Below, piece by piece: positions 1 to 64,000 of a stretch of 64,000 bases of DNA. Origin of the DNA: Treponema sp. (GTDB lineage Bacteria > Spirochaetota > Spirochaetia > Treponematales > Breznakiellaceae). The stretch is from contig WQXI01000008.1 in the NCBI GenBank assembly GCA_009784935.1, positions 1 to 64,000 on the forward strand, read 5' to 3'. The notes beneath the pieces are model-generated. The model made no database searches, had not been told where the DNA came from, and worked only from the letters and a program-made list of their open reading frames with translations. The position numbers and the translations under genes were made by a program. Position 1 is the first letter of the stretch. Each line of letters starts with the position of its first letter.

Positions 1-1
1 A

Positions 2-94
2 GAAGGCACTGTTGGAGAAGAAAAATATGAAAGACCCGGATGGATGCGTTATTTGCCGGCCCCCCCCCCCCCCCCCCCGACCGATCTTAGCTGA
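2..94 (+). CDS. C-terminal end of an upstream gene, running through a poly-C tract (partial)
   Basis: The window opens inside an open frame that reads EGTVGEEKYERPGWMRYLPA, then a run of prolines from the C tract, then TDLS and a TGA at 92-94. The part before the tract is protein-like. I do not recognise the family. Because the tract lies inside the frame, a change in C number would give a different C-terminus; the frame starting at base 12 stays open to base 272. The true tract length, and so the true end, is uncertain. Confidence 0.35.
   Translation, partial: EGTVGEEKYERPGWMRYLPAPPPPPPTDLS
60..78. repeat. Homopolymeric tract of 19 C
   Basis: Bases 60-78 are all C. Tracts this long slip during replication and commonly act as phase-variation switches, and they are also error-prone in sequencing. 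It lies close to the 3' end of a possible gene, about 220 bases upstream of the MORN-protein start. Confidence 0.9.
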
Positions 95-136
95 AAGACA
101 AATATTTAATCAAAAAATTTTCTCGCAAATAAGAAT

Positions 137-185
137 TTACCACAGAGTTTCATGGAGGAAGATCTCACACAGGTCTTTGTGTGAT
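137..185. repeat. Degenerate copy of the CCACAGAG/CACGGAG palindromic element
   Basis: The stretch reads like the left half of the dispersed element (TACCACAGAGTTTCATGGAGG), followed by TCACACAGG..TTTGTGTGA, itself a small inverted repeat. It is weaker than the copies at 26123 or 49683 and probably a decayed one. Confidence 0.5.
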
Positions 186-216
186 GGATTTGAAAATAGA
201 TTTTTATGGAGATTTT

Positions 217-280
217 GTCTCCGCGTTGCGGAGACGTCGAACTATAAGTTCGTCAATTTAATTCGCCGCTAAAAGCGGCG
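217..280. repeat. Three consecutive short hairpins upstream of the MORN gene
   Basis: Three perfect inverted repeats follow one another: GTCTCCGC-gtt-GCGGAGAC (217-235), CGAAC-tataa-GTTCG (238-252) and CGCCGCT-aaa-AGCGGCG (264-280). The last ends four bases before the AGAGGAG ribosome-binding site of the next gene. They could affect expression of that gene, or be small mobile hairpins of the type nested in the larger repeats elsewhere in the window. Confidence 0.7.
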
Positions 281-296
281 TAAAGAGGAGATTTTT

Positions 297-1280
297 ATGT
301 ATGATAAGGATGGTGTATATCACACGAGTAATGAAGATCTCGAAATTGCAAATAAAAGGATTGATCAGGACAAAGCGATATGGGACTCCACAACTGACAC
401 GAAAGTCTTTTTTAAGCTTCTGACAAAACTTCCTTCAATACTTGCAACTGTTATAGTTTATATTATTGTTTTTCTAGGTAGTCTTGGAAAAGTTGGAAGA
501 GCAATAATATCAGCGTTTTTTGGATTATTTGCAGTATCTCTTGTAGGATATGCTATTATTTTTTCTATCCCAATATTCAAAGAGATACTTTCTCCCGAAT
601 TATATAAATCGTTGTCAAAAGGTTCTCTTGGGTATTCTATCGCAGGAGTTGTAGCAATTTGGTGTTATATTTGGCATTACAATACAATAATGTGTATGTT
701 TGTAAATTTAAAAAGCATACTTACTTATGCTTTTAGCTTAATGCTTTACAGCGCACTCTTTTTTGTTCTGGTTGTAATACTTACTCCACTAAAAAACTCA
801 AATATGCAAAACTTTTTTGTTGAGGGTCTTCCTATGCTAGTGGGTAGTATTTATTATTTAATAAAGTCAATCCCTTATGCTAAGACGGCGGCATATATCA
901 GAAAAAATAAACTTCCGCTTCCTCTAATGTTTCAGCATGAAAAAATTAAAGGTAAAAAGAAAAAAGAATTAAACAAGGACGGTTTACCTTCAATGGCAAT
1001 AATACCCCTATTTTTTCATGGTAAAATAGATAAACACATTGATGAGCATGGAAGAGTATACGAAGGTGATTGGGCTATCGGACAAATGCATGGAGTCGGG
1101 AAATTGAATTTTGGAAGTAATAGATTTTTTTACGAAGGTAAATATATCAATTGCGTCTATGAAGGTGAATTCAAAAATCACAGTATGTGCGGTCAAGGAA
1201 AAATGACTTACCCTGACGGTACAGTTAGAGAAGGGGTATGGAAAAAAGACAAACTTGTTAGTGAAGGAAAAAGAAGATAA
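297..1280 (+). CDS. Membrane protein with C-terminal MORN repeats
   Basis: This 327-residue protein has at least four hydrophobic segments between about residues 45 and 190, then a soluble tail from about 250 with Tyr-Glu-Gly-Asp/Glu motifs (VYEGDW, FYEGKY, VYEGEF, then DGTVREGVW) typical of MORN repeats. MORN repeats are known to bind lipids or proteins, but nothing here fixes a partner or reaction. The ATG follows AGAGGAG at a good distance. The gene stands alone and is followed by a strong terminator, so it is probably a single transcription unit. Function unknown. Confidence 0.8.
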   Translation: MYDKDGVYHTSNEDLEIANKRIDQDKAIWDSTTDTKVFFKLLTKLPSILATVIVYIIVFLGSLGKVGRAIISAFFGLFAVSLVGYAIIFSIPIFKEILSPELYKSLSKGSLGYSIAGVVAIWCYIWHYNTIMCMFVNLKSILTYAFSLMLYSALFFVLVVILTPLKNSNMQNFFVEGLPMLVGSIYYLIKSIPYAKTAAYIRKNKLPLPLMFQHEKIKGKKKKELNKDGLPSMAIIPLFFHGKIDKHIDEHGRVYEGDWAIGQMHGVGKLNFGSNRFFYEGKYINCVYEGEFKNHSMCGQGKMTYPDGTVREGVWKKDKLVSEGKRR

Positions 1281-1351
1281 TGAACGCAAGAAAGCTTCGT
1301 GAAAAGGCATTGAAAAAGAAAGGCTAACATTTTCATTACGCCTTAACAATC

Positions 1352-1400
1352 AGCCTGACATTGGTTCCCGAACCGACGGTTCCAGTGTCAGGCTTTTTTT
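1352..1400 (+). terminator. Rho-independent terminator
   Basis: A perfect 9-bp stem (AGCCTGACA at 1352-1360 and TGTCAGGCT at 1386-1394) has a smaller GGTTC/GAACC hairpin in its loop and is followed directly by a run of T. It serves the MORN gene on the plus strand. Confidence 0.85.
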
Positions 1401-1402
1401 CT

Positions 1403-1450
1403 TTCTCTGTGATTCTTTGTGTTCTCTGTGTCTCCGTGTGAAGTCTTCAC
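1403..1450. repeat. Half copy of the dispersed palindromic element
   Basis: CTCTGTGATTCTTTGTG..TCTCTGTGTCTCCGTGTGAAGTCTT matches the right arm of the element; the left arm is absent. The GTGTGAAGTCTT end also appears in the copy near 52260, and in slightly changed form near 53310. Confidence 0.6.
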
Positions 1451-1453
1451 CGC

Positions 1454-2719
1454 TTAAGTTTTTCTTAACAGTTCCATCGGTTTAAGTTTTCCTGCTCTGT
1501 GCGCGGGAATCAATGACGCTATTACAGAACAAACAATCGTAAAAAGCCAAATTACCAAAACGGCTTTCCAATCTATAATTATTGGAATTGTTTCGAGATA
1601 AAATCCGGGATCCAATATTTTAACTTCTCCTCTGTTAAAAAGCCCGGAAAAAAAGCTTAAAATGTTCTCCAGTGATCTGATTAAAAAATTAATATTGTAC
1701 CCAAGAAGTAAACCTATAATAATTCCTATTATTCCGCCTGTCAGTCCTGTAAGAAAACTTCCCCATAAAAACACAGACGTTACTCCTCTAACGCTTGCTC
1801 CGGATACTTTTAAAACAGCAATATCCCTTTGCCGTTCCAGAACCAGCATGCTGGTTGCTGACGAAACATTGACAGCCGCAACAATAACAATTAATGCCAT
1901 TATAAACAATAAAAGCTGTCTTGTAGTTTCGTAAGAACTAAACTGCGAACTCATAAGGTTCTTCCATGTAAAAACGCTGAATCCGCTTTCGAACTGCTGA
2001 TAAATTTTCCAGGCTGTTTCATCAGCTTTTTTGTACGGCTCATCAATCTTAACTATAAAACTAAATGATGATTGGTCAGTCGAAAGAACGCGGTTTCCTC
2101 CTTCCCAGTTTACAATACACCACAGAGCGTCAAGTTCATTATAACCGCATGATAGAATCCCCCTGACAGTAAATGAAGCTGTTCTTGGAGATATCCTTCC
2201 GCCTTCTGCAGCTCTTATAGTCATTAATCTTACAGTATCTCCGGTTTTTACTCCGATATTTTCTGCTAGAGTCTCACCTAAAACAATATCTCGGTCAGTC
2301 TCCGGTTTATGCACTCCCTCGATAATTTTTAATAAATCAGCGCTGCCGGAATCATCCCAAAAAGATGATTCGATAGAACGGACTGTAACTCCTGTTTTTC
2401 CGCTTCTGCCGGCAATAACTCCTATGCCTCTTTTTTCCGGCCACACGCCTCTTACGCCGTCAACCTGCATTATTAATTCCTGCGTTTTTTCATCGTTACT
2501 TGTTCTTGCAAGATCAAAAACTTGTAAATGCCCTGTTCCAAGTTCCAGATAGCGGTCAGTGATTCCTCTTATCATTCCGTCAGCAACAATAAGAGTAACA
2601 ATAATCGGAACAAGGCTTACTGCGATCCCTGCCGCCGCGCCTCTGAGATAACGGCCGCCTTCATGCGCCCTGCTCCATAGATATCTTACTGCAACAAAGA
2701 AAGAAGAGTTTTTTTTCAA
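1454..2719 (-). CDS. FtsX-family permease, LolC/LolE type
   Basis: This 421-residue protein has the MacB/LolE layout: an N-terminal membrane segment after a short basic lead, a periplasmic domain from about 60 to 270, then three C-terminal membrane segments (about 272-295, 318-345, 385-408) ending in PAHRAGKLKPMELLRKT, the usual FtsX-type tail. LolCDE extracts lipoproteins from the inner membrane for transfer to the outer membrane. The gene overlaps the ATPase gene by four bases (ATGA), and a second permease lies upstream, so the three form one operon and probably one heteromeric complex. Macrolide or peptide export of MacAB type is the main alternative, but no MacA-like gene is near. Confidence 0.85.
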   Translation of the reverse strand: MKKNSSFFVAVRYLWSRAHEGGRYLRGAAAGIAVSLVPIIVTLIVADGMIRGITDRYLELGTGHLQVFDLARTSNDEKTQELIMQVDGVRGVWPEKRGIGVIAGRSGKTGVTVRSIESSFWDDSGSADLLKIIEGVHKPETDRDIVLGETLAENIGVKTGDTVRLMTIRAAEGGRISPRTASFTVRGILSCGYNELDALWCIVNWEGGNRVLSTDQSSFSFIVKIDEPYKKADETAWKIYQQFESGFSVFTWKNLMSSQFSSYETTRQLLLFIMALIVIVAAVNVSSATSMLVLERQRDIAVLKVSGASVRGVTSVFLWGSFLTGLTGGIIGIIIGLLLGYNINFLIRSLENILSFFSGLFNRGEVKILDPGFYLETIPIIIDWKAVLVIWLFTIVCSVIASLIPAHRAGKLKPMELLRKT

Positions 2720-3414
2720 AGCATTTCCTCTGTTAATTTTCCGTTTTCTAAAACAAGCCGGATAGAAGCTCTTGCCGCGACTTTTTTATCGTGAGTTACA
2801 ACAATTAATGTTTTTTTCCATTTTTGGGCACCATCATACAATAGCTGTGCTGTAACTTCGCTGTTTAGAGGATCTAGATTTCCTGTAGGTTCATCGGCAA
2901 GAATCAAAAGAGGATCGTTTATCATAGATCTCGCTACGGCTACCCTTTGGCGTTCTCCGCCGGAAAGCTGAGAAGGAAAATGATTTTTTCTATCTTCCAT
3001 TTTAAAATCGCACATAAGCGCTTTTGCTCTTTCCTGCGCATCTTTTTTCTTTACTCCATAAATATATGCAGGCAGCATAATATTTTCCAGCGCGGTAAAA
3101 TCTTTTAAAAGATAATGAAATTGAAAAATAAAACCAACCTGTTTTGATCTATACAAAGAAATTTCTTTTTCCGAAAGACAGGTTATTTCCCTGCCGTCGA
3201 TAAAAACGCTGCCTTCATCCGCATTATCAAGCCCCCCAATAATATTTAACAGGGTGCTTTTTCCGCAGCCGCTCTGTCCGCTGATTGCCGCAGCCGCTCC
3301 TTCTTTTATTTCAAGGTTAATGCCTTTTAGGATATGAAGCGTTTCTGCTCCGGATACATAGTTTTTAACAATATTATTAACCTTAATTATTGTTCTTTCT
3401 TTTTCGTCATTCAT
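2716..3414 (-). CDS. lolD: ABC transporter ATPase, LolD type
   Basis: The protein has all ABC ATPase motifs: Walker A GQSGCGKST, Q-loop FIFQFHYLL, signature LSGGERQRVAVAR, Walker B LLILADEPTGNLDP and the H-loop VVTHD. It powers the flanking FtsX-type permeases. The open frame extends to 3495, but the ATG at 3414 (MNDEKERT) is preferred because GGAGG lies about ten bases before it and it overlaps the upstream permease stop by eight bases (ATGAATGA). The two flanking permeases make the LolCDE reading more likely than a MacB-type single permease. Confidence 0.88.
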   Translation of the reverse strand: MNDEKERTIIKVNNIVKNYVSGAETLHILKGINLEIKEGAAAAISGQSGCGKSTLLNIIGGLDNADEGSVFIDGREITCLSEKEISLYRSKQVGFIFQFHYLLKDFTALENIMLPAYIYGVKKKDAQERAKALMCDFKMEDRKNHFPSQLSGGERQRVAVARSMINDPLLILADEPTGNLDPLNSEVTAQLLYDGAQKWKKTLIVVTHDKKVAARASIRLVLENGKLTEEML

Positions 3415-4696
3415 AACGTAAAACCTCCGCAGGACGTATTTTTGCAATTTTTCCGGAAGCAAACCATGCTGCAAAAAGCGCAGATAAAAAACCAAACATA
3501 AAAATTATTATGACTTCTTGTACCAGTATTCTCGACGGAATCTCTTTAATATAAAAAATAGCGGGAGAAAAAAGATAAAAATTTCCCTGTATTCCGGCTC
3601 CCAAATAATCCGCAAGTTTATTAATTATTTTTATTACCACATTAACAATATCTTCTATTTTGGAGAAAAAAGCCTGAATATTAGCTTCTATTAATAATCC
3701 AATAACCAGCCCAAAAAAAGCGCCGGTAAAACCAATAACACCGCCGTCAAAAATAAAAACAAACTGAACCGCGCCCTTGCTTGCGCCGACAGCCCGTAAA
3801 AGCCCGATTTCTTCCCGCCGATGAAGCACAGATCTTCTTTGAGCCTGATAAATATTTAGCCCTACTACAATAAAAATAAGCCCAACGAGTATAAACATAA
3901 ATAATTTTTCTGTTCTAAGCGCTCCAAAAAACGAACGGTTATAATCTCTCCAGCTTGATATTTTTAATCCTTCATAACCGCTTAACTTTTTCTTTGTCTG
4001 CTCCATTAGGATTCTGTCATGAAACCTATTTTGTATTTTTACTCCAAGAACAAGTTCGCTTTCGTTATCCAAAAAAGGAATCTTTTCTATGTTAAGAAAC
4101 CCCCATGTGCAGTCATATTCATAATAACCTGTCCTGAAAATTCCGGTAATAACAAAATTTTCAACGCCGGCTTCATCTTCTGCGGATAATATGCCTGTAA
4201 GAGAAAATAAAGTTACATTATCTCCAACGCCAAGATTTAAACGGCGCGCTAATTCCGCTCCCAAAAGCGCATTTGACGTATTAGAGATATCAAAATTCCC
4301 TTCTACAAATTCCAGTTTGCTGTTAAGCAATTCATCAACTTCCAGCGTGTTTTCGTATAATCCCCTAATTATTACCGCCTGCTGGCCTGATCTCCTTCCT
4401 CTTGCAAGCGCCTGAAACTCTTTATAAGGAACTACAGCTTTAACGCCGGGTATTTCGTTAATTGCGTCTATTATTTCATTTGCATTATGATCTGACAGTG
4501 ATTCTACGCGGATATGATATGATGATACCTCTAATATGCTTTCGATAAAGCCTAATTGAAACCCATTCATTACAGCGATAATAACAATCAGCGCAAGCAC
4601 TCCTACTGCAATTCCTAAAACTGCTAAGACAGGAGAACTGGATCTCCCTTTAAAGATATAACGCGAAGCTACAAAAAAAGCCCAATATTTTTTCAA
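3407..4696 (-). CDS. FtsX-family permease, LolC/LolE type (first of the pair)
   Basis: This is a paralogue of the permease at 1454-2719 with the same topology and the same start (KKYWAFFVASRYIFKG against KKNSSFFVAVRYLWSR) and end (GKIAKIRPAEVLRYE). The frame is open to a TTG at 4738. I prefer the TTG at 4696, which overlaps the preceding stop as TTGA, has AAGGAT upstream and starts at the conserved part. It forms one operon with the ATPase and the second permease and probably pairs with the latter in the inner membrane. Confidence 0.83.
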   Translation of the reverse strand: MKKYWAFFVASRYIFKGRSSSPVLAVLGIAVGVLALIVIIAVMNGFQLGFIESILEVSSYHIRVESLSDHNANEIIDAINEIPGVKAVVPYKEFQALARGRRSGQQAVIIRGLYENTLEVDELLNSKLEFVEGNFDISNTSNALLGAELARRLNLGVGDNVTLFSLTGILSAEDEAGVENFVITGIFRTGYYEYDCTWGFLNIEKIPFLDNESELVLGVKIQNRFHDRILMEQTKKKLSGYEGLKISSWRDYNRSFFGALRTEKLFMFILVGLIFIVVGLNIYQAQRRSVLHRREEIGLLRAVGASKGAVQFVFIFDGGVIGFTGAFFGLVIGLLIEANIQAFFSKIEDIVNVVIKIINKLADYLGAGIQGNFYLFSPAIFYIKEIPSRILVQEVIIIFMFGFLSALFAAWFASGKIAKIRPAEVLRYE

Positions 4697-5805
4697 TTTC
4701 TTATCCTTGTTTCGGAGATTTTTCTGCCGTCTTCCCAAACCGCGCGCATTACAGCTGTGTTATTCATATAAAGTTCTTCTATGCTATAATTTCCTTCTAT
4801 ACGAATGATTCGTTCCAGCGCGCCGTTTTTATAATTGGCTTCTGATATTACCTCTCCTGCGTTATTATATTTATATTCTGCAGATAAAACAATATCTCCT
4901 TCTGTTTTAACAGTAGAGATAATCCTGTTATTTTCCCATGTATTGTTGATAGTCCAGATTATTTTATCTTCGTTATTATATAAAATCTGCCTTAATATCC
5001 TTCCCCTGTCATCTGTTTCAAAAACCATTCTGGAATCACTTTCTATAAAAATTATGCCGAAAAATTCGGGATAAAGATTAACTCTTTCGCTTATAAATAA
5101 ATTTTCTTTGGCGGCTTCTATATTTCTTGGGAAAGTAATTCTAGCTATTTCGTTTTCTTTATCCGTCTGTATCTGTACATCAGAGTAAAATATTCTTTCT
5201 GCGGATCTTAACGAAAGCGTTCTGTTATAGCGGAAATAATCTGCATATTTTTTTATATAGTTATCTCCGTCTTCCCATTCAGAAAAAACAGCGCTTATCA
5301 AAAGATTATTATTAAACTCATATTCTATCTTGTTAATGCCTCCGTCATCCAAAAACCTGTATTCGTAAATTAAAAAATAATCTTGATCAAATACTTCTAT
5401 AAATCCTTTTATATCATTTTCAAAAAAAACTGCGTTAACCCTGGTATTTCCGTTTTTTTCCCTGAATATCCATTGAACACGAATTTCTTTTGCGTTTTTA
5501 AATAATGTCCTTTTTTCTATCAGAAAGTCTTCGGTATAATACGAAGTTAAATATTCCGGCATCTCAATAAAATGCACATTATCTATGACAAGAGCATATT
5601 CGCTTCGTAATGCTATAAACTGCGACTGCACTTCTTCTAAAACCATTCCGCCTGCATTGGATTTAAACCAGCGGGGATCAGAAATAATATCAAATGAATA
5701 CTCGATTGTTTCGTTTTCTGAATCAACCACCTGCGTAAACGCGATAATCCCTGCAAAGAGAACAAAAGAAATAACTATAATTAAAAGCGCGGGTTTTTTA
5801 CGCAA
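4693..5805 (-). CDS. Unknown membrane-anchored protein upstream of the Lol-type operon
   Basis: About 370 residues with one N-terminal membrane segment (LLIIVISFVLFAGIIAF) and a polar remainder expected outside the inner membrane. The remainder is rich in short beta-strand patterns such as RILRQILYNNEDKIIW and VISEANYKNGALERI, resembling YD/toxin-type or MORN-like antiparallel repeats, but I cannot name a family. The start is taken as the TTG at 5805: AAAGGAG lies ten bases upstream and it overlaps the FtsY stop by eight bases. The ATG-like start at 5841 would overlap ftsY by 44 bases. Its tight coupling to the permease downstream suggests an accessory role in the same exporter. Confidence 0.7.
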   Translation of the reverse strand: MRKKPALLIIVISFVLFAGIIAFTQVVDSENETIEYSFDIISDPRWFKSNAGGMVLEEVQSQFIALRSEYALVIDNVHFIEMPEYLTSYYTEDFLIEKRTLFKNAKEIRVQWIFREKNGNTRVNAVFFENDIKGFIEVFDQDYFLIYEYRFLDDGGINKIEYEFNNNLLISAVFSEWEDGDNYIKKYADYFRYNRTLSLRSAERIFYSDVQIQTDKENEIARITFPRNIEAAKENLFISERVNLYPEFFGIIFIESDSRMVFETDDRGRILRQILYNNEDKIIWTINNTWENNRIISTVKTEGDIVLSAEYKYNNAGEVISEANYKNGALERIIRIEGNYSIEELYMNNTAVMRAVWEDGRKISETRIRN

Positions 5806-6661
5806 TTCCTGTAAACTCCTTTGCAAATTTTTCTTTATCAAACAATTCTATATCGCTGTATTTTTCGCCTGTGCATACGTATACTACAGGCAATTGCAGT
5901 TCTACGGCAAGCGAAAATACCACGCCGCCTTTGGCTGTTGAATCATATTTTGTCAGAATAACGCCGTCTAAGGCGACAGCAGAATTAAAAATTTCTGCCT
6001 GCGCAAACGCGTTCCTTCCTGTTGTCGCGTCTAAAACAAGATATTTTAAATACCTCGCGTCAGCGGCTTTTGCTTCTACTACCCTGTCAATTTTTTTTAG
6101 TTCTTCTACCAGCGCAGACTTTGTATGCATTCTTCCGGCTGTATCGGCAATGACCGCTTCAATGCCGGATGATTTTGCCGCTTCCAATGCGTCATAAACT
6201 ACAGCCGCGGGATCGCCTCCGGTTTTGTGCGCGACAACTCTTGTATCAAGTTTTTCCCCATGTATTTTAAGCTGATCAATCGCGGCTGCTCTGAATGTAT
6301 CAGCGGCGGCAAGAATGCTTTTTTTATTATATTGCGTTTTATAAAGATTGCAAAGTTTTGCGGCAGTTGTTGTTTTTCCTACTCCGTTAACTCCAAGAAT
6401 TAACACAGCAGTTAAACCGCTGTCCGGTATACTGTTATGGTTTTTTGCTTTTTTTAATTCTTCTTCCAGCAGCTGGGATAGTTTCTGCTGTAAATTATCA
6501 GTATCTTTTTTACAATTTTCTTTTAAAAGCTCCGACATTTTATACGCCTGAGCCGCGCCAAAATCACCTTCTATTAATAAATCGCAGAGATCGTCATATA
6601 ATTCATCGTTTATATTATTTTTTCCGGAAAAAAAGTTTTTTAATTTATCGCCAAACTTCAT
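5798..6661 (-). CDS. ftsY: Signal recognition particle receptor FtsY
   Basis: A 287-residue SRP-type GTPase with a short N domain (1-80), G1 loop GVNGVGKTTTAAKL, DTFRAAAIDQL, G3 DTAGRMHTK and G4 TKYDSTAKGG. FtsY docks the SRP-ribosome complex at the membrane for co-translational insertion. The acidic A domain of the E. coli protein is missing, as in many bacteria. The ATG follows AGGAAGGGAATAA and starts immediately after the upstream stop, so it is in one operon with the PEGA protein and probably with the exporter genes. Confidence 0.95.
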   Translation of the reverse strand: MKFGDKLKNFFSGKNNINDELYDDLCDLLIEGDFGAAQAYKMSELLKENCKKDTDNLQQKLSQLLEEELKKAKNHNSIPDSGLTAVLILGVNGVGKTTTAAKLCNLYKTQYNKKSILAAADTFRAAAIDQLKIHGEKLDTRVVAHKTGGDPAAVVYDALEAAKSSGIEAVIADTAGRMHTKSALVEELKKIDRVVEAKAADARYLKYLVLDATTGRNAFAQAEIFNSAVALDGVILTKYDSTAKGGVVFSLAVELQLPVVYVCTGEKYSDIELFDKEKFAKEFTGIA

Positions 6662-8122
6662 TTATTCCCTTCCTGTCGCTCTAACCGGCACTGCGCCCGA
6701 ATTGGCAGTATAAAGATATCTTATTAAACGATAGATACCGTATACAGAAAGAACTCCAACCGTTATTAACGATCCTGTCAAGAAATTTTCCATGTTTCTG
6801 TACTCATTATAAAAATTATTACTGTAGGAACCCGCTTGAATAACAACTCCTGCGCTCGTATATGAATAATATGCAATCCACGCGGCAATACCAGAAATCC
6901 AAATGCCGCCCCAAGCCCAATAAAATCCCCGGCGTTCTCTGTCTACTCGCCCTCCTTCTAGAGGAATTGCCGCTCTTACAGGCAACACATGAGAAAAATC
7001 AGATTTTTCCGGAACCTGAAAAATTGCGGCTCCCCTTAGTGAATCTTGAGTATATATTTCTATATATTCAAAACTGTTAACAGGAAGGCGCAGTATTGCA
7101 GGTGAATCACCCACATATAACGCGCCATGATAGATTCTGCTTCCGGGTTCGCCGAAAATACTTACGTTTTCGTATTCAATCTGATCTAATTTTAAATTTA
7201 TAACAGCAAGTTCTCCGGCATTTAGTTCTGTTTCTATTATTACATCATCATGATCTGGAGCAGAAGCTGTTATTGTTATCCTTCCCGGCGGATATTCTAA
7301 AACGCCTGTTTCTCCCCTGCCGGCAAATGATCTGTTAATTAAAATAAGCGCATCCTGCGGCTCTGTATTAACCGCAACAGCGGCAGGACGGTTTCCTGAC
7401 AGCACAATAACAAGTTTTCTTATAATTTCGTCTAACGCGCCTTCCATATCATCAAGAGAAAAAATAATATTATCCTGCCATGCAAATGAACGGGTATAAA
7501 CAGTATAAAGCCTTAGTGATAAATAATATCTGCCGTGAAAATCTGTGATTGTACCTGCAAGAAACGCATCTGCTCCATTGGAAGCGCAGAATCTGGCTTC
7601 GTTTCCTGCCGCAGGCGCATTAGGAAAAATAAAATCAAGATTAGAAGGCGTCAAATTAAACTCAGGTTCTCTGTTTATTACAGGAATATTTCTTTCGGCT
7701 TCTTCATAATTTGCCCTAAGCCTTTCTATCTCAGCGTCAATTCTTGCAATATTCTGCCTGTAACGCCAATTAGACTCTCCAAGAAAAAGTAATTGCGCCC
7801 TTTCTTCGATCTTTGCAGAAAGAGCTCTGGCTGCATCAGAACGCTGTCTTTCTAACGCTTGGTTTTCATAAAACGCATATTCCATTGATATACGGCTTCT
7901 AAAATTTATCGCGCTTAATTTTTCTGTCAGTCTTCTGGAGACTACACTTGAGATATCTGTTCTCTGCGGCGGAAGAGAACTTGAGTCAAAACTTGTTATA
8001 CAAAGAATCCATTCGTTATTCCGGCTTGTATTTTCTTCTGTATCTTCCATGCTTCCCATTGCAAAAGAATGCATGCAAAAAGCGAATAAAAGAATAACAA
8101 AAAAACAAATTCTGCTTTTCAA
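6662..8122 (-). CDS. Secreted/membrane protein with PEGA domain
   Basis: The protein has a signal peptide (about residues 1-22 ending HSFA), a region with a long helical segment rich in Glu and Arg (about 85-150), a PEGA-like domain near 250-315 (AVAVNTEPQDALILINRSFA) and two C-terminal membrane segments. PEGA domains are common in spirochaetal surface proteins and are thought to mediate extracellular contacts. I choose the TTG at 8122 (KSRICFF) because GGAG lies five bases before it; the GTG at 8128 would sit on top of that site. Its substrate or partner is unknown. Confidence 0.75.
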   Translation of the reverse strand: MKSRICFFVILLFAFCMHSFAMGSMEDTEENTSRNNEWILCITSFDSSSLPPQRTDISSVVSRRLTEKLSAINFRSRISMEYAFYENQALERQRSDAARALSAKIEERAQLLFLGESNWRYRQNIARIDAEIERLRANYEEAERNIPVINREPEFNLTPSNLDFIFPNAPAAGNEARFCASNGADAFLAGTITDFHGRYYLSLRLYTVYTRSFAWQDNIIFSLDDMEGALDEIIRKLVIVLSGNRPAAVAVNTEPQDALILINRSFAGRGETGVLEYPPGRITITASAPDHDDVIIETELNAGELAVINLKLDQIEYENVSIFGEPGSRIYHGALYVGDSPAILRLPVNSFEYIEIYTQDSLRGAAIFQVPEKSDFSHVLPVRAAIPLEGGRVDRERRGFYWAWGGIWISGIAAWIAYYSYTSAGVVIQAGSYSNNFYNEYRNMENFLTGSLITVGVLSVYGIYRLIRYLYTANSGAVPVRATGRE

Positions 8123-8140
8123 AAACACTCCATTAAATAA

Positions 8141-9260
8141 TTATACATTTGCGGCATCATTGTTATGCCAGCTAAACTTAAGATATTCTTCGATAAAGGG
8201 GTCTATATCTCCGTCCATTACTGCGTTAATATTTCCTTTTTCTACTTTTGTTCTGTAATCCTTTACCATTGTGTACGGCTGAAACACATACGATCTTATC
8301 TGGTGTCCCCAGGAAATATCTTTTTTTTCCTGAGAAAACTTTGCGTTTTCTTTTTCTTTTTCCTGACGGTAATGTTCGTAAAGCCTCGCCTTTAAAACGC
8401 TCATAGCAATCGCGCGGTTCTTTATCTGACTGCGTTCGTTCTGACACGCAACTACAATCCCCGTCGGAATGTGGGTAAAGCGGACTGCGCTGTCTGTTTT
8501 ATTAACGTGCTGCCCTCCAGCTCCGCCCGCGCGGTATGTATCAACCCTTAAATCTTCGGGTTTTATTTCTACTTCTATAGTATCATCAATAACAGGAAAA
8601 ATATAAACAGAAGCAAATGAAGTATGTCTTCGCGCATTGGAATCAAAAGGACTTATTCTTACGAGTCTGTGTATCCCCGATTCTCCTTTTAGGTATCCGT
8701 AAGCATAATCACCTTCTACCCTGCAGGTAGCAGATTTAATTCCGCCTTCTGCTTCTTGCCTGTCAACTTCTTCTGTACTAAAACCTTTTTGTTCTGCCCA
8801 GCGAAGGTACATTCGGTAAAGCATTTGAGACCAGTCGCAAGCTTCTGTTCCTCCGGCTCCTGAGTGAACAGTAAGAAAGCAGGCGTTTTTATCCATTTCG
8901 CCTGCCATGAGTTCGAACACATTTTGTTTTTCATAACGGGCTGTTAGATTTTTTAATTGGTTTCCAATACCGGCAGTTTCATTTTCGTCATTTGCTTCCA
9001 TCGCTAATTCAAAAAGCGTCTGGAGGTCTGTAATTTCATTAAAAAGCGCCTTAACAGGTTCATAGCGGTTTTTTAAGCTTTTTAGGGAGCTCATTGTTTT
9101 GTCGACCGTCTCCTGATCATTCCAGAATCCGGGTTCGGCGGTTTTGGCTTCTATCTCGGCAATACGCTGCGCAAAAGAAGCGTCTTCAAAGACGCCTCCA
9201 TGTTTCGTTAATTTTTTTGGCTAATTCTTCTATGGGCGCGCCCAGTTCGGTAAGCAGCAT
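8141..9260 (-). CDS. prfB: Peptide chain release factor 2, made by programmed +1 frameshift
   Basis: RF2 recognises UAA and UGA stops and releases the peptide. The main frame (9187-8141) carries the GGQ loop (YRAGGAGGQHVNKTDSAVR) and the RF2 N-terminal and central domains. It lacks a start: the first 24 codons are in another frame, from the ATG at 9260 (GGAG just upstream), reading MLLTELGAPIEELAKKINET and ending CGT CTT TGA. Shifting +1 at CTT continues as EDASFAQRIAEIEAKTAEPG, normal RF2 sequence, giving about 372 residues. A gene starting at 9094 alone would miss the N-terminus. The expected control is autoregulation by RF2 level. Confidence 0.95.
9186..9199 (-). promoter_or_regulatory. 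prfB programmed frameshift signal
   Basis: On the minus strand the site reads GGAGG CGT CTT TGA. This is an internal Shine-Dalgarno three bases before the slippery CTT, followed by an in-frame TGA, the same layout as in E. coli prfB. The base after the stop is A rather than the usual C. Confidence 0.93.
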
Positions 9261-9394
9261 GGCAAACTCCTATATTACCAAAAATATTAACTCAAAAACA
9301 AAATAAAATCAATGTTTAATTTTACCTCTTGTATAAAAAGACGCCTTTCGCAGTCCTGCAATTACAAGGCTGCATTACTGCTCTGCGGTTTTTA

Positions 9395-9423
9395 TTGACA
9401 AAATTAAATTATTAAGATATATT
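9395..9423 (+). promoter_or_regulatory. Sigma-70-type promoter
   Basis: TTGACA at 9395-9400 and TATATT at 9418-9423 are separated by 17 bases and lie about 22 bases before the ATG of the SH3 protein. Confidence 0.75.
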
Positions 9424-9445
9424 AACTGCATCGGGAGTATTTAAT

Positions 9446-10054
9446 ATGAGAATTAAGTATCTATTTGTTTCTATATTATTTTTCTTGTTATTGGATGTCA
9501 GCCTTTTCTCACAAGAAAACCTGCCTGTAATTATGTATGTTAATGCAACAGCAGGTTTAAGGGTGCGTTCCGCGCCTTCTCTCGATAGTAGTGTGGTAAG
9601 AACATTAAGACACGGCGAATTTTTTTATATAACAGAAAGATCAAACAATACTGTTACCATCGACGGTAGAACTGATTATTGGTATCAAGTGCGAAATGGA
9701 TGGGTTTTTGGAGGGTATTTATCAAACCAGCTGCCGAATGATCTTCCTTCATTTATCGGAAAATGGAATCTTGTAAATCAAAGCGGAGAGATGACAGGTC
9801 ATTTTATTTTACTTGATGTAAATAACAATTACACTGAGGGTCAAGAAGAAACTTGCGGCGTTTGGGGAGGAACATATAGAATGAATGGAAATACTGCTAT
9901 AATTACAATATCCGGCCACGACAGAGAAACTGGTGAACCATATACGATGAAAGATCATCTTCAATACAGGATTCAAATCGTAGACAAAAACAATATTATT
10001 ATTCATCAAAATAATGAACAGACGAGATACAGAAGAGGCACTTGGTATTGGTAA
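9446..10054 (+). CDS. Secreted protein with bacterial SH3 domain
   Basis: A 202-residue protein with a signal peptide (1-22, ending LFSQ) followed by an SH3b domain (about 28-95; GLRVRSAPSLDSSVVRTL and the WYQVRNGWVFGGYL end). The second half (about 100-200) looks like a small beta-barrel domain with a GKWNL start, as in lipocalin-like proteins. SH3b domains usually bind peptidoglycan or peptides. GGGAG precedes the ATG and a clear promoter lies upstream; the gene appears to be alone. Confidence 0.8.
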   Translation: MRIKYLFVSILFFLLLDVSLFSQENLPVIMYVNATAGLRVRSAPSLDSSVVRTLRHGEFFYITERSNNTVTIDGRTDYWYQVRNGWVFGGYLSNQLPNDLPSFIGKWNLVNQSGEMTGHFILLDVNNNYTEGQEETCGVWGGTYRMNGNTAIITISGHDRETGEPYTMKDHLQYRIQIVDKNNIIIHQNNEQTRYRRGTWYW

Positions 10055-10140
10055 AGAGCTGAGATAAAATATTATTTCATCTATACAAATGACTAGTACT
10101 ACTAGCCAAAACACTTAATTTTTGCTATGCTTTTGATATC

Positions 10141-12996
10141 ATGGATAAATTGATCATCAAGGGTGCGCGTGAGCATAACCTAAAAAACATCGATCTTGTA
10201 CTACCGCGGGACAAACTCATTGTAATTTCGGGACTTTCAGGTTCGGGTAAAAGTTCGCTTGCTTTTGATACAATCTTTGCAGAAGGGCAAAGACGTTATG
10301 TCGAAAGTCTTTCCGCTTATGCAAGACAGTTCCTTGGACGGATGGACAAACCCGACTTGGATTATATCGAAGGACTTTCTCCCGCTATCTCTATCGAACA
10401 AAAAACTACTCATCGTAATCCGCGCTCAACTGTCGGCACCGTAACAGAAATCTACGATTACTACCGTTTACTTTATGCACGAATCGGCATTCCGCACTGC
10501 CCTGTCTGCGGCAAGGAAATCCGCGAACAACCGGTTGATTTAATAATAGAAACAATTCTTCAATTTAAAGAAGGAACAAAAATTCAATTGCTTGCTCCTG
10601 TCATCCGCGGAAAAAAAGGAGAACATCAAAAAATATTAGAAGACGCACGCAAAGCAGGATTTGCCCGCGCGAGAATAGACGGCGTTCCTGTAAATCTTGA
10701 CGAAAATATCAAACTTGACAAACAAAAAAAACACACCATAGAAATCATCGTTGACAGGCTTGTAATAGGAAAAGAAATAAGAGCAAGGCTTGCCGAATCT
10801 GCAGAAACAGCATTGCAGACAGCCGACGGATTAATGATCGTACTTGCAACAATCGATTCTAAAACAAGCGAGCAGATTTTTTCGCAAAAAAATTCCTGCC
10901 CGGACTGCGGTGTCTCGATTCCGGAACTGCAGCCGCGCCTTTTTTCTTTTAATAATCCTTTTGGAGCATGTCCCGGATGTTCCGGCATTGGAACAAAACT
11001 GGAGTTTGATCCCGACCTTGTAATTCCGGATCGAACCCTCTCCTTTAACGAAGGCGGCGTTGTTCCGTACAACCCTGACAGCGCATGGCATTCCAGCCGG
11101 TTTAAAAGCCTTGCAAAACATTACGGCTTTAGCCTTGATACACCGCTTAATAAACTTCCTAAAAAAATAGTTAACGCGATTCTTTACGGGACAGAAGATG
11201 AAATTAAAGTTAAATATGTTAACCGTGAGGGCACGGGGCATTTTCAGTACCAGACGCAGTTTCAGGGCATATTAGAAGAATTAAAACGCCGTTACCTCGA
11301 AACTCAATCGCAGGGCGTAAAAGACTGGCTGGAAAAATTCATGAGTCAAAAAGACTGCGAAGACTGCGGCGGCAAACGCCTAAAACCAGAAGTACTAGCT
11401 GTAACAATTGCAAATAAAAACATTTGGGAACTTTCTCGCCTTTCTGTAACGGATTCGCTTAAATTTTTTAGCACAATTAAACTGGGAAAAAGCGAAAACA
11501 AAATAGCGTATCAGATACTAAAAGAAATAAATTCGCGCCTTGGTTTTATGCAGAATGTAGGACTCGATTATTTAAGCCTCGAACGCAAAGCATCGACACT
11601 TTCTGGCGGTGAAGCCCAAAGAATAAGGCTTGCGACGCAGATAGGTTCAAGCCTTGTCGGTGTTTTGTATATTTTAGATGAGCCGTCTATAGGGCTTCAC
11701 CAAAGAGACAACCAGCGCCTAATCGACACTTTATTGTACCTGCGCGGCCTTGGCAATACATTAATTGTTGTAGAACATGACGAGCAGACTTTACGCACCG
11801 CAGATCATATCGTAGATTTGGGTCCGGGCGCTGGCGTTCACGGCGGACGCGTTGTCGCGCAGGGAACAGTCGAAGATGTAATGAAAGTAAAAGAAAGTTT
11901 AACAGGTCAATACCTTGCAGGAAACCTTCGTATCGATATTCCAAAAGAAAGGCGCAAAGGAAACGGTTCTTATATAAAAATAAAAGGCGCAAAAGAACAT
12001 AATCTAAAAAATATTAATGTAGATATACCTCTCGGAATTTTTACTTGTATTACTGGAGTCTCCGGCTCCGGAAAATCTACATTGCTTTCTGATGTTTTAT
12101 ATCCTGCGCTTGCAAATAAAATTTACGGTTCCAGTCACCCGGAAGGCGAATACAAAAGACTTGACGGCGCAGAAAATATTGACAAAGTAATTGATATCGA
12201 TCAGAGCCCAATCGGCAGAACGCCGCGCTCTAACCCGATAACTTATGTCGAAGGTTTTACCGCAATAAGAGATATGTTTGCTAATCTGCCTGACTCAAAA
12301 AGAAGAGGATACAAACCTGGACGTTTTTCTTTTAATGTGCGCGGCGGCAGATGTGAAAATTGCGAAGGCGACGGAACAATAAAAATTGAGATGAACTTTC
12401 TGCCGGATGTTTATATAACCTGCGACGTCTGCCATGGCAAAAGGTTTAATAAGGAAACGCTGGAAATTCGGTATAAAGGAAAAAATATATCAGAAATCCT
12501 TGATATGACAATAGAAGAAGCCGCTGTTTTCTTTGCTCCGATTCCGCAGATTGCCCGTAAAATGCAGACGCTTCTTTCTGTCGGGCTCGGTTATGTAAAA
12601 CTTGGGCAGTCCGCGCTTACTCTCTCGGGAGGAGAGGCGCAAAGGGTCAAACTTGCGCTGGAACTTTCTAAGCGTTCAACCGGCAGAACCCTGTATATTC
12701 TGGATGAGCCCACAACCGGTCTTCATTTTGCCGATGTAAAACAGCTCATGGATGTAATTCAAAGGCTGGCAGATCAGGGAAATACTGTTATAATGATAGA
12801 ACATAATCTGGATGTTCTGCTTCAGGCTGATCATATTATCGATCTTGGTCCTGAGGGCGGCGAGAAGGGAGGACAGGTTATCGCTATAGGCACACCTGAA
12901 CAGGTTTCTGAAAACGCCGCCTCGTACACAGGTTTTTATATTGCGGACATGCTAAAAAGGAACAGTAAAACAAAAAAGAATGGCAGGAAAGAATAA
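10141..12996 (+). CDS. uvrA: Excinuclease ABC subunit A
   Basis: The 951-residue protein has two ABC ATPase halves (Walker [13 protein letters not shown] and [11 protein letters not shown]; signatures [12 protein letters not shown] and [12 protein letters not shown]) and the UvrA zinc modules ([32 protein letters not shown]). It scans DNA for bulky damage with UvrB in nucleotide excision repair. Length and motifs are complete. No strong ribosome-binding site is seen before the ATG. The end overlaps the next gene by 17 bases if that gene starts at 12980. Confidence 0.97.
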
Positions 12997-15900
12997 AAGA
13001 AATTTAACCACGGAGGTCTGCTGTCCTGCAGACAGCTGCTTGCAAGCAAGCTTAGAGTTTCACGGAGTTTTTTGCACGAAAGTTCCTTCTTCCTCCGGGC
13101 AACTACAGTTGCCAATACTCCGTGTACTCTGTGGTTTTTTATTCTTCTCTTATATATTTATTTCAATACCTCTTTATGCGCAGGAAGATGAAGCAATGTC
13201 TGCTCAAAGACAGCGCACAGAAATGGAAATAAGAACTTCTACTTTGAGCGAACTTGCAGTATGGTGCCGCTCTCTTGGGCTTTCCGAAAGCGGCACAAGA
13301 GAAGAACTTTCTAAACGATTAAGAGATCATTTTGAACTTCCTTCGCCGGGGCAAGAAGAAGACCGAAGAAGAGTTATCACAATAGAATCTGCGCAGACCT
13401 CAGAATATTTTACGCTGGATATTATTGACGAAGAATACGCAAGATTAAGGGGTAATGTTTCTCTTAGTTTAAAAGACGGAGAAACAATCCATAGAATAAG
13501 AGCAAACGAAGTACTTTTTAACAGAACCAGAAATGTAATGACAGCGAGAGGGCAGGTAATCTACGAAAAAGAAGACGGTGATTCTCTCGAAACATTCAGA
13601 GGAGAGAATATAACCGTAAATCTCGATGATTGGTCGAGCGTTTTTAATGACGGAAGCTCCACAATAGAAAGCGGAGGCAGCGCGTATCATTTTTCGGGCT
13701 CGGTTATTACGCGCACAGGAGAAGACGTTACAATTCTTACTGACGCGGAAATTTCGAACGCTTCCAATCCAGAAGCCCTTTGGTCTATCAGCGCGTCAAG
13801 GTTATGGCTGCTGCCCGGTTCTGATTTTGCGATTTTTAATGCTGTTTTAAAAGTAGGCGAAATACCTGTTTTATATATCCCATTTTTTTATTTTCCGGGC
13901 GACGAACTTGTTTTTCATCCTGTTGTCGGATACCGCAGCAGAGAAGGCGCGTTTGTGCAAACAACAACATATATCCTTGGGCAGCCGCGCTCTGATCCGG
14001 ATGATGTAAATTCTATAAGCAGAATATTAGGAAGCTCAGATGAAACAGAAAGAGAACTGCAGGGTTTCTTTCTGCGGAGCACAGGAAGAAAAAGAATTAA
14101 TCAAGACGAAATCAGCCTTAAGGCTTTAATCGATTACTATGTTAATCTGGGAACATATTTAGGATTAGAACTTTCTGTCCCAAAAAGCGGGATGTTTAAT
14201 CAAACAAATCTTTCTTTAGGCGTTGGTTTTACAAGAACAATAACGCAGGTAGGAAACGGATTCACTCCTTATCTTCCGCCTGACTTTGACGGTTCTGTCG
14301 AATGGAATCATTCAAGATTATTTTCTATGGATGTTCCGTTCCGCTACCGGATGAGATTTAACAGTTCTATAACAGGAAGATACGGCAGTCTTAGCTGGGA
14401 TTTTCCGTATTATTCTGATCCTTATGTTGACAGAGACTTTATTCAAAATAGAGCAGAAAGAATGGATTTTTTAAATATGATGCAGCAGGGGATAGTTACA
14501 GCGAGCGATTCATTAACACAAAACATACTTGGCTCGTATCAATGGCAGATAAGCGGAAACTTAAATCCGCCTGTTCAGAACTTGTCTCCGTTTATTTCTA
14601 GAATATCAATTACAAATATTTCTACTTCTCTTGTTTTTAAAACGCTGACAGATTCAAGCGTTCCTCCTAACAATCCCGGCCATTTGTTTTATGCTCCTGA
14701 TAAATATACGATTTATAGTATTTCGGGATCTATTTCAGGTACACCTTTTAATACAGGCAGAACACAGCCTCAGACAAGAAATAATACATCAGCGAGAGAA
14801 GCAGAAGATCCGTTTTCCGGCATTGGTGTTCCAATCTCTCCATGGACAGAAGGAGCCGCATCCGAAAGAATCGTATCCGATGATATTCTTGTTCCTCCTG
14901 TAATTAATCAAAATTTTCGCCTTCCTGGAAGCGGTAATACAGTTTTTAGTATCGATTATACAATATCGCCGACCAGCACTACAGAGCTCCAATTTATGTC
15001 CGGCTACGGACGCTGGAAAACAAACGAAGATGTAGATTGGAACGACGTTCAATCAATTCTTACGAGCGTTAGCGCAAACAGTACAGTAAATTTCCGCGCA
15101 AATCACTCAGCGGGTCTTTATAATAATACTTTTTCTTTTTTCGGCAGCGGCACATGGCGCGACTATACATTTTTAAATGAAGATGCAGAAGCATACCGCA
15201 CTCCTCAAGATCCATCCGGAACAAAAGACCCCGCAAGAGTAGATACAGCAAGAAGACAGCAGTACAGCCAAACAAACTATAATACTTCCTTTGCATATAA
15301 CGGAACGCTTCGTCCATTCATAGAAAATCAAATATTCAGCCAGACTAATTTTCAATACGACCTGAGAGGTACGATGGTTCGTTCCAGAAGATACAATCCA
15401 AATACCGTTATATCAGGTCCCGAGCTGACTCCGCAGTGGGGTACATGGGCAAAAGAAACAAATGATACTGCCGGACTTGTTAACCATTTGATCTCTGCTA
15501 ATCTAGAAGCCAATCTAATGAACAATGTCCAGAACTTGTCAGTAAGAGCGGCGCTTCCTCCGCTTGACGGACTTGTTACAACAAATGCAATATTCAGATT
15601 TTGGATATCAGAAACAATTATTTCATTCCGTACAGAGAAGCCGGAAACAAGCGCAGAGTGGATTTTACGCCCTATCCATTTTACAGAAACTTTAAAGTTT
15701 AAAGACATAGGTTCGCTCTCCTATTACATGGTAATAAATCCGCAGGAAAATAATGAAGTTACTACTATAAGAACCAGTTTATCATTATGGAGTTTTAAAG
15801 CAGAATTCACAGCTACAAAAGTCGCAAGATCTGTATTTGTCCCGACCGATCCTTTATTTCCTTCCGGCGGAGGAAGATGGGAACAGCAAGGACTTCCTTC

Positions 15901-16477
15901 TTTAAACCCAAGAGAATTATCCTTTACTTATAATCATACGTTTTCTAATATAGAAATTGTAAAAGATTTTTTTACCTTATCATTCAATATTAATACTTCG
16001 CTTAACTTTGATTTACAACAGCACACAAGTTCCAGTTTTAATTTATCTTTGGGTTTGCAGATGAATATAGCCGGGTTTTTAGAGCTTAAGCTCGCGGCAG
16101 TTTCGCAAAACAATGTTATATGGCGTTATTTTAAAGGTGTTCCCGGCTTTGATCATTTAACATTTATGTACCGCGACGGACCGCAAAACAATCTATTTAT
16201 TGATCTTGTCGATTCATTCAATTTCTTTGACGATTCAAAACGGCGAAGATCCGGTTTTAAAATGCATAGATTTGAACTAACTGCAACTCATTTTTTGGGA
16301 GATTGGGTTGCGGAGCTGGGAATAAACTTCTACCCTCACCTGAGCGCTATGATACCGTCAGTTTCCCAAAAATACGAAATAACAGCGGATGTTTCCTTTA
16401 TTGTACGGTGGATTCCGATTCCAGAAATAAAATCGCAGGTTAATTATCACGGTAGACATGACAGATGGGAATACTAG
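12980..16477 (+). CDS. LptD/OstA-like outer-membrane protein with N-terminal SAP-like motif
   Basis: After a signal segment ([20 protein letters not shown].., cleavage near LYA-Q) comes a SAP-like helix pair ([20 protein letters not shown]), then an OstA/LptA-like jellyroll ([13 protein letters not shown] to [11 protein letters not shown]) and a long C-terminal region of alternating beta-strands fitting an LptD barrel ([18 protein letters not shown]). LptD inserts LPS or related glycolipid in the outer membrane. Bases 13004-13136 are an in-frame copy of the dispersed repeat, so the N-terminus from ATG 12980 is mostly repeat-encoded. A TTG at 13109 inside the repeat would give a normal 25-residue signal peptide and may be the true start. 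Confidence 0.8.
13004..13136. repeat. In-frame dispersed palindromic element (LptD-like gene copy)
   Basis: The arms are TTTAACCACGGAGG and ..CTCCGTGTACTCTGTGGTT. Nested inside are CTGTC-ctgca-GACAG (13021-13035), GCTTGC-aa-GCAAGC (13037-13050) and GGCAACTACAGTTGCC near 13100. It is read in the frame giving [20 protein letters not shown], the same frame as in the ABC transporter copy at 26123-26218. Confidence 0.88.
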
Positions 16478-16479
16478 CC

Positions 16480-16522
16480 AGCTTATTAGCTAGCTTATTA
16501 GCTAGCTTACTAGCTAGCTTAC
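16480..16522. repeat. 12-bp tandem repeat (AGCTTATTAGCT), about 3.5 copies
   Basis: Units lie at 16480-16491, 16492-16503 and 16504-16515 (one T-to-C change), plus a partial copy. Each contains AGCTAGCT-type palindromes. It begins three bases after the stop of the LptD-like gene. It might help transcription stop, but it has no T-run. Confidence 0.85.
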
Positions 16523-16532
16523 GTCAGCATAC

Positions 16533-16560
16533 TTGACGATTTTGACAATAGGGATATAAA
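16533..16560 (+). promoter_or_regulatory. Possible promoter for the phoH-ybeY operon
   Basis: TTGACG (16533-16538) and TATAAA (16555-16560) have 16-base spacing. Another TTGACA lies near 16611 without a clear -10. Weak but plausible support, as this is where the next operon begins. Confidence 0.4.
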
Positions 16561-16639
16561 ATTATCTATTATATAAAGAATATAAGAATGGAAGAATGAA
16601 AGAATGGGTTTTGACAAAAAGGGTTATTAAGGGGTTTAT

Positions 16640-17587
16640 TTGGAGGACGGGATTACAATAGCTTTAGACAACTGTGAATTGCTTTCCGGAATTTGCGGAG
16701 CAAATGACGAAAATCTCAGAGTTATCGAAAACACCCTCGGCGGTTTTATAACTGCAAGGGGCAATGAAATACATTTTGAAAACAGCGAAAAAGCCGCTGT
16801 AAAACGCTTTAAGACAATGATCGATAATTTAATTTATGCTGTTAAAGACGGTGAACAGCCTTCTGCTGATTATATCCGCGCTCTTGCAGACGAAACAGAA
16901 AAAACAGACAGCTCATATTTGCGTGATTCTATGATTCAGATACCGCATGGATTTAATAGAGTGTTTCCAAAGACAAAAAATCAGGCTCAATACATAAATG
17001 ATATGAGAGACAACGAGATTTGCTTTTGTATAGGTCCTGCAGGAACTGGAAAAACATTTCTTGCAATTGCACATGCGCTGCAGATACTGCTTTCAAAAAA
17101 AATGCGTAAACTTGTGCTGACACGCCCTGTCGTAGAAGCAGGCGAAAACCTTGGTTTTTTGCCGGGCGATCTCGCTCAAAAAATTGATCCTTACCTAAAG
17201 CCGCTGTACGACGCAATGGAATCCCTTGTTCCTTATGATGTAATAAATAGAATGGAAGAAACAAGAGCTATAGAAATCGCTCCCCTTGCATATATGAGAG
17301 GGCGCAGTTTAAATGACTGCATTGTAATTCTTGACGAAGCTCAGAATACAACTAAAGAACAAATGAAAATGTTTTTAACAAGAATCGGCAACGGCACCAG
17401 AGCTGTTATTACAGGAGATACTACGCAGATAGACCTAAAATGCAAACAGGATTCGGGGCTGTTAAATGCCCTTGATATTTTAAGAGAGATCGAAGGTTTA
17501 AGCTTTTCATTCCTGCATACAAGCGATGTCGCCCGCAATCCTCTAATAAAAAAAATAATACAGGCATACAATGAAAATGAAAAATGA
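16640..17587 (+). CDS. PhoH-like ATPase
   Basis: The 315-residue protein has Walker A GPAGTGKT, Walker B VILDEAQNTT and the PhoH LTRPVVEAGENLGFLPGD block. PhoH-like proteins are ATPases linked to RNA metabolism, and in many genomes sit next to ybeY as here. The start is a TTG at 16640 with AAGGGG upstream. It overlaps the next gene by 17 bases, so the two are translationally linked. Confidence 0.92.
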   Translation: MEDGITIALDNCELLSGICGANDENLRVIENTLGGFITARGNEIHFENSEKAAVKRFKTMIDNLIYAVKDGEQPSADYIRALADETEKTDSSYLRDSMIQIPHGFNRVFPKTKNQAQYINDMRDNEICFCIGPAGTGKTFLAIAHALQILLSKKMRKLVLTRPVVEAGENLGFLPGDLAQKIDPYLKPLYDAMESLVPYDVINRMEETRAIEIAPLAYMRGRSLNDCIVILDEAQNTTKEQMKMFLTRIGNGTRAVITGDTTQIDLKCKQDSGLLNALDILREIEGLSFSFLHTSDVARNPLIKKIIQAYNENEK

Positions 17588-19019
17588 AAAAAAGAAAATA
17601 GACTTTTCCGGCGCTCTTAACCGTTTAAAATCCGGTCCCGGGCTGTTCGGCTTTGCTCTTTGCTGTTTTACTGCTTTTATGGTAATAGCAAGCCAAATAA
17701 CAGAAATCGAATTTAACATCAGAAACATTCTGGGAGTAATTTTCCTTGTTCTGCTTTTGTTTGTTTTGTATATCCTTCTACGCAGCCGGATGATCCTTGG
17801 CAGAGAATTAACTATCCGCGAAAGCTATCTGCTCGCTTCGCTGTCGGGCTCTTATATAATCGGCTCAATTCTCGTAAATAATCTTTCTCCGGGACCGGAA
17901 GGATTCCCTGTATCGCTTGCGATCCCGACAGGTCTTGTCATAATACTGCTTGCAGTCTTTATGGGAAAAAGACTTGCAATGTTTATGGCTATTGCGCTTC
18001 CTTTAGGCGCATATTTTACAGGCGCTTTTGACAACAATTCTTTTATCATTGCTCTTGTTTCTGGCGCGGCGGCATCAACTGTTCTAAGTAAAGCGCAAAA
18101 CAGAATGAGCCTTATCAAAGCAGGGCTAATCATTGCTGCGGCAAACTGTTTTGCGGTTGTTGTAGTGCTTCTTTTAAACAAAGCCCATTATTATGATTAT
18201 CCCGCTCCCCTGTTTTGGGCTGCTCTTAACGGAATCTTCTGCGGCATGTTAACTATCGGGTTTTTGCCGCCGCTCGAACATGCGTTAAACGCCGTAACTC
18301 CGTTTAGGCTTATGGAATTATCAGATTTAAACGCACCGATACTTCGCAAACTTTTTACAACAGCGCCGGGAACATACAGCCACTCATTGATGGTAGCGAA
18401 TCTTGCAGAGCAGGCTTGTCAGGACATCGGCGCAAACGCGCTGCTTGCACGAGTCGGCGCGTATTATCATGACATCGGCAAAATGGATAACCCAGATTAT
18501 TTTGTAGAGAATCAAACAGATCATAACAGACATGACGAAATAGCGCCGCGTTTGTCGGCAACAATAATAAGAAGTCATGTAAAAGTCGGCGTAGAAAAAG
18601 CGCATGGGCTTGGGCTTCCCAAGGATGTTATTTCGATTATTGGAGAACATCACGGCAACTCAATCATCTCATGGTTTTATAACAAAGCAACAGAAAAAGA
18701 AGAAACTGTAAACTCAGAAGATTTTTCCTATCCGGGAAGCCCGCCAAGATCAAAAGAATCAGCTGTTGTTATGCTTGCCGATATTACAGAAGCCGCCGTT
18801 AGAACACTGACAAAACCTACAGCCGCCAAGATAGAAAAGTTTATTCAATCGCTTTTTGACGCAAAGATAGAACACGGGCAGTTGTCTGAGTCTGATTTAT
18901 CATTCCGGGATTTGGAAATAATCAAGAAAACATTCGTAAGGGTCCTTGCGGGTTATTATCACACCAGAATTGAGTACCCAAAACAGCCAAAAGAGCCAAA
19001 AGAGGAAGAAAATGAATAA
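17571..19019 (+). CDS. Membrane HD-domain phosphodiesterase, PgpH/YqfF-like but short
   Basis: Several membrane helices fill about residues 15-225, followed by a cytoplasmic HD domain (HSLMVANLAEQA.., YYHDIGKMDNP, H..H near GEHHGNSIISWFY). This matches the 7TM-HD family, whose studied members degrade cyclic di-AMP. At 482 residues it lacks the roughly 200-residue extracellular domain between the first two helices in usual PgpH proteins. Position between phoH and ybeY is the family's common context. It overlaps ybeY by eight bases. Confidence 0.85.
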   Translation: MKMKNEKKKIDFSGALNRLKSGPGLFGFALCCFTAFMVIASQITEIEFNIRNILGVIFLVLLLFVLYILLRSRMILGRELTIRESYLLASLSGSYIIGSILVNNLSPGPEGFPVSLAIPTGLVIILLAVFMGKRLAMFMAIALPLGAYFTGAFDNNSFIIALVSGAAASTVLSKAQNRMSLIKAGLIIAAANCFAVVVVLLLNKAHYYDYPAPLFWAALNGIFCGMLTIGFLPPLEHALNAVTPFRLMELSDLNAPILRKLFTTAPGTYSHSLMVANLAEQACQDIGANALLARVGAYYHDIGKMDNPDYFVENQTDHNRHDEIAPRLSATIIRSHVKVGVEKAHGLGLPKDVISIIGEHHGNSIISWFYNKATEKEETVNSEDFSYPGSPPRSKESAVVMLADITEAAVRTLTKPTAAKIEKFIQSLFDAKIEHGQLSESDLSFRDLEIIKKTFVRVLAGYYHTRIEYPKQPKEPKEEENE

Positions 19020-19482
19020 TGTCGTCGTCAATGCTGACGGGCTTGCCATGCCATCGTGGAGTTCATCGGCAAGTTGTTTTGCTCTTAAGGTATTAAAAAA
19101 GATAAAACAGAACAATTGGGAGCTTTCTATCCTTTTTTGCAATGATAAAATTATAAAAGAACTCAATAATCAGTACCGTAACAAGAACGAACCAACGGAT
19201 ATACTTTCCTTCAATCTGGGCGAAACAGTAAAAAACGGAAAAAAAACCTCCTATTTACCGGGAGATATTGTTATTTCTCTTGAGACTTTAAAGGAAAATG
19301 CGCTTTATTTTAAAACAACAGAAGATGAGGAGTTACGCAGATTGCTAATCCATGGTATTCTTCATTTAAACGGAATGGATCACAAAACATTAGACAAGAA
19401 CGAGCCAATGCTTGCTCTGCAGGAGGAGATACTTGATACCCTTAACAGCGAACGGATTATCCGCCGCGGAGGAAAAAAGTGA
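19012..19482 (+). CDS. ybeY: Endoribonuclease YbeY
   Basis: The metal-binding motif is HGILHLNGMDHKTLD (three histidines), at the C-terminal end as expected, with the EPTDILSF block before it. YbeY acts in 16S rRNA maturation and ribosome quality control. The frame is open from 18946, but the ATG at 19012 has AGAGGAAG just before it and gives a protein of family length (156 residues). The ATGAATAA overlap with the upstream stop suggests coupling. Confidence 0.94.
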   Translation: MNNVVVNADGLAMPSWSSSASCFALKVLKKIKQNNWELSILFCNDKIIKELNNQYRNKNEPTDILSFNLGETVKNGKKTSYLPGDIVISLETLKENALYFKTTEDEELRRLLIHGILHLNGMDHKTLDKNEPMLALQEEILDTLNSERIIRRGGKK

Positions 19483-20231
19483 AATCTAATACCCCTTTTA
19501 AAATAAACTCGCAGGCGATAAAAGAGCTGGAAGAAGATCAAAAGCAGATGATCCGCGGGATTGTCGAGCTTTCCGATACTACAGTAAAAGAAGTAATGGT
19601 TCCAAGGACAGATACTGTTTTTCTTTCTGCAGAAGATACAAAAGAAGAACTTCTTACCCTAATAAGCGAAAGCGGACATTCACGTTTTCCAGTGTACAAG
19701 GACACAGTGGATAATGTAATCGGAATCCTTCATGTAAAAGATGTTTTAAAAACACTTGTTGAAAATAAACCATTTGAGATAAAAGAGCTTGTAAGAAAAC
19801 CATTTTTTGTACCGGTCTCAAAACACATTGACGGTCTCTTACGGGAATTACGCCGGAAAAAAACGCACATTGCGGTAGTTGTTGACGAATACGGCGGCGT
19901 GTCCGGCATTGTATCTATGGAAGACATAATAGAAGAAATAATCGGAGACATTCAAGATGAGTTTGACCATGAGACAGAAGATGTTGTAGAACTCGGCAAG
20001 GGAATGTGGCTTTGCGACGCAAGAGTAAACCTTGAGTTCCTTGCAGAACAGACAAACCTTCAGCTTCCTATCGATGATTTTGATACCTTGGGCGGTTTTG
20101 TTTTTGATCTTTTCGGCAAGATACCTGTAAAAAACGAAAAAATAGAATACAAAGAACACGATTTTATCGTGCAGGAAATGGACGGCCACAAAATAAATTC
20201 TATAAAAATTGTTACTCATAAGAAGGAATGA
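19479..20231 (+). CDS. CBS-domain protein, CorC/HlyC family
   Basis: 250 residues with two CBS domains (VMVPRTDTVFLS from about 32, and VDEYGGVSGIVSMEDIIEEI from about 130) and the CorC_HlyC C-terminal domain (FDTLGGFVFDLFGKIP). The family is linked to magnesium/cobalt efflux and to cytosolic regulation of transporters; this form has no membrane domain. The GTG start overlaps the ybeY stop (GTGA) with GGAGG upstream. In E. coli ybeY and corC (ybeX) are also neighbours. Confidence 0.9.
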   Translation: MKSNTPFKINSQAIKELEEDQKQMIRGIVELSDTTVKEVMVPRTDTVFLSAEDTKEELLTLISESGHSRFPVYKDTVDNVIGILHVKDVLKTLVENKPFEIKELVRKPFFVPVSKHIDGLLRELRRKKTHIAVVVDEYGGVSGIVSMEDIIEEIIGDIQDEFDHETEDVVELGKGMWLCDARVNLEFLAEQTNLQLPIDDFDTLGGFVFDLFGKIPVKNEKIEYKEHDFIVQEMDGHKINSIKIVTHKKE

Positions 20232-20242
20232 TTGTTTAGTAA

Positions 20243-20250
20243 GGGGGGGG
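20243..20250 (+). repeat. G8 tract at the ribosome-binding site of the TPR gene
   Basis: Eight G follow TAA, two bases before the ATG at 20253. The tract itself provides the Shine-Dalgarno-like pairing, so slippage would alter spacing and translation. Confidence 0.7.
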
Positions 20251-20252
20251 CA

Positions 20253-22298
20253 ATGAAATTAATAGAGAATAACTCACACAAAGACACAGAGGCTCAGAGG
20301 AACAATGAACTCTTAAACAAAAAACTCTGTGTTACTCTGTGTCCTCTGTGGTTTCTTCTTCTCATTTTCTTCTTTACAGTCTCTCCGGCACTGCAGGCGC
20401 AGACCTCGGCGCAGGCGCATTTTGAACGCGGCAGAAGCCATATGGCAGAAGAAAACTGGTACTCTGCCATAGAATCCTTCCTTGAATGTTTAAGAATTAA
20501 TCCCGCTCACGCAGAAGGAACTGCTTCTTTAGCAGAATGTTATTACGAACTAGCCGAGTTTGATCAGGCTCTCAATTGGGTAAGAAGAGCGCGTCAGCTT
20601 ATGCGCGGAAACATGAGAGTCGCCAATTTGGAAGTATTCACGCTTATCGCGCTAGGTCAGTTGGATGCCGCCAGTACCCTTGTTACAGAGATTCTAAGAG
20701 TAGAACCTTACAACAGAGAAGCATTGTTTGCAGCCGGAGAACTTGACATAGCCAGAAACAGACCTTCCGAAGCGATGATCCGGTACAGGGAAGCTGTCAG
20801 GCGTTACCCCGACGATCGAAGATTGTTAATTTCTTTGGCGCTTGTTACATTGTCACTCGGCGACGGCGATACTGCTCTTACATATATTAATAGCGCGCTC
20901 ACACAGCACAGCGGAGATCACCGCGTTTATTATTATGCCGCTTATATTTATTCAATGAACAACAGGGTGACAGACGCAATTCGCTATGCAGAAAGAGCGC
21001 TTCACTTTAGACCGGATCACAGGCCTACGCAGTCATTGATGGCAACGCTCCGATACCGCAATGCACAGTACGAAGAAGCCGCGCGGCTTTGCGATATTGC
21101 GATTGCCGCAGACAGAAACGATATGAGCGCATGGTACTTAAAAGGTTTGTCATTTATCAGGATGAGACGCTTTAATGACGCAATAACTGTTCTTACAAAC
21201 GCGCTTAGTATAAACGAAAATGATGAGTTCATCCGCGCTATTCTGGAAGAAACAATTATATCTTCGACCAATTTAGAAGACCCCAGACGCGCAAGGTTCG
21301 CTGCTTGGCACTTTAACAGAGCGAGAGGTTTTCGCCAGAGAAATTTAATTGAACAATCTCTTTTTGAATACCGCAGAGGATTGAGACTTAATCCTTTTGC
21401 GGCAGACAGACGCGAATACGCGGAACTTTTAAGAATACAGGGTTTCCCTGCGCGTTATCTAGAAGAACTTCGATTCTTGCAGGATCAAGGTATCGCGGAC
21501 AGAAGCCTTAATGACGCTGTAGAAGCATACAATTCTCTTCTTTCTAACGCATTGTTCAGGCAATGGAATGTTGATCCTATCGATCTTGCGGAGCGGCATT
21601 GGAAAGTTGCGGTCTTTGCATTGGCAGGACAATCGAGTTTTCAGCACGCGGATGCGGGCTCTGTAGCGGCAGGAGTAATAAGAGAACTGCTTGTTCACGA
21701 TCGCAACATAACGCCGCTTAACTTGGAACTTAGACAGCCGTCTTTTTCTCAGGCTTTTAGACAGGCAAGAGAAAGCGGAGCGGATTATTTTGTGATTGTT
21801 TCGGTTTCGGAAAACGAACGCGATATTTCTTTAAAAGCAGAAATATTTGTAGGCAGAACAGGATCGCCTGCAGGAACTCTTCATTCATTCCGCACCGGGA
21901 CTGACAGACTGCAGCATGCTTCGCGCGGAATTGTAACGCAGTTATCTTCCAGTATGCCGCTTCGCGGAAGACTTCTTATCCGCAGGCAGAGTCAAGCATT
22001 GATCAATAAAGGAAGAGCAGACGGGATTCAAGCCAATACTGTTTATGATGTGGTAAAACGCGGACGGGTGCAGGTAGCTAACGAAGGAATATCTCTTGTT
22101 TACAGCGATGATGAACTTGTAGGAAGACTGACAATCACCAATGTAGACGAAGAAATAGCTATCGGCACTCTGGCAAGAAATGGTTTTTTTGACCGGATAG
22201 AGCCCGGAGATGAAATAATTCTACAGACCAGCAGAACACCGCGGCCCGCCGAAGCGGCAAATCCGGAACTGCGCGCGCTGTTAAGATCGTTAAGATAA
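20253..22298 (+). CDS. Exported TPR-repeat protein
   Basis: From the ATG at 20253, the N-terminus up to about residue 33 is encoded by a copy of the dispersed repeat (NNSHKDTEAQRNNELLNKKLCVTL). A hydrophobic segment and a likely cleavage at LQAQ follow. Then come about ten tetratricopeptide repeats (AQAHFERGRSHMAEENWYSA onward, to about 390), and a C-terminal region (450-680) with a beta-rich fold ending in PGDEIILQTSRTP. TPR proteins are scaffolds; no specific partner can be read. A TTG at 20232 is an alternative start. The gene follows the CorC-like gene by 21 bases and may belong to the same operon. Confidence 0.78.
   Translation: MKLIENNSHKDTEAQRNNELLNKKLCVTLCPLWFLLLIFFFTVSPALQAQTSAQAHFERGRSHMAEENWYSAIESFLECLRINPAHAEGTASLAECYYELAEFDQALNWVRRARQLMRGNMRVANLEVFTLIALGQLDAASTLVTEILRVEPYNREALFAAGELDIARNRPSEAMIRYREAVRRYPDDRRLLISLALVTLSLGDGDTALTYINSALTQHSGDHRVYYYAAYIYSMNNRVTDAIRYAERALHFRPDHRPTQSLMATLRYRNAQYEEAARLCDIAIAADRNDMSAWYLKGLSFIRMRRFNDAITVLTNALSINENDEFIRAILEETIISSTNLEDPRRARFAAWHFNRARGFRQRNLIEQSLFEYRRGLRLNPFAADRREYAELLRIQGFPARYLEELRFLQDQGIADRSLNDAVEAYNSLLSNALFRQWNVDPIDLAERHWKVAVFALAGQSSFQHADAGSVAAGVIRELLVHDRNITPLNLELRQPSFSQAFRQARESGADYFVIVSVSENERDISLKAEIFVGRTGSPAGTLHSFRTGTDRLQHASRGIVTQLSSSMPLRGRLLIRRQSQALINKGRADGIQANTVYDVVKRGRVQVANEGISLVYSDDELVGRLTITNVDEEIAIGTLARNGFFDRIEPGDEIILQTSRTPRPAEAANPELRALLRSLR
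20273..20353. repeat. In-frame dispersed palindromic element (TPR gene copy)
   Basis: The arms are CTCACACAAAGACACAGAGG and ACTCTGTGTTACTCTG..CCTCTGTGG. The element contributes the charged and Cys/Leu-rich stretch before the signal-peptide core of the TPR protein, and no ATG, GTG or TTG in frame follows it before the hydrophobic core. Confidence 0.83.
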
Positions 22299-22324
22299 TG
22301 ATTGAGAAATAATTGAGATAATTA

Positions 22325-23548
22325 TTAATAAACCATTGCGCTTAAGACAGCTTCTATCCAAGAGTTAGCTTCTGGCAGATGGAACGATCTAAAAGTTAAA
22401 AATTCCATTAATGCTTCGCGGTAATTTGCGGTAAAGTACAGAGTCTGCCCCAGATAAAATCTAGCACGCGCTTCAACTTCTCTGGATCTCGGCAATGACA
22501 AATAACGCTGAAGATTTGTACGCGCCGCTTCCCATTCAAACGCTGTAAAATATTCTGTAACTATCTGGAACAATGCAGATTCTTCGCCGCCTGTCGGAGC
22601 GACAAGATCAACGGCAAAAACGCGCGGTCTTTTTAATTCGAGCTGAGGTTTCCCGGGCATTTGCGCCGAATTAATAATACTTTCGGTCTGTGCGCTTAAA
22701 GGAACTTTTCCGGGGATTTCTGTAATAAAAAAACTTTGCGGAACAGTATTATGCAATGTCATTACAGGAAGCGGTATCGGACGCAAAGAACGTTCTGCGG
22801 CATAATCGCCTGTGATAATAACCGGATTTACTGTCGCATTGATTCCGGGTTTTATTCCCATATCGCCGGAAGCAATTTCATCTTCGTAAATTACGGCATA
22901 ATACCAGACAAGACCCGGAACAGGATAATCAATAAACGGAGACGTTATTCTTGATCTAACGATAACAGCGTTGAGCAGATCCTGCGGACGCTGAACAGGC
23001 TGCGTACTGCGGTAAAGAATGGCATTTCTGCGCTGTTCATCAAATTGATCAGACGCTTCAAAGGTAATAATTACCCTGTCTTCGTTTTGATCTGCTCTTA
23101 AATTATAAATGCCTTCCTGTATTTGCGCCGATTCACCAGCAGAAAGATAAACTGTTTCATCATCCTGACTCTGCGCCAGAATTAAACTCGTACTGTTAAT
23201 CCGCGGAAGTATAATATCATAACGCTGTCCGGCAGTATCGGAAGCTGCAATAAAATAGTAAAGATTTTGCATATCATCGGTATCATCAACAAAAGACTGC
23301 TCTCCGTATCTGACAATTACAGGCCGTAAATTAGCGGGAATAGAACCCGAAAAAGGCCGCGCTGATCTAAAAATATATACAGGACCTCTAACATCAGGCG
23401 AGTCTATCCAAGTCAGCCTTATCAGGTTGTCTCTTGCCTCAACCCTTATCTGAGAAACATAAGGGGTAAAATCATTAGCAGCTAAACCTGTTAAAAGGCA
23501 GGTAAATAAAAAGAGAGAAAAAGCTGCGCAAATAAAGTGTTTTTTCAT
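22325..23548 (-). CDS. Exported protein with fibronectin-III-like regions and a C-terminal TPR-like end
   Basis: A 407-residue protein with a clear signal peptide (1-24, ending GLAAND). Several beta-sandwich-like segments follow, with the IRLTWIDSPDVRGPVYIFRS pattern seen in fibronectin type III domains (about 30-110, 145-225). The C-terminus (about 350-400) resembles a TPR pair (YLGQTLYFTANYREALMEFL). Such proteins are common in spirochaetal envelopes. It lies 12 bases after the ABC exporter genes and may be co-transcribed with them. Function unknown. Confidence 0.7.
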   Translation of the reverse strand: MKKHFICAAFSLFLFTCLLTGLAANDFTPYVSQIRVEARDNLIRLTWIDSPDVRGPVYIFRSARPFSGSIPANLRPVIVRYGEQSFVDDTDDMQNLYYFIAASDTAGQRYDIILPRINSTSLILAQSQDDETVYLSAGESAQIQEGIYNLRADQNEDRVIITFEASDQFDEQRRNAILYRSTQPVQRPQDLLNAVIVRSRITSPFIDYPVPGLVWYYAVIYEDEIASGDMGIKPGINATVNPVIITGDYAAERSLRPIPLPVMTLHNTVPQSFFITEIPGKVPLSAQTESIINSAQMPGKPQLELKRPRVFAVDLVAPTGGEESALFQIVTEYFTAFEWEAARTNLQRYLSLPRSREVEARARFYLGQTLYFTANYREALMEFLTFRSFHLPEANSWIEAVLSAMVY

Positions 23549-23560
23549 CCTATTTTAATT

Positions 23561-25339
23561 TTAATCCTCATATTGCAATCTGTAAAGACCGGAATAAAGT
23601 CCGTTTAAAGCTATTAACTCTTCATGGTTTCCTTCTTCTGCAAGGCGCCCGCCGGAAATAACAAAAATACGATCAGCGTCTTTTATTGTAGAAAGCCTGT
23701 GCGCTATAACAAAGGATGTCCTTCCTGCAAGGACTTTCTTTATACCAAGCTGAATAAGCCGTTCTGTCTCTGTATCAATTGAACTTGTAGCTTCATCAAG
23801 AATAACCACCTGCGGATTATGCGCAATAACTCTTGCAAAACTAATAAGCTGCCTTTGACCGGCAGAAATATTAGACGCTCTTTCGGAAAGCATTGTTTTA
23901 TAGCCGTCAGGAAGACAAGAAATAAACTCGTCAGCATAAACCGTTTTTGCGACTTCTATAATCTTCTCAGACGAAATATCCAGTCCAAGGCTTATGTTTT
24001 CTTCGATTGTACCGGAAAACAACGTTACATCCTGATTAACAGGCATAATAATTGTGCGTAATTTATTAAGAGGAATATTTTTAACCGGTACGCCGTCAAG
24101 GCGGATATCCCCAGAGTCAATATCCCAAAGACGGGTTAGTATATTAAAAATCGTTGTTTTTCCGGCTCCCGTATACCCTACTATCGCAGCCATTTCTCCC
24201 GGATTTACAGAAAAGTTAAGTCCCTTTAAAACATCCTCGTTCTTTTTATACGCAAAATATACATTGTCAAATTCTATTTTTCCTTTTATAAGATCTATAT
24301 CATCATTCCCTGTGTCCGGCACATGCTCGTCTGTATCCATCAGCTTAAAAACTTTTTCTCCGCCTGCCATCGCGGACTGCAGTAATGTATATTTTTCTGC
24401 AATATCCGTAACAGGATTAAAAAACATCTGGACAAGATTTATAAACGCGATTAACGCTCCCAAAGAAATCGAAGGAGATCCTTCGGTGTAAGATAAGGCC
24501 ATGCTGCTGCCGACAACAATTACTGCTGCCATTGTTAATGTCGCAAACCATTCAACAATAGGCCTAAATGTCGCAAACACGTACATTTCTCCCAGATTGG
24601 CGTTTAATAGTTCGTTGTTTCCTTTTTTAAATTCATTTAGGCTTTTTTTCTCCTGCCTGAATAACTGCACAACATTTATTCCCGCAAGACGTTCTGCAAG
24701 ATAAGAATATACACTAGAAGAAGCTGTTCTCTGCCTTCTAAATGCGTCCCTCGCTTTTATCCGGCTTATTAAAGTAACGATAAAAACAGGCGGCAAGACA
24801 GCCAGCATAACAAAAGACAACCGGGGTGAAATAATAAACATTGTCACAAGAACACCAGCCATCACGGCAATATCTTTTAGGAAAGCGGCAAGAACTGTCG
24901 TAAAAAACTCATCCATCGTCTGCACATCGCTTGTAAGGCGCGTAACAATTCTCCCTACCGGATGACGCGACAAATATCCTGTAGACTGCGAAAGCGTCTT
25001 TTTAAAAAGTCCAAGGCGCATATCTTTCATTACAGCTTGAGTCATTAAATTGACAGTCAATGTTTGAATAAAAGTAAAACTAAAAACAAACACCAGTATT
25101 ATCAGATACAGAACACATCCCCTGATTAAGAACGAAGTATCCTTAGCTAAAATGCCGTCATCTATAACCCTCTGCAGTAAAATAGGAAGAAAAAGTTCTC
25201 CTAATGTAGAGACAACCAGCGCTAAAAGAACGATAAAAATTAATAGTTTATACGGTTTTAGAAAAGAAAAAATCCTGCGGATAATATTAATGTCCATTTC
25301 TTTTGTTACATCATCTGTATCAAAATAACTTTCAGCCAT
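23561..25339 (-). CDS. ABC exporter half-transporter (second of the pair)
   Basis: 592 residues with an N-terminal six-helix exporter domain (about 30-310) and an ATPase domain with Walker A GYTGAGKTTIFN, Q-loop PVNQD, signature ISAGQRQLISFAR, Walker B VVILDEATSSID and H-loop IAHRLS. Its signature motif departs slightly from LSGGQ (NISAGQ). It forms a heterodimer with the gene upstream, which it overlaps by eight bases; MdlAB-like multidrug or lipid export is the usual role. The substrate cannot be read from sequence. Confidence 0.9.
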   Translation of the reverse strand: MAESYFDTDDVTKEMDINIIRRIFSFLKPYKLLIFIVLLALVVSTLGELFLPILLQRVIDDGILAKDTSFLIRGCVLYLIILVFVFSFTFIQTLTVNLMTQAVMKDMRLGLFKKTLSQSTGYLSRHPVGRIVTRLTSDVQTMDEFFTTVLAAFLKDIAVMAGVLVTMFIISPRLSFVMLAVLPPVFIVTLISRIKARDAFRRQRTASSSVYSYLAERLAGINVVQLFRQEKKSLNEFKKGNNELLNANLGEMYVFATFRPIVEWFATLTMAAVIVVGSSMALSYTEGSPSISLGALIAFINLVQMFFNPVTDIAEKYTLLQSAMAGGEKVFKLMDTDEHVPDTGNDDIDLIKGKIEFDNVYFAYKKNEDVLKGLNFSVNPGEMAAIVGYTGAGKTTIFNILTRLWDIDSGDIRLDGVPVKNIPLNKLRTIIMPVNQDVTLFSGTIEENISLGLDISSEKIIEVAKTVYADEFISCLPDGYKTMLSERASNISAGQRQLISFARVIAHNPQVVILDEATSSIDTETERLIQLGIKKVLAGRTSFVIAHRLSTIKDADRIFVISGGRLAEEGNHEELIALNGLYSGLYRLQYED

Positions 25340-27209
25340 TTTCTAACCTCTGGAAAGCAGCCATGCGGCTATAAAAACCTCCGTCTGCAGCAAGCTGCTG
25401 AGGACTTCCCTGTTCTAAAATTTTACCTTTATCCAAAACAATGATATTATCAGAATATTTTAATGTAGAAACACGATGAGAAATAATAATTGTTGTCCTT
25501 CCTTTCCTTTCTTTCCATATTGCTTCCAGTATTTTTTGTTCAGTTTCATTATCAACAGCAGAGAGCGAATCATCCAAAACTAAAATTTCGCTGTCCATTA
25601 CAGCCGCTCTTGCGATTGCTGCCCGCTGTTTTTGTCCGCCGGAGAGAGTTAAACCGCGCTCCCCTACAAGCGTATCTTTGCCATTAGCAAAATTTTCGAG
25701 GTCTTTTGTTAAACAAGCCAAATTAACCGCTTTATTAAGATCTTTTTCCAAATCACTCACACGGAGACACTGAGGCACAGAGGTTTCTTTAGTGAGGGAA
25801 TCCGGTGATTTTCCGTACATGATATTATTCGCTATTGTATCAGAAAATAAATAGCTGTCCTGCGGACTTACCGCAAAAAGTTTTCTAAGTTCTTCCAGCG
25901 GCCATTCCCGTACATCTTTTCCAAAAACATTAACGCTTCCCTGCGGCGGATCAATAATGCGCATAAAAGTTTTTATTAGAGTAGTTTTGCCGGAGCCTGT
26001 TTTTCCCATAATACCCAGCCACTGTCCGCGTTCGATTTTTAGGTTAATACCTTCAAGAACTTTATTTTCGCCGCTGTATGAGAATTCTAAATTCGATAAC
26101 TCTATCGCAGGAATAGAAGAATTACCACGGAGGTCACGGAGGATTGGCAACTGTAGTTGCCCGGAGTTTTTAGTACAAAAATCTTCTTCTCCGCGAAACT
26201 CTGTGTACTCCGTGGTTATTTCATCTTTAATCGAAGGCACAGTATTCATTATTTCATTTATTCTGCCTAAACTTACAGCGCCTCTTTGAATCATGTTCAC
26301 AGTAAAACCGGCTCCTATCATCGGCCATATTAACATTCCAAGATAACGGAACATAGCGACAAGGCTTCCCGGGGTCATCTCATCGTTTATTACCCTTACT
26401 CCGCCAATCGCAAGCATAATTAAAATCGTAAGCCCCGAAAGAAAAGTAACAAAAGGAAAGAAAAAACCAAAGAGACGCACAAGTTCCATACTTGCTTTGC
26501 GGTAATCATCATTGGAATCAGCAAACTTTTTAATAAACCACCATTCTTTTACAAACGACTTAACTACGCTGACGCCTGCAAATGTTTCCTGCACATTGTC
26601 GCTTAACTTTGAATACGCTTCCTGTACAGCCCTAAACTTTTTGCCTACTAGCCCCCCAAAGATTAGAATTAAAATTGTAACAAACGGCAGCGGAATAACA
26701 GAAATAAACGCGGCTTTGGCGTCTTGTATAAAAATAATAATTAAAATCGCAGTCGCCATAAAAATAAAATCAAAAAGCGCGACAAGTCCCATACCAATTG
26801 ACATTCTCACTGCATGAAGATCATTAATAGAACGCGCCATTAAATCGCCGATTTTATTTTTTTGATAAAAATCCCATGATAATTTCTGCATATGCGCAAA
26901 AAGATCTTCTCTAAGCTGAGTTTCTATCCGCCTTGATGATCCGTTAATAAAGTACCGCCAAAAAAAACGCCCAGCCGAAACAAGCGCCATTATCCCTATC
27001 ATCCATAACGCAATTACAATAATTTGACTTAATTCATAATTGCCGCCGGCAATAGTATCAATGCCAACACGCAAAAACTGAGGAATCGCAATCTGCGCTG
27101 AGTCTACTATAACAAGACAAATAATGCCCAGAATATACCGGTTTTTATAGCGCTTTAAGTACGGAAAAAGTGTTTTGTATTCCTTAAGAGATGCAGAAGG
27201 ACGGCTCAT
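25332..27209 (-). CDS. ABC exporter half-transporter with two in-frame repeat insertions
   Basis: 625 residues, longer than its usual 570-590. Exporter membrane domain about 20-310; ATPase domain with Walker A GKTGSGKTTLIK, signature LTLSGGQKQRAAIAR and Walker B ILVLDDSLSAVD (Asp where a catalytic Glu is usual). The DDS is typical of the degenerate-site subunit of heterodimeric exporters. The extra length is two repeat copies: residues about 331-362 in the linker between membrane and ATPase domains (TTEYTEFRGEEDFCTKNSGQ), and about 472-485 in the helical subdomain between Q-loop and signature (TKETSVPQCLRVSD). Both keep the frame, and the gene otherwise looks intact. Confidence 0.9.
   Translation of the reverse strand: MSRPSASLKEYKTLFPYLKRYKNRYILGIICLVIVDSAQIAIPQFLRVGIDTIAGGNYELSQIIVIALWMIGIMALVSAGRFFWRYFINGSSRRIETQLREDLFAHMQKLSWDFYQKNKIGDLMARSINDLHAVRMSIGMGLVALFDFIFMATAILIIIFIQDAKAAFISVIPLPFVTILILIFGGLVGKKFRAVQEAYSKLSDNVQETFAGVSVVKSFVKEWWFIKKFADSNDDYRKASMELVRLFGFFFPFVTFLSGLTILIMLAIGGVRVINDEMTPGSLVAMFRYLGMLIWPMIGAGFTVNMIQRGAVSLGRINEIMNTVPSIKDEITTEYTEFRGEEDFCTKNSGQLQLPILRDLRGNSSIPAIELSNLEFSYSGENKVLEGINLKIERGQWLGIMGKTGSGKTTLIKTFMRIIDPPQGSVNVFGKDVREWPLEELRKLFAVSPQDSYLFSDTIANNIMYGKSPDSLTKETSVPQCLRVSDLEKDLNKAVNLACLTKDLENFANGKDTLVGERGLTLSGGQKQRAAIARAAVMDSEILVLDDSLSAVDNETEQKILEAIWKERKGRTTIIISHRVSTLKYSDNIIVLDKGKILEQGSPQQLAADGGFYSRMAAFQRLENG
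25753..25795. repeat. In-frame short palindromic element in the ABC ATPase domain
   Basis: TCACTCACACGGAGACACTG..GCACAGAGG..CTTTAGTGA, with TCACT/AGTGA at the ends. Only the first half of the usual element is present. It encodes TSVPQCLRVSD in the coding frame, in a surface-exposed helical part of the ATPase. Confidence 0.75.
26123..26218. repeat. In-frame dispersed palindromic element (ABC linker copy)
   Basis: Plus-strand arms are TACCACGGAGGTCACGGAGG and CTCTGTGTACTCCGTGGTTA; GGCAACTGTAGTTGCC is nested near 26146-26161. The full copy is about 96 bases, a multiple of three. On the coding strand it reads [25 protein letters not shown]. Confidence 0.9.
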
Positions 27210-27215
27210 AAATAA

Positions 27216-28031
27216 CTATTTATTTTTCTTTTTGGCTTCTTCCTGTTTCTTCAGGTCAGTTTCCAGTTTTTGCGACCAGATAGCCAGTTTTTTCTTTATT
27301 TCCTGCGATTCATCGTTTTCGGCAAGAACAATATGAAGCCGCCTTAACGCCGACAAATAATTAATGCCTGTTTTAAAATCGAGCGTTTGGCTTGTAGAAA
27401 GTTCATATTTTTCCCGGTAGCGATCCGCAGCTTGAGATAATAACTTTTTTATAAGACGCAGATGATAGACGCTGGAATCATAATAAGGAGAACCCATTGC
27501 CATATTAGTATAAATATTTTTTAAATCGATTATATTTTTTGCGGCAGTTGCAAAACGTCCTTCTATTTCGACAAAGGTCCATCTCCATTTGGAATTATCG
27601 CCGTATGCCTGCTCCAATAAATCAATGGCAAGCCCCATCTTGCAGATTAAATTATACCGCTGGTTTGGATCAAATGACACAATTGCCGAAAGTTTTTCTT
27701 CGTAATCAGAAAAAGGAGCGTCTATCATATTACTGACAACTTCTTCCAGATATATTACAGCTTTATAAAGCGATTTTCTTGCGTCATTAAGAGCTTCTTC
27801 GTTTTTATTCTTTAATACAGACTGAGAAATGCCGTTTATCGCCATGTAATAAGATGAAAGATTGAGCATTTCATCCGCAAGAGCAAGCTTCTGAAGCGGA
27901 GCCTGAGGGGTATTTTTTTTAGCTTCTACCAAGAGTTTTTTTTCTGTATCAAGCAAAGCCTTTGTCATAGTCACATAGTTCTTTGCCTTGTCATAGTACA
28001 TCTGCCGATCTGAATCAGAAGTTTTCGCCAT
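27216..28031 (-). CDS. Uncharacterised cytoplasmic helical protein next to recN
   Basis: 271 residues, mostly alpha-helical and charged, without a signal peptide or membrane segment. It starts MAKTSDSDRQMYYDKAKNYV and ends in a Lys/Glu-rich tail (about 245-271). The ATG overlaps the recN stop by one base (TGATG) with GGAG upstream, so it is in the recN operon. It may be restricted to treponemes; I do not recognise the family. Confidence 0.75.
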   Translation of the reverse strand: MAKTSDSDRQMYYDKAKNYVTMTKALLDTEKKLLVEAKKNTPQAPLQKLALADEMLNLSSYYMAINGISQSVLKNKNEEALNDARKSLYKAVIYLEEVVSNMIDAPFSDYEEKLSAIVSFDPNQRYNLICKMGLAIDLLEQAYGDNSKWRWTFVEIEGRFATAAKNIIDLKNIYTNMAMGSPYYDSSVYHLRLIKKLLSQAADRYREKYELSTSQTLDFKTGINYLSALRRLHIVLAENDESQEIKKKLAIWSQKLETDLKKQEEAKKKNK

Positions 28032-29773
28032 CAGCCTGCTCCGTATTTGTTAATCAGCTCATCAGCATGGGCAATTGCCGCACTGCCGGCATCTCCTGCC
28101 AGCATCCGCGCAATCTCTTTTCTCCTGCCATCCGAGCTTAAAGGCCCGATACCTGTATAGGTTCTGCCGCCTTCGGTTCTTTTTTCTACCTTAAAATGAT
28201 TATCGGCGCGAACAGCGATACTCGCAAGATGTGTAACGCAGAATATTTGCTTAAATTTGCCTATTTTTGTCAAATACTCCCCTACTTTTAGGGCAACTTC
28301 CCCTCCAATACCGGCGTCTATCTCGTCAAACACTAAAGTTTCGACGCCGGAGTCGTCATTACCTTCGATTGATTTTTTTTCGGACAGAAGCGCAGTTTTT
28401 ATCGAAAGCATTACCCTAGATAGCTCTCCGCCGGATGCAATTTTAGCAAGGTCTTTAAGCGGCTCACCTGTATTTGCAGAAATCAAAAAATCGATATCTT
28501 CCGCTCCGTAAGGACCAAATGAGCTCTGCCCTCCTTCGGTTTGCTTTGCGGTTAATACCGTCTGAAAATTAGCATTTGGCATTCCAAGGTGTTTTAATAT
28601 ACCAGAAATAAGACTGCTTAATTTAGAAGAAGCGGCTGTTCTTTTTTCTCTTAAATTCTGAGCTTTGGCAATAATAGTTTTCTCAAGCGCGTTTATTGCC
28701 GCTTTTAATTTTTCGCGGTTTTCTTCTGCACTGGTTAACGCTTCTATTTCTGCCTGTGCGCTTGTTTTATGCGAGAGAATCGCTTCTTCTGCGATATCTG
28801 AGTCTTTTACATACTTTTTTTTGAGCTTAAATAAAAGCGAAAGCCTTTCGTTTACTTCTTCCAACCTCTTTGGATCAAATGATAAACCGTCTTTATACGC
28901 GCGAAACTCTCCTGCGATATCTTCGGCTTCGTAATAGAGGTTTTCGAACCTTCTGTTTACTTCGCCAAGCGAAGAATCAATGCCGGATGCATTATCAAGA
29001 GCATTTTTTGCGCGGCGTGCAAGATTCAAAATTGACTGCTCTCCGTCAGTAAAACTCGAAGCAGCTGTGTTTATAAAACCTATGAGTTTTTCAAAATCTG
29101 ATAATTTTTGCGCTTCGTTTTCTAGTTCTCTTATTTCTCCAAGTTGAATATTAGCTTTTGTAATCTCATCTACAACATAATTTAAAAGTTCTAACCGTTC
29201 TTCTCTTTCTTTTTCGCTCTTTAACGACGCTTCCATCGTTTTTCTTTTTTCTGTAAGTTCTAAAAATGTTTTGGAAAAATCCTGCACAGTGTCTTCCAGC
29301 CCCGCAAAACGATCCAGATAGCGGCGATGGCTGTCTTTTCTTAGCAAAGATTCGTGATTATGCTGTCCATGAAGATCAAATAACAGAGCCATAAACTCAG
29401 TTAAGTCCTGCCTTGTAACAGGAATATTCTGAATAAAGATAGAACCTCTTCCTGTTGTTTTAATATTTCTCCGTACAATTACAGTCAAGCTGGAATCCGC
29501 ATTTTCTTCAAACTCAATGTCGCGTGTTTTAAGCCATTCAATTACATCTGTGTTATTTTTTTTAATAGAAATTATTGCAGAAACAGAAGCTTCGTCGCAA
29601 CCTGAGCGGATAATGTCAACTTCGGCTTTTCCTCCCATTAAAAAACCGAGAGAGCCGACAATAATTGATTTTCCCGCTCCGGTTTCTCCTGTTAAAACAT
29701 TAAATCCGTGACGAAAAGAAAGATTGATAGAATCAATTAGAGCATAATTTCTAATCGACATCTCTTCAAGCAT
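28031..29773 (-). CDS. recN: DNA repair protein RecN
   Basis: An SMC-like ATPase of about 580 residues with Walker A GETGAGKSIIVGS near the N-terminus, a central coiled coil (about 160-400), and the C-terminal signature ASGGELSRVMLSIK and Walker B LVFDEIDAGIGGEVA. RecN acts at double-strand breaks. I choose the ATG at 29773 (MLEEMSIRNYALI), with AGAGG six bases upstream and an eight-base overlap with the nadK stop. The ATG at 29788 is a weaker alternative. Confidence 0.95.
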   Translation of the reverse strand: MLEEMSIRNYALIDSINLSFRHGFNVLTGETGAGKSIIVGSLGFLMGGKAEVDIIRSGCDEASVSAIISIKKNNTDVIEWLKTRDIEFEENADSSLTVIVRRNIKTTGRGSIFIQNIPVTRQDLTEFMALLFDLHGQHNHESLLRKDSHRRYLDRFAGLEDTVQDFSKTFLELTEKRKTMEASLKSEKEREERLELLNYVVDEITKANIQLGEIRELENEAQKLSDFEKLIGFINTAASSFTDGEQSILNLARRAKNALDNASGIDSSLGEVNRRFENLYYEAEDIAGEFRAYKDGLSFDPKRLEEVNERLSLLFKLKKKYVKDSDIAEEAILSHKTSAQAEIEALTSAEENREKLKAAINALEKTIIAKAQNLREKRTAASSKLSSLISGILKHLGMPNANFQTVLTAKQTEGGQSSFGPYGAEDIDFLISANTGEPLKDLAKIASGGELSRVMLSIKTALLSEKKSIEGNDDSGVETLVFDEIDAGIGGEVALKVGEYLTKIGKFKQIFCVTHLASIAVRADNHFKVEKRTEGGRTYTGIGPLSSDGRRKEIARMLAGDAGSAAIAHADELINKYGAG

Positions 29774-30617
29774 GATTACCTCTGTCATCTTCTGCAGTTA
29801 AAAATAATTTACTTCTTAAAGCCGAATAATACGCGCTTCTTCCGTTATAAATTAATTGCGCGCAAAACGGAGCCTGCTTTATATAAATTTTATCGCTATG
29901 CTCAAGCGCAAAAGTATCCTGTCCGTCTATCGTTAAGAGCACGCCAGACCTTTGTTTTTCTGCCACTGTGATTACAAGCGTTTGACGCGACGGAACTACA
30001 AGAGGCCTGTTAGAAAGAGCAAACGGACAGATAGGATTTAAAATCATAGCTTCCATTTCCGGATCAAGAATAGGTCCGCCTGCCGCCATCGAATACGCGG
30101 TAGAACCTGTAGGAGTAGCTACAACAAAACCGTCACAGCGGTATGTTCCTAAATCTGTATCGCCGAAACAAACATCAATCTTAATCAGCTTTGCGATTTC
30201 GGTATATGATACAACAGCGTCATTAAGGCAAACATTATTCATTATTGTTTTAGAACCGCGCTCTACAGTTATTTGGAACATACAGCGGTTTACAGGCTGC
30301 AGATCGCCTTTTTGCCATTTATCAAAAACTGTAAGCCATTCATCTATGTTTACCTCTGCAATAAAACCAAATGTTCCGAGGTTAACAGGTAGAATCGGAA
30401 TGTTTTTCTGCGCAAGACAGCGCGCAGTATAAAGAACAGTTCCGTCACCGCCAAGAGAAAAAGCAATATCAAATAAACCTTGCGGCAGCTCTGCGGATTT
30501 TCCTTCGAACGAATATAATGTTACATTAACGCCGCGTTTTTCCAGAGTTTCTTTTATTTGTTCCGCCAAACCGGCAGCTTCTTTTTTAAACAGATTAATA
30601 AACAATACTGCATTCAT
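29766..30617 (-). CDS. nadK: NAD kinase
   Basis: 283 residues with the family motifs GGDGTVLYTAR, NLGTFGFIAE, the CLNDAVVS region and the GSTAYSMAAGGPILDP block. It makes NADP from NAD and ATP. The gene is coupled to recN by overlap, a pairing seen in many bacteria. Length is normal. Confidence 0.94.
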   Translation of the reverse strand: MNAVLFINLFKKEAAGLAEQIKETLEKRGVNVTLYSFEGKSAELPQGLFDIAFSLGGDGTVLYTARCLAQKNIPILPVNLGTFGFIAEVNIDEWLTVFDKWQKGDLQPVNRCMFQITVERGSKTIMNNVCLNDAVVSYTEIAKLIKIDVCFGDTDLGTYRCDGFVVATPTGSTAYSMAAGGPILDPEMEAMILNPICPFALSNRPLVVPSRQTLVITVAEKQRSGVLLTIDGQDTFALEHSDKIYIKQAPFCAQLIYNGRSAYYSALRSKLFLTAEDDRGNHA

Positions 30618-30627
30618 AAACTTACTC

Positions 30628-31770
30628 TCACGGCAAAGTCATTACAAGACGGCTGATTCGCTCTACTTCGGCGGAACGCAGACTCGGATACATAGGAAAA
30701 AGAACAGTCCGCAGACACAGCGAATTACTCACAGGACAGTCAGGGCAATGACCTGCGGCTGCAATTGTACCGTCAAATGCGTTTTCTATTTCTATTTCTT
30801 TTTTCTTTGCATAAGCGATAACATCTTTTAGCCCTGCTTCTAAAACAAGAGAGAACGAATAATTGCAGTATTCGGACTCGCTTATCGGAACAAACATTTT
30901 GTGTTTTGTTCTTGTTGCGAGCGATAAACTTGCTTGTAAAAAAACCTGCGCGATATCACGCCTTCTTTCTATACTGCGCATTATTTCTTTAAATTGAACA
31001 ATCGCAAGCGCGGCATTAATATCAGGAAGACAAAATTCATTTGCCATAGGCGAAAAAATACGCAGAGCAGCGCTGTCTTTTCTGTTCATTGCAAAAAGCA
31101 AAGCGCCGCCGCCGGATGTAAGCATATCTCTTTCTTCCAGTCCGAGAATGCAGTAAACGCCGTCAATTCTTGCGTGAACAGAATTTGTGTCCTGCGGCTG
31201 TGTTTCGTTCTTTTCTTTGTCTTTTTCGTTCTTGCTTCCAAGAGAAAGCCAGCTGCCGTAACTCTGCGAAATATCTTCGATAACAGGAAAACCCAGTTCT
31301 GCTATTGCGGCAGTATCAGGCACAAAGCCAAGAGTATGATGAAGCACAATTGCGCAGATTTGCGTGTCGCTAACTTGCCCATCGCTGACTTCTGCAGGAT
31401 TTTCTCCAGAAGCTTTTTTTGCAATCGCGTTTTCGATTAAATCACGGCTCATACATGGAAAATCATAGGTAACATCGCAGAACAGCGGCGTTAGCTGCAA
31501 ATCCTGCACAACATTTAAATAATAACGCGGAGAAAGAGCCGATAGCACAACAGTCTGCCCGGGTTTTGCTCCGAGAGCTTTAAGCGCCGAATGCAGGGCA
31601 ACAGCGGGGCTTCGCAGAGCGAGCGCGTAATCAAAAAGAAGCTGTTCTTTCGCCGTCTGAATCAAAAGCCGGTTTCGATCCCCGGGACCTATCTTTTCTT
31701 CTACCATGGCGGTTAAAACTGCGTCCATTTCCCTGCGTCGTATAGTAGGAGAAAAAATTTCGATTTTCAT
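30628..31770 (-). CDS. DegT/DnrJ-family protein lacking the expected PLP lysine
   Basis: About 380 residues with the fold-type-I order of the DegT sugar aminotransferases (SPAVALHSALKALGAKPGQTVV; the VIEDISQSYGSW block with the PLP-ring Asp). Where the family has a lysine before the Gly-Gly turn (motif like tK..t.GEGG), this protein reads LGLEERDMLTSGGGALLFA, with no lysine. So it probably cannot form the PLP Schiff base; a regulatory or structural role is more likely than catalysis. It follows cheW by nine bases and precedes nadK. The ATG at 31770 has only a weak AAGG upstream. Confidence 0.75.
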   Translation of the reverse strand: MKIEIFSPTIRRREMDAVLTAMVEEKIGPGDRNRLLIQTAKEQLLFDYALALRSPAVALHSALKALGAKPGQTVVLSALSPRYYLNVVQDLQLTPLFCDVTYDFPCMSRDLIENAIAKKASGENPAEVSDGQVSDTQICAIVLHHTLGFVPDTAAIAELGFPVIEDISQSYGSWLSLGSKNEKDKEKNETQPQDTNSVHARIDGVYCILGLEERDMLTSGGGALLFAMNRKDSAALRIFSPMANEFCLPDINAALAIVQFKEIMRSIERRRDIAQVFLQASLSLATRTKHKMFVPISESEYCNYSFSLVLEAGLKDVIAYAKKKEIEIENAFDGTIAAAGHCPDCPVSNSLCLRTVLFPMYPSLRSAEVERISRLVMTLP

Positions 31771-31779
31771 GCGCGCGCC

Positions 31780-32274
31780 TTATCTTCGCAATTCGGCAAT
31801 TTTTTGAAGTTCTTTTGGATTAAAGAGGTCTCTGATATCAAGAATGATAAGGTAGCCTTGATCCTGACGAACTACCCCTTGTATATACTCAGCGCCAATA
31901 CCGGCTACCATCTGCGGCGGCGGCTGAATCTCTTCTTTTTCTACAGTTACAACCCGCGAAATCCTGTCAATGATGATTCCAAGTTTCATGCCTTCGATAT
32001 CAACGATTATAAAACCCGACAATAACTCATCTTCTTCTGAGGTTACAAGCTTTCTTAAATGAAACCTCTTATGCAGGCTTATAATGGGGATAATTTCGCT
32101 TCTGAGATTGAATATTCCTTCTACATATGTGGGGGCATTTGGAATTGGTCTTATTCCCTGAACACGGACAATTTCCTTAACATCCATAATGTTAACACCG
32201 TAAAGCTCTTCTCCAAGTTGAAATGTTACCAATTGCCTGGATTCTGTTTTAGTTACATCCGCACGTACTGCCAT
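31780..32274 (-). CDS. cheW: Chemotaxis coupling protein CheW
   Basis: 164 residues, two SH3-like CheW subdomains (TFQLGEELYGVNIMDVKEIV, then MKLGIIIDRISRVVTV). CheW links receptors to CheA; motile spirochaetes need it. GGAGG lies nine bases before the ATG. The gene stands apart from other che genes in this window. Confidence 0.93.
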   Translation of the reverse strand: MAVRADVTKTESRQLVTFQLGEELYGVNIMDVKEIVRVQGIRPIPNAPTYVEGIFNLRSEIIPIISLHKRFHLRKLVTSEEDELLSGFIIVDIEGMKLGIIIDRISRVVTVEKEEIQPPPQMVAGIGAEYIQGVVRQDQGYLIILDIRDLFNPKELQKIAELRR

Positions 32275-32344
32275 CTTGGTCGTCCTCCCTATATACCATT
32301 ATACTATTCTAATGTAGCATTTTTTTGGTATATATTCAAGTAGA

Positions 32345-33775
32345 TTATTCTCTAACCCAAATCTGACCAAAGCCCAAAGCTCCAAGCCTTACAGAAGCGG
32401 CATATACATCGGCAGCTTGAATCCTCGTAACCATGACACGGTAAATAGCTCCGGTAAACTCAATCGCTACCTCAAAGCCTGCTCCCCGCAAATGCTCTGC
32501 AGCTCTGTTTGCAGTGTCTTGGACCGAAAAAGTGCCTACCTGTAAACTGTAGATTCTTCTTGAATTTCTATCGGGTAAACCGGGAATTATCTGTATTGCT
32601 TCTGGTCTGACCGGAGGAGGTTGAACCGAAGGGGGCGCCGAATTTGGCAGCGGCTGTGCCTGATTGGAAGCAACCCTTAAATCCGGAACGAGTGTATTAA
32701 GATTTGTCGTAAAAGGTGATGGTTCTGCAGGATTTACAGGGGTTGCCGTGCTTGTCGGACGGGTCTGTGAAACCTGCGGGGTACCGCTGTTATTATTGTT
32801 ATTTGGAGTAACTTGGCTTGTATTTGTTCCATTTTGCCTAGAAATTGAAGCTTCGCGGGCTTCTCTAACTTCTCTGGCTTCGCGAGCCTCACGGGCTTCT
32901 CTGACTTCTCTTGATTCACGAGCTTCTCTAGCTTCGCGCGCTTCTCTGGCTTCGCGAGCCTCACGGGCTTCCCTAGCTTCCCGAGCTTCGCGGGCTTCTC
33001 TAGCTTCCCTGTCTTCTCTTGCAAACCTTGCTTCGCGCATTTCTCTTGCTTCACGAGCTTCGCGGGCTTCCCTTTCTTCTCTGGCAATTCTCGCTTCGCG
33101 CGCTTCTCTTATTTCTCTGGCTTCGCGCATTTCACTTGCTTCACGCGATTCACGCGATTCTCTGGAGTCCATTGTCATTGCCATAAGCCATGCAAGAAAT
33201 TCCAGAGATTCGCCTCTGTCTGAGGATGAAAACCCGCCCATCGATTCCATGGGTTGATCCCGCGCAGGCCGTCTGCTTGTTTCTGCAGGTTCCTGAGCAG
33301 CTGGAGCGGGAGCCGGTGCGGGCGCCGGAGTTGGAGCTGGAGCAGCCGCAGGAGCCGGTGTTTCCGCGGCAGGAGGCTGAGCAGCTACCCTTACAGGTTC
33401 TGTAAGTTCGATAATTTGATCTTCTCTCGTTGGCGTAGCAGGCGCTCGGCGCGCAGGAGCGGCGACTGTTAAAACAACATTACCGCCAGCCCTCATTCCT
33501 AATGCCGAAAGAGCCGCAGGAGAAAGATCAACAATTCGGTTTAATGAAGGTTCGATACGCCCGACAATAGTAATTTCTACTTCTCTGCCGTTATCGGGGT
33601 TAGTAATTTTTGCTCTTGAGTTAATAGGAAGACTTGGATGAGCTCCAACTAATCCATCTGTACTCATCTCCTGGCTTGCCGCTCCGCGCATAGTAAAATC
33701 GCCTACCCTTGACTGAGCAAAGACAGGGGAAATCAGCAATATAGCGCCAAAAAGAGCTAAATAGAGCCTTTTCAT
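32345..33775 (-). CDS. Secreted RlpA-like/SPOR protein with a long Arg-Glu-Ala repeat helix
   Basis: About 476 residues from the ATG at 33775 (GGAGAG upstream). Order: signal peptide (1-21, ending PVFAQ); an RlpA-type beta-barrel domain (about 25-105; INSRAKITNPDNG.., RIVDLSPAALSALGM); a Pro-Ala linker (about 125-165); a long run of about 110 residues of REA-type triplets (about 200-312); an Asn/Thr/Pro linker; and a C-terminal SPOR domain (RRIYSLQVGTFSVQDTANRA). SPOR binds peptidoglycan stripped of stem peptides. In RlpA a DRGP-type motif precedes the RIIDLS block; here it reads VGRIEP, so the catalytic site may be lost. Confidence 0.85.
   Translation of the reverse strand: MKRLYLALFGAILLISPVFAQSRVGDFTMRGAASQEMSTDGLVGAHPSLPINSRAKITNPDNGREVEITIVGRIEPSLNRIVDLSPAALSALGMRAGGNVVLTVAAPARRAPATPTREDQIIELTEPVRVAAQPPAAETPAPAAAPAPTPAPAPAPAPAAQEPAETSRRPARDQPMESMGGFSSSDRGESLEFLAWLMAMTMDSRESRESREASEMREAREIREAREARIAREEREAREAREAREMREARFAREDREAREAREAREAREAREAREAREAREAREARESREVREAREAREAREVREAREASISRQNGTNTSQVTPNNNNNSGTPQVSQTRPTSTATPVNPAEPSPFTTNLNTLVPDLRVASNQAQPLPNSAPPSVQPPPVRPEAIQIIPGLPDRNSRRIYSLQVGTFSVQDTANRAAEHLRGAGFEVAIEFTGAIYRVMVTRIQAADVYAASVRLGALGFGQIWVRE
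32836..33171 (-). repeat. Degenerate 9-bp repeat coding for (Arg-Glu-Ala)n
   Basis: On the coding strand the unit is roughly CG(N)GA(A/G)GC(N), repeated some 35 times with many synonymous changes. At protein level the third position is usually Ala, with Met, Ile, Ser or Val now and then. The synonymous divergence means it is an old repeat under protein-level constraint. Confidence 0.9.
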
Positions 33776-33923
33776 CACAATTCTCTCCTTATACAATCCC
33801 CCCCTATATTTATTTTAAGAAATAATATGCGTAAATGCAAATAATTATAGAAATTTTTTTAACTTTTTATATTGAATTTTTTGAAGTTTTAACTGGAATC
33901 TTCAGCTTTTATTGGTTTTACAT

Positions 33924-33943
33924 TGTGGATAACCTGTGGAAAA
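33924..33943. promoter_or_regulatory. Two adjacent DnaA-box-like sequences
   Basis: TGTGGATAA (33924-33932) is a perfect DnaA box (TTATCCACA on the other strand). TGTGGAAAA (33935-33943) follows two bases later in the same direction. Both lie in the AT-rich gap before 33999. No dnaA or dnaN is nearby, so an origin is not claimed; DnaA titration or regulation of a neighbour is possible. Confidence 0.45.
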
Positions 33944-33998
33944 CTATTTGTGTAAGATCCAAAAATATACGTTATAGTGAATATATAAAGGATATTTT

Positions 33999-34625
33999 TT
34001 GAAAAAAAAATTAATTATTATTTTATTATTTTTCTCTTGTTTTTTTGCATACGGACAAATCGATAATAATTATGAAAAAAGCCTCTTTATAAATATCGTA
34101 AATATTGGTTTTAACCCCTATAGGGACAATGGTAATGAAGCCAATGGAAGTATATCATTCCAATTATTGAGGTTTAATTATATCTTTGAAAGAAGATTAG
34201 GTATTACTCTATCACCTTTTACTTGGTCAAGAGAGTTTGCTATAGATGATATATCCTCAGATTATAGAACTATGAATTTTTTAAATATCGAAGCATACTA
34301 TAATTTATTTCATAACGAATTATCACCAATTGAGGATGATAAGAGTTTTCTTTTTAATACATCAATAAATTTTGGACCGTATATTTCTATAAATTATTTA
34401 AATTGGAATTCCAAAACTAACTTTAGTTTACTTAATATAATATTTGAAACAGGATTACAATTTAATTTTCATTCAGTAATATATGACACGCCGATAGAAT
34501 CTTTTATAACTTATAGAATTGGATATAGATATATAAGTTTTACAGAAAATAAACATAGTATTTATTTTGGTATTGATGCGGATTTAATACAATTATTTCT
34601 TCTTTTAAGCAGAAGATTTATGTAG
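33999..34625 (+). CDS. Secreted, outer-membrane-like protein of unknown family
   Basis: 208 residues with a signal peptide (1-20, ending FFAYGQ) and a pattern of amphipathic beta-strands ending in Phe-Met (LLSRRFM), which resembles a small outer-membrane barrel. The coding region is markedly AT-rich compared with neighbouring housekeeping genes and may be acquired. The start is the TTG at 33999. AAGGATATTTTT precedes it. Confidence 0.6.
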   Translation: MKKKLIIILLFFSCFFAYGQIDNNYEKSLFINIVNIGFNPYRDNGNEANGSISFQLLRFNYIFERRLGITLSPFTWSREFAIDDISSDYRTMNFLNIEAYYNLFHNELSPIEDDKSFLFNTSINFGPYISINYLNWNSKTNFSLLNIIFETGLQFNFHSVIYDTPIESFITYRIGYRYISFTENKHSIYFGIDADLIQLFLLLSRRFM

Positions 34626-34731
34626 ATTCTCCTTAAATATTATTTTAATTTAAAATTATCAATTATTTTTGTCAAGCGTATTTTTTACATAAATTGTGAT
34701 AAAGATCATATGGGGAAGAAGTTCACACAGA

Positions 34732-34815
34732 GACACAGAAAACACAGAGGAGTAATATCTCTTTCTCTATTTTTCTTCTTTGTGCTCTTTGTGTCCTTTG
34801 TGCCCCTGTGTGAGT
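34732..34815. repeat. Dispersed palindromic element, intergenic copy
   Basis: TTCACACAGAGACACAGAAA..GAGG and CTTTGTGCTC..GTGCCCCTGTGTGAG form the arms. It occupies the 265-base gap between the genes ending at 34625 and starting at 34891; the rest of the gap shows nothing I can support. Confidence 0.8.
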
Positions 34816-34890
34816 TTTTGGTATTTCTTCTCAGTGAGCTCTGCCATTAAACCCCTCGACAATTATACAGAACAATAGTATTATATAAAT

Positions 34891-35556
34891 ATGGAAAAGA
34901 TAGTATTTAGTTCTCCCAAAAAACACAGAATTATTGCCGTAAGAGATTTATTATACAAAAATAATATACCGGTAACTAGTATAAAACTTTATTTCTATCT
35001 TGAATTAAAACGAGGTTCTTTACATAGAGACAGGAATGATATTGTTACAGAAATTATCGAAAAAAGAGACGAATTAAATATCCCTATAGAGAATTTTTAC
35101 GAAAAACTAAATGATTCGCAAACGTTAGAAATATATGTTAACGAGAATAATGAAGAATCTGCATTAAAATTAATAGAAACTATTAATATAGAAACATTAT
35201 TTAATGATTGTATATTTAAATCAACCAATTACGATGAAACGTTCGAAAAATATTTATTATTAACAAGAAATATTATCCAATGCGATGATGTCTATGAATA
35301 TAATGATGAATTCTTGTTATTTATTGATCCAGAGAACAAACAAGAGGCATTAAATTTATTAGAACCCAATAATAAAAAAGGAAATATTTACCAATACAAA
35401 GAAGTGCACAATAATCATTCCAAAGTATATGAAACAAATGAAAAAAATCCAATTAGATTTATTCTGCCGATACTAATTATATTATTTATTTTATTTTTTA
35501 GAATTAATAATCAGTTTATTATAGAAATAATCATTAATTTTCTTACAGGAAAATAA
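34891..35556 (+). CDS. Membrane-tethered protein with two signal-transducing-like (DUF2007-type) domains
   Basis: 221 residues: a repeated ferredoxin-like module (KIVFSSPKKHRIIAVRDLLYKNN.., then the second from about 85), each ending in an EIYVNENNEESALKLIE or LLFIDPENKQEALNLLE motif as in DUF2007 domains. A single C-terminal membrane helix (FILPILIILFILFF) follows, so the domains face the cytoplasm. Very AT-rich like its neighbour at 33999. Function unknown. Confidence 0.6.
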   Translation: MEKIVFSSPKKHRIIAVRDLLYKNNIPVTSIKLYFYLELKRGSLHRDRNDIVTEIIEKRDELNIPIENFYEKLNDSQTLEIYVNENNEESALKLIETINIETLFNDCIFKSTNYDETFEKYLLLTRNIIQCDDVYEYNDEFLLFIDPENKQEALNLLEPNNKKGNIYQYKEVHNNHSKVYETNEKNPIRFILPILIILFILFFRINNQFIIEIIINFLTGK

Positions 35557-35645
35557 TTACAAGAAACAGCATTTACATGGATTTTATGATAATTTATGTA
35601 AAAAATGCGCTTGACAAAAATACAAAAAAAAGATATATTATTTTT

Positions 35646-36140
35646 ATGATCAAGCTGGCGAGAACAATATTTTTAATATTATTTTTTACTACTCTGCTTG
35701 CTTTAGTGCCTGCAGAAGATAATAATATTCCATTAACAGAAATTCCAAGTGACTGGCCGATTCGAAATGGTCTAGGTGAAGTAACAATGTTTTTTGGAGA
35801 AAATACACATCCAATTACCGGAGAAATATTTTTTCATAATGGTATTGATATCACCACTTATCGTTTTGGAGACGCAGTTGCTGCATCTGCTGACGGTCAA
35901 GTAATAACAGCAGGATATGATTATTCTCTCGGCAATCATATCATAATCGAACATAATCATGGTTTTTGCACACTTTATCTACATTTACAAGGTATTACCG
36001 TTCATACCGGACAGAATGTTCGGCAAGGGGAAATAATCGGTTACATTGGAAGTACCGGAATGTCATTAGCACCTCATTTACATTTTGAGATTCACCTTAA
36101 TTCCGAAGCTGTCGATCCGCTCCTTTATATAGGCAGATAA
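35646..36140 (+). CDS. M23 (LytM-type) metallopeptidase, exported
   Basis: From the ATG at 35646 the protein has a signal peptide ending near VPAED, then an M23 domain. The zinc ligands are visible: HNGID (first His and Asp), then HLHFE (last His), with the LGNHIIIEHNHGFCTLYLHL core. It cleaves peptidoglycan cross-links or glycine-type bonds, acting in the periplasm. The longer frame from 35577 has no supporting ribosome-binding site. Short domain-only form, about 164 residues. Confidence 0.88.
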   Translation: MIKLARTIFLILFFTTLLALVPAEDNNIPLTEIPSDWPIRNGLGEVTMFFGENTHPITGEIFFHNGIDITTYRFGDAVAASADGQVITAGYDYSLGNHIIIEHNHGFCTLYLHLQGITVHTGQNVRQGEIIGYIGSTGMSLAPHLHFEIHLNSEAVDPLLYIGR

Positions 36141-36334
36141 TAGCTATGAAAAATATGAAAAGTGACTTTGGGATAAAAGACCAAAGAAGTTTATATAATT
36201 ATTATTTACTTGAAATAACAGACGAGTTATTAAGATGACCTCTCTGTGCTTCTCGTGAGACTGCCCGGATTTAGAATGCGTTGATACATACGAAGACTTA
36301 CTTGCCAAGATTAATACATTTTTGAATTAAGGAT

Positions 36335-36424
36335 TTAACCACAGAGTACACAGAGTTACACGGAGGAAGAGAAAAGGCGTACAAAAACTCCAAGCAGCAT
36401 TAGCTGCAGCCCTCTGTGGTAAAA
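36335..36424. repeat. Dispersed palindromic element with nested small hairpin
   Basis: TTAACCACAGAGTACACAGAG forms the left arm and CCCTCTGTGGTAAA the right arm; GCAGC-atta-GCTGC (about 36394-36407) lies inside. It sits in the 612-base region between the M23 peptidase and tRNA-Ala. Confidence 0.82.
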
Positions 36425-36428
36425 ATTA

Positions 36429-36526
36429 TTAACGATCTATTATCTTTTTAAGCGTGTGGTCTTTTTGGCGCCAGTCTTTGCCGGTTTTTACGTGTAAGTC
36501 TAAATCTATCTTCCAGTCAAATACTA
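36429..36526 (-). pseudogene. C-terminal remnant of an unidentified gene, cut by tRNA-end repeats
   Basis: On the minus strand an open stretch reads IVFDWKIDLDLHVKTGKDW, then RQKDHTLKKIIDR and TAA. Upstream it runs straight into the tRNA-Ala 3'-end duplicate and meets a stop there. It looks like the tail of a real gene whose body was lost. Family not recognised. Confidence 0.45.
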
Positions 36527-36593
36527 TTGGAGGTTAGGGGAATCGGCTTACAGTCAAAAAAATCTTGGAGGTTAGGGGAATCGGCTTCCAGTC
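36527..36593. repeat. Two extra copies of the tRNA-Ala 3' end
   Basis: TTGGAGGTTAGGGGAATCG occurs at 36527-36545 and 36565-36583, and again as the 3' end of tRNA-Ala at 36752-36770. The first two also share the following GCTT(A/C)CAGTC. Sequence to 36690 then folds back (GCCCGAC/GTCGGGC and GGGGAATCG/CGATTCCCC). Such duplicated tRNA ends mark integration sites (att). Confidence 0.8.
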
Positions 36594-36752
36594 GTTTGCT
36601 TCCTGCAAACTCCTTTCAGCCCGACTACGTACCTTTCGGTACCTCCGTGTACCTCAGCCCTGTCGGGCACGGTACTCCGTTTCGATTCCCCGATTTTTTG
36701 ATCAATGTTAAATAAAAAGTAATATAAAAGGTATTGTTAATTTTTAAATTAT

Positions 36753-36825
36753 TGGAGGTTAGGGGAATCGAACCCCTCACATCTAGCTTGCAAAGCTAGC
36801 GCTCTACCAGATGAGCTAAACCCCC
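36753..36825 (-). tRNA. tRNA-Ala, anticodon TGC
   Basis: A 73-base cloverleaf: acceptor GGGGGTT pairs with AACCTCC (one G-T), D arm GCTC, anticodon arm CTAGC-tttgcaa-GCTAG with TGC, T arm GAGGGG/CCCCT with TTCGATT. Discriminator A; the CCA is not encoded. Confidence 0.96.
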
Positions 36826-36883
36826 GGTAATTCGAATGTACACAAAAAATAAAATTTAGTCAATGGTTTGACCAAAAACTCTC

Positions 36884-37798
36884 CTATTTTTTTACCAGCT
36901 CGGAGATACCGGTGACAATACCTGCCAGATTCTGAAGCTCTGACGGGATGATTATCTTTGTTGCCTGACCGTCAGCGACTTTTTGCAGGGCTTCTAGGCT
37001 TTTAAGCTTGATAAGCGGTTCGTCGGCGTTTACGCCCTTTATCATATTAAGACCGTCTGCTGTTGCCTTTTGCACGTTAATAATTGCCTGAGCCTCGCCT
37101 TCCGCCTCACGGATAGCGGCTTCTTTTGCCGCCTCCGCCTGAAGAATAACCGCGGCTTTCTCAGCTTCTGCCTTGAGAATTGCCGATGCCTTCTGCCCCT
37201 CTGCGACAAGAATTGCCGACTGCTTTTCGCCTTCGGCTTTGAGAATCAATTCGCGCCTTTCGCGCTCCGCTCTCATCTGCTTTTCCATCGCTTCTTGAAT
37301 ACTCTTGGGCGGCGTAATATTTCTTACTTCTACTCTATTTACTTTAATACCCCATGGGTCTGTTGCTTCGTCAAGAACAAGACGCATACGGTTGTTTATC
37401 ATATCACGGCTTGTAAGGGTTTCGTCTAATTCAAGCTCGCCGATAATATTTCTCAGCGTTGTTGTAGAAAGATTTTCTATTGCGTTAAACGGATTAATAA
37501 CGCCGTATGTATATAATTTTGGATCAGTAATCTGAAGAAAAATAACCGTATCAATCATCATAGTTACATTGTCTTTTGTAATAACAGGCTGAGGAGCAAA
37601 ATCCGCTACTTGTTCCTTTAATGTTACGCGCGCCGCAATCTGATCAAGAAAAGGAATTTTTACATGGATTCCTGTTCCCCATGTAGAAAAGTATGCTCCA
37701 ATCCTTTCTATTACAAAAGCATTTGACTGCGAAACTATCCTTACATTAGAAATTATTACAATCAATAAAAACGCAGCTAAAGAAATTGTTACCCACAT
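36884..37798 (-). CDS. SPFH/band-7 membrane protein (stomatin/QmcA-like)
   Basis: 304 residues: one N-terminal membrane helix (VTISLAAFLLIVIISNVRIV), a band-7 domain (about 25-180; VIERIGAYFSTWG, IIGELELDETLTSRD) and a coiled coil of Ala/Glu/Lys (about 180-245). Such proteins form membrane microdomains. The adjacent NfeD gene is the usual partner and the two genes are one operon (TAACATG junction, GGAG before the ATG). Confidence 0.94.
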   Translation of the reverse strand: MWVTISLAAFLLIVIISNVRIVSQSNAFVIERIGAYFSTWGTGIHVKIPFLDQIAARVTLKEQVADFAPQPVITKDNVTMMIDTVIFLQITDPKLYTYGVINPFNAIENLSTTTLRNIIGELELDETLTSRDMINNRMRLVLDEATDPWGIKVNRVEVRNITPPKSIQEAMEKQMRAERERRELILKAEGEKQSAILVAEGQKASAILKAEAEKAAVILQAEAAKEAAIREAEGEAQAIINVQKATADGLNMIKGVNADEPLIKLKSLEALQKVADGQATKIIIPSELQNLAGIVTGISELVKK

Positions 37799-37799
37799 G

Positions 37800-38282
37800 T
37801 TATACTCCTTGGTTTACTTGTTCATTATCGAGAGCGCGGACTATTGCCTGCACTCCCTCTATACGAATTACTTCGCACTTTGTTCCTTCTTTTAATACAG
37901 CTGAGCCCTCTGTCTTTGCAGACCAAATCTGTCCGCTTAGTTTAACTTCTCCCCTGTCAAACTCAGTGATTTCCTTGGTCACAAGAGCAGCCTGCCCGAC
38001 AAGACTGTCAACATTTGTTTTGACAATCCCCATTTTAAATTTTTTAATCGCAATAGGTCTTGTAAAAATAAGCAATACAGTAGAAATAGCCAAAAAGATC
38101 ATTACCTGAAAAACAAACGGAATCGGCAGAAACGAAATAAAAATCATAACAAGAGCTGCAAGCGCAAACCAGATTGTTTTAAGCCCGAGAGTAACTCCTT
38201 CTATGATCGCAAAAAGTATAGTCAGTCCGAGCCATATCCAGTGAAAATGAAACCCTATCCCAAAATCGAATAAAACCTTCAT
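37800..38282 (-). CDS. NfeD-like membrane protein
   Basis: 160 residues with three membrane helices (about 10-30, 35-60, 58-78) and a C-terminal OB-fold (VGQAALVTKEITEFDRGEVK). NfeD proteins act with SPFH proteins in membrane-domain quality control. This is the short form without the ClpP-like protease domain. It is the first gene of the two-gene operon. Confidence 0.9.
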   Translation of the reverse strand: MKVLFDFGIGFHFHWIWLGLTILFAIIEGVTLGLKTIWFALAALVMIFISFLPIPFVFQVMIFLAISTVLLIFTRPIAIKKFKMGIVKTNVDSLVGQAALVTKEITEFDRGEVKLSGQIWSAKTEGSAVLKEGTKCEVIRIEGVQAIVRALDNEQVNQGV

Positions 38283-38364
38283 AACAGCAATTTATACTTA
38301 ATTGCAATACTTGTCAAGATCAAAAAAACAATAAAATACTGTTTTTAACTGCGTTTTTACTGAT

Positions 38365-39021
38365 CTATGAAATTATTACCGTAAGTAAAACTGCTACATA
38401 GTGGCACATAGCCGCGAACAATACAAACAAATGCCAGATAGCATGATTATTGGGTATTTTTTTGATTAGATAAAAAATAGTACCCAAAGTATAAAGCCCG
38501 CCTCCGATTATAATCATAATCATTACAGGCGAAGGCAGGGTGATAAAAAACATTCTTCCGCCGACAAGCAAAAGCCAGCCCATTGCAATATATATTAATG
38601 TGCTTAGGAAGTTGCGTCTTTTAAAAAATAATTCAAAAATAATGCCAAGCAGTACAAGAGACCATTGGATCGAAAGCAGTGTTATGCCAAAGGAATTAAG
38701 CATGTACACAAGCAGGAACGGCGTGTATGTTCCGGCGATTAAAACAAAGATAGAAATATGATCGCATATACGCAATATTTTTTTTGCATATTGATTTTGA
38801 GTACTGTGGTAAAGCGTACTAAATACAAATAGCAATAAAAAGCTGAATGCATAAATGGTCGCTCCAACCATACCTGCAATATTTCCTGTTCTGGCTCCGA
38901 TAGCTGTAAGAATCGGAATTGCAGCAACGCCGAAAATAACGCCTATTCCGTGAATTAAAGCATTTACAATTTCATTTCGCAAATCTATGTTATTATTTGC
39001 ATTGTCAATATTTTGTTCCAT
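38365..39021 (-). CDS. Hemolysin III/YqfA-family membrane protein
   Basis: 218 residues, seven predicted helices, with the PAQR/HlyIII motifs: EIVNALIHGIG, FSTLYHSTQNQYAKKILRICDHISIF and a C-terminal AIWHLFVLFAAMCHY. The conserved His and Ser/Asp are present, which in this family bind zinc and act as hydrolases. The physiological role in bacteria is unclear. Confidence 0.9.
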   Translation of the reverse strand: MEQNIDNANNNIDLRNEIVNALIHGIGVIFGVAAIPILTAIGARTGNIAGMVGATIYAFSFLLLFVFSTLYHSTQNQYAKKILRICDHISIFVLIAGTYTPFLLVYMLNSFGITLLSIQWSLVLLGIIFELFFKRRNFLSTLIYIAMGWLLLVGGRMFFITLPSPVMIMIIIGGGLYTLGTIFYLIKKIPNNHAIWHLFVLFAAMCHYVAVLLTVIIS

Positions 39022-39042
39022 AACAATTAGGACACAAAGAAC

Positions 39043-40764
39043 TTAACTTGGTTGCATATCCTTGCTGCGAATATCCATTCTTTTAATTTTACCGCTGATT
39101 GTTTTTGGCAGTTCCTGCACAAACTCTACAATTCGCGGATATTTGTAAGGAGCCGTTACGCGTTTAACATGATTTTGCAGTTCTTTGACTAATTCGTCAG
39201 AAGCGTCATAACCGCGCGCAAGAACTATAGTCGCTTTTACTACTTGACCGCGCATTGAATCCGGAGCTGCCGTAACTGCGCATTCAAGTACAGAAGGATG
39301 TTCCATTAGCGCGCTTTCTACTTCGAAAGGACCGATACGGTAACCTGAACATTTAATAACATCATCATTGCGTCCTACAAACCACAAATAGCCGTCATCA
39401 TCTCTCCACGCCATATCACCTGTTTGATATGTTCCGTTATTCCAAGCTTTTTGCGTAACTTCTTTATCTCTCCAGTAACCGCGGAAAAGACCGGGAAAAC
39501 CGGAGTTACCTATTACAGGCGGCATGAATTCCGGTTTATCGGTTATATTCTCATACATATTTTTTCCTGCGCGCGTTATACTCATATTGCCTACAATGCC
39601 TTCGTCACATAAAGTGCCGTTATCATCAAGCAGTTTTAGATCAAAGAGCGGAGCGGGCTTGCCCATAGAACCCGGTTTTACAGGCAGCCATTTAAAAACA
39701 GCAGCCATTACAGAGGTTTCGCTCTGTCCAAAACCTTCTCTTATTTCTAAGCCGGTGAGTTCTTTAAATTTATTATAAACTTCCGGGCTTAATGGTTCTC
39801 CTGCAACTGATGTATGCTTAATAAAACTAAAATCGTAACCGGATAAATCTTCTTTAATAAGATAACGAAACACTGTCGCAGGTGCGCAGAATGTTACAGG
39901 ACGAAGCCGCTGAATTGCGTCTAACATTCCTTTTGGGGTAAATTTTTCTGTATCATAAGCGCCGATTGCGGCTCCGCAAATCCATTGACCATAAATTTTT
40001 CCCCATGCAAATTTTGCCCAGCCGGAATCTGTCTGCGTAAGGTGTACTCCGTTGTCTTCTGCGTTATGCCAGTATTTTGCCGTAACAATATGACCAAGCG
40101 GCAGTGAATGATTATGAATAACCATTTTTGGCATTCCTGTAGTACCGGAAGAAAAATATATCAGCATTGGATCTTCTGTAACAGTAGGAACTTTTTCAAA
40201 TACTTCTGAAGCTTTTTGAATCTCTGCTTGCATGTCAAGATAGCCTTCTGGAATGTTTTTTCCGATTACGGCAATTTTTTCCAGTTTTTGGCAGTTGGGA
40301 CGCGCAATCAAAATACTTTCCAGCACTTCGGCGTCATCTACAGTAATTAAAAGTTTTACATCCGCTATATTACAGCGGTATTCCAAATCTTTTGCTGTCA
40401 GCTGATATGTTCCGGGAATGCAAATGGCGCCGATTTTAGAAAGCGCGCACATTAAAACCCATACGCCGGGACGCTGCTTTAAAATTAATTTAACTACATC
40501 GCCTTTGTTTATACCTAACGAAATAAGCGCATTGGCAGCTTTATCAGAAAGACGTTTCATTTCTGCAAAAGTAAAAGACTTCATTTCTTCTGTGTCATCT
40601 GTCCAGAGAAGCGCCAGTTTATAAGGCTGAATCCTTGCCCATTCATCTACTACATCATATGCAAAATTAAAATTGCCGGGCATACTACATATGTAGTTAT
40701 CATAAAAATCCTCGTAAGAATCAAATTCAATCCGCGGCAAATATCTTGAAAGTATCTCGTTCAT
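39043..40764 (-). CDS. AMP-forming acyl-CoA synthetase
   Basis: 573 residues with the adenylation core: P-loop-like YFSSGTTGMPKMVIHNH, the GFGQSET motif, YQTGDMAWRDDDGYLWFVGR and a C-terminal Lys at TISGKIKR. It activates a carboxylate (short or medium chain by resemblance to MACS-type enzymes) to its CoA thioester. Strong GGAAAAAAAG before the ATG. It lies just after an XRE-cupin regulator gene that probably controls it. Confidence 0.9.
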   Translation of the reverse strand: MNEILSRYLPRIEFDSYEDFYDNYICSMPGNFNFAYDVVDEWARIQPYKLALLWTDDTEEMKSFTFAEMKRLSDKAANALISLGINKGDVVKLILKQRPGVWVLMCALSKIGAICIPGTYQLTAKDLEYRCNIADVKLLITVDDAEVLESILIARPNCQKLEKIAVIGKNIPEGYLDMQAEIQKASEVFEKVPTVTEDPMLIYFSSGTTGMPKMVIHNHSLPLGHIVTAKYWHNAEDNGVHLTQTDSGWAKFAWGKIYGQWICGAAIGAYDTEKFTPKGMLDAIQRLRPVTFCAPATVFRYLIKEDLSGYDFSFIKHTSVAGEPLSPEVYNKFKELTGLEIREGFGQSETSVMAAVFKWLPVKPGSMGKPAPLFDLKLLDDNGTLCDEGIVGNMSITRAGKNMYENITDKPEFMPPVIGNSGFPGLFRGYWRDKEVTQKAWNNGTYQTGDMAWRDDDGYLWFVGRNDDVIKCSGYRIGPFEVESALMEHPSVLECAVTAAPDSMRGQVVKATIVLARGYDASDELVKELQNHVKRVTAPYKYPRIVEFVQELPKTISGKIKRMDIRSKDMQPS

Positions 40765-40780
40765 CTTTTTTTCCTTGTAA

Positions 40781-41329
40781 CTATTCCTGTATAATTGTTA
40801 AAAACTGCGCAGTTCCGTTAACAGCGCTTTGCGCATGAGGAAGACGCGCGTCAAAATAAATTGAATCACCGGGATTCAATACATGTTCTGTCTTTACAAC
40901 AGTTACTTTTACCTGACCTTCTATAATAAAATTAAATTCCTGTCCCGAATGGGACACTAAAGCCGCGGCAGGTTTAGAAGAATCCAGCGTCACAAGCAGC
41001 GGCTCAATTGTTCTATGTTTAAAATTAAACGCAAGGCTCGCAAACTCATAACCAGGATACCTTTCGATTTGAACGCCTTTTCCTTTACGGCATACAGCCG
41101 CGCTGTCCATCCGCGCTTCTTCGCCTGTAAGAAGGACAGTGACATCGGTTCCCAGCCTGCCTGCAATTGTATATAAAACACTGATAGGAATATCAAGCTC
41201 TCCTGCTTCATATTTTTTGTAAGTATCAAAAGAAATATCGATATCTTTGGACATATCAAGCGCGCTGATTTCGAGTATTTCCCTTAATTCTTTTATCCTT
41301 TCCGGTACACAGGCTGCTTTTTCGTTCAT
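40781..41329 (-). CDS. XRE-family regulator with C-terminal cupin
   Basis: 182 residues: helix-turn-helix (about 10-65; RIKELREILEISALDMSKDI) and a small cupin domain (about 110-180; HSGQEFNFIIEGQVKV, LNPGDSIYFDARLPHAQ). Such regulators sense a small ligand. It is transcribed with the acyl-CoA synthetase 16 bases downstream. Confidence 0.9.
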   Translation of the reverse strand: MNEKAACVPERIKELREILEISALDMSKDIDISFDTYKKYEAGELDIPISVLYTIAGRLGTDVTVLLTGEEARMDSAAVCRKGKGVQIERYPGYEFASLAFNFKHRTIEPLLVTLDSSKPAAALVSHSGQEFNFIIEGQVKVTVVKTEHVLNPGDSIYFDARLPHAQSAVNGTAQFLTIIQE

Positions 41330-41344
41330 ATATACTCCTTGTCA

Positions 41345-42145
41345 TTATTTCCAAAAAACTAAATCTTTCCAGTTATTAGAAATAATATTATCTTCTTTGT
41401 CTCTAACATCAACAGGAACAATTACATTTTCTGTTCCCTTCAGGTCAAACCTGTTTTTCTCTGTTAATAACGATGTTATTTCGTTATTCAAAATAATGTT
41501 TACATAATCCTCAATACAGTTTAGTTTTTTTTCGGAATAAATTCCAAAAGCATAACCGGAACAAACAATCGCAGCATTATGAATATCTGTTCCTGCGGTA
41601 ACCGGCTTGCCGATTCTTTGCGCATAACGAAACGCCATTGCATCAAAAGACGGATCGTCATTTCCGCCGTTTGCCGCTTCTACCGCGTCAACACATCCTG
41701 CCGAAAGAACAACGCGCGGAATGTAATCGCGCTGTCTAAACGGATGCGCCTGTACAACACAGCCGCCGGCTTCTCTTACAGTCCTGTACTGCTCTCCTCT
41801 TGTCCAATTACGCGCCTGCGGATTCGCAAGCAGCCACTGTTTATCAAGCCCATAAATAAGATAGTCATCGCTGTTGTTGAATGTTTCTTCCCAGCCAAAG
41901 AAGACATCAAGCCCCTGCTTGTCCCCTTCTTCTTTTGCTTCTTCGTAACCGCGGCAAAACCGGTTTACCCATTCATCCCAGGGAAGTTTTCTGGATAATG
42001 CGCAGTTTGCGTTAAAAAAATGATCTGTTACAATTATACCGGAATATCCCCTGTCAATATATCCTGCGATGTAATCTGCTCCTCCGGAAGCCGCGCATTT
42101 ACTGACTCCTGCTGTATGGAGGTGAGTCTCGTATAGATAAGCCAC
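41345..42145 (-). CDS. PHP-domain metal-dependent phosphoesterase
   Basis: 266 residues with the PHP metal sites: LYETHLHTAGVSK (HxH), IIVTDHFFN, the AHPFRQRDY histidine and AGTDIHNA near the end. PHP domains hydrolyse phosphoesters. Histidinol phosphatase is one family role, but no his genes are near. GTG start with no clear Shine-Dalgarno. Confidence 0.85.
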   Translation of the reverse strand: MAYLYETHLHTAGVSKCAASGGADYIAGYIDRGYSGIIVTDHFFNANCALSRKLPWDEWVNRFCRGYEEAKEEGDKQGLDVFFGWEETFNNSDDYLIYGLDKQWLLANPQARNWTRGEQYRTVREAGGCVVQAHPFRQRDYIPRVVLSAGCVDAVEAANGGNDDPSFDAMAFRYAQRIGKPVTAGTDIHNAAIVCSGYAFGIYSEKKLNCIEDYVNIILNNEITSLLTEKNRFDLKGTENVIVPVDVRDKEDNIISNNWKDLVFWK

Positions 42146-42200
42146 AATATATTAATTATATAGAAATTTACTGCTTTTGACTAGTGCCAGCGCTAACTTA

Positions 42201-43052
42201 CTAGTAATAAGTAATCCTAAAATCGCCGTTTACAGTAAAACCAAGACTTGTGTAAAGACGGCGCGCGGCAGTATTATTTTTCTTGACGAACAAAGTAACT
42301 CCTTTGCCTTGATTAATAAGCGAAGAAATAAATTTATGAGCCATCCAGCGCGCAATTCCTCTGCCTCTATAATCAGGATGAACATAAACTCCGCCGACCT
42401 GAAACCTTGTATAAGAAACAGCGCTTACATTAATTTTTCCAATCAATTTGTTGTCGAGCCACGCAGTTAATATTTGTCCGTTTGCAGTAATATTTGCGAT
42501 ATTCAACCTGCTGACAGAGGGATTGAATATTGAACCTGCGGGAAGCACTTCTTCTTTTTCATATTCCGCCTGAATCGGAGCTAATTTATCCAAATCAGTT
42601 AACTGAGGTATTTTTAATTCGATGGCTGGAGTATTTGACAAAACTCCATTTAAAACAGGCTGAACATCAAGGCTCATTAAATCATAATCATAAAAATCCT
42701 TAACCTTCATACCCGCCTGTTTTAAAATGTTTTCTAATAAGAGAACTTCGTTTTTTTGCCCTTGTATCGAATGAATTTTCTTTTTATTAAAAAAACCGCC
42801 AAGAAATTTAGGCGGCGGAATTTCTTCTTTGCCGAACAACACAGGCATTAATGCGCTTTTTAAATTAATAATTAACGCTTCGATACTTGAGTTGTTTTTT
42901 ATAAGCGCCCAAACAGGATCATTTAAAGTTAAACATTTTAAAAATCTTGCGCACGCAGATACATATTTATTTTCATTTTTACGCAGTAATAAATCGGCGG
43001 CTTCAATATTGTTTTTATCTAATTTTTGCCAGCGGTATTTTTCACCTGTCAT
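42201..43052 (-). CDS. GNAT-family acetyltransferase
   Basis: 283 residues; the GNAT fold fills the second half (about 155-283) with the acetyl-CoA loop VYVHPDYRGRGIARWM and NTAARRLYTSLGF. The first half is a helical and mixed domain I do not recognise. The ATG overlaps the GH3 stop by 11 bases, so the two are in one operon. Confidence 0.85.
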   Translation of the reverse strand: MTGEKYRWQKLDKNNIEAADLLLRKNENKYVSACARFLKCLTLNDPVWALIKNNSSIEALIINLKSALMPVLFGKEEIPPPKFLGGFFNKKKIHSIQGQKNEVLLLENILKQAGMKVKDFYDYDLMSLDVQPVLNGVLSNTPAIELKIPQLTDLDKLAPIQAEYEKEEVLPAGSIFNPSVSRLNIANITANGQILTAWLDNKLIGKINVSAVSYTRFQVGGVYVHPDYRGRGIARWMAHKFISSLINQGKGVTLFVKKNNTAARRLYTSLGFTVNGDFRITYY

Positions 43053-44778
43053 AAGGAAGAATTCCCATTGCCGGTATTCTTCCTGTTATAGCAGAAAAGC
43101 CTGCGGCAAATGATTCCGGAGCATAACTGTAAACTGCAACAGCTCCGTCAACCCATGGAACATTTTCGATATGAACAGGACTTAATATAGAAAATACAAT
43201 TATCCTTCTATTTACCTGCTGTAAATTGCGAAGCATTCGTAAATCTGAATGATCGGACAGGCAGAATATTACCGTATCTGCATTACGCGCGCCTATTATA
43301 ACTTCTGCCGGATCTGTAGAAGGCGAAAAACGAAAACTCGAAGCATTAGGAAAAGCCGCTCTTCCGAATGTAAAAAAATCAGGAAACCTTCCGGCGCCTG
43401 TCAAAAAAACACGTCCTGCGTTTTCTCTTGTTACCGGGAATAATGAACCCGGCGGAACAGGTTTAACTATCGTTACGCTTCTTGCCGCAAGATTCAGAAA
43501 AAAAGGAGAGCCCTCCGGATAAGGAATCGCCGCGGCGGCTCTAGAAGGATCGGGAATAACAGGAATACTGTTAGGACCGCGCAGATATGTAAGCTTAAGC
43601 TCCAATACTCTGCGGGCTGAAGCGCGGACAATCCGCCGGAAATTTTCTTCGGTTCTCATTGAATGCAATAGAAAAACCCATATCTGATCATTTAAAGCCT
43701 GCAGATTAGAAAACATTATAATATCATTACCGGCTTCTATTGCCTGTTTTGCAGTAAGATGAGGAGAGCGCAGATATGATGTAGCGCCGATCATATTTAA
43801 ATCATCTGTAATTATTACACCGTCAAAGCCAATTCTTTCGCGTAACATACTGCGAAGAAAATATGATGAAAGAGACGCGGGGGTTAAACCTCCGCCGGTC
43901 TGCGGAAATGCAAGATGACCGCTCATTACAGCGGGCAAACCTTCGTTTACCATCATTCTATAAGGAACAAGTTCTCTATTCCATAAAGTATCATAATCAA
44001 TTTCTATTCTTGGAAGAATACCATGCGAATCAAGAGCTGTATCTCCATGTCCCGGATAATGTTTTGCTGTCGGAATAACGCCGGCAGCAAGCTGTCCTCT
44101 TGCAAATGCAGCGCCGAAAATTCCCGCTCTTACAGGATCATCTCCAAAAACTCTCGGACCTAATAAAACAGAATCACGGTTAGTAAAAAGATCGACAGTC
44201 GGCGCAAAATTCATATTAATGCCAAGAAGCGCAAGTTCTTTTCCTATATAATAACCTGATAAGTACGCATCGCGCGGATAACCGGAAGCGCCGATTGCCA
44301 TGTTGCCGGGAGTTTCGCTTGTATTTCCTTTAACATGACGAATCCATCCGCCTTCTTGATCTGTAGCGATAAGAAGCGGAATGTTATACGAACCTGCAAT
44401 ACTTGTTCTTTGAAGCTGCCCTACTGCTCTTGCTAGTCTTTGCGTATCATTTGTATTCCAGCCGAATATTTTTACGCCGCCGATATTTCTCAGCCTAATC
44501 CAGTCCAACAATAATTGCGGCGGCTCTTCTCCGCCCCATGCAAGCATGAATAATTGGGCGAGCGCTTGCTCATCTGTCATAGCTCTTTCGATTCTTGCCG
44601 CAAGCTCTCTGGGAGTACCAGAATCATTAAAGCTTAATGAAAAAGCGGGAGTAAAAAGAAGAAAGAATATTGAACCACAGAGGGCACGGAGTTTCACTGA
44701 GTTTTTAATGCAAAAACCTTTTCTTCCTCTGTGTGACTCCGTGTACTCCGTGGTAAATTTCTTATTACTAAAGTGCAT
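43042..44778 (-). CDS. GH3 beta-N-acetylhexosaminidase-like, exported, with repeat-derived N-terminus
   Basis: GH3 family: the His-Asp motif AKHYPGHGDTALDSH and the nucleophile in GVIITDDLNMIGA match NagZ-type enzymes, which release GlcNAc from muropeptides. It has an added C-terminal region and is exported. The start is taken at 44778, overlapping the trxB stop by 11 bases; 44817 is also open. Residues about 6-35 are a repeat copy (TTEYTESHRGRKGFCIKNSV), and a GTG at 44697 inside it would give a tidy signal peptide (MKLRALCGSIFFLLFTPAFS). Confidence 0.88.
   Translation of the reverse strand: MHFSNKKFTTEYTESHRGRKGFCIKNSVKLRALCGSIFFLLFTPAFSLSFNDSGTPRELAARIERAMTDEQALAQLFMLAWGGEEPPQLLLDWIRLRNIGGVKIFGWNTNDTQRLARAVGQLQRTSIAGSYNIPLLIATDQEGGWIRHVKGNTSETPGNMAIGASGYPRDAYLSGYYIGKELALLGINMNFAPTVDLFTNRDSVLLGPRVFGDDPVRAGIFGAAFARGQLAAGVIPTAKHYPGHGDTALDSHGILPRIEIDYDTLWNRELVPYRMMVNEGLPAVMSGHLAFPQTGGGLTPASLSSYFLRSMLRERIGFDGVIITDDLNMIGATSYLRSPHLTAKQAIEAGNDIIMFSNLQALNDQIWVFLLHSMRTEENFRRIVRASARRVLELKLTYLRGPNSIPVIPDPSRAAAAIPYPEGSPFFLNLAARSVTIVKPVPPGSLFPVTRENAGRVFLTGAGRFPDFFTFGRAAFPNASSFRFSPSTDPAEVIIGARNADTVIFCLSDHSDLRMLRNLQQVNRRIIVFSILSPVHIENVPWVDGAVAVYSYAPESFAAGFSAITGRIPAMGILPYDR
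44673..44756. repeat. In-frame dispersed palindromic element (GH3 copy)
   Basis: Plus-strand arms are GAACCACAGAGGGCACGGAG and GACTCCGTGTACTCCGTGGT. On the coding strand it is read as TTEYTES..FCIKNSVKLRALCG, the same frame as the copies in the ABC and LptD-like genes. It overlaps the signal-peptide-coding region. Confidence 0.88.
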
Positions 44779-45703
44779 CGATGTATCCTGCGGCATTGTG
44801 GGCTGCTGTCGCTCCATCGGCGGCAGCTGTTACTACCTGACGAAATGCACCGCTCCGCACATCGCCGGCTGCAAAAAGCCCTTTTATATTAGTTGCCATT
44901 TTTTGATCGGTTATAACATAACCGTTTTCATCCAGCTGTGCTTTTAAACCGTCTGCGTTAACTAAAAAAGACTGCGGAACAGTTCCTGCAAAAACAAAGA
45001 CTGCGTCTGTTTCTTCTTCGGTTATTTTATCAGTCACAGTATCAGCTAACACAACGGATTTTACTTTTTGTTCGCCTTTAATCTCTTTAATTACTGTGTT
45101 ATAACGCACTGTAATATTCGGGTTGTTTAGCGTTCTTTCTACAAGCGCTTTCTGCGCGCGAAAGCTGTCACGTCTGTGAATCAATATAACTTTGTCCGTT
45201 AATCTTGCAAGATAACGCGCTTCGTCGCATGCGGCATCTCCTCCGCCGACTACAAAAATCTTTTTATTTCTAAAAAAATTACCGTCGCAGGTTGCGCAAT
45301 ACGAAACCCCCCTTCCGGAAAATTCTTTTTCGCCGGGTACATCAAGAAAGCGCGGTTTTGCGCCGGTCGCCAAAATTACAGCAGAAGCTGTACGGGCTGT
45401 TCCGTCGGTAAGATTAACAGTAAAAGTATTTTCTTCCTTCTTTTTATTAATAGAAGAAACGGAGTTTGTTAAAAAAGCCGCGCCGAAACTTTCTGCCTGT
45501 TTATGAAGATCCATTGCAAAATCAAACCCTGATTTTTGTTCTATATTACCGGGATAATTTTCCAGAATATCAATAGCCAGAGCCTGACCTCCGGAAGAAA
45601 GCTGTTCAATAACCAAAACTTTTAAATTTGCGCGCGCTCCGTATTGGGCGGCAGTCAGCCCCGCAGGGCCTGCGCCAATTATAATAAGGTCTAAATCCGG
45701 CAT
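44768..45703 (-). CDS. trxB: Thioredoxin reductase
   Basis: 311 residues: FAD motif GAGPAGLTAAQYG, redox pair CATCD, NADPH motif VVGGGDAACDEA and the GLFAAGDVRSGAFRQVVTAA end. It reduces thioredoxin with NADPH. First gene of an operon that continues with the GH3 enzyme; it is divergent from the transglutaminase-like gene. Confidence 0.95.
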   Translation of the reverse strand: MPDLDLIIIGAGPAGLTAAQYGARANLKVLVIEQLSSGGQALAIDILENYPGNIEQKSGFDFAMDLHKQAESFGAAFLTNSVSSINKKKEENTFTVNLTDGTARTASAVILATGAKPRFLDVPGEKEFSGRGVSYCATCDGNFFRNKKIFVVGGGDAACDEARYLARLTDKVILIHRRDSFRAQKALVERTLNNPNITVRYNTVIKEIKGEQKVKSVVLADTVTDKITEEETDAVFVFAGTVPQSFLVNADGLKAQLDENGYVITDQKMATNIKGLFAAGDVRSGAFRQVVTAAADGATAAHNAAGYIDAL

Positions 45704-45754
45704 TTTTGCTCCTAATAGATTTTACTTTTTTTTCTATTTAAGATATAGTAAGTT

Positions 45755-47266
45755 GTGAAGCTAAAACCGTCAATTACGCTGGCGCTCATTTTATTATTTT
45801 TTATCCCGCAAATGGAAATTTTCCCGCAAAATTCAGCCGCTCTTCCGCGTCTTGTGCCTGATACAAAAGCTCTCGAATATTACGGGCTCGGCAGGCGCGC
45901 CGGAGGCTATACATGGGAAGAACTCGCAGAAATCGCGCTTTGGGCTTCGGGCAATGCCGCTTCTTCAAATTTTGCTTCTAACCTTAATAGAATAAAAACA
46001 ATGGCTTCTAATTTGAATAATTCGGCAGACTTACCTCCCCAGGGAAAAGAAAGAGCTGAGTTTATCCTTACATTTTTGCACAGAAATGTTTTAAGAAATT
46101 ATTCACTTTACCAGACAAGGATAGACGGCGTTTTAACAAACGGCAGTTTTAATTGCGTATCCTCTGCTGTTTTATATATTATTCTCTGCGAGTCAGCAGG
46201 AATCAGAACCAGCGGAGTGATAACAAGAGATCACGCTTTTGTTATTGTTCATATCGAAGGTGAAGATATCGATGTCGAAACAACAAATCGCTTTGGATTT
46301 GATCCGGGTAATCGCAGGGAGTTTCACGACCAATTTGGAAGACTAACAGGTTTTACTTATGTGCCGGCGCAGAATTACCGTGACCGCCAGACAATCAGTA
46401 AGATAGAACTCATATCGTTAATTATGAATAACAGAATTGCAGATAACGACAGAGCAAGTAACTTTGCAAACTCCGTTCCGATTGCGATTGACAGGGCAGC
46501 TTTATTATTCGGCGAATCATTAATAGTAAATGCAGAGGCGTATTCTTCTGTTTTTTTATTTTCTGATCCAAGAAAAGATATCATGGACAGATTGATTAAT
46601 TACGGCGCGTTTCTTTTAAGGGCAAACAGGGAAGAAGAAGCGATTCGCTGGGCAGAGGCGGCATCATCAATGTATCCCGATGTAAACCGCTGGGGTGAAT
46701 ATTCTCTTGCGGCAGTAAACAACAGAATAACCAGATTTGTCAGAGACAGAAGAATTGCTGATGCAAAAAATTTTTTAGAAAACAATAAAAATATAATAAC
46801 AGAAGAAAGTTACCTTCACCTAGAAATAATAATAATAGACGCTGATCTTTTAAACCGCGCAAATGCAAGCAGTACTGCCGAGCAGGGCGACGCAATAATA
46901 AATGATATTGAACAAGCGCTAAAAAACGGAAAGACCACAAGCGGCAGAGCGGCAGAATTAATAACATACACAGTTCAAAGAACGGCGGCGGCTCTCTGCG
47001 CTCCGCCTGCAAGAAACTGGCGTGCGGCAATTAATTATATAGAAGCTGCTGCAACACGCTTTGGAGAAAACCGCGAACTGGAACAAGCTCTGCGCACATA
47101 CAGGGGAAATCTCGCAACTGATTACCACAATCGTTTTGCCGCCGAATGGAACAGAAGAAACTATGACGAAGCGGAAAGGATATTGAATGAAGGGCTTGCT
47201 GAATTTCCTGATAATCGGCAGTTATTAAATAATTTGGAAACTGTAAACCGCCATAAAGCAAGGTAA
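45755..47266 (+). CDS. Exported transglutaminase-like protein with TPR-like C-terminal half
   Basis: 503 residues. Signal segment (1-24, ending IFPQNS); a transglutaminase-like fold with Cys in FNCVSSAVLYIILCESAG, His in TRDHAFVIVHIEG and Asp in DIDVETT; then helical repeats (about 280-500; EEAIRWAEAASSMYPDVN). The three catalytic positions look intact. Similar proteins are common in treponemes, with unknown substrate. GTG start. Confidence 0.8.
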   Translation: MKLKPSITLALILLFFIPQMEIFPQNSAALPRLVPDTKALEYYGLGRRAGGYTWEELAEIALWASGNAASSNFASNLNRIKTMASNLNNSADLPPQGKERAEFILTFLHRNVLRNYSLYQTRIDGVLTNGSFNCVSSAVLYIILCESAGIRTSGVITRDHAFVIVHIEGEDIDVETTNRFGFDPGNRREFHDQFGRLTGFTYVPAQNYRDRQTISKIELISLIMNNRIADNDRASNFANSVPIAIDRAALLFGESLIVNAEAYSSVFLFSDPRKDIMDRLINYGAFLLRANREEEAIRWAEAASSMYPDVNRWGEYSLAAVNNRITRFVRDRRIADAKNFLENNKNIITEESYLHLEIIIIDADLLNRANASSTAEQGDAIINDIEQALKNGKTTSGRAAELITYTVQRTAAALCAPPARNWRAAINYIEAAATRFGENRELEQALRTYRGNLATDYHNRFAAEWNRRNYDEAERILNEGLAEFPDNRQLLNNLETVNRHKAR

Positions 47267-47274
47267 AAACCAAA

Positions 47275-47367
47275 ATTCTACCACGAACCTCACGAACACC
47301 CACGAACCTTCGCTAAGATATCGAAGCAGTGGTTCGTACTGGTTAGTGTGGTTCGTGGTTAAAATTC
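47275..47367. repeat. Second palindromic family, CCACGAACC...GGTTCGTGG
   Basis: Plus-strand arms are TACCACGAACCTCACGAAC and GTGTGGTTCGTGGTTA, around an AT-containing centre. It resembles the CCACGGAG elements in layout and size but differs in sequence; it lies between two convergent genes. Confidence 0.85.
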
Positions 47368-47373
47368 TTATTA

Positions 47374-49665
47374 TTATTTTGCGTAGTAGTTAATTAAACA
47401 GCCATCGATTAGGATTTGCCTTTCTGCGTCTGTCAACTCGCCCAGCGTTGCTTTTATCTCAATATTATTCCCTAACACATAGCCGATAATTTCTTCTTTC
47501 TTTTCTTTAACTGCGGCTTTTATTCCAGGAAAGAAAATATAACTGTCCAATTTAAAAGCGTTTTCGTCGGTGATTAAAAACGGCAGGATTCCCCAGTTAA
47601 TAAGATTGGAACGATACCGCTTAGTAGCATACTCTAACGCAAGGTTTGCGCTTGCACCAAGCACACGCTGGCAGGAAGCAGCCTGCTCTCTTGCAGAACC
47701 ATCGCCCGGCTTTTTGGCAAAAATAGCGCTTCCAATTCCTAAATCACTAAATGTCATTCCAGAGCAACCGTCAATTTTCTTTATATAATTACAAATATCA
47801 TTTAAGTTTCCATCTAAAATACCACGGATATTATCAGGAATATGAGAAGCATTACCTTGTCTGTTTTCTTCCATTTCCAAGACTTCCTTCGCTCGTTTAA
47901 CATAACCAGGATCTTTTCGGCATAATGTAAACTCCGCTAACTTTAACGGATTGGAACGATAAGACGATGTCTCGCCAGACGGAATAAGTTCGTCTGTTGT
48001 TGTAACAGGGTCTGTTATGTAACTAACAACTTTTATTAACAGGTTTTCGGGTAACGCAGGCATTTTTGGCCAATCTTTAATATTGGGACCAAATTTTAAT
48101 TCTTTTTTTGTATCAGGCTCACCTGTACCGTCATAAACACGTTTATCGTATACGCTTTTATCAAAGAAAAACTTATACTTGCCGTACTTTGCATTAATTT
48201 CTGTTGCAGCAGTAATTTTTCCGCCATTAATTGCAGAAGCTGCGATTGAACGAGCATCCATTAATGCAACCGAAGCAATCTGCCCGTCGTTTGGTTTGGA
48301 ACCTTCGCGGTTCATAAAGTTGCGCGTAACATGACGAATCGAAAGTTCGTTATTTGCAGGCGTATCCCCTGCGCCAAAACACGGACCGCAGAAAGCTTCA
48401 CGCACAAGAACGCCTGCTTTCATAAATGTTTCTACAGCGCCGTTTTTAACAAGTTCTAAAAATGTCGGCTGGCTTTCGGGGTACACACTCATTGTAAAGT
48501 TTTTGCTTCCAATATTAGCGCCTTTCATTATATCAGCCGCCGCCATTATATTTTCAAAAATACCGCCGGAACATCCTGCAATAATCGCCTGCTCTGCCCA
48601 TACTCCGCCATCGTGATACTTTAATCCAAGATTTAAGTTTAACCCTGTCTTTTTGTTTTCTTCTTCTGTTTTTGCTAAAATATCTTTTGCGTTTGCCTGC
48701 AACTCTTTAATCGTGTATACATTGCTCGGATGAAAAGGAAGCGCAATACATGGCTCAATTTTTGATAAATCGATTTTAATAAAACCATCATAGTATGCGA
48801 CATCTGCAGGTTTTAATTCTTTGTAATCTCCTGCTCTGCCTCGCTCTTTTAAATAATTTTTTACAAGATCATCCGTTATCCAAATCGAAGACCAGCAGGC
48901 AGTTTCGGTTGTCATAACATCGATACCGTTTCTAAAGTCTATCGAAAGTTTTGCGATGCCGGGGCCGACAAACTCCATAACTTTATTTTTTACAAAACCA
49001 TTGTTAAAAGTGGCGCCGATTATCGCAAGGGCGACATCCTGCGGCCCAACACCTTTTTGCACCTCACCTTCAAGGTAAATGCCAACGACAGGTGCGCACG
49101 GCATATCGTAAGTTCTGCCAACAAGCTGTTTTGCAAGTTCGCCGCCGCCTTCGCCAACCGCCATTGTACCAAGTGCGCCGTAGCGGGTGTGGCTGTCAGA
49201 GCCAAGAATCATCTTGCCGCAGCCTGCCATCATTTCGCGGTTGTAGCTGTGAATTACTGCAAGGTGGGGAGGCACATAAATACCGCCGTACTTCTGCGCG
49301 GCAGAATGGGCAAAAACATGGTCATCCTGATTTATCGTGCCGCCAACGGCGCAAAGACTGTTATGGCAATTTGTAAGCACGTACGGCATCGGGAACTTGT
49401 CCATTCCGCTTGCCCGCGCTGTTTGAATAATCCCAACATAGGTAATGTCATGGGAAGTAAGCGAATCGAATCGCAGCGTAAGATTACGCATGTCAGTACC
49501 CTTGTTATGGGCAGCAAGAATCCCGTAGGAAATCGTGCCGGTCTTAGCCTGCTCTTTAGAGACGGTCACGCCCTTCTGCGCCAGTTTAGCAGAAACGTCA
49601 GCGTCGTCAGCGATAATATCTTTTCCGTTAACAAGATAAGCACCAGTATTAAATAAATTAATCAT
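47374..49665 (-). CDS. Aconitase-family hydratase
   Basis: About 763 residues from the ATG at 49665 (GGAGAG upstream). Core motifs: GSDSHTRYGALGTMAVGEGG, the Fe-S cysteines in IIAGCSGGIFENI and AFCGPCFGAGD, and the swivel domain with NLINWGILPF. Conversion of citrate/isocitrate or a similar hydroxy acid is expected. Length and order resemble the YbhJ-type branch more than AcnA, but I could not check this. The frame also extends to 49698, but those codons are part of the adjacent repeat. Confidence 0.85.
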   Translation of the reverse strand: MINLFNTGAYLVNGKDIIADDADVSAKLAQKGVTVSKEQAKTGTISYGILAAHNKGTDMRNLTLRFDSLTSHDITYVGIIQTARASGMDKFPMPYVLTNCHNSLCAVGGTINQDDHVFAHSAAQKYGGIYVPPHLAVIHSYNREMMAGCGKMILGSDSHTRYGALGTMAVGEGGGELAKQLVGRTYDMPCAPVVGIYLEGEVQKGVGPQDVALAIIGATFNNGFVKNKVMEFVGPGIAKLSIDFRNGIDVMTTETACWSSIWITDDLVKNYLKERGRAGDYKELKPADVAYYDGFIKIDLSKIEPCIALPFHPSNVYTIKELQANAKDILAKTEEENKKTGLNLNLGLKYHDGGVWAEQAIIAGCSGGIFENIMAAADIMKGANIGSKNFTMSVYPESQPTFLELVKNGAVETFMKAGVLVREAFCGPCFGAGDTPANNELSIRHVTRNFMNREGSKPNDGQIASVALMDARSIAASAINGGKITAATEINAKYGKYKFFFDKSVYDKRVYDGTGEPDTKKELKFGPNIKDWPKMPALPENLLIKVVSYITDPVTTTDELIPSGETSSYRSNPLKLAEFTLCRKDPGYVKRAKEVLEMEENRQGNASHIPDNIRGILDGNLNDICNYIKKIDGCSGMTFSDLGIGSAIFAKKPGDGSAREQAASCQRVLGASANLALEYATKRYRSNLINWGILPFLITDENAFKLDSYIFFPGIKAAVKEKKEEIIGYVLGNNIEIKATLGELTDAERQILIDGCLINYYAK

Positions 49666-49682
49666 ATATTCTCTCCAAAAAT

Positions 49683-49769
49683 TAACCACGGAGTACACGG
49701 AGTCACACGGAGATAAAAGAAGAGTTATCGAATAAAGAACTCTGTGAAACTCCGTGTCCTCTGTGGTTT
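49683..49769. repeat. Dispersed palindromic element, best-preserved intergenic copy
   Basis: Left arm TTAACCACGGAGTACACGGAG and right arm CTCCGTGTCCTCTGTGGTTT, with the tandem CACGGAG steps clearly visible. It lies just upstream of the aconitase-family gene, 18 bases before its start. Confidence 0.9.
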
Positions 49770-49837
49770 TATTCTTTCTTCTCTTCCTTCAATTTTACCA
49801 TTTTACCGCTTTTGTTTCTATATTCAATCTCGGGCTT

Positions 49838-49965
49838 ATATTCGTGCAAATTCAGGGCTATCTTGGGCTTATATTTGTGCAAAATGGCTTTTTTGCCAAG
49901 GAAAAAACCTCAAAATACGGACTTTTGCCAAGGTAAAAGTTGCAAAATATAGACTTTTGCCAAGG
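49838..49965. repeat. Short direct repeats upstream of the decayed ATPase gene
   Basis: GGGCTTATATTCGTGCAAA is repeated about 26 bases later as GGGCTTATATTTGTGCAAAA. A unit of about 32 bases containing CTTTTGCCAAGG is then present 2.5 times (about 49889-49965). Together they might be operator or recombination sequences for the ATPase locus. Confidence 0.7.
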
Positions 49966-49984
49966 AACATTGTATAATTACTAT

Positions 49985-50213
49985 ATGAGAAGGCAGGCGA
50001 TAGAAGACCTAAAAAACTGGAAAGAAAGGCCAAATTATTCCCGTAGAAGTAAAATCTTCTATCAATCTTAAAGCAAAAAGCCTTGTCGTATATCGAGAAA
50101 AATTTAATCCAAATATCGAAATTAGAACATCTCTTGCCAACTATAATAAAACAAACAATCTGTTTGACATACCGCTTTACATGCTGGGAGAATTGAAAGA
50201 GGTACTTGAATAA
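49985..50213 (+). pseudogene. AAA-type ATPase (DUF4143) with large internal deletion
   Basis: The start reads MRRQAIEDLKNWKERPN, the typical N-terminus of the ATPase family that normally continues into a Walker A. It then jumps, in another frame, to GQIIPVEVKSSINLKAKSLV..LYMLGELKEVLE and TAA, the typical DUF4143 C-terminus. About 350 codons between are missing, so the gene is dead. Gap 50214-50368 holds nothing else I can support. Confidence 0.8.
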
Positions 50214-50368
50214 TTGCTACACTAATTGTATGCCGTTGGGAATGTAGTAATGGAATGATGAACACATATAGACTTATTGGAATCATTAGAAAATTTTATC
50301 CTAACACCTTTATCAGGTTTTTGGGAAATTTAATAGTTTTTGCTTAATTTTCTGTGTACAAAATGATG

Positions 50369-50650
50369 TCAGCATAGACAGCACAAATGTAACAAGGTGC
50401 GTAATATAAATATTCCCGATAAAAGCCACAGGAAATCCGGTGCACTGCCAATTAATACCGATAAAAAAACATTATCTTTATCCCAAGATACTCTAAACAT
50501 CTCCAAAAATGCAGGTTTAGGAAAAACTTCCCATACAAGCAAATTAGAACTACGGAACAAAGGATAAACAGCCGCTCCGCAAATTAATGACAAAGCGGCA
50601 AGTATGAAATATACATTCCTTGCTTTTAAATCAGTGATTCTCGCAAGCAC
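50369..50650 (-). CDS. Small multi-helix membrane protein
   Basis: About 93 residues from a GTG at 50650: helix ARNVYFILAALSLICGAAVY, a loop with PKPAFLEMFRVSWDKDN, then SVLIGSAPDFLWLLSGIFIL. The open frame extends to 50701, but upstream codons are inside the Cys-rich lipoprotein gene. The last residues (LLHLCCLC) are probably past a natural end. Resembles VanZ-type helices only loosely. Confidence 0.45.
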   Translation of the reverse strand: MLARITDLKARNVYFILAALSLICGAAVYPLFRSSNLLVWEVFPKPAFLEMFRVSWDKDNVFLSVLIGSAPDFLWLLSGIFILRTLLHLCCLC

Positions 50651-50786
50651 AGTTATTCTCTTCTGCACAACCTGTACAATCAATAGTACAGCAGTTTTCA
50701 TGCGACGAAGGAAAACTGGTGCAGGCGCAGATCATAGTAATTACTAGAATGGATAACCATAAAATTAATAATTTGTTATTTTTCAT
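50631..50786 (-). CDS. Small Cys-rich lipoprotein
   Basis: 51 residues: basic start (MKNNKLLILW), hydrophobic segment (SILVITMICA) and a lipobox-like Cys, then 8 more Cys in the mature part (HENCCTIDCTGCAEENNCAC). It was found by reading the minus strand; the product is short but has a good lipoprotein form. It lies in one run with the next gene at 50789. The role may be metal or redox binding, but this is only from composition. Confidence 0.55.
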   Translation of the reverse strand: MKNNKLLILWLSILVITMICACTSFPSSHENCCTIDCTGCAEENNCACENH

Positions 50787-50788
50787 AT

Positions 50789-50965
50789 TTAGCAATTACA
50801 TCTTCCCATAGTCCAGTTTGCAACATTACATCTACTCTGCCCGCATGCAAGTCCCCAATCACTGCAACCACCAGATCTGCTTCTTGGACAATTTGGAGTA
50901 CTAGAACAGCCAATAAACAATAATCCTAATACAATAGCGAGAACAAAAAACACCTTTACTTTCAT
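50789..50965 (-). CDS. Small Cys-rich lipoprotein
   Basis: 58 residues from the ATG at 50965 (GGAG six bases upstream): signal MKVKVFFVLAIVLGLLFIGC with a lipobox LFIGC, then a mature part with seven Cys (CSSTPNCPRSRSGGCSDWGL.., ending MGRCNC). It is the first gene of the small-lipoprotein run and is divergent from the XRE gene at 51098. Frame continues upstream to 51061 without a ribosome-binding site. A broken copy of its start occurs at 62133. Confidence 0.65.
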   Translation of the reverse strand: MKVKVFFVLAIVLGLLFIGCSSTPNCPRSRSGGCSDWGLACGQSRCNVANWTMGRCNC

Positions 50966-51039
50966 AAAAACTCCTTTCATCTTTTTTTTGCGTAATTTTA
51001 AGACTGACAATCTTATATTACTTACATCTGACATAATAC

Positions 51040-51069
51040 ACTTAAATATAAGTAATGTCAACAGATAAT
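51040..51069. promoter_or_regulatory. Putative operator between the lipoprotein and XRE genes
   Basis: The dyad ACTTA-aata-TAAGT (51040-51053) is followed directly by AATGTCAACAGATAAT (51054-51069). The second locus at 63004-63033 has the same arrangement with a different dyad and the 16-mer differing by one base. It is likely bound by the XRE regulator. Confidence 0.6.
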
Positions 51070-51097
51070 TGCGTATTTTTAGGTAAAATCTAAGAGT

Positions 51098-51445
51098 ATG
51101 GGGTTTAAGGAGAATCTGAAGGCTGAATTGGCTTATAAAGATATTCTAGTAAAGGAATTAGCCGAGCTTTCGGGGATAAATCGGCGCACTATCGACAATT
51201 ATCTGCGGGAAAACGGCTCTGTCCCCTCTGCAGACGCCGCTGTCCACATAGCCGGGGCTTTGGGGGTAACTGTAGAATACCTCATTACAGGTGAGGAACA
51301 AAAAGAACGAAATAACCCGCCTTTGGGTCCTGACCCCAAAGTTATCCTTAAAAACATCGAAGCCCTTAATAAAAGAGACAGAAAAATCGTTCTTAACCTT
51401 ATAAAATCATTGAAAGATATGGAAGAATCCGAGAAAAAAGGGTAA
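51098..51445 (+). CDS. XRE-family transcriptional regulator
   Basis: 115 residues: an N-terminal HTH (about 5-65; VKELAELSGINRRTIDNYLR) and a short acidic/basic helical tail ending KSLKDMEESEKKG. It has no other domain. Divergent from two Cys-rich lipoprotein genes, whose shared intergenic region contains the operator described. Its counterpart is the gene at 63111. Confidence 0.8.
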   Translation: MGFKENLKAELAYKDILVKELAELSGINRRTIDNYLRENGSVPSADAAVHIAGALGVTVEYLITGEEQKERNNPPLGPDPKVILKNIEALNKRDRKIVLNLIKSLKDMEESEKKG

Positions 51446-51482
51446 AACAGCATTTTTTTATGAGTATCCTACAGTATCTTTT

Positions 51483-51866
51483 TTACCACAACCAAGGCAA
51501 ATCATATTTTTGAATATTTTCATCAATAGTTATTAATGTCATGTCTTCGGTCATTGCCGTTGCTATAAGCAGACGATCAAAGGGATCTTTATGATGCTCA
51601 GAAAGATTGGGAACTAATCGTAGGTACTCTCTGGCAACAGGCAATGTAAAAAACCCGTTATCATCTATCATGCGGAAAAATTCCGGCAATCCGCCGTCAA
51701 GCTGTAATTTACGGTTTCCAAGTTTTATTGCAATTTCCCATGCTGACGCAATACTGACGTATTTTTCTGTATTAATATCAAGTATTAATGTTTTTGCCTT
51801 ATCCGACAACAAAGGAGAATTCTCTGCAAGCCATAAAACAACATGTGTATCCAAAAGATATTTCAT
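51483..51866 (-). CDS. PIN-domain toxin (VapC-like)
   Basis: 127 residues with the PIN acidic sites: LLDTHVVLWL, an Asp/Glu in SIASAWEIAIKL, HHKDPFDRLLIATA and LITIDENI. PIN toxins cut RNA (often tRNA or rRNA). The ATG overlaps the antitoxin stop by one base (TAATG), the usual antitoxin-first order. Confidence 0.88.
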   Translation of the reverse strand: MKYLLDTHVVLWLAENSPLLSDKAKTLILDINTEKYVSIASAWEIAIKLGNRKLQLDGGLPEFFRMIDDNGFFTLPVAREYLRLVPNLSEHHKDPFDRLLIATAMTEDMTLITIDENIQKYDLPWLW

Positions 51867-52120
51867 TACATGTATTCCTTAAATTCTTCCATTGGTTCAT
51901 TAAAATCGACAGCCATTTTAATCTTTCCTTCCCATCCTCCAAGCTTTGCAGCTTTAATATCAGGCTTGGAAATATCAAATGGAATCGCCTGTCTATAGAC
52001 AATTTGATTTAAAAAAACATTAATGGCTGTAGACATATCAAGACCTAAATCTGTAAGAACCGATTGAGCTTTTGCTTTTAATTCACTATCAGTGCGTATA
52101 TTTATATTTGTTGCGGACAT
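51866..52120 (-). CDS. RelB/DinJ-type antitoxin
   Basis: 84 residues from the ATG at 52120 (GGAGG upstream): ribbon-helix-helix start (TNINIRTDSELKAKAQSVLT) and the PFDISKP tail. Normally paired with RelE/YafQ toxins; here it is joined to a PIN toxin, a mixed pairing. It would bind the promoter and the toxin. Confidence 0.85.
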   Translation of the reverse strand: MSATNINIRTDSELKAKAQSVLTDLGLDMSTAINVFLNQIVYRQAIPFDISKPDIKAAKLGGWEGKIKMAVDFNEPMEEFKEYM

Positions 52121-52225
52121 ATTAACCTCCATAAAACCATTCGTATTTTGTTACTTTTAATATATCATATTGTAAGCACGTTGTCAATACGTAAAAAATT
52201 GAATTCATACCTGGCGCCAGCCGCT

Positions 52226-52287
52226 TTTTCCTCTGTGTCCTCTGCTCCTCTGCGAGCGCTGTGTGAAGTCTTTTCAGATTGCATTTT
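52226..52287. repeat. Repeat copy flanking the AbiEii module (left)
   Basis: CTCTGTGTCCTCTGCTCC.. followed by a 41-base core (52247-52287; CGAGCGCTGTGTGAAGTC then TTTTCAGATTGCATTTT). The core matches 53297-53337 with two differences, in the same orientation. Confidence 0.88.
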
Positions 52288-52306
52288 ATCCGTAGCAGTT
52301 GCTTTT

Positions 52307-52981
52307 TTACCCATTTATCATATCAAATATAATTCTTTCAATATCACTGCGAAACTCTTCCCAAGAAGGCTTTTTGGTCCAAGCGATTGTTTCAAACTCG
52401 CTTTGGGGCATCCCTGTTAAAATGTCAGAAATAAATGTTAATTCAATCCCTGCGTCTTTTTGCCTTGCATCTTTAATTGTTTGCGCCCAATTTATCGGCT
52501 CATGCAGAGCGATTTCCCTTATATCAACTACATCCTTTGCACTAAAACGAAACAATGCTGATATTTTATTTGTTAACATGTTACGGATAGAATCTGTTCT
52601 GTAATATAAATCGGTTTTAACAATATCGCCAAAACGAATTGCAAGATCATTTGCAAAATCTAACTTTAACAAAACATCAGATTTATTCCAACCTACCTTA
52701 AAAGACGTAAATGTATTATTACTGATAAAATCTACTTCAGTATCCCAGAAAAAACCAGCTTCTTTTAATTTAAAAAAAACTTCTTTTACCTGATCTAAAT
52801 AATCAACTGCGTCATTTAGAAAAAAATCCAGATCATCAGAATAACGGTGATTATAGTACGCTCTGCTTAGCGCTGTACCACCGGTTAGAAAAAACTGGAC
52901 GCCACATTTGCTTATAGTGTTCATCACCCCATCTTGAAGGGGGTAAAGGTTCTCTTCGTAATACTGCGAGGGCAAAATCAA
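52307..52981 (-). CDS. AbiEii-type nucleotidyltransferase toxin
   Basis: 224 residues with the nucleotidyltransferase motif FLTGGTALSRAYYNHRYSDDLDFF and a following KVGWNKSD.. KLDFAND block. AbiEii toxins transfer nucleotides to tRNA or other targets in type IV systems. TTG start at 52981 with GGAGG seven bases upstream. Its first 131 bases overlap the partner gene in another frame. Confidence 0.85.
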   Translation of the reverse strand: MILPSQYYEENLYPLQDGVMNTISKCGVQFFLTGGTALSRAYYNHRYSDDLDFFLNDAVDYLDQVKEVFFKLKEAGFFWDTEVDFISNNTFTSFKVGWNKSDVLLKLDFANDLAIRFGDIVKTDLYYRTDSIRNMLTNKISALFRFSAKDVVDIREIALHEPINWAQTIKDARQKDAGIELTFISDILTGMPQSEFETIAWTKKPSWEEFRSDIERIIFDMING

Positions 52982-53246
52982 AATGATACCTCCTACTTTT
53001 TGGCCAAATACGCCTTGCTATTTCTTCTGTATACAGTTCTTTTATTGCTTCAATCCCCCAAAGCGCTGTCACATAGTGCCATGGCAGCCGCTCAAGGGAG
53101 CGGACAAACAGCCTGTCGCGGGTAAAAGCCCCTGATGATTGCAAACGTCCTTCAATAACCAAGAGCATATCCTCATGAGTATCCAGATAGTCCCAATTAA
53201 GGTTTCTCATGAGTTTTAGTTTTTCGTCATAGGTTAAGTTCATCAT
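52851..53246 (-). CDS. Partner protein of the AbiEii toxin (putative antitoxin)
   Basis: 131 residues, without a signal or helix-turn-helix that I can place: starts MMNLTYDEKLKLMRNLNWDY, ends FSNRWYSAKQSVL. The C-terminal third (RREPLPPSRWGDEHYKQMWR) lies inside the toxin gene in another frame, and both frames look protein-like. Not a classical AbiEi winged-helix antitoxin by my reading. Confidence 0.65.
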   Translation of the reverse strand: MMNLTYDEKLKLMRNLNWDYLDTHEDMLLVIEGRLQSSGAFTRDRLFVRSLERLPWHYVTALWGIEAIKELYTEEIARRIWPKSRRYHFDFALAVLRREPLPPSRWGDEHYKQMWRPVFSNRWYSAKQSVL

Positions 53247-53283
53247 TATTTATATTGTAACATACAATTTAACACTTATCCAG

Positions 53284-53337
53284 TCTTCCTCTGTGTCCTC
53301 TGCGAGCGCTATGCGAAGTCTTTTCAGATTGCATTTT
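53284..53337. repeat. Repeat copy flanking the AbiEii module (right)
   Basis: CTTCCTCTGTGTCCTCTG followed by the same 41-base core as at 52247-52287, at 53297-53337. The two direct copies bracket the AbiEii and partner genes. Confidence 0.88.
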
Positions 53338-53346
53338 TAACGGCTG

Positions 53347-54573
53347 TCACTGTTTTAGCAAAATACCTGCTCTTTTCCTAATTATCGCAATTATATCATT
53401 ACATACCGGAACTTTTTCAAAACTTAAATTGCTGCGAAGGGTTTCGGCAGTAGAGACAATATCCGTAAACTTGGATTTTACGGTTTTCATCATGTTTGTC
53501 GCATTTAGTCCAAGATGCCCGAATAAAGACGTAAAATCGTTTTGTTTAAGAGAAGCGTATTTTCCCTTGCCGTTAATAAGCATTGCGGTGCCGTGATCTA
53601 CTATCTTTTGCGGATATACTTCTGTAGACAATAAATCATAAAAAGGCGCAAGCTTTATTCCGTTTTTTGTATGTAAGAGCGAAATATTCTTTGCATGAGC
53701 ATCTGTGTTGCCAATAAGATAATTAAAAATAATCCACTCAATAAAACGAGTATAATCCGTAAGTTTATTTTCAGAAAACTTTTCTATAATTTTAAAACAA
53801 TCTTTTAAATTCGCTCCGCCACCCGCCTGATATTTTTTATTTGATACAATACCAAGCGCCTGACAAAAATCTTCCTGATGTATACGATGAACAACCCCAT
53901 CTTTTACTTGCCTGTCGTATCTCTCTATTTCCAGAAAAGAGCAGTCTTTTACTGTTTTTATTTCTGTATTTGGAATATCCATTTGCATAATTTGCGCAAG
54001 CTTCATGCAGAATAATTCATTTTCCAGTAAATTGGGAAATCTTTTATTGGTTATTTTTATAATATGCGTTGTAGGAAATGTATCACTAGATCTATAATAT
54101 CGATTATTAAACTTATACACTGCGAATTTGGATTGCGCTCCCGCAAGAGAAAGACGCGGAGGATTTTTAAGACTGGTAAGAAGCGGATCTTTTGGCAGTC
54201 TTTCAATTATTTGTAATATCTTAGAAGAAGTAATCTCATGCAAGGTATTGTCATTTGTATTAGGTTCTGTTTCATAAAAAGCAACAGCACCGGCGCAATC
54301 ACTGCCAAATCTATCCAGTATAGAATATACTTTATTCCCGCTTGTGTGGTCTTTTGTAAGAATCTCAAAAACATCACCTTCCGGAGTAAGGTTTTCAAAA
54401 AACGGGAAAGCAATCATATGCGGATATTCTTCTGATCTTAATGGCAGGTTAACAGACAAAGGCTGTACTCCACCATCCATGCTGTCATATTGAAATGAAA
54501 ACTGCAATAATTCATTTTCACGTAACGTCCCTATTTTTTGGTCACATAGATATACATTTAATTCCCGGTTCAT
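53347..54573 (-). CDS. hipA: HipA-family Ser/Thr kinase toxin
   Basis: 408 residues, with the HipA N-subdomain 1, the kinase motifs LSLAGAQSKFAVYK, the HQEDFCQALG and the catalytic NYLIGNTDAHAKNISLL, and the metal site APFYDLLSTEVYP. HipA phosphorylates glutamyl-tRNA synthetase in E. coli and causes persistence. Start overlaps the antitoxin stop by four bases. Confidence 0.93.
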   Translation of the reverse strand: MNRELNVYLCDQKIGTLRENELLQFSFQYDSMDGGVQPLSVNLPLRSEEYPHMIAFPFFENLTPEGDVFEILTKDHTSGNKVYSILDRFGSDCAGAVAFYETEPNTNDNTLHEITSSKILQIIERLPKDPLLTSLKNPPRLSLAGAQSKFAVYKFNNRYYRSSDTFPTTHIIKITNKRFPNLLENELFCMKLAQIMQMDIPNTEIKTVKDCSFLEIERYDRQVKDGVVHRIHQEDFCQALGIVSNKKYQAGGGANLKDCFKIIEKFSENKLTDYTRFIEWIIFNYLIGNTDAHAKNISLLHTKNGIKLAPFYDLLSTEVYPQKIVDHGTAMLINGKGKYASLKQNDFTSLFGHLGLNATNMMKTVKSKFTDIVSTAETLRSNLSFEKVPVCNDIIAIIRKRAGILLKQ

Positions 54574-54794
54574 TTACTCTCTCCTTTAGAAGAAAGCGCT
54601 TCTATATTCATGCCAAGAATATTTGCAACACGCAAGGCTTTATCGAGCTGTACGGTAGGCTTTCCGTTTTCCAGATCGCCTATAAAACGCACACCAGTAT
54701 TTGCCGCCGCCGCAAGCTGCACCTGAGTAGCGTTCTGCTCTTTACGATACGTCCTGACAGCCGCACCAAATGATTTTCCATCAATAATTTTCAT
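54570..54794 (-). CDS. hipB: HipB-like XRE antitoxin
   Basis: 74 residues with an HTH (VRTYRKEQNATQVQLAAAANTGVRFIGDLENG), the size and form of HipB. It binds HipA and represses the operon from upstream operators. The ATG is followed upstream by the three palindromes. Confidence 0.9.
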   Translation of the reverse strand: MKIIDGKSFGAAVRTYRKEQNATQVQLAAAANTGVRFIGDLENGKPTVQLDKALRVANILGMNIEALSSKGESK

Positions 54795-54806
54795 TTTTTA
54801 CTCCAT

Positions 54807-54822
54807 CTTACCGTACAGTAAG
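54807..54822. promoter_or_regulatory. HipB operator 1
   Basis: CTTACCGTACAGTAAG, a near-palindrome 12 bases upstream of the hipB start; one mismatch against the third operator. Confidence 0.7.
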
Positions 54823-54855
54823 ATTAATGCATTTTTCAAGAAAAGTCAAGTTATT

Positions 54856-54871
54856 ATTACCGATCGGTAAT
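54856..54871. promoter_or_regulatory. HipB operator 2
   Basis: ATTACCGATCGGTAAT, perfect palindrome sharing the TTACCG/CGGTAA halves with the other two. Confidence 0.65.
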
Positions 54872-54900
54872 ATTTGTTGATTTTAAAGCTTTTTTAACCA

Positions 54901-54922
54901 TTTCTTACCGTACGGTAAGAAA
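54901..54922. promoter_or_regulatory. HipB operator 3
   Basis: A perfect 22-base palindrome centred on CTTACCGTACGGTAAG (54904-54919). Centre-to-centre distances among the three operators are 49 and 48 bases, nearly equal. Confidence 0.7.
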
Positions 54923-54988
54923 TAACAAAAATCTAGCCAGTTCCCATTACCCTATTACATAAATCATTTATACATCATACTGTTAAAT

Positions 54989-56725
54989 ATGAACGAACTT
55001 GACCTCCATTGGGTAGATGATGATCCGGACTTGTTTATAGAACCGGAAGGCGTTTATTGCAAAGATATTGACGAAATAATAAAGCGTATCACAGAGGTTA
55101 AAGATACCGTAACAAAAATAAATCTTGATAACCAGCATTCATTAAAAGAAATACCTGTTATTTTAAGCGAATGTACGCTCTTAGAAGACTTAAATATTTC
55201 GCACACAGAAATTACTGAGATCCCAGATTTTTTATTTACACTGCCTGCATTACGATCTCTCTCCTGCTGCTGCAGTAAACTTTCCGGTTTTCCAAGGGGG
55301 CTCTTAAAAGCGCAAAACCTTGAATACCTTCATATAAGAATAAATATAAAATGGGTAATACCGGAAGAATTAGCTTCTCTTAAAAACCTTAAAACAGTAA
55401 TTTTTGATCTTTACTCTGATTCGGCGCTTCCAAAAAAACTTGGAACTTTGCCGAATCTTGAGGACTTTTCGATTTATATAAAATATGACGAAGGCTCTGT
55501 GCCGTTAATACCGGATTCATTTAACAATCATCCTTCGTTAAAAAAAATAAGCATTCACGAGCCTTTTTTAAGGAACCGTAAAACTTTAAATCTGGAGCAC
55601 ACTTTAAAAACATTATCTTCCTGTAAAAAACTGGAATCACTTAAATTAGGCGGCTTTATAATTAATAACGAACATCAAAAACTTTCTAAACTTATTAATT
55701 TAAAAGAGCTGGAACTGAGGCATTTGATTGCAGACGGAGATATATTTAAATCCATAACCGGTCTGCAAAATCTCGAAAAACTCTGCATTTGGGGAAGCGA
55801 ACAAAAAATTACAGCGTTACCGGACATTTTTAGCAATTTTCCCAATCTGCATTTATTTTCTTTTGCAGGTAATTTTATTACGGAGCTTCCGCATTCATTC
55901 TATAAATTAGAAAAGCTCACATCGATAGAAATAGGCAGTACTGGAATTTCTGTAATAGACAATAATATAGGTAATCTAAAAAATCTTGAATCTGTTCATT
56001 TATATGACAACATGCTTTCTGCACTGCCCGATACGATATTTGATCTGCCCAATTTGACAGTGCTCAATATAGAAGAAAACTTATTTAAACAAAAGGAAAG
56101 TCAGGAAATAAAACAAAAAATTAAAGAACTTAGCGGCAGCGGAAAAAAGATAGAACTTTTAGACGAAAGACAGGGACACAGATATATGGTAAAAAAACTG
56201 CGTACCCTAAAAAATATTACAGAGATGGATCCCTTTATCTACTATAAACATTGCCTTGACGCGGTAAACGAAAATCCTTTTTCTTTAAAATACGCAGACA
56301 AAGAAAAATTGAACGGGACAAATTATTATGCGGAACTGTGTATCGGCGCTGTAAGAAAAAATTGTTTTGTTTTAGAAATTATTGATCCAAAAATGCTGAC
56401 AAAATCACATTATTTTCATATTTGTCTGGAAGCCGCAAAAAGCCGAGAAAGCAGGCATATTTTTAAATTAATCAACGAAACATTGCTGACAGACGATGAA
56501 TATATTCAAGTTTGCTTAGAAGCGGCGCTTCATAATAAAAGCGAAGACTTTCTGGTTTATTTAAACAAGGGTTCGTTCATGTACCGCTTTGGCAGAACAA
56601 TCTACGAACGTATCTGCTGGGCTGCGGTTTTGCACTACCCGCCCGTAATTAAAAACATGATTGAGCCGACAAAAGAAATATACGATATCGTAGAAAAACG
56701 TATAAAAAATAAAAATAACTCTTGA
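54989..56725 (+). CDS. Leucine-rich-repeat protein with C-terminal DUF4116-like repeats
   Basis: 578 residues. Leucine-rich repeats (about 45-365; LEDLNISHTEITEIPDFLF, LESVHLYDNMLSALPDTIF) followed by four 'Y..C..A' helical repeats (about 415-570; KHCLDAVNENPFSLKYAD, ICLEAAKSRESRHIFKLI) as in DUF4116 proteins. No signal peptide, so probably cytoplasmic. Both parts mediate protein contacts. Separate from the hipBA operon and read in the opposite direction. Confidence 0.82.
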   Translation: MNELDLHWVDDDPDLFIEPEGVYCKDIDEIIKRITEVKDTVTKINLDNQHSLKEIPVILSECTLLEDLNISHTEITEIPDFLFTLPALRSLSCCCSKLSGFPRGLLKAQNLEYLHIRINIKWVIPEELASLKNLKTVIFDLYSDSALPKKLGTLPNLEDFSIYIKYDEGSVPLIPDSFNNHPSLKKISIHEPFLRNRKTLNLEHTLKTLSSCKKLESLKLGGFIINNEHQKLSKLINLKELELRHLIADGDIFKSITGLQNLEKLCIWGSEQKITALPDIFSNFPNLHLFSFAGNFITELPHSFYKLEKLTSIEIGSTGISVIDNNIGNLKNLESVHLYDNMLSALPDTIFDLPNLTVLNIEENLFKQKESQEIKQKIKELSGSGKKIELLDERQGHRYMVKKLRTLKNITEMDPFIYYKHCLDAVNENPFSLKYADKEKLNGTNYYAELCIGAVRKNCFVLEIIDPKMLTKSHYFHICLEAAKSRESRHIFKLINETLLTDDEYIQVCLEAALHNKSEDFLVYLNKGSFMYRFGRTIYERICWAAVLHYPPVIKNMIEPTKEIYDIVEKRIKNKNNS

Positions 56726-56756
56726 GATTTTATCGTAAGATCTGGTACAATTCCTT

Positions 56757-58739
56757 ATGCCTCTGATAATTATACAAGTACTAATTTTTGCATCCCTTGT
56801 CCTTTCGGTTTACATGATCGTTGTTACTCTGGAACGCTGCCGAAGCGACAAACGATATGCTTTTGTGTACTGTATTGTAACGATTATTTTCTATACGCTG
56901 GGTTACTTAATCGAAATAAGCTGCGGAAACACAGAAGGCGGAATCATTGCAATAAAGATAATGTACGCTGGCGGCAGTTTTATGTCTCCGCTGTTTTTCT
57001 TCTTCGTCGCCGATTACTGCGAAGTCCGTATACCAAAAAAATATTACCAAATACCATTGCTTATAGTACCGGTTTTTCTTTTTGCCATTGTTTTAACATT
57101 TGATTATCACACTCTTTTTTATTCAAGTTATGCTTATGATTACGAAAGCCCGATTCAAAGCATGACAATCGAACCGGGACCATTGTATCTGATTGGAACC
57201 TTTTATCCGCTTTTTTGTATTGTTCTTTCATGTATAGTTTTAATCAGAAGTATAATTAAACAAAGCCGCGGGCGGCGCTTCGGCCTTATACTATTATTAG
57301 CAAGCGCACTTGCTCCGTTATTTGCAAATTTTGCATACGTTATTCTTATGTTCTATTTTAGAACATATTTTGCTGGTATAAACTTTACTGCTTTTGTAAT
57401 GATCCTTACCAATTTTATTTTTTATTATAATGTTGTACGAAACGATATGTTTGATCTCGCGCCAAAAGCGCATGCTATAACGCTGGATCTGATTCGTGAC
57501 GCGTTTGTTGTTCTTGACTACGGCATGGCATTTACAGGCGCAAATAAAAAAGCCCATGAACTTTTCCCTGGTTTAAAAGAATATCAAAAAGGCGCTTCGA
57601 TATTTTCATTAAAAAACTGGCCGGATAAACTTTCTAATGAGCTGGAAAATGCAAATCTCAGCTCTGATGTTCAGCGGGAACTGGAGTTTACTCTTCCGCA
57701 TAAACCCGGAAAAATTTATTCAAGCTGGCAGAACAGGATTTCATCAGAATCGGGAGCAACTCAAGGATGGATCATTTTAATTCAGGATGTTACAGAAACC
57801 AAAACATTGATCCGCAACATAGAAGAAGCGCACCAAAAACTCCAGTACTTTAACGAAAACCTTCGCCGCGCTTTTTCGACATATCTATCAGAAGAAGTTG
57901 TAGAAGAAATTGTAAGCGATCCTACAAAGCTTCAGCTCGGCGGAATAAACCGCCATATGACAGCGCTTTTTACCGACATAAGAAAATTTGCAAGTATATC
58001 AGAAGCGTTAAATCCCAAACAGCTTGTTGATTTATTAAATTATTATCTTTCTACTATGAGCGATATAATTCTTGAACAAAAAGGAACGATAGATAAGTAT
58101 CAAGGCGATGCGATTATTTCGTTCTTCGGCGCGCCTCTGGAATTAAAAGATCATGCTCTGAGAGCTTGTCTTGCCGCAATCATGATGAAACGTACAGAGA
58201 AAAAAGTAAACAAAGACATTCACGATAAAAATATCAGCCCAATTCCTATCTATACAAGAATTGGAATTAATTCCGGCGAAATGATTGTAGGAAACATGGG
58301 CACACAAAAGAAAATGAATTACACTATTATCAGCAATGCCGTTAACCTTGCCGCGCGGCTGGAAAGCGTAAATAAACAATACGGAACATGGATACTCGCT
58401 TCGGAAGCGACAATTCAGGAAACAGAAGAACAGCTTCTTACACGGCGGCTCGATCGCATTAGAGTTGTGGGGATTCAAGAACCTATTCGTATTTACGAAA
58501 TTCTTGAGACAATAAAAGACGCTTCTGCCGAAACCTTAAAACTCGCACAGCTCTTTAACGATGCTTTTAATCTTTTTGAATCACAAAAATGGACAGAAGC
58601 AGAATCAAGTTTTAATAACATACTGACACAGTTCCCAAATGACGGTCCTTCCCGTGTGTTCTTAAAACGCAGCGCCAAATTCAGGGAAAATCCTCCTTCG
58701 CCCGATTGGGACGGCGTTTTCAACCTGACAGAAAAATAG
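56757..58739 (+). CDS. Seven-helix membrane adenylate/guanylate cyclase
   Basis: 660 residues. Seven N-terminal helices (about 1-220; histidine-kinase N-terminal 7TM type), a PAS-like region (about 235-345), a helix, and a class III cyclase domain (about 375-560). The two metal Asp are in ALFTDIRKF and KYQGDAIISFF, and the transition-state Asn/Arg in ISNAVNLAARLE. A TPR-like C-terminal tail follows (ALFNDAFNLFESQKW region). It makes cyclic AMP or GMP upon an unknown signal. Confidence 0.88.
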   Translation: MPLIIIQVLIFASLVLSVYMIVVTLERCRSDKRYAFVYCIVTIIFYTLGYLIEISCGNTEGGIIAIKIMYAGGSFMSPLFFFFVADYCEVRIPKKYYQIPLLIVPVFLFAIVLTFDYHTLFYSSYAYDYESPIQSMTIEPGPLYLIGTFYPLFCIVLSCIVLIRSIIKQSRGRRFGLILLLASALAPLFANFAYVILMFYFRTYFAGINFTAFVMILTNFIFYYNVVRNDMFDLAPKAHAITLDLIRDAFVVLDYGMAFTGANKKAHELFPGLKEYQKGASIFSLKNWPDKLSNELENANLSSDVQRELEFTLPHKPGKIYSSWQNRISSESGATQGWIILIQDVTETKTLIRNIEEAHQKLQYFNENLRRAFSTYLSEEVVEEIVSDPTKLQLGGINRHMTALFTDIRKFASISEALNPKQLVDLLNYYLSTMSDIILEQKGTIDKYQGDAIISFFGAPLELKDHALRACLAAIMMKRTEKKVNKDIHDKNISPIPIYTRIGINSGEMIVGNMGTQKKMNYTIISNAVNLAARLESVNKQYGTWILASEATIQETEEQLLTRRLDRIRVVGIQEPIRIYEILETIKDASAETLKLAQLFNDAFNLFESQKWTEAESSFNNILTQFPNDGPSRVFLKRSAKFRENPPSPDWDGVFNLTEK

Positions 58740-58789
58740 ACAGCTAATATCCTTTAACTATATTGAATAACAATTAATTTCCCGCTATT

Positions 58790-60604
58790 ATGAGCGTAAT
58801 GGCACAAACAAAAAACACGCGTAATTTTTGCATTATCGCTCATATCGACCACGGCAAATCCACCTTGGCTGACAGGCTCATTCAAAAATGTAAGATAATC
58901 GATGACCGCAACTTTCAAAATCAGATTCTTGATAACATGGATATCGAAAGAGAACGCGGTATCACTATAAAGAGTCAAGCTGTCACTATTCCATACAAGG
59001 CAGCTGACGGCGTTGAGTATATTTTAAATCTTGTTGACACTCCGGGACACGTTGATTTTACTTACGAAGTAAGCCGCGCAATAAACTCCTGCGAAGGCGC
59101 TTTGCTTTTGGTTGACGCGGCTCAGGGAGTGCAGGCGCAGACGCTTTCTAACATGTATTTAGCGTTAGAACATAATCTCGAAATCGTGCCGGTAATTAAC
59201 AAAATCGACATGCCGGCGGCTGATATTCCGCGCGTTAAAAAACAAATTGATAAAGACCTTGGCCTTGATTCTGATACTGCAATTGCGGTTTCCGCGCGTC
59301 AAGGCATTGGCATTGACGAACTTTTTGAGGCTATTATTAATCAGATTCCGCCGCCAAAAGGCAATCCTGACGCTCCGTTACGCGCACTTATTTTTGACTG
59401 CCACTACGACCCGTACCGCGGCGTAGTTGTGCATCTTAGATTATTTGACGGCAAACTAAAAAAAGGCATGAAGATTACATTTATGTCTAACGGGTCAGTT
59501 TACGAAATAGAAACTGCAGGCGTGTTTAAACTTGCGTTAGTCGAAACAGGCGAGCTGACGGCTGGAGATGTCGGCTATATTATCGCCGGTATAAAAACTG
59601 TAAGCGATGTCCGCGTAGGCGACACAGTAACGGGCGCTGATAACCCCTGCGATTCTGCTCTGCCCGGATTCCGCGAAGTTAAACCTGTTGTATTTTCTTC
59701 TATATACCCTGTTGATTCCAATGACTACGAAGAACTTCGCACAAGCATGGAAAAATTAAAATTAAACGACGCTTCTCTTATATACGAAAAAGATTCATCA
59801 GCGGCGCTTGGATTTGGTTTTCGCTGCGGCTTTTTAGGTTTATTACATCTAGAAGTTATTCAGGAACGGCTCGAGCGCGAGTTTGACCAGTCAGTAATTT
59901 TTACCGCTCCTTCTGTAAAATATAAAGTAAAAGTTAAAGGCGGCGAAGAAATGTTAATCGATAATCCTGTCGACTATCCTGACGAAGGTCGTCTTGAAAG
60001 TGCAGAAGAACCTTACATCCGCGCGGCAGTAATTACTCCAACCGATTACCTAGGAAACATCATGACTCTCTGTATGGAAAAGCGCGGAATACAAACTAAC
60101 ATGACATATCTTGACGAGAAAAGGGTCGAAATGATTTTTGACATGCCGCTTGCAGAAGTCTTGTTTGATTTTTACGACCGCCTTAAAAGTATAAGCCGCG
60201 GTTATGCGTCATTCGATTACGATATATCCGGCTACAAACCGACAGAACTTGTTAAACTTGACATTCTTTTGAACGGAAAACCTGTAGACGCGCTCTCTCA
60301 GCTTGTTTTTAAGGAAAGCGCTTACGACCGTGCGCGCAAATTCTGCGAACGCTTACGTGACGAGATCCCCCGCCAGCAGTTTAAGATTCCTATTCAGGGA
60401 GCGATAGGCAGCCATGTCATCGCGCGCGAAACCGTCAACGCTCTTCGCAAAGACGTACTTGCTAAGTGTTACGGCGGCGACATCACGCGCAAACGCAAAC
60501 TTTTGGAAAAGCAAAAAGAAGGCAAAAAACGCATGAAGATGGTAGGAGACGTAGAACTGCCGCAAAGCGCATTCTTGGCTGTATTAAAGTCACGGGATGA
60601 ATAG
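58790..60604 (+). CDS. lepA: Elongation factor 4 (LepA)
   Basis: 604 residues with the GTPase motifs [18 protein letters not shown] and NKIDMP, and the LepA-specific C-terminal domain ([36 protein letters not shown]). It binds ribosomes and affects translation initiation or back-translocation. Start ATG at 58790; 58799 is a possible alternative. No strong Shine-Dalgarno. Confidence 0.96.
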
Positions 60605-60615
60605 CTTGGTTTAAA

Positions 60616-61905
60616 TTAACCTAAATATTTCTCAGCGCTCGCAAGTTTAACAGCAACACAGAATATATCCAAAGCTTCGCCAAGTTCTGTAAGAGGCGGA
60701 CATGTCGGAGCTATGCGGATATTGCTGTCTTTAGGATCGCTGCCGTTTGGGTATGTCGCGCCTGCGGGTGTTAACGCTACGCCTGCTTCTGCGCACAATG
60801 CAACAATTCTCTTTGCACAGCCTTCTAAAGAGTCAAAGCTGACAAAATAACCGCCGCTTGGCTCTGTCCATTTTGCTATGCCAAGCCCGTCAAGTTCGCG
60901 CTTTAGTGTATCAGAAACAAGCTTAAACTTTGGCTGTAATACCGCGGCGTGTTTTACCATGTGGGTTTTAACACCTTGCGCATCTTTAAAGAAACGCGCG
61001 TGACGGAGCTGGTTTAGTTTATCAGGTCCGATTGTCTGCGCTGTTAATCTTTTTTTGATGTATTCGCAGTTTGATTTAGAAGACGCCATACAAGTTATTG
61101 ACGCGCCTGCAAAACTTACCTTGGAGAACGAAGAAAAAACATACGCCATATTTGGATTTCCGGCTTCTTCGCAAAGACGAATAATATTCGGGATCTCTTC
61201 ATTGGAACTGCCAAGTCCGTGGAAAGCATACGCATTATCCCAGTAAATGCGGAAATCGTCAGCGGCTGGTTTTAATTTTGCAAATCGTTTTACAGTTTCT
61301 TCCGAATAAACAATACCGGTAGGATTAGAATATTTTGGAACGCACCAGATACCTTTTATCATGGGATCGGACGAAACCAGTTTTTCGACTGTGTCCATAT
61401 CGGGTCCGTCTTCGCCCATAGCTACTGGAATCATATCGATATGAAAATAATTGCAGATTGTAAAGTGGCGGTCATATCCGGGAGAAGGACACAAAAACTT
61501 TACCTGCCCTTGGCTCTGCCACGGTTTGCCGTCGCGTACGCCGTGTGACACGTTTACAGAAACATTATCAAACATAAGGGCAAGCGAAGAGTTGCCGCCA
61601 ACGATAACTTCATCAGGAGTTAAGTCCAGAAGGTCAGCGAATATTTTTTTTACCTCGGGTATACCGTCAAGTCCGCCGTAGTTGCGGCAGTCGGTTCCAT
61701 TTGCGGATTTATAATCGTCTGCTGTAAGGCAGGTAAGCATTTCATTACAAAGGGCTAATTGTTCGTCGGATGGAACACCGCGTGTCATGTTGAGTTTTTT
61801 GCCGGAGGCCTTGTGTTTGGAAAAAGCGCTTTCCAGTTCATTTTTTAGAGCGGATAACTCTGCCGCGCTCATTTGTGCATATGGTTTCATACGCTTACTG
61901 TACAC
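60616..61905 (-). CDS. PLP-dependent aminotransferase (class I-like, PF12897 type)
   Basis: About 424-429 residues. It has SNPTGIVYSEETVKRF, DDFRIYWDNAYAFHGL and the PLP lysine in SSFSKVSFAGASI. These match the aspartate/alanine aminotransferase group with an extended N-terminus. The reaction is transfer between amino acids and oxo acids. GTG start at 61905; the ATG at 61890 (MKPYAQMSAAEL) is likely the conserved beginning. Confidence 0.88.
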   Translation of the reverse strand: MYSKRMKPYAQMSAAELSALKNELESAFSKHKASGKKLNMTRGVPSDEQLALCNEMLTCLTADDYKSANGTDCRNYGGLDGIPEVKKIFADLLDLTPDEVIVGGNSSLALMFDNVSVNVSHGVRDGKPWQSQGQVKFLCPSPGYDRHFTICNYFHIDMIPVAMGEDGPDMDTVEKLVSSDPMIKGIWCVPKYSNPTGIVYSEETVKRFAKLKPAADDFRIYWDNAYAFHGLGSSNEEIPNIIRLCEEAGNPNMAYVFSSFSKVSFAGASITCMASSKSNCEYIKKRLTAQTIGPDKLNQLRHARFFKDAQGVKTHMVKHAAVLQPKFKLVSDTLKRELDGLGIAKWTEPSGGYFVSFDSLEGCAKRIVALCAEAGVALTPAGATYPNGSDPKDSNIRIAPTCPPLTELGEALDIFCVAVKLASAEKYLG

Positions 61906-61947
61906 TTTATTTTATCTTTCGTAAATAGATTATGCCAGAAGTATCTA

Positions 61948-62062
61948 AAAATGTATGCCTAATGCGTTCGTTTGGGGTCCTGTCGGCTGGTCAAAAGCGC
62001 CATACTTCGCATGGCACTTTTACCACCGACACCCCTCAAGTATTCTATTGGGCATACATTTT
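61948..62062. repeat. Foldback element 1 (12-bp perfect ends)
   Basis: AAAATGTATGCC (61948-61959) and GGCATACATTTT (62051-62062) are exact inverse copies. Inside, GGGG/CCCC, TGTCGG/CCGACA and AAAAGCGCCAT/ATGGCACTTTT (61993-62003 with 62011-62021, one mismatch) form one long stem. About 115 bases with no coding potential. Confidence 0.85.
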
Positions 62063-62094
62063 AAAATGATCTAACAACTCGAAGGCCGTAACAA

Positions 62095-62133
62095 TCATTG
62101 CCTATTTAGAACAAAAAACAGTTTTACTTTCAT
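62095..62133 (-). pseudogene. Truncated copy of a lipoprotein gene start
   Basis: MKVKLFFVLNRQ and stop, preceded by the same AAGGAGTTTTT site as the start of the lipoprotein at 50965 (MKVKVFFVLAI). The rest of the gene is gone; the foldback element lies just downstream. Confidence 0.7.
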
Positions 62134-62159
62134 AAAAACTCCTTTTTATAAACGTTCTT

Positions 62160-62486
62160 TTATCTTTGGCTTCTAGCTGGGCAAGGCTTATTGTTCGAAC
62201 CTGGGCAAGGTACCGGACCATTTCTTCCAGTAATAGTACCGCTGCCTCGACATCTGGTGCATGTTCCGGTATCTTGATTTCCCCTTTGCACCGGAATTTG
62301 CTGATAAGATGATGTTTCATCTAGATCTTCTAATGCTTGGGATTGAACATCAGATGATTCCATAACCTGAATGTTATAATCGCTATGCATGATTACATCT
62401 GAAGATTGCATAACTGCATGAACAGTAACTCCAGACCCGATTGCCAACAATAGAATGGCAATAACAAAAAGATTCCCTTTTCTCAT
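62160..62486 (-). CDS. Exported Cys-rich protein with zinc-ribbon-like motif
   Basis: 108 residues. Signal peptide (1-25, ending VHAV), acidic spacer, then C-terminal CTRCRGSGTI..CPGSNNKPCPA, recalling one half of the DnaJ zinc-finger (CxxCxGxG). AGGAGG before the ATG. In one run with the lipoprotein gene at 62518. Confidence 0.7.
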   Translation of the reverse strand: MRKGNLFVIAILLLAIGSGVTVHAVMQSSDVIMHSDYNIQVMESSDVQSQALEDLDETSSYQQIPVQRGNQDTGTCTRCRGSGTITGRNGPVPCPGSNNKPCPARSQR

Positions 62487-62517
62487 AAAATTTTCCTCCT
62501 AATTATTTGGTGAATTA

Positions 62518-62718
62518 TCACCGACCAGTACCAAAGCAGGCTCCGCAGGTTTTTCTTATGTTGCTTATTCCACCTTCATTATTTATAAAGGCATCACCTT
62601 CGGTATAACCTCTACCATAACAAGTAGAGCATCTTGTTGAGCCGCCTAAAGATAAACAACCAACCAAGGTGAACAGAAATGCTGATATTAAAACTAAAAT
62701 CAAAATCTTCTTCTTCAT
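62518..62718 (-). CDS. Small lipoprotein with DnaJ-type zinc-ribbon motifs
   Basis: 66 residues. Lipobox LVGC at residue 21, followed by two CxxCxGxG-type motifs (CSTCYGRGYTEGD and CGACFGTGR), which suffice for one zinc site. TGGAGG before the ATG. Its role is unknown; it would sit in the periplasm or on the outer membrane. Confidence 0.75.
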   Translation of the reverse strand: MKKKILILVLISAFLFTLVGCLSLGGSTRCSTCYGRGYTEGDAFINNEGGISNIRKTCGACFGTGR

Positions 62719-62783
62719 AACAAACCTCCATTACGATTAATGTCCGCCGACATTTTTAACATCTACATACGCAGCTGTTTTTA

Positions 62784-62972
62784 CTAGTTATTGCGATATA
62801 TATAACCGCTTTCTTCATTAAAAAAACCTTCATTCGTTTTTGAAATACAAATACTATATTTCTCAACAAGATATTCGGACATCAATATTACAATGTCCTT
62901 GTCTCCTTCTTCCAATGTATTAAAAAGAGCCAGTAATTTGCTGTTTTTCAAATTATCAGATGTTTCGTTCAT
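62784..62972 (-). CDS. Small cytoplasmic protein next to XRE
   Basis: 62 residues from the ATG at 62972 (MNETSDNLKNSKLLALFNTL..). It contains LEEGDKDIVILMSEYLVEKY, which resembles the tail of XRE regulators (compare KRDRKIVLNLIKSL at 51098), but has no HTH. First gene of the run facing away from the XRE gene. The frame is also open to 62984. Confidence 0.5.
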   Translation of the reverse strand: MNETSDNLKNSKLLALFNTLEEGDKDIVILMSEYLVEKYSICISKTNEGFFNEESGYIYRNN

Positions 62973-63003
62973 TTCTGCTAGCATATATATTATGCATTAT
63001 ACA

Positions 63004-63033
63004 CCTACTATATAGGCAATGTCAATAGATAAT
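63004..63033. promoter_or_regulatory. Putative operator between the small-gene run and the XRE gene
   Basis: Dyad CCTA-ctata-TAGG (63004-63016), one base, then AATGTCAATAGATAAT (63018-63033), one base different from 51054-51069. Both loci place it between a lipoprotein run and an XRE gene. Confidence 0.6.
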
Positions 63034-63110
63034 AAAAAAAATAAATAAAAAGTGTAAAAATTAGGCAATTTTTGCTTGCAAAAAAGGCTGTTATAATGTA
63101 TTTTTACTTT

Positions 63111-63476
63111 ATGGATTATTCAATTAACCAGCGAATTAAAAAATTAAGAGAAAAACTTGAACTTAACCAAAGAGAATTCTCTAAACTTCTTTCCTTATCA
63201 GGAGGTTATATAGCCGGAATAGAAGTCAATTTGCGAAATGTAAATGACAGGTTGGTAAAATTGATTATATCCCAATTTGGCGTAAACGAAGATTGGCTCA
63301 GATTTGGAAAAGGAGAAATATTTACAAAGAAAAAAACTGACGAAAAGGCAGTCAGGATTTTATCATTGTACAATGATTTACCGCCGCATTTTCAGGATGT
63401 TGTTTTAGGAACTATCGAATTATTACGAAAAGCAAACGACAAAGAAAAGAATAAACAAAAAAATCCCGCCAAATGA
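63111..63476 (+). CDS. XRE-family transcriptional regulator
   Basis: 121 residues from the ATG at 63111, where TATAAT (63092-63097) stands just before. N-terminal HTH (RIKKLREKLELNQREFSKLL) and a tail LPPHFQDVVLGTIELLRK. It is divergent from the small-gene run and the likely regulator of it. A longer frame from 63072 would include the promoter-like region and is less likely. Confidence 0.8.
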   Translation: MDYSINQRIKKLREKLELNQREFSKLLSLSGGYIAGIEVNLRNVNDRLVKLIISQFGVNEDWLRFGKGEIFTKKKTDEKAVRILSLYNDLPPHFQDVVLGTIELLRKANDKEKNKQKNPAK

Positions 63477-63508
63477 CAAACCTTTTTAAAATTGATTATT
63501 CGGCAATA

Positions 63509-63600
63509 TCTCACACAAAGGCACGGAGGCACAAAGCTCAGAGTTCCGTTGAACCCTGAGCGCTGAGCTTGTCGAAGCGTCGAAATACTAAAGAGTAAAT
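63509..63600. repeat. Composite repeat: left half of the CACGGAG element plus a second palindrome
   Basis: TCTCACACAAAGGCACGGAGGC leads into GTTGAACCCTGAGCGCTGAGCTTGTCG, which contains a GAGCGCTGAGC-like palindrome familiar from intergenic repeats. It occupies the gap between convergent genes. Confidence 0.65.
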
Positions 63601-63619
63601 CTAACTCTAATCGTACATG

Positions 63620-63762
63620 CAGGCAAGGTAAGGGCTGGTCAGAAAAACATTTCTGGCGTTCTCCGCTGTAGAGACCGAAAGGGCTTTACGAAGTAAAGAC
63701 CAGAGAGGCTCGGAAGCGGACTCTTTGCCAGAGTTTTTCTGGACAGCAGCTTACCTTGCCTG
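63620..63762. repeat. Foldback element 2 (13-bp perfect ends)
   Basis: CAGGCAAGGTAAG (63620-63632) and CTTACCTTGCCTG (63750-63762). Inner arms GTCAGAAAAACATTTCTGGC and GCCAGAGTTTTTCTGGAC pair over about 17 bases, and CTTTACGAAGTAAAG forms a small hairpin. It lies between convergent genes. Confidence 0.85.
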
Positions 63763-63779
63763 TAAATATTGAATAAAAT

Positions 63780-64000
63780 TTATCTGACAAGAAATGAATC
63801 AAACCCCGCGGCGCGCAGAGCGTTAACTGTTTGAGTTTGGTTTGCTCCCACAGGAACAGTTACTGCCCACATTTCACTATTATTCACCAAACGTCTTTCT
63901 ATCGAAGCAGTAAAACCGGCGTTTCTAAGATTTGTAACCTGCGTCTGCGCGTTTGCCTGTTGGCTGTATATTCCGGTTTGCAGTCTTGGAGCCGAAGCCG
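63780..64000 (-). CDS. SPOR-domain protein, C-terminal part (partial at window edge)
   Basis: The minus-strand frame enters at 64000 and ends with TAA at 63780-63782. It reads RLQTGIYSQQANAQTQVTNLR..AGFTASIERRL..VPVGANQTQTVNALRAAGFDSF, a SPOR peptidoglycan-binding domain like that at the end of the protein at 32345. The rest lies outside the window. Confidence 0.85.
   Translation of the reverse strand, partial: ASAPRLQTGIYSQQANAQTQVTNLRNAGFTASIERRLVNNSEMWAVTVPVGANQTQTVNALRAAGFDSFLVR

Follow-up and report, generated by a model that had tools for sequence, protein, structure and literature searches.

The window, i.e., the whole stretch of 64,000 nucleotides that was analysed, belongs to a draft genome of 2.37 Mb (G000, contig C8). 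Its best matches among named genome records are Treponema MAGs, which we take, from our reading of the group, to be of termite-gut origin. Locus B of this window is one copy of a cassette, in our reading a switch, that is repeated across gut Treponema genomes. It carries a gene for an XRE repressor and, divergent from it, an operon that starts with a 66-aa mini-protein and continues with two exported proteins, here called cargo (Table 1). Gene starts and signal peptides were assigned heuristically, and the genome sample includes many drafts. Two imperfect inverted repeats flank the locus. The first, at 61943-62067, has arms at 61943-61963 and 62047-62067 that are 86% complementary, and the second, CAGGCAAGGTAAG...CTTACCTTGCCTG, was spotted by eye at about 63620-63770. 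They may delimit a mobile cassette or act as transcription terminators.

Table 1. Genes and other features of locus B (positions in the window).
Feature	Position	Strand	Basis
XRE (HTH_3) repressor gene, 121 aa	63111..63476	+	Pfam HTH_3; homologues from the same start; tail homologous to mini-proteins
Mini-protein of 66 aa, free-standing XRE tail homologue and proposed antagonist	62784..62984	-	HMMs, hhalign, hairpin model, codon bias
Cargo 1, lipoprotein of 66 aa; two CxxCxGxG motifs	62518..62718	-	Lipobox LVGC and motifs read directly; weak DnaJ_CXXCXGXG match
Cargo 2, exported protein of 108 aa; a single CxxCxGxG motif, lipobox absent	62160..62486	-	Read directly
Relic of the 5' end of the locus A lipoprotein gene	62108..62145	-	36 of 38 bases identical to 50940-50977
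Promoter-like TTGACA-18-TATAAT of the mini-protein/cargo operon	62996..63025	-	12/12 consensus
Intergenic control region with conserved repeats, operator candidates	62985..63110	.	Alignment with four relatives

The initial annotation had placed an XRE gene on the forward strand of locus B, and this is confirmed by a match to Pfam HTH_3 with 35.8 bits (E 8.5e-9, cut-off 23). The longest ORF of this gene begins with a TTG at 63072; homologues in four other Treponema MAGs align from the ATG at 63111 and are 80-87% identical from there on. The C-terminal tail of the XRE, approximately residues 78-109, is predicted to form a helix-turn-helix hairpin, as seen in the secondary structure of an AF2 model that is otherwise too poor for use (pLDDT 46). 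All genes listed in the initial annotation are real, but the reverse-strand 66-aa ORF next to the XRE gene was overlooked there. This ORF is a conserved part of locus B and the key to the locus. When 80 neighbourhoods were read, a small divergent ORF of about 48-68 aa was seen at most XRE loci, with its start roughly 60-430 nt upstream. An HMM built from ten mini-proteins of the largest subgroup was run against all 10,587 six-frame ORFs of the XRE loci and found, at E<0.01, 31 ORFs at the mini-protein position and seven XRE tails, and no others. In the same set of 10,587 ORFs, an HMM of the XRE tail only retrieved, at E<0.1, the XREs and 25 ORFs at the mini-protein position, one of which reads through into the next gene, together with five further ORFs at this position just beyond the class boundary and a sole remaining ORF near another locus, L117. 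Profile-profile comparison of mini-proteins and XRE tails by hhalign gave P 5e-7 for the largest subgroup and P 1.1e-4 for the subgroup of the window. Judged by these three comparisons, the mini-protein is therefore a homologue of the C-terminal tail of the XRE itself.

Under a strict criterion, i.e., a score above that of every control ORF, a mini-protein is present at the divergent position in 57 of the 109 related XRE loci with enough upstream sequence, the two mini-bearing loci L108 and L117 having been excluded from the controls. This is a lower bound, since the mini-protein of the window and those of three close relatives were assigned by the subgroup profile instead, and many of the 52 loci that lack one by the strict criterion show one by eye. 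In the genome of the window, all four such XREs have a mini-protein: two belong to the strict set (L051 and L069), one was assigned by the subgroup profile (L120) and one has a read-through form (L108). The latter (G000:C5, about 141-1721 nt upstream of the XRE) continues in frame and stop-free into the next exported protein, so that it represents a natural fusion or has lost its stop. Among the relatives, the mini-protein is second in the operon at L043 and absent at L044, and a 93-aa mini-protein of G054 (L164:5560-5841) is a tandem of two hook motifs. The mini-proteins are under coding selection, with differences of 17, 6 and 47% at the codon positions of the family. In the model of the window's mini-protein, a short turn connects two helices, and pLDDT exceeds 90 in the conserved core. 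A Pfam scan of 32 mini-proteins gave a convincing match for none of them, a Foldseek search of PDB with the model gave no significant match, and the mini-protein profile found among PDB sequences only chance helical matches such as designed helices and coiled coils. Mirror-tree analysis was discarded as evidence of contact between tail and mini-protein: the correlations are strong, but the tail-specific partial correlation hinges on including the core clade.

The arrangement of a tailed repressor and a detached tail resembles a known system of Bacillus subtilis. There, SinR is a 111-aa XRE repressor of exported matrix operons, composed of an HTH part (1-69) and a hook (74-111), and the 57-aa SinI is a free hook that dissociates the SinR oligomer via a shared four-helix bundle and so relieves repression (PMC3163267). 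Like SinR/SinI, and also SlrR/SlrA of the same organism, locus B has an XRE repressor of about 110-120 aa, with HTH_3 above the cut-off. The C-terminal two-helix hook of those repressors may have a counterpart in the XRE tail, where the hairpin appears in the poor model; for the mini-protein it is modelled with pLDDT >90. As in SinR/SinI, a small partner homologous to the C-terminal part of the repressor, namely a free hook of 50-66 aa, is encoded next to it, the targets are exported products, and short operator sites are repeated, the latter being candidates only in locus B (PMC3163267). However, the genes of locus B are divergent, whereas sinI and sinR stand in tandem; the mini-protein lies within the cargo operon, the spirochaete cassettes are many per genome, and they belong to Spirochaetota rather than Bacillota. 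Homology of mini-protein or tail to SinI was looked for by Pfam and HMMs and was undetectable: Pfam SinI matched none of the 32 mini-proteins, and SinI scored no better than shuffled sequence against the mini-protein and tail HMMs. For comparison, even a PDB search with SinI retrieves SinR only at E 0.67; hooks thus evolve quickly, and little can be concluded about ancestry from the missing similarity. A further parallel is sinR/sinR' of Clostridioides difficile, in which, as proposed here, the antagonist shares the oligomerisation part of its partner (PMC5864091), although both of these proteins have about 105-112 aa and are encoded in one operon.

On balance, we lean towards the reading that locus B is a self-contained switch cassette that works like SinR/SinI without being a member of that system. 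The XRE would oligomerise through its C-terminal two-helix tail, bind repeated sites between the divergent promoters and repress the operon of mini-protein and exported cargo, probably also its own gene. The mini-protein, as product of the first gene of this operon, would be a free copy of the tail that forms mixed hooks with the XRE and breaks the DNA-binding oligomer, whereby repression would be lifted. By analogy with SinI, the mini-protein may thus antagonise the XRE. Since the mini-protein belongs to the very operon that the XRE faces, the XRE would repress the mini-protein and the mini-protein would disarm the XRE, and this mutual antagonism would give a two-state switch for exported proteins. 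The homology of tail and mini-protein predicts contact, not the sign of its effect, and would also suit a mini-protein that joins the XRE oligomer as co-repressor or stabiliser and strengthens repression, which would result in negative feedback instead of a bistable switch. We regard this as rather improbable, as the characterised free hook SinI disrupts the oligomer of its partner (PMC3163267) and a mini-protein without HTH would dilute the DNA-binding heads in the oligomer.

Regarding the cargo, the small divergent Cys lipoprotein reported by the initial annotation was found as described, with its lipobox and two exact motifs, CSTCYGRG and CGACFGTG; its score against the Pfam DnaJ zinc finger is 17.5 bits, under the cut-off of 32.7. 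The next protein had been called a second zinc-ribbon lipoprotein. It has one exact motif, CTRCRGSG, and a signal-peptide-like start and is thus exported, but it has no lipobox and is therefore not a lipoprotein. CxxCxGxG motifs are common to these proteins and the central zinc-finger domain of DnaJ, which however has four of them, whereas the cargo has two or one, no J domain, and is exported; with two and one motifs and 17.5 against 32.7 bits, the cargo falls outside the DnaJ zinc fingers. Among the 39 other genus genomes, cargo 1 has no confident relative and cargo 2 has none, and the CxxCxGxG proteins are therefore, as far as this comparison reaches, private cargo of locus B. The pair of XRE gene and CxxCxGxG lipoprotein, for which the initial annotation had suggested a search, is absent from the other genus genomes searched. 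Zinc-ribbon cargo as a recurrent partner of the XRE was accordingly rejected, a single borderline match of 34% in an unrelated context having been found in these 39 genomes. What does recur is the more general association of an XRE with divergent exported proteins, both at loci with an XRE of the locus B family (type B) and at those with an XRE like that of a second locus of the window, locus A (type A). The start of an exported ORF lies within 330 nt in 47 of 104 type B loci (38 of 298 shifted control windows) and in 37 of 58 type A loci (7 of 121). By a less strict measure, the gene behind the mini-protein is exported in 24 of 30 variable loci as compared to 46 of 148 control ORFs from the same sequences, export being called by a home-made signal-peptide/lipobox heuristic and not by a trained predictor. 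The cargo varies even among the four relatives with the closest XREs: G006 and G036 have exported proteins of 141 and 205 aa, respectively, and G026 and G020 have lipoproteins of 157 and 464 aa.

Weaker relatives of the XRE (E<1e-12) are present in 34 of the 40 genus genomes, often several in each, and a profile matched 57 of 197 genomes from the order, with nearly all matches in the same family and up to 15 per genome. The closed genomes G054 (4,059,867 bp) and G081 (3,855,671 bp) contain seven and four copies of the cassette XRE, respectively. Outside the order, the family is sparse, yet present: G463, from another order, has an XRE 81% identical to that of the window, with mini-protein and lipoprotein, and seven copies of several subtypes, and G232, from another class, has one of 74% identity. 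Simple vertical descent of the XRE is doubtful, because the identity ranks of LepA and XRE conflict (97% and 82% to the window in G012, 95% and 91% in G006) and because of the 81% identical XRE in another order. Horizontal spread of the cassettes is likely, judged from these identities. In a check for empty sites by LepA synteny, the LepA neighbours differed in all relatives examined. Tailed XREs with 41.5% identity also occur in phages and plasmids of C. difficile. On plasmid pCd18_2 (L194:2194-2833), a tailed XRE stands with a divergent, tail-like ORF of 47 aa before an antirepressor gene; with one of the two mini-protein HMMs, this ORF outscores 500 shuffles, and the arrangement is a lead towards a mobile-element origin. 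The XRE of a Megamonas plasmid was tried as a further case and dropped, its small neighbour not being tail-like.

Phage switches of the CI/Cro type share with locus B the divergent promoters, a small regulatory gene that comes first on one side, and XRE repressors. Locus B could accordingly be a switch of this kind from a mobile element, with the mini-protein in the position of Cro, perhaps with other partners, and the exported genes as passengers. The related tailed XREs in Clostridioides phages and plasmids, one of them with a mini-like divergent ORF, would suit such an origin, as would the spread of cassettes across spirochaete orders. We nevertheless think it distinctly unlikely, since Cro has its own HTH and the mini-protein has none, the loci examined contain no phage genes, and the cargo consists of exported proteins, which are enriched behind these XREs.

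The control region bears on a different question, namely the relation of locus B to locus A. The initial annotation had pointed to a 16-mer present in both, AATGTCAAYAGATAAT (63018-63033 in locus B). It does occur exactly only at these two loci within the window, with 0.17 matches expected there at up to two mismatches, and its 13-base core is found genome-wide only at the same two places. On the reverse strand, however, the TTGACA within the 16-mer is, at either locus, the -35 box of the cargo promoter, which at locus B (63025-62996) agrees with the consensus in 12 of 12 bases and at locus A (51061-51033) in 11 of 12. Its conservation therefore needs no common regulator, and the idea of a common operator in the 16-mer was rejected. 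Better candidates for operators are the sequences conserved among the relatives. In an alignment with four of them, the intergenic region has the conserved repeats CTATATAGGCA and TTAGGCAA...TGCTTGCAAAA; the subgroup of the window conserves TACTATATAnGCA inside the cargo promoter and, ahead of the XRE, ATTAGGCA...TGCTTGCAAAA, and the largest subgroup has repeated GTGAG sites in its control region. The broken lipoprotein start is continued at 62098-62110 by ATTGCCTATTTAG, a sequence similar to an operator-like intergenic repeat and a possible recombination point; TAGGCAA occurs three times in 61900-63200 and seven times in the window.

Locus B had also been described as following the plan of locus A, with a regulator of the same type. 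Neither statement holds: the two XREs are dissimilar (BLASTP E 0.80) and belong to different families, and the mini-protein is found only in type B, being absent from locus A and from type A loci in general. Relatives of the locus A XRE occur in 33 of the 40 genus genomes. It resembles RstR over its whole length, but with 47.2 bits against NF041951 it stays below the NCBIfam cut-off of 80 for RstR membership. Near locus A, ORFs whose translations read like a PIN-domain toxin/antitoxin and a nucleotidyltransferase pair were seen at 51483-52132 and 52307-53246. What the two loci do have in common is the broken lipoprotein start with the same ribosome-binding site, exactly as the initial annotation had stated. 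This relic comprises the ribosome-binding site, the ATG and the first codons, and its frame closes after 12 codons. A 24-mer of ribosome-binding site and start, searched with up to three mismatches allowed, has no place in the 2.37-Mb genome other than loci A and B, and the reversed control 24-mer has no match in the genome. Duplication followed by divergence, which had been deduced from this, finds no backing, as just 38 nt are shared and the same cargo families stand behind both XRE types: six of the ten multi-member families contain genes from both, although the families were formed by single linkage and shared repeats may join some of them. In G027, cargo of the type A locus L201 and the type B locus L114 is 77% identical over 289 aa, and that of L203 (type A) and L116 (type B) 70% over 290 aa. 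Since families and pairs span both types, cargo therefore appears to move between the two regulator types, and such an exchange, rather than duplication, is the preferred explanation for the 38-nt fragment, which would be its scar. That loci A and B are duplicates with one regulator type, a shared 16-mer operator and diverged cargo is thus very improbable, as the lipoprotein start at 95% identity and the restriction of the 16-mer and its core to both loci are set against unrelated XREs, a locus A without mini-protein, a 16-mer that overlaps the -35 box and the lack of any other cargo gene similarity seen between them.

The open-access literature searched yielded no account of XRE/mini-protein cassettes like these in spirochaetes. 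A wider picture, which we offer tentatively and with less confidence than the switch at locus B, is that gut spirochaetes possess dispersible, bistable cassettes of the SinR/SinI kind that diversified independently of Bacillus. Each would have its own operator and its own pair of tail and mini-protein, so that operons for exported proteins would flip separately and give a combinatorial heterogeneity of the cell surface, and cargo would be exchanged across the two regulator families as well as across spirochaete orders. For the search of such switches, the cassettes provide a sequence rule, i.e., a tailed XRE with a divergent small ORF that matches the tail, which is perhaps also applicable to plasmids and phages of Clostridioides. 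If the mini-protein does act as antagonist, two-state switches would have been built repeatedly, possibly by convergence, from detached repressor tails, and uncultured gut treponemes would control their exports by several separate switches.
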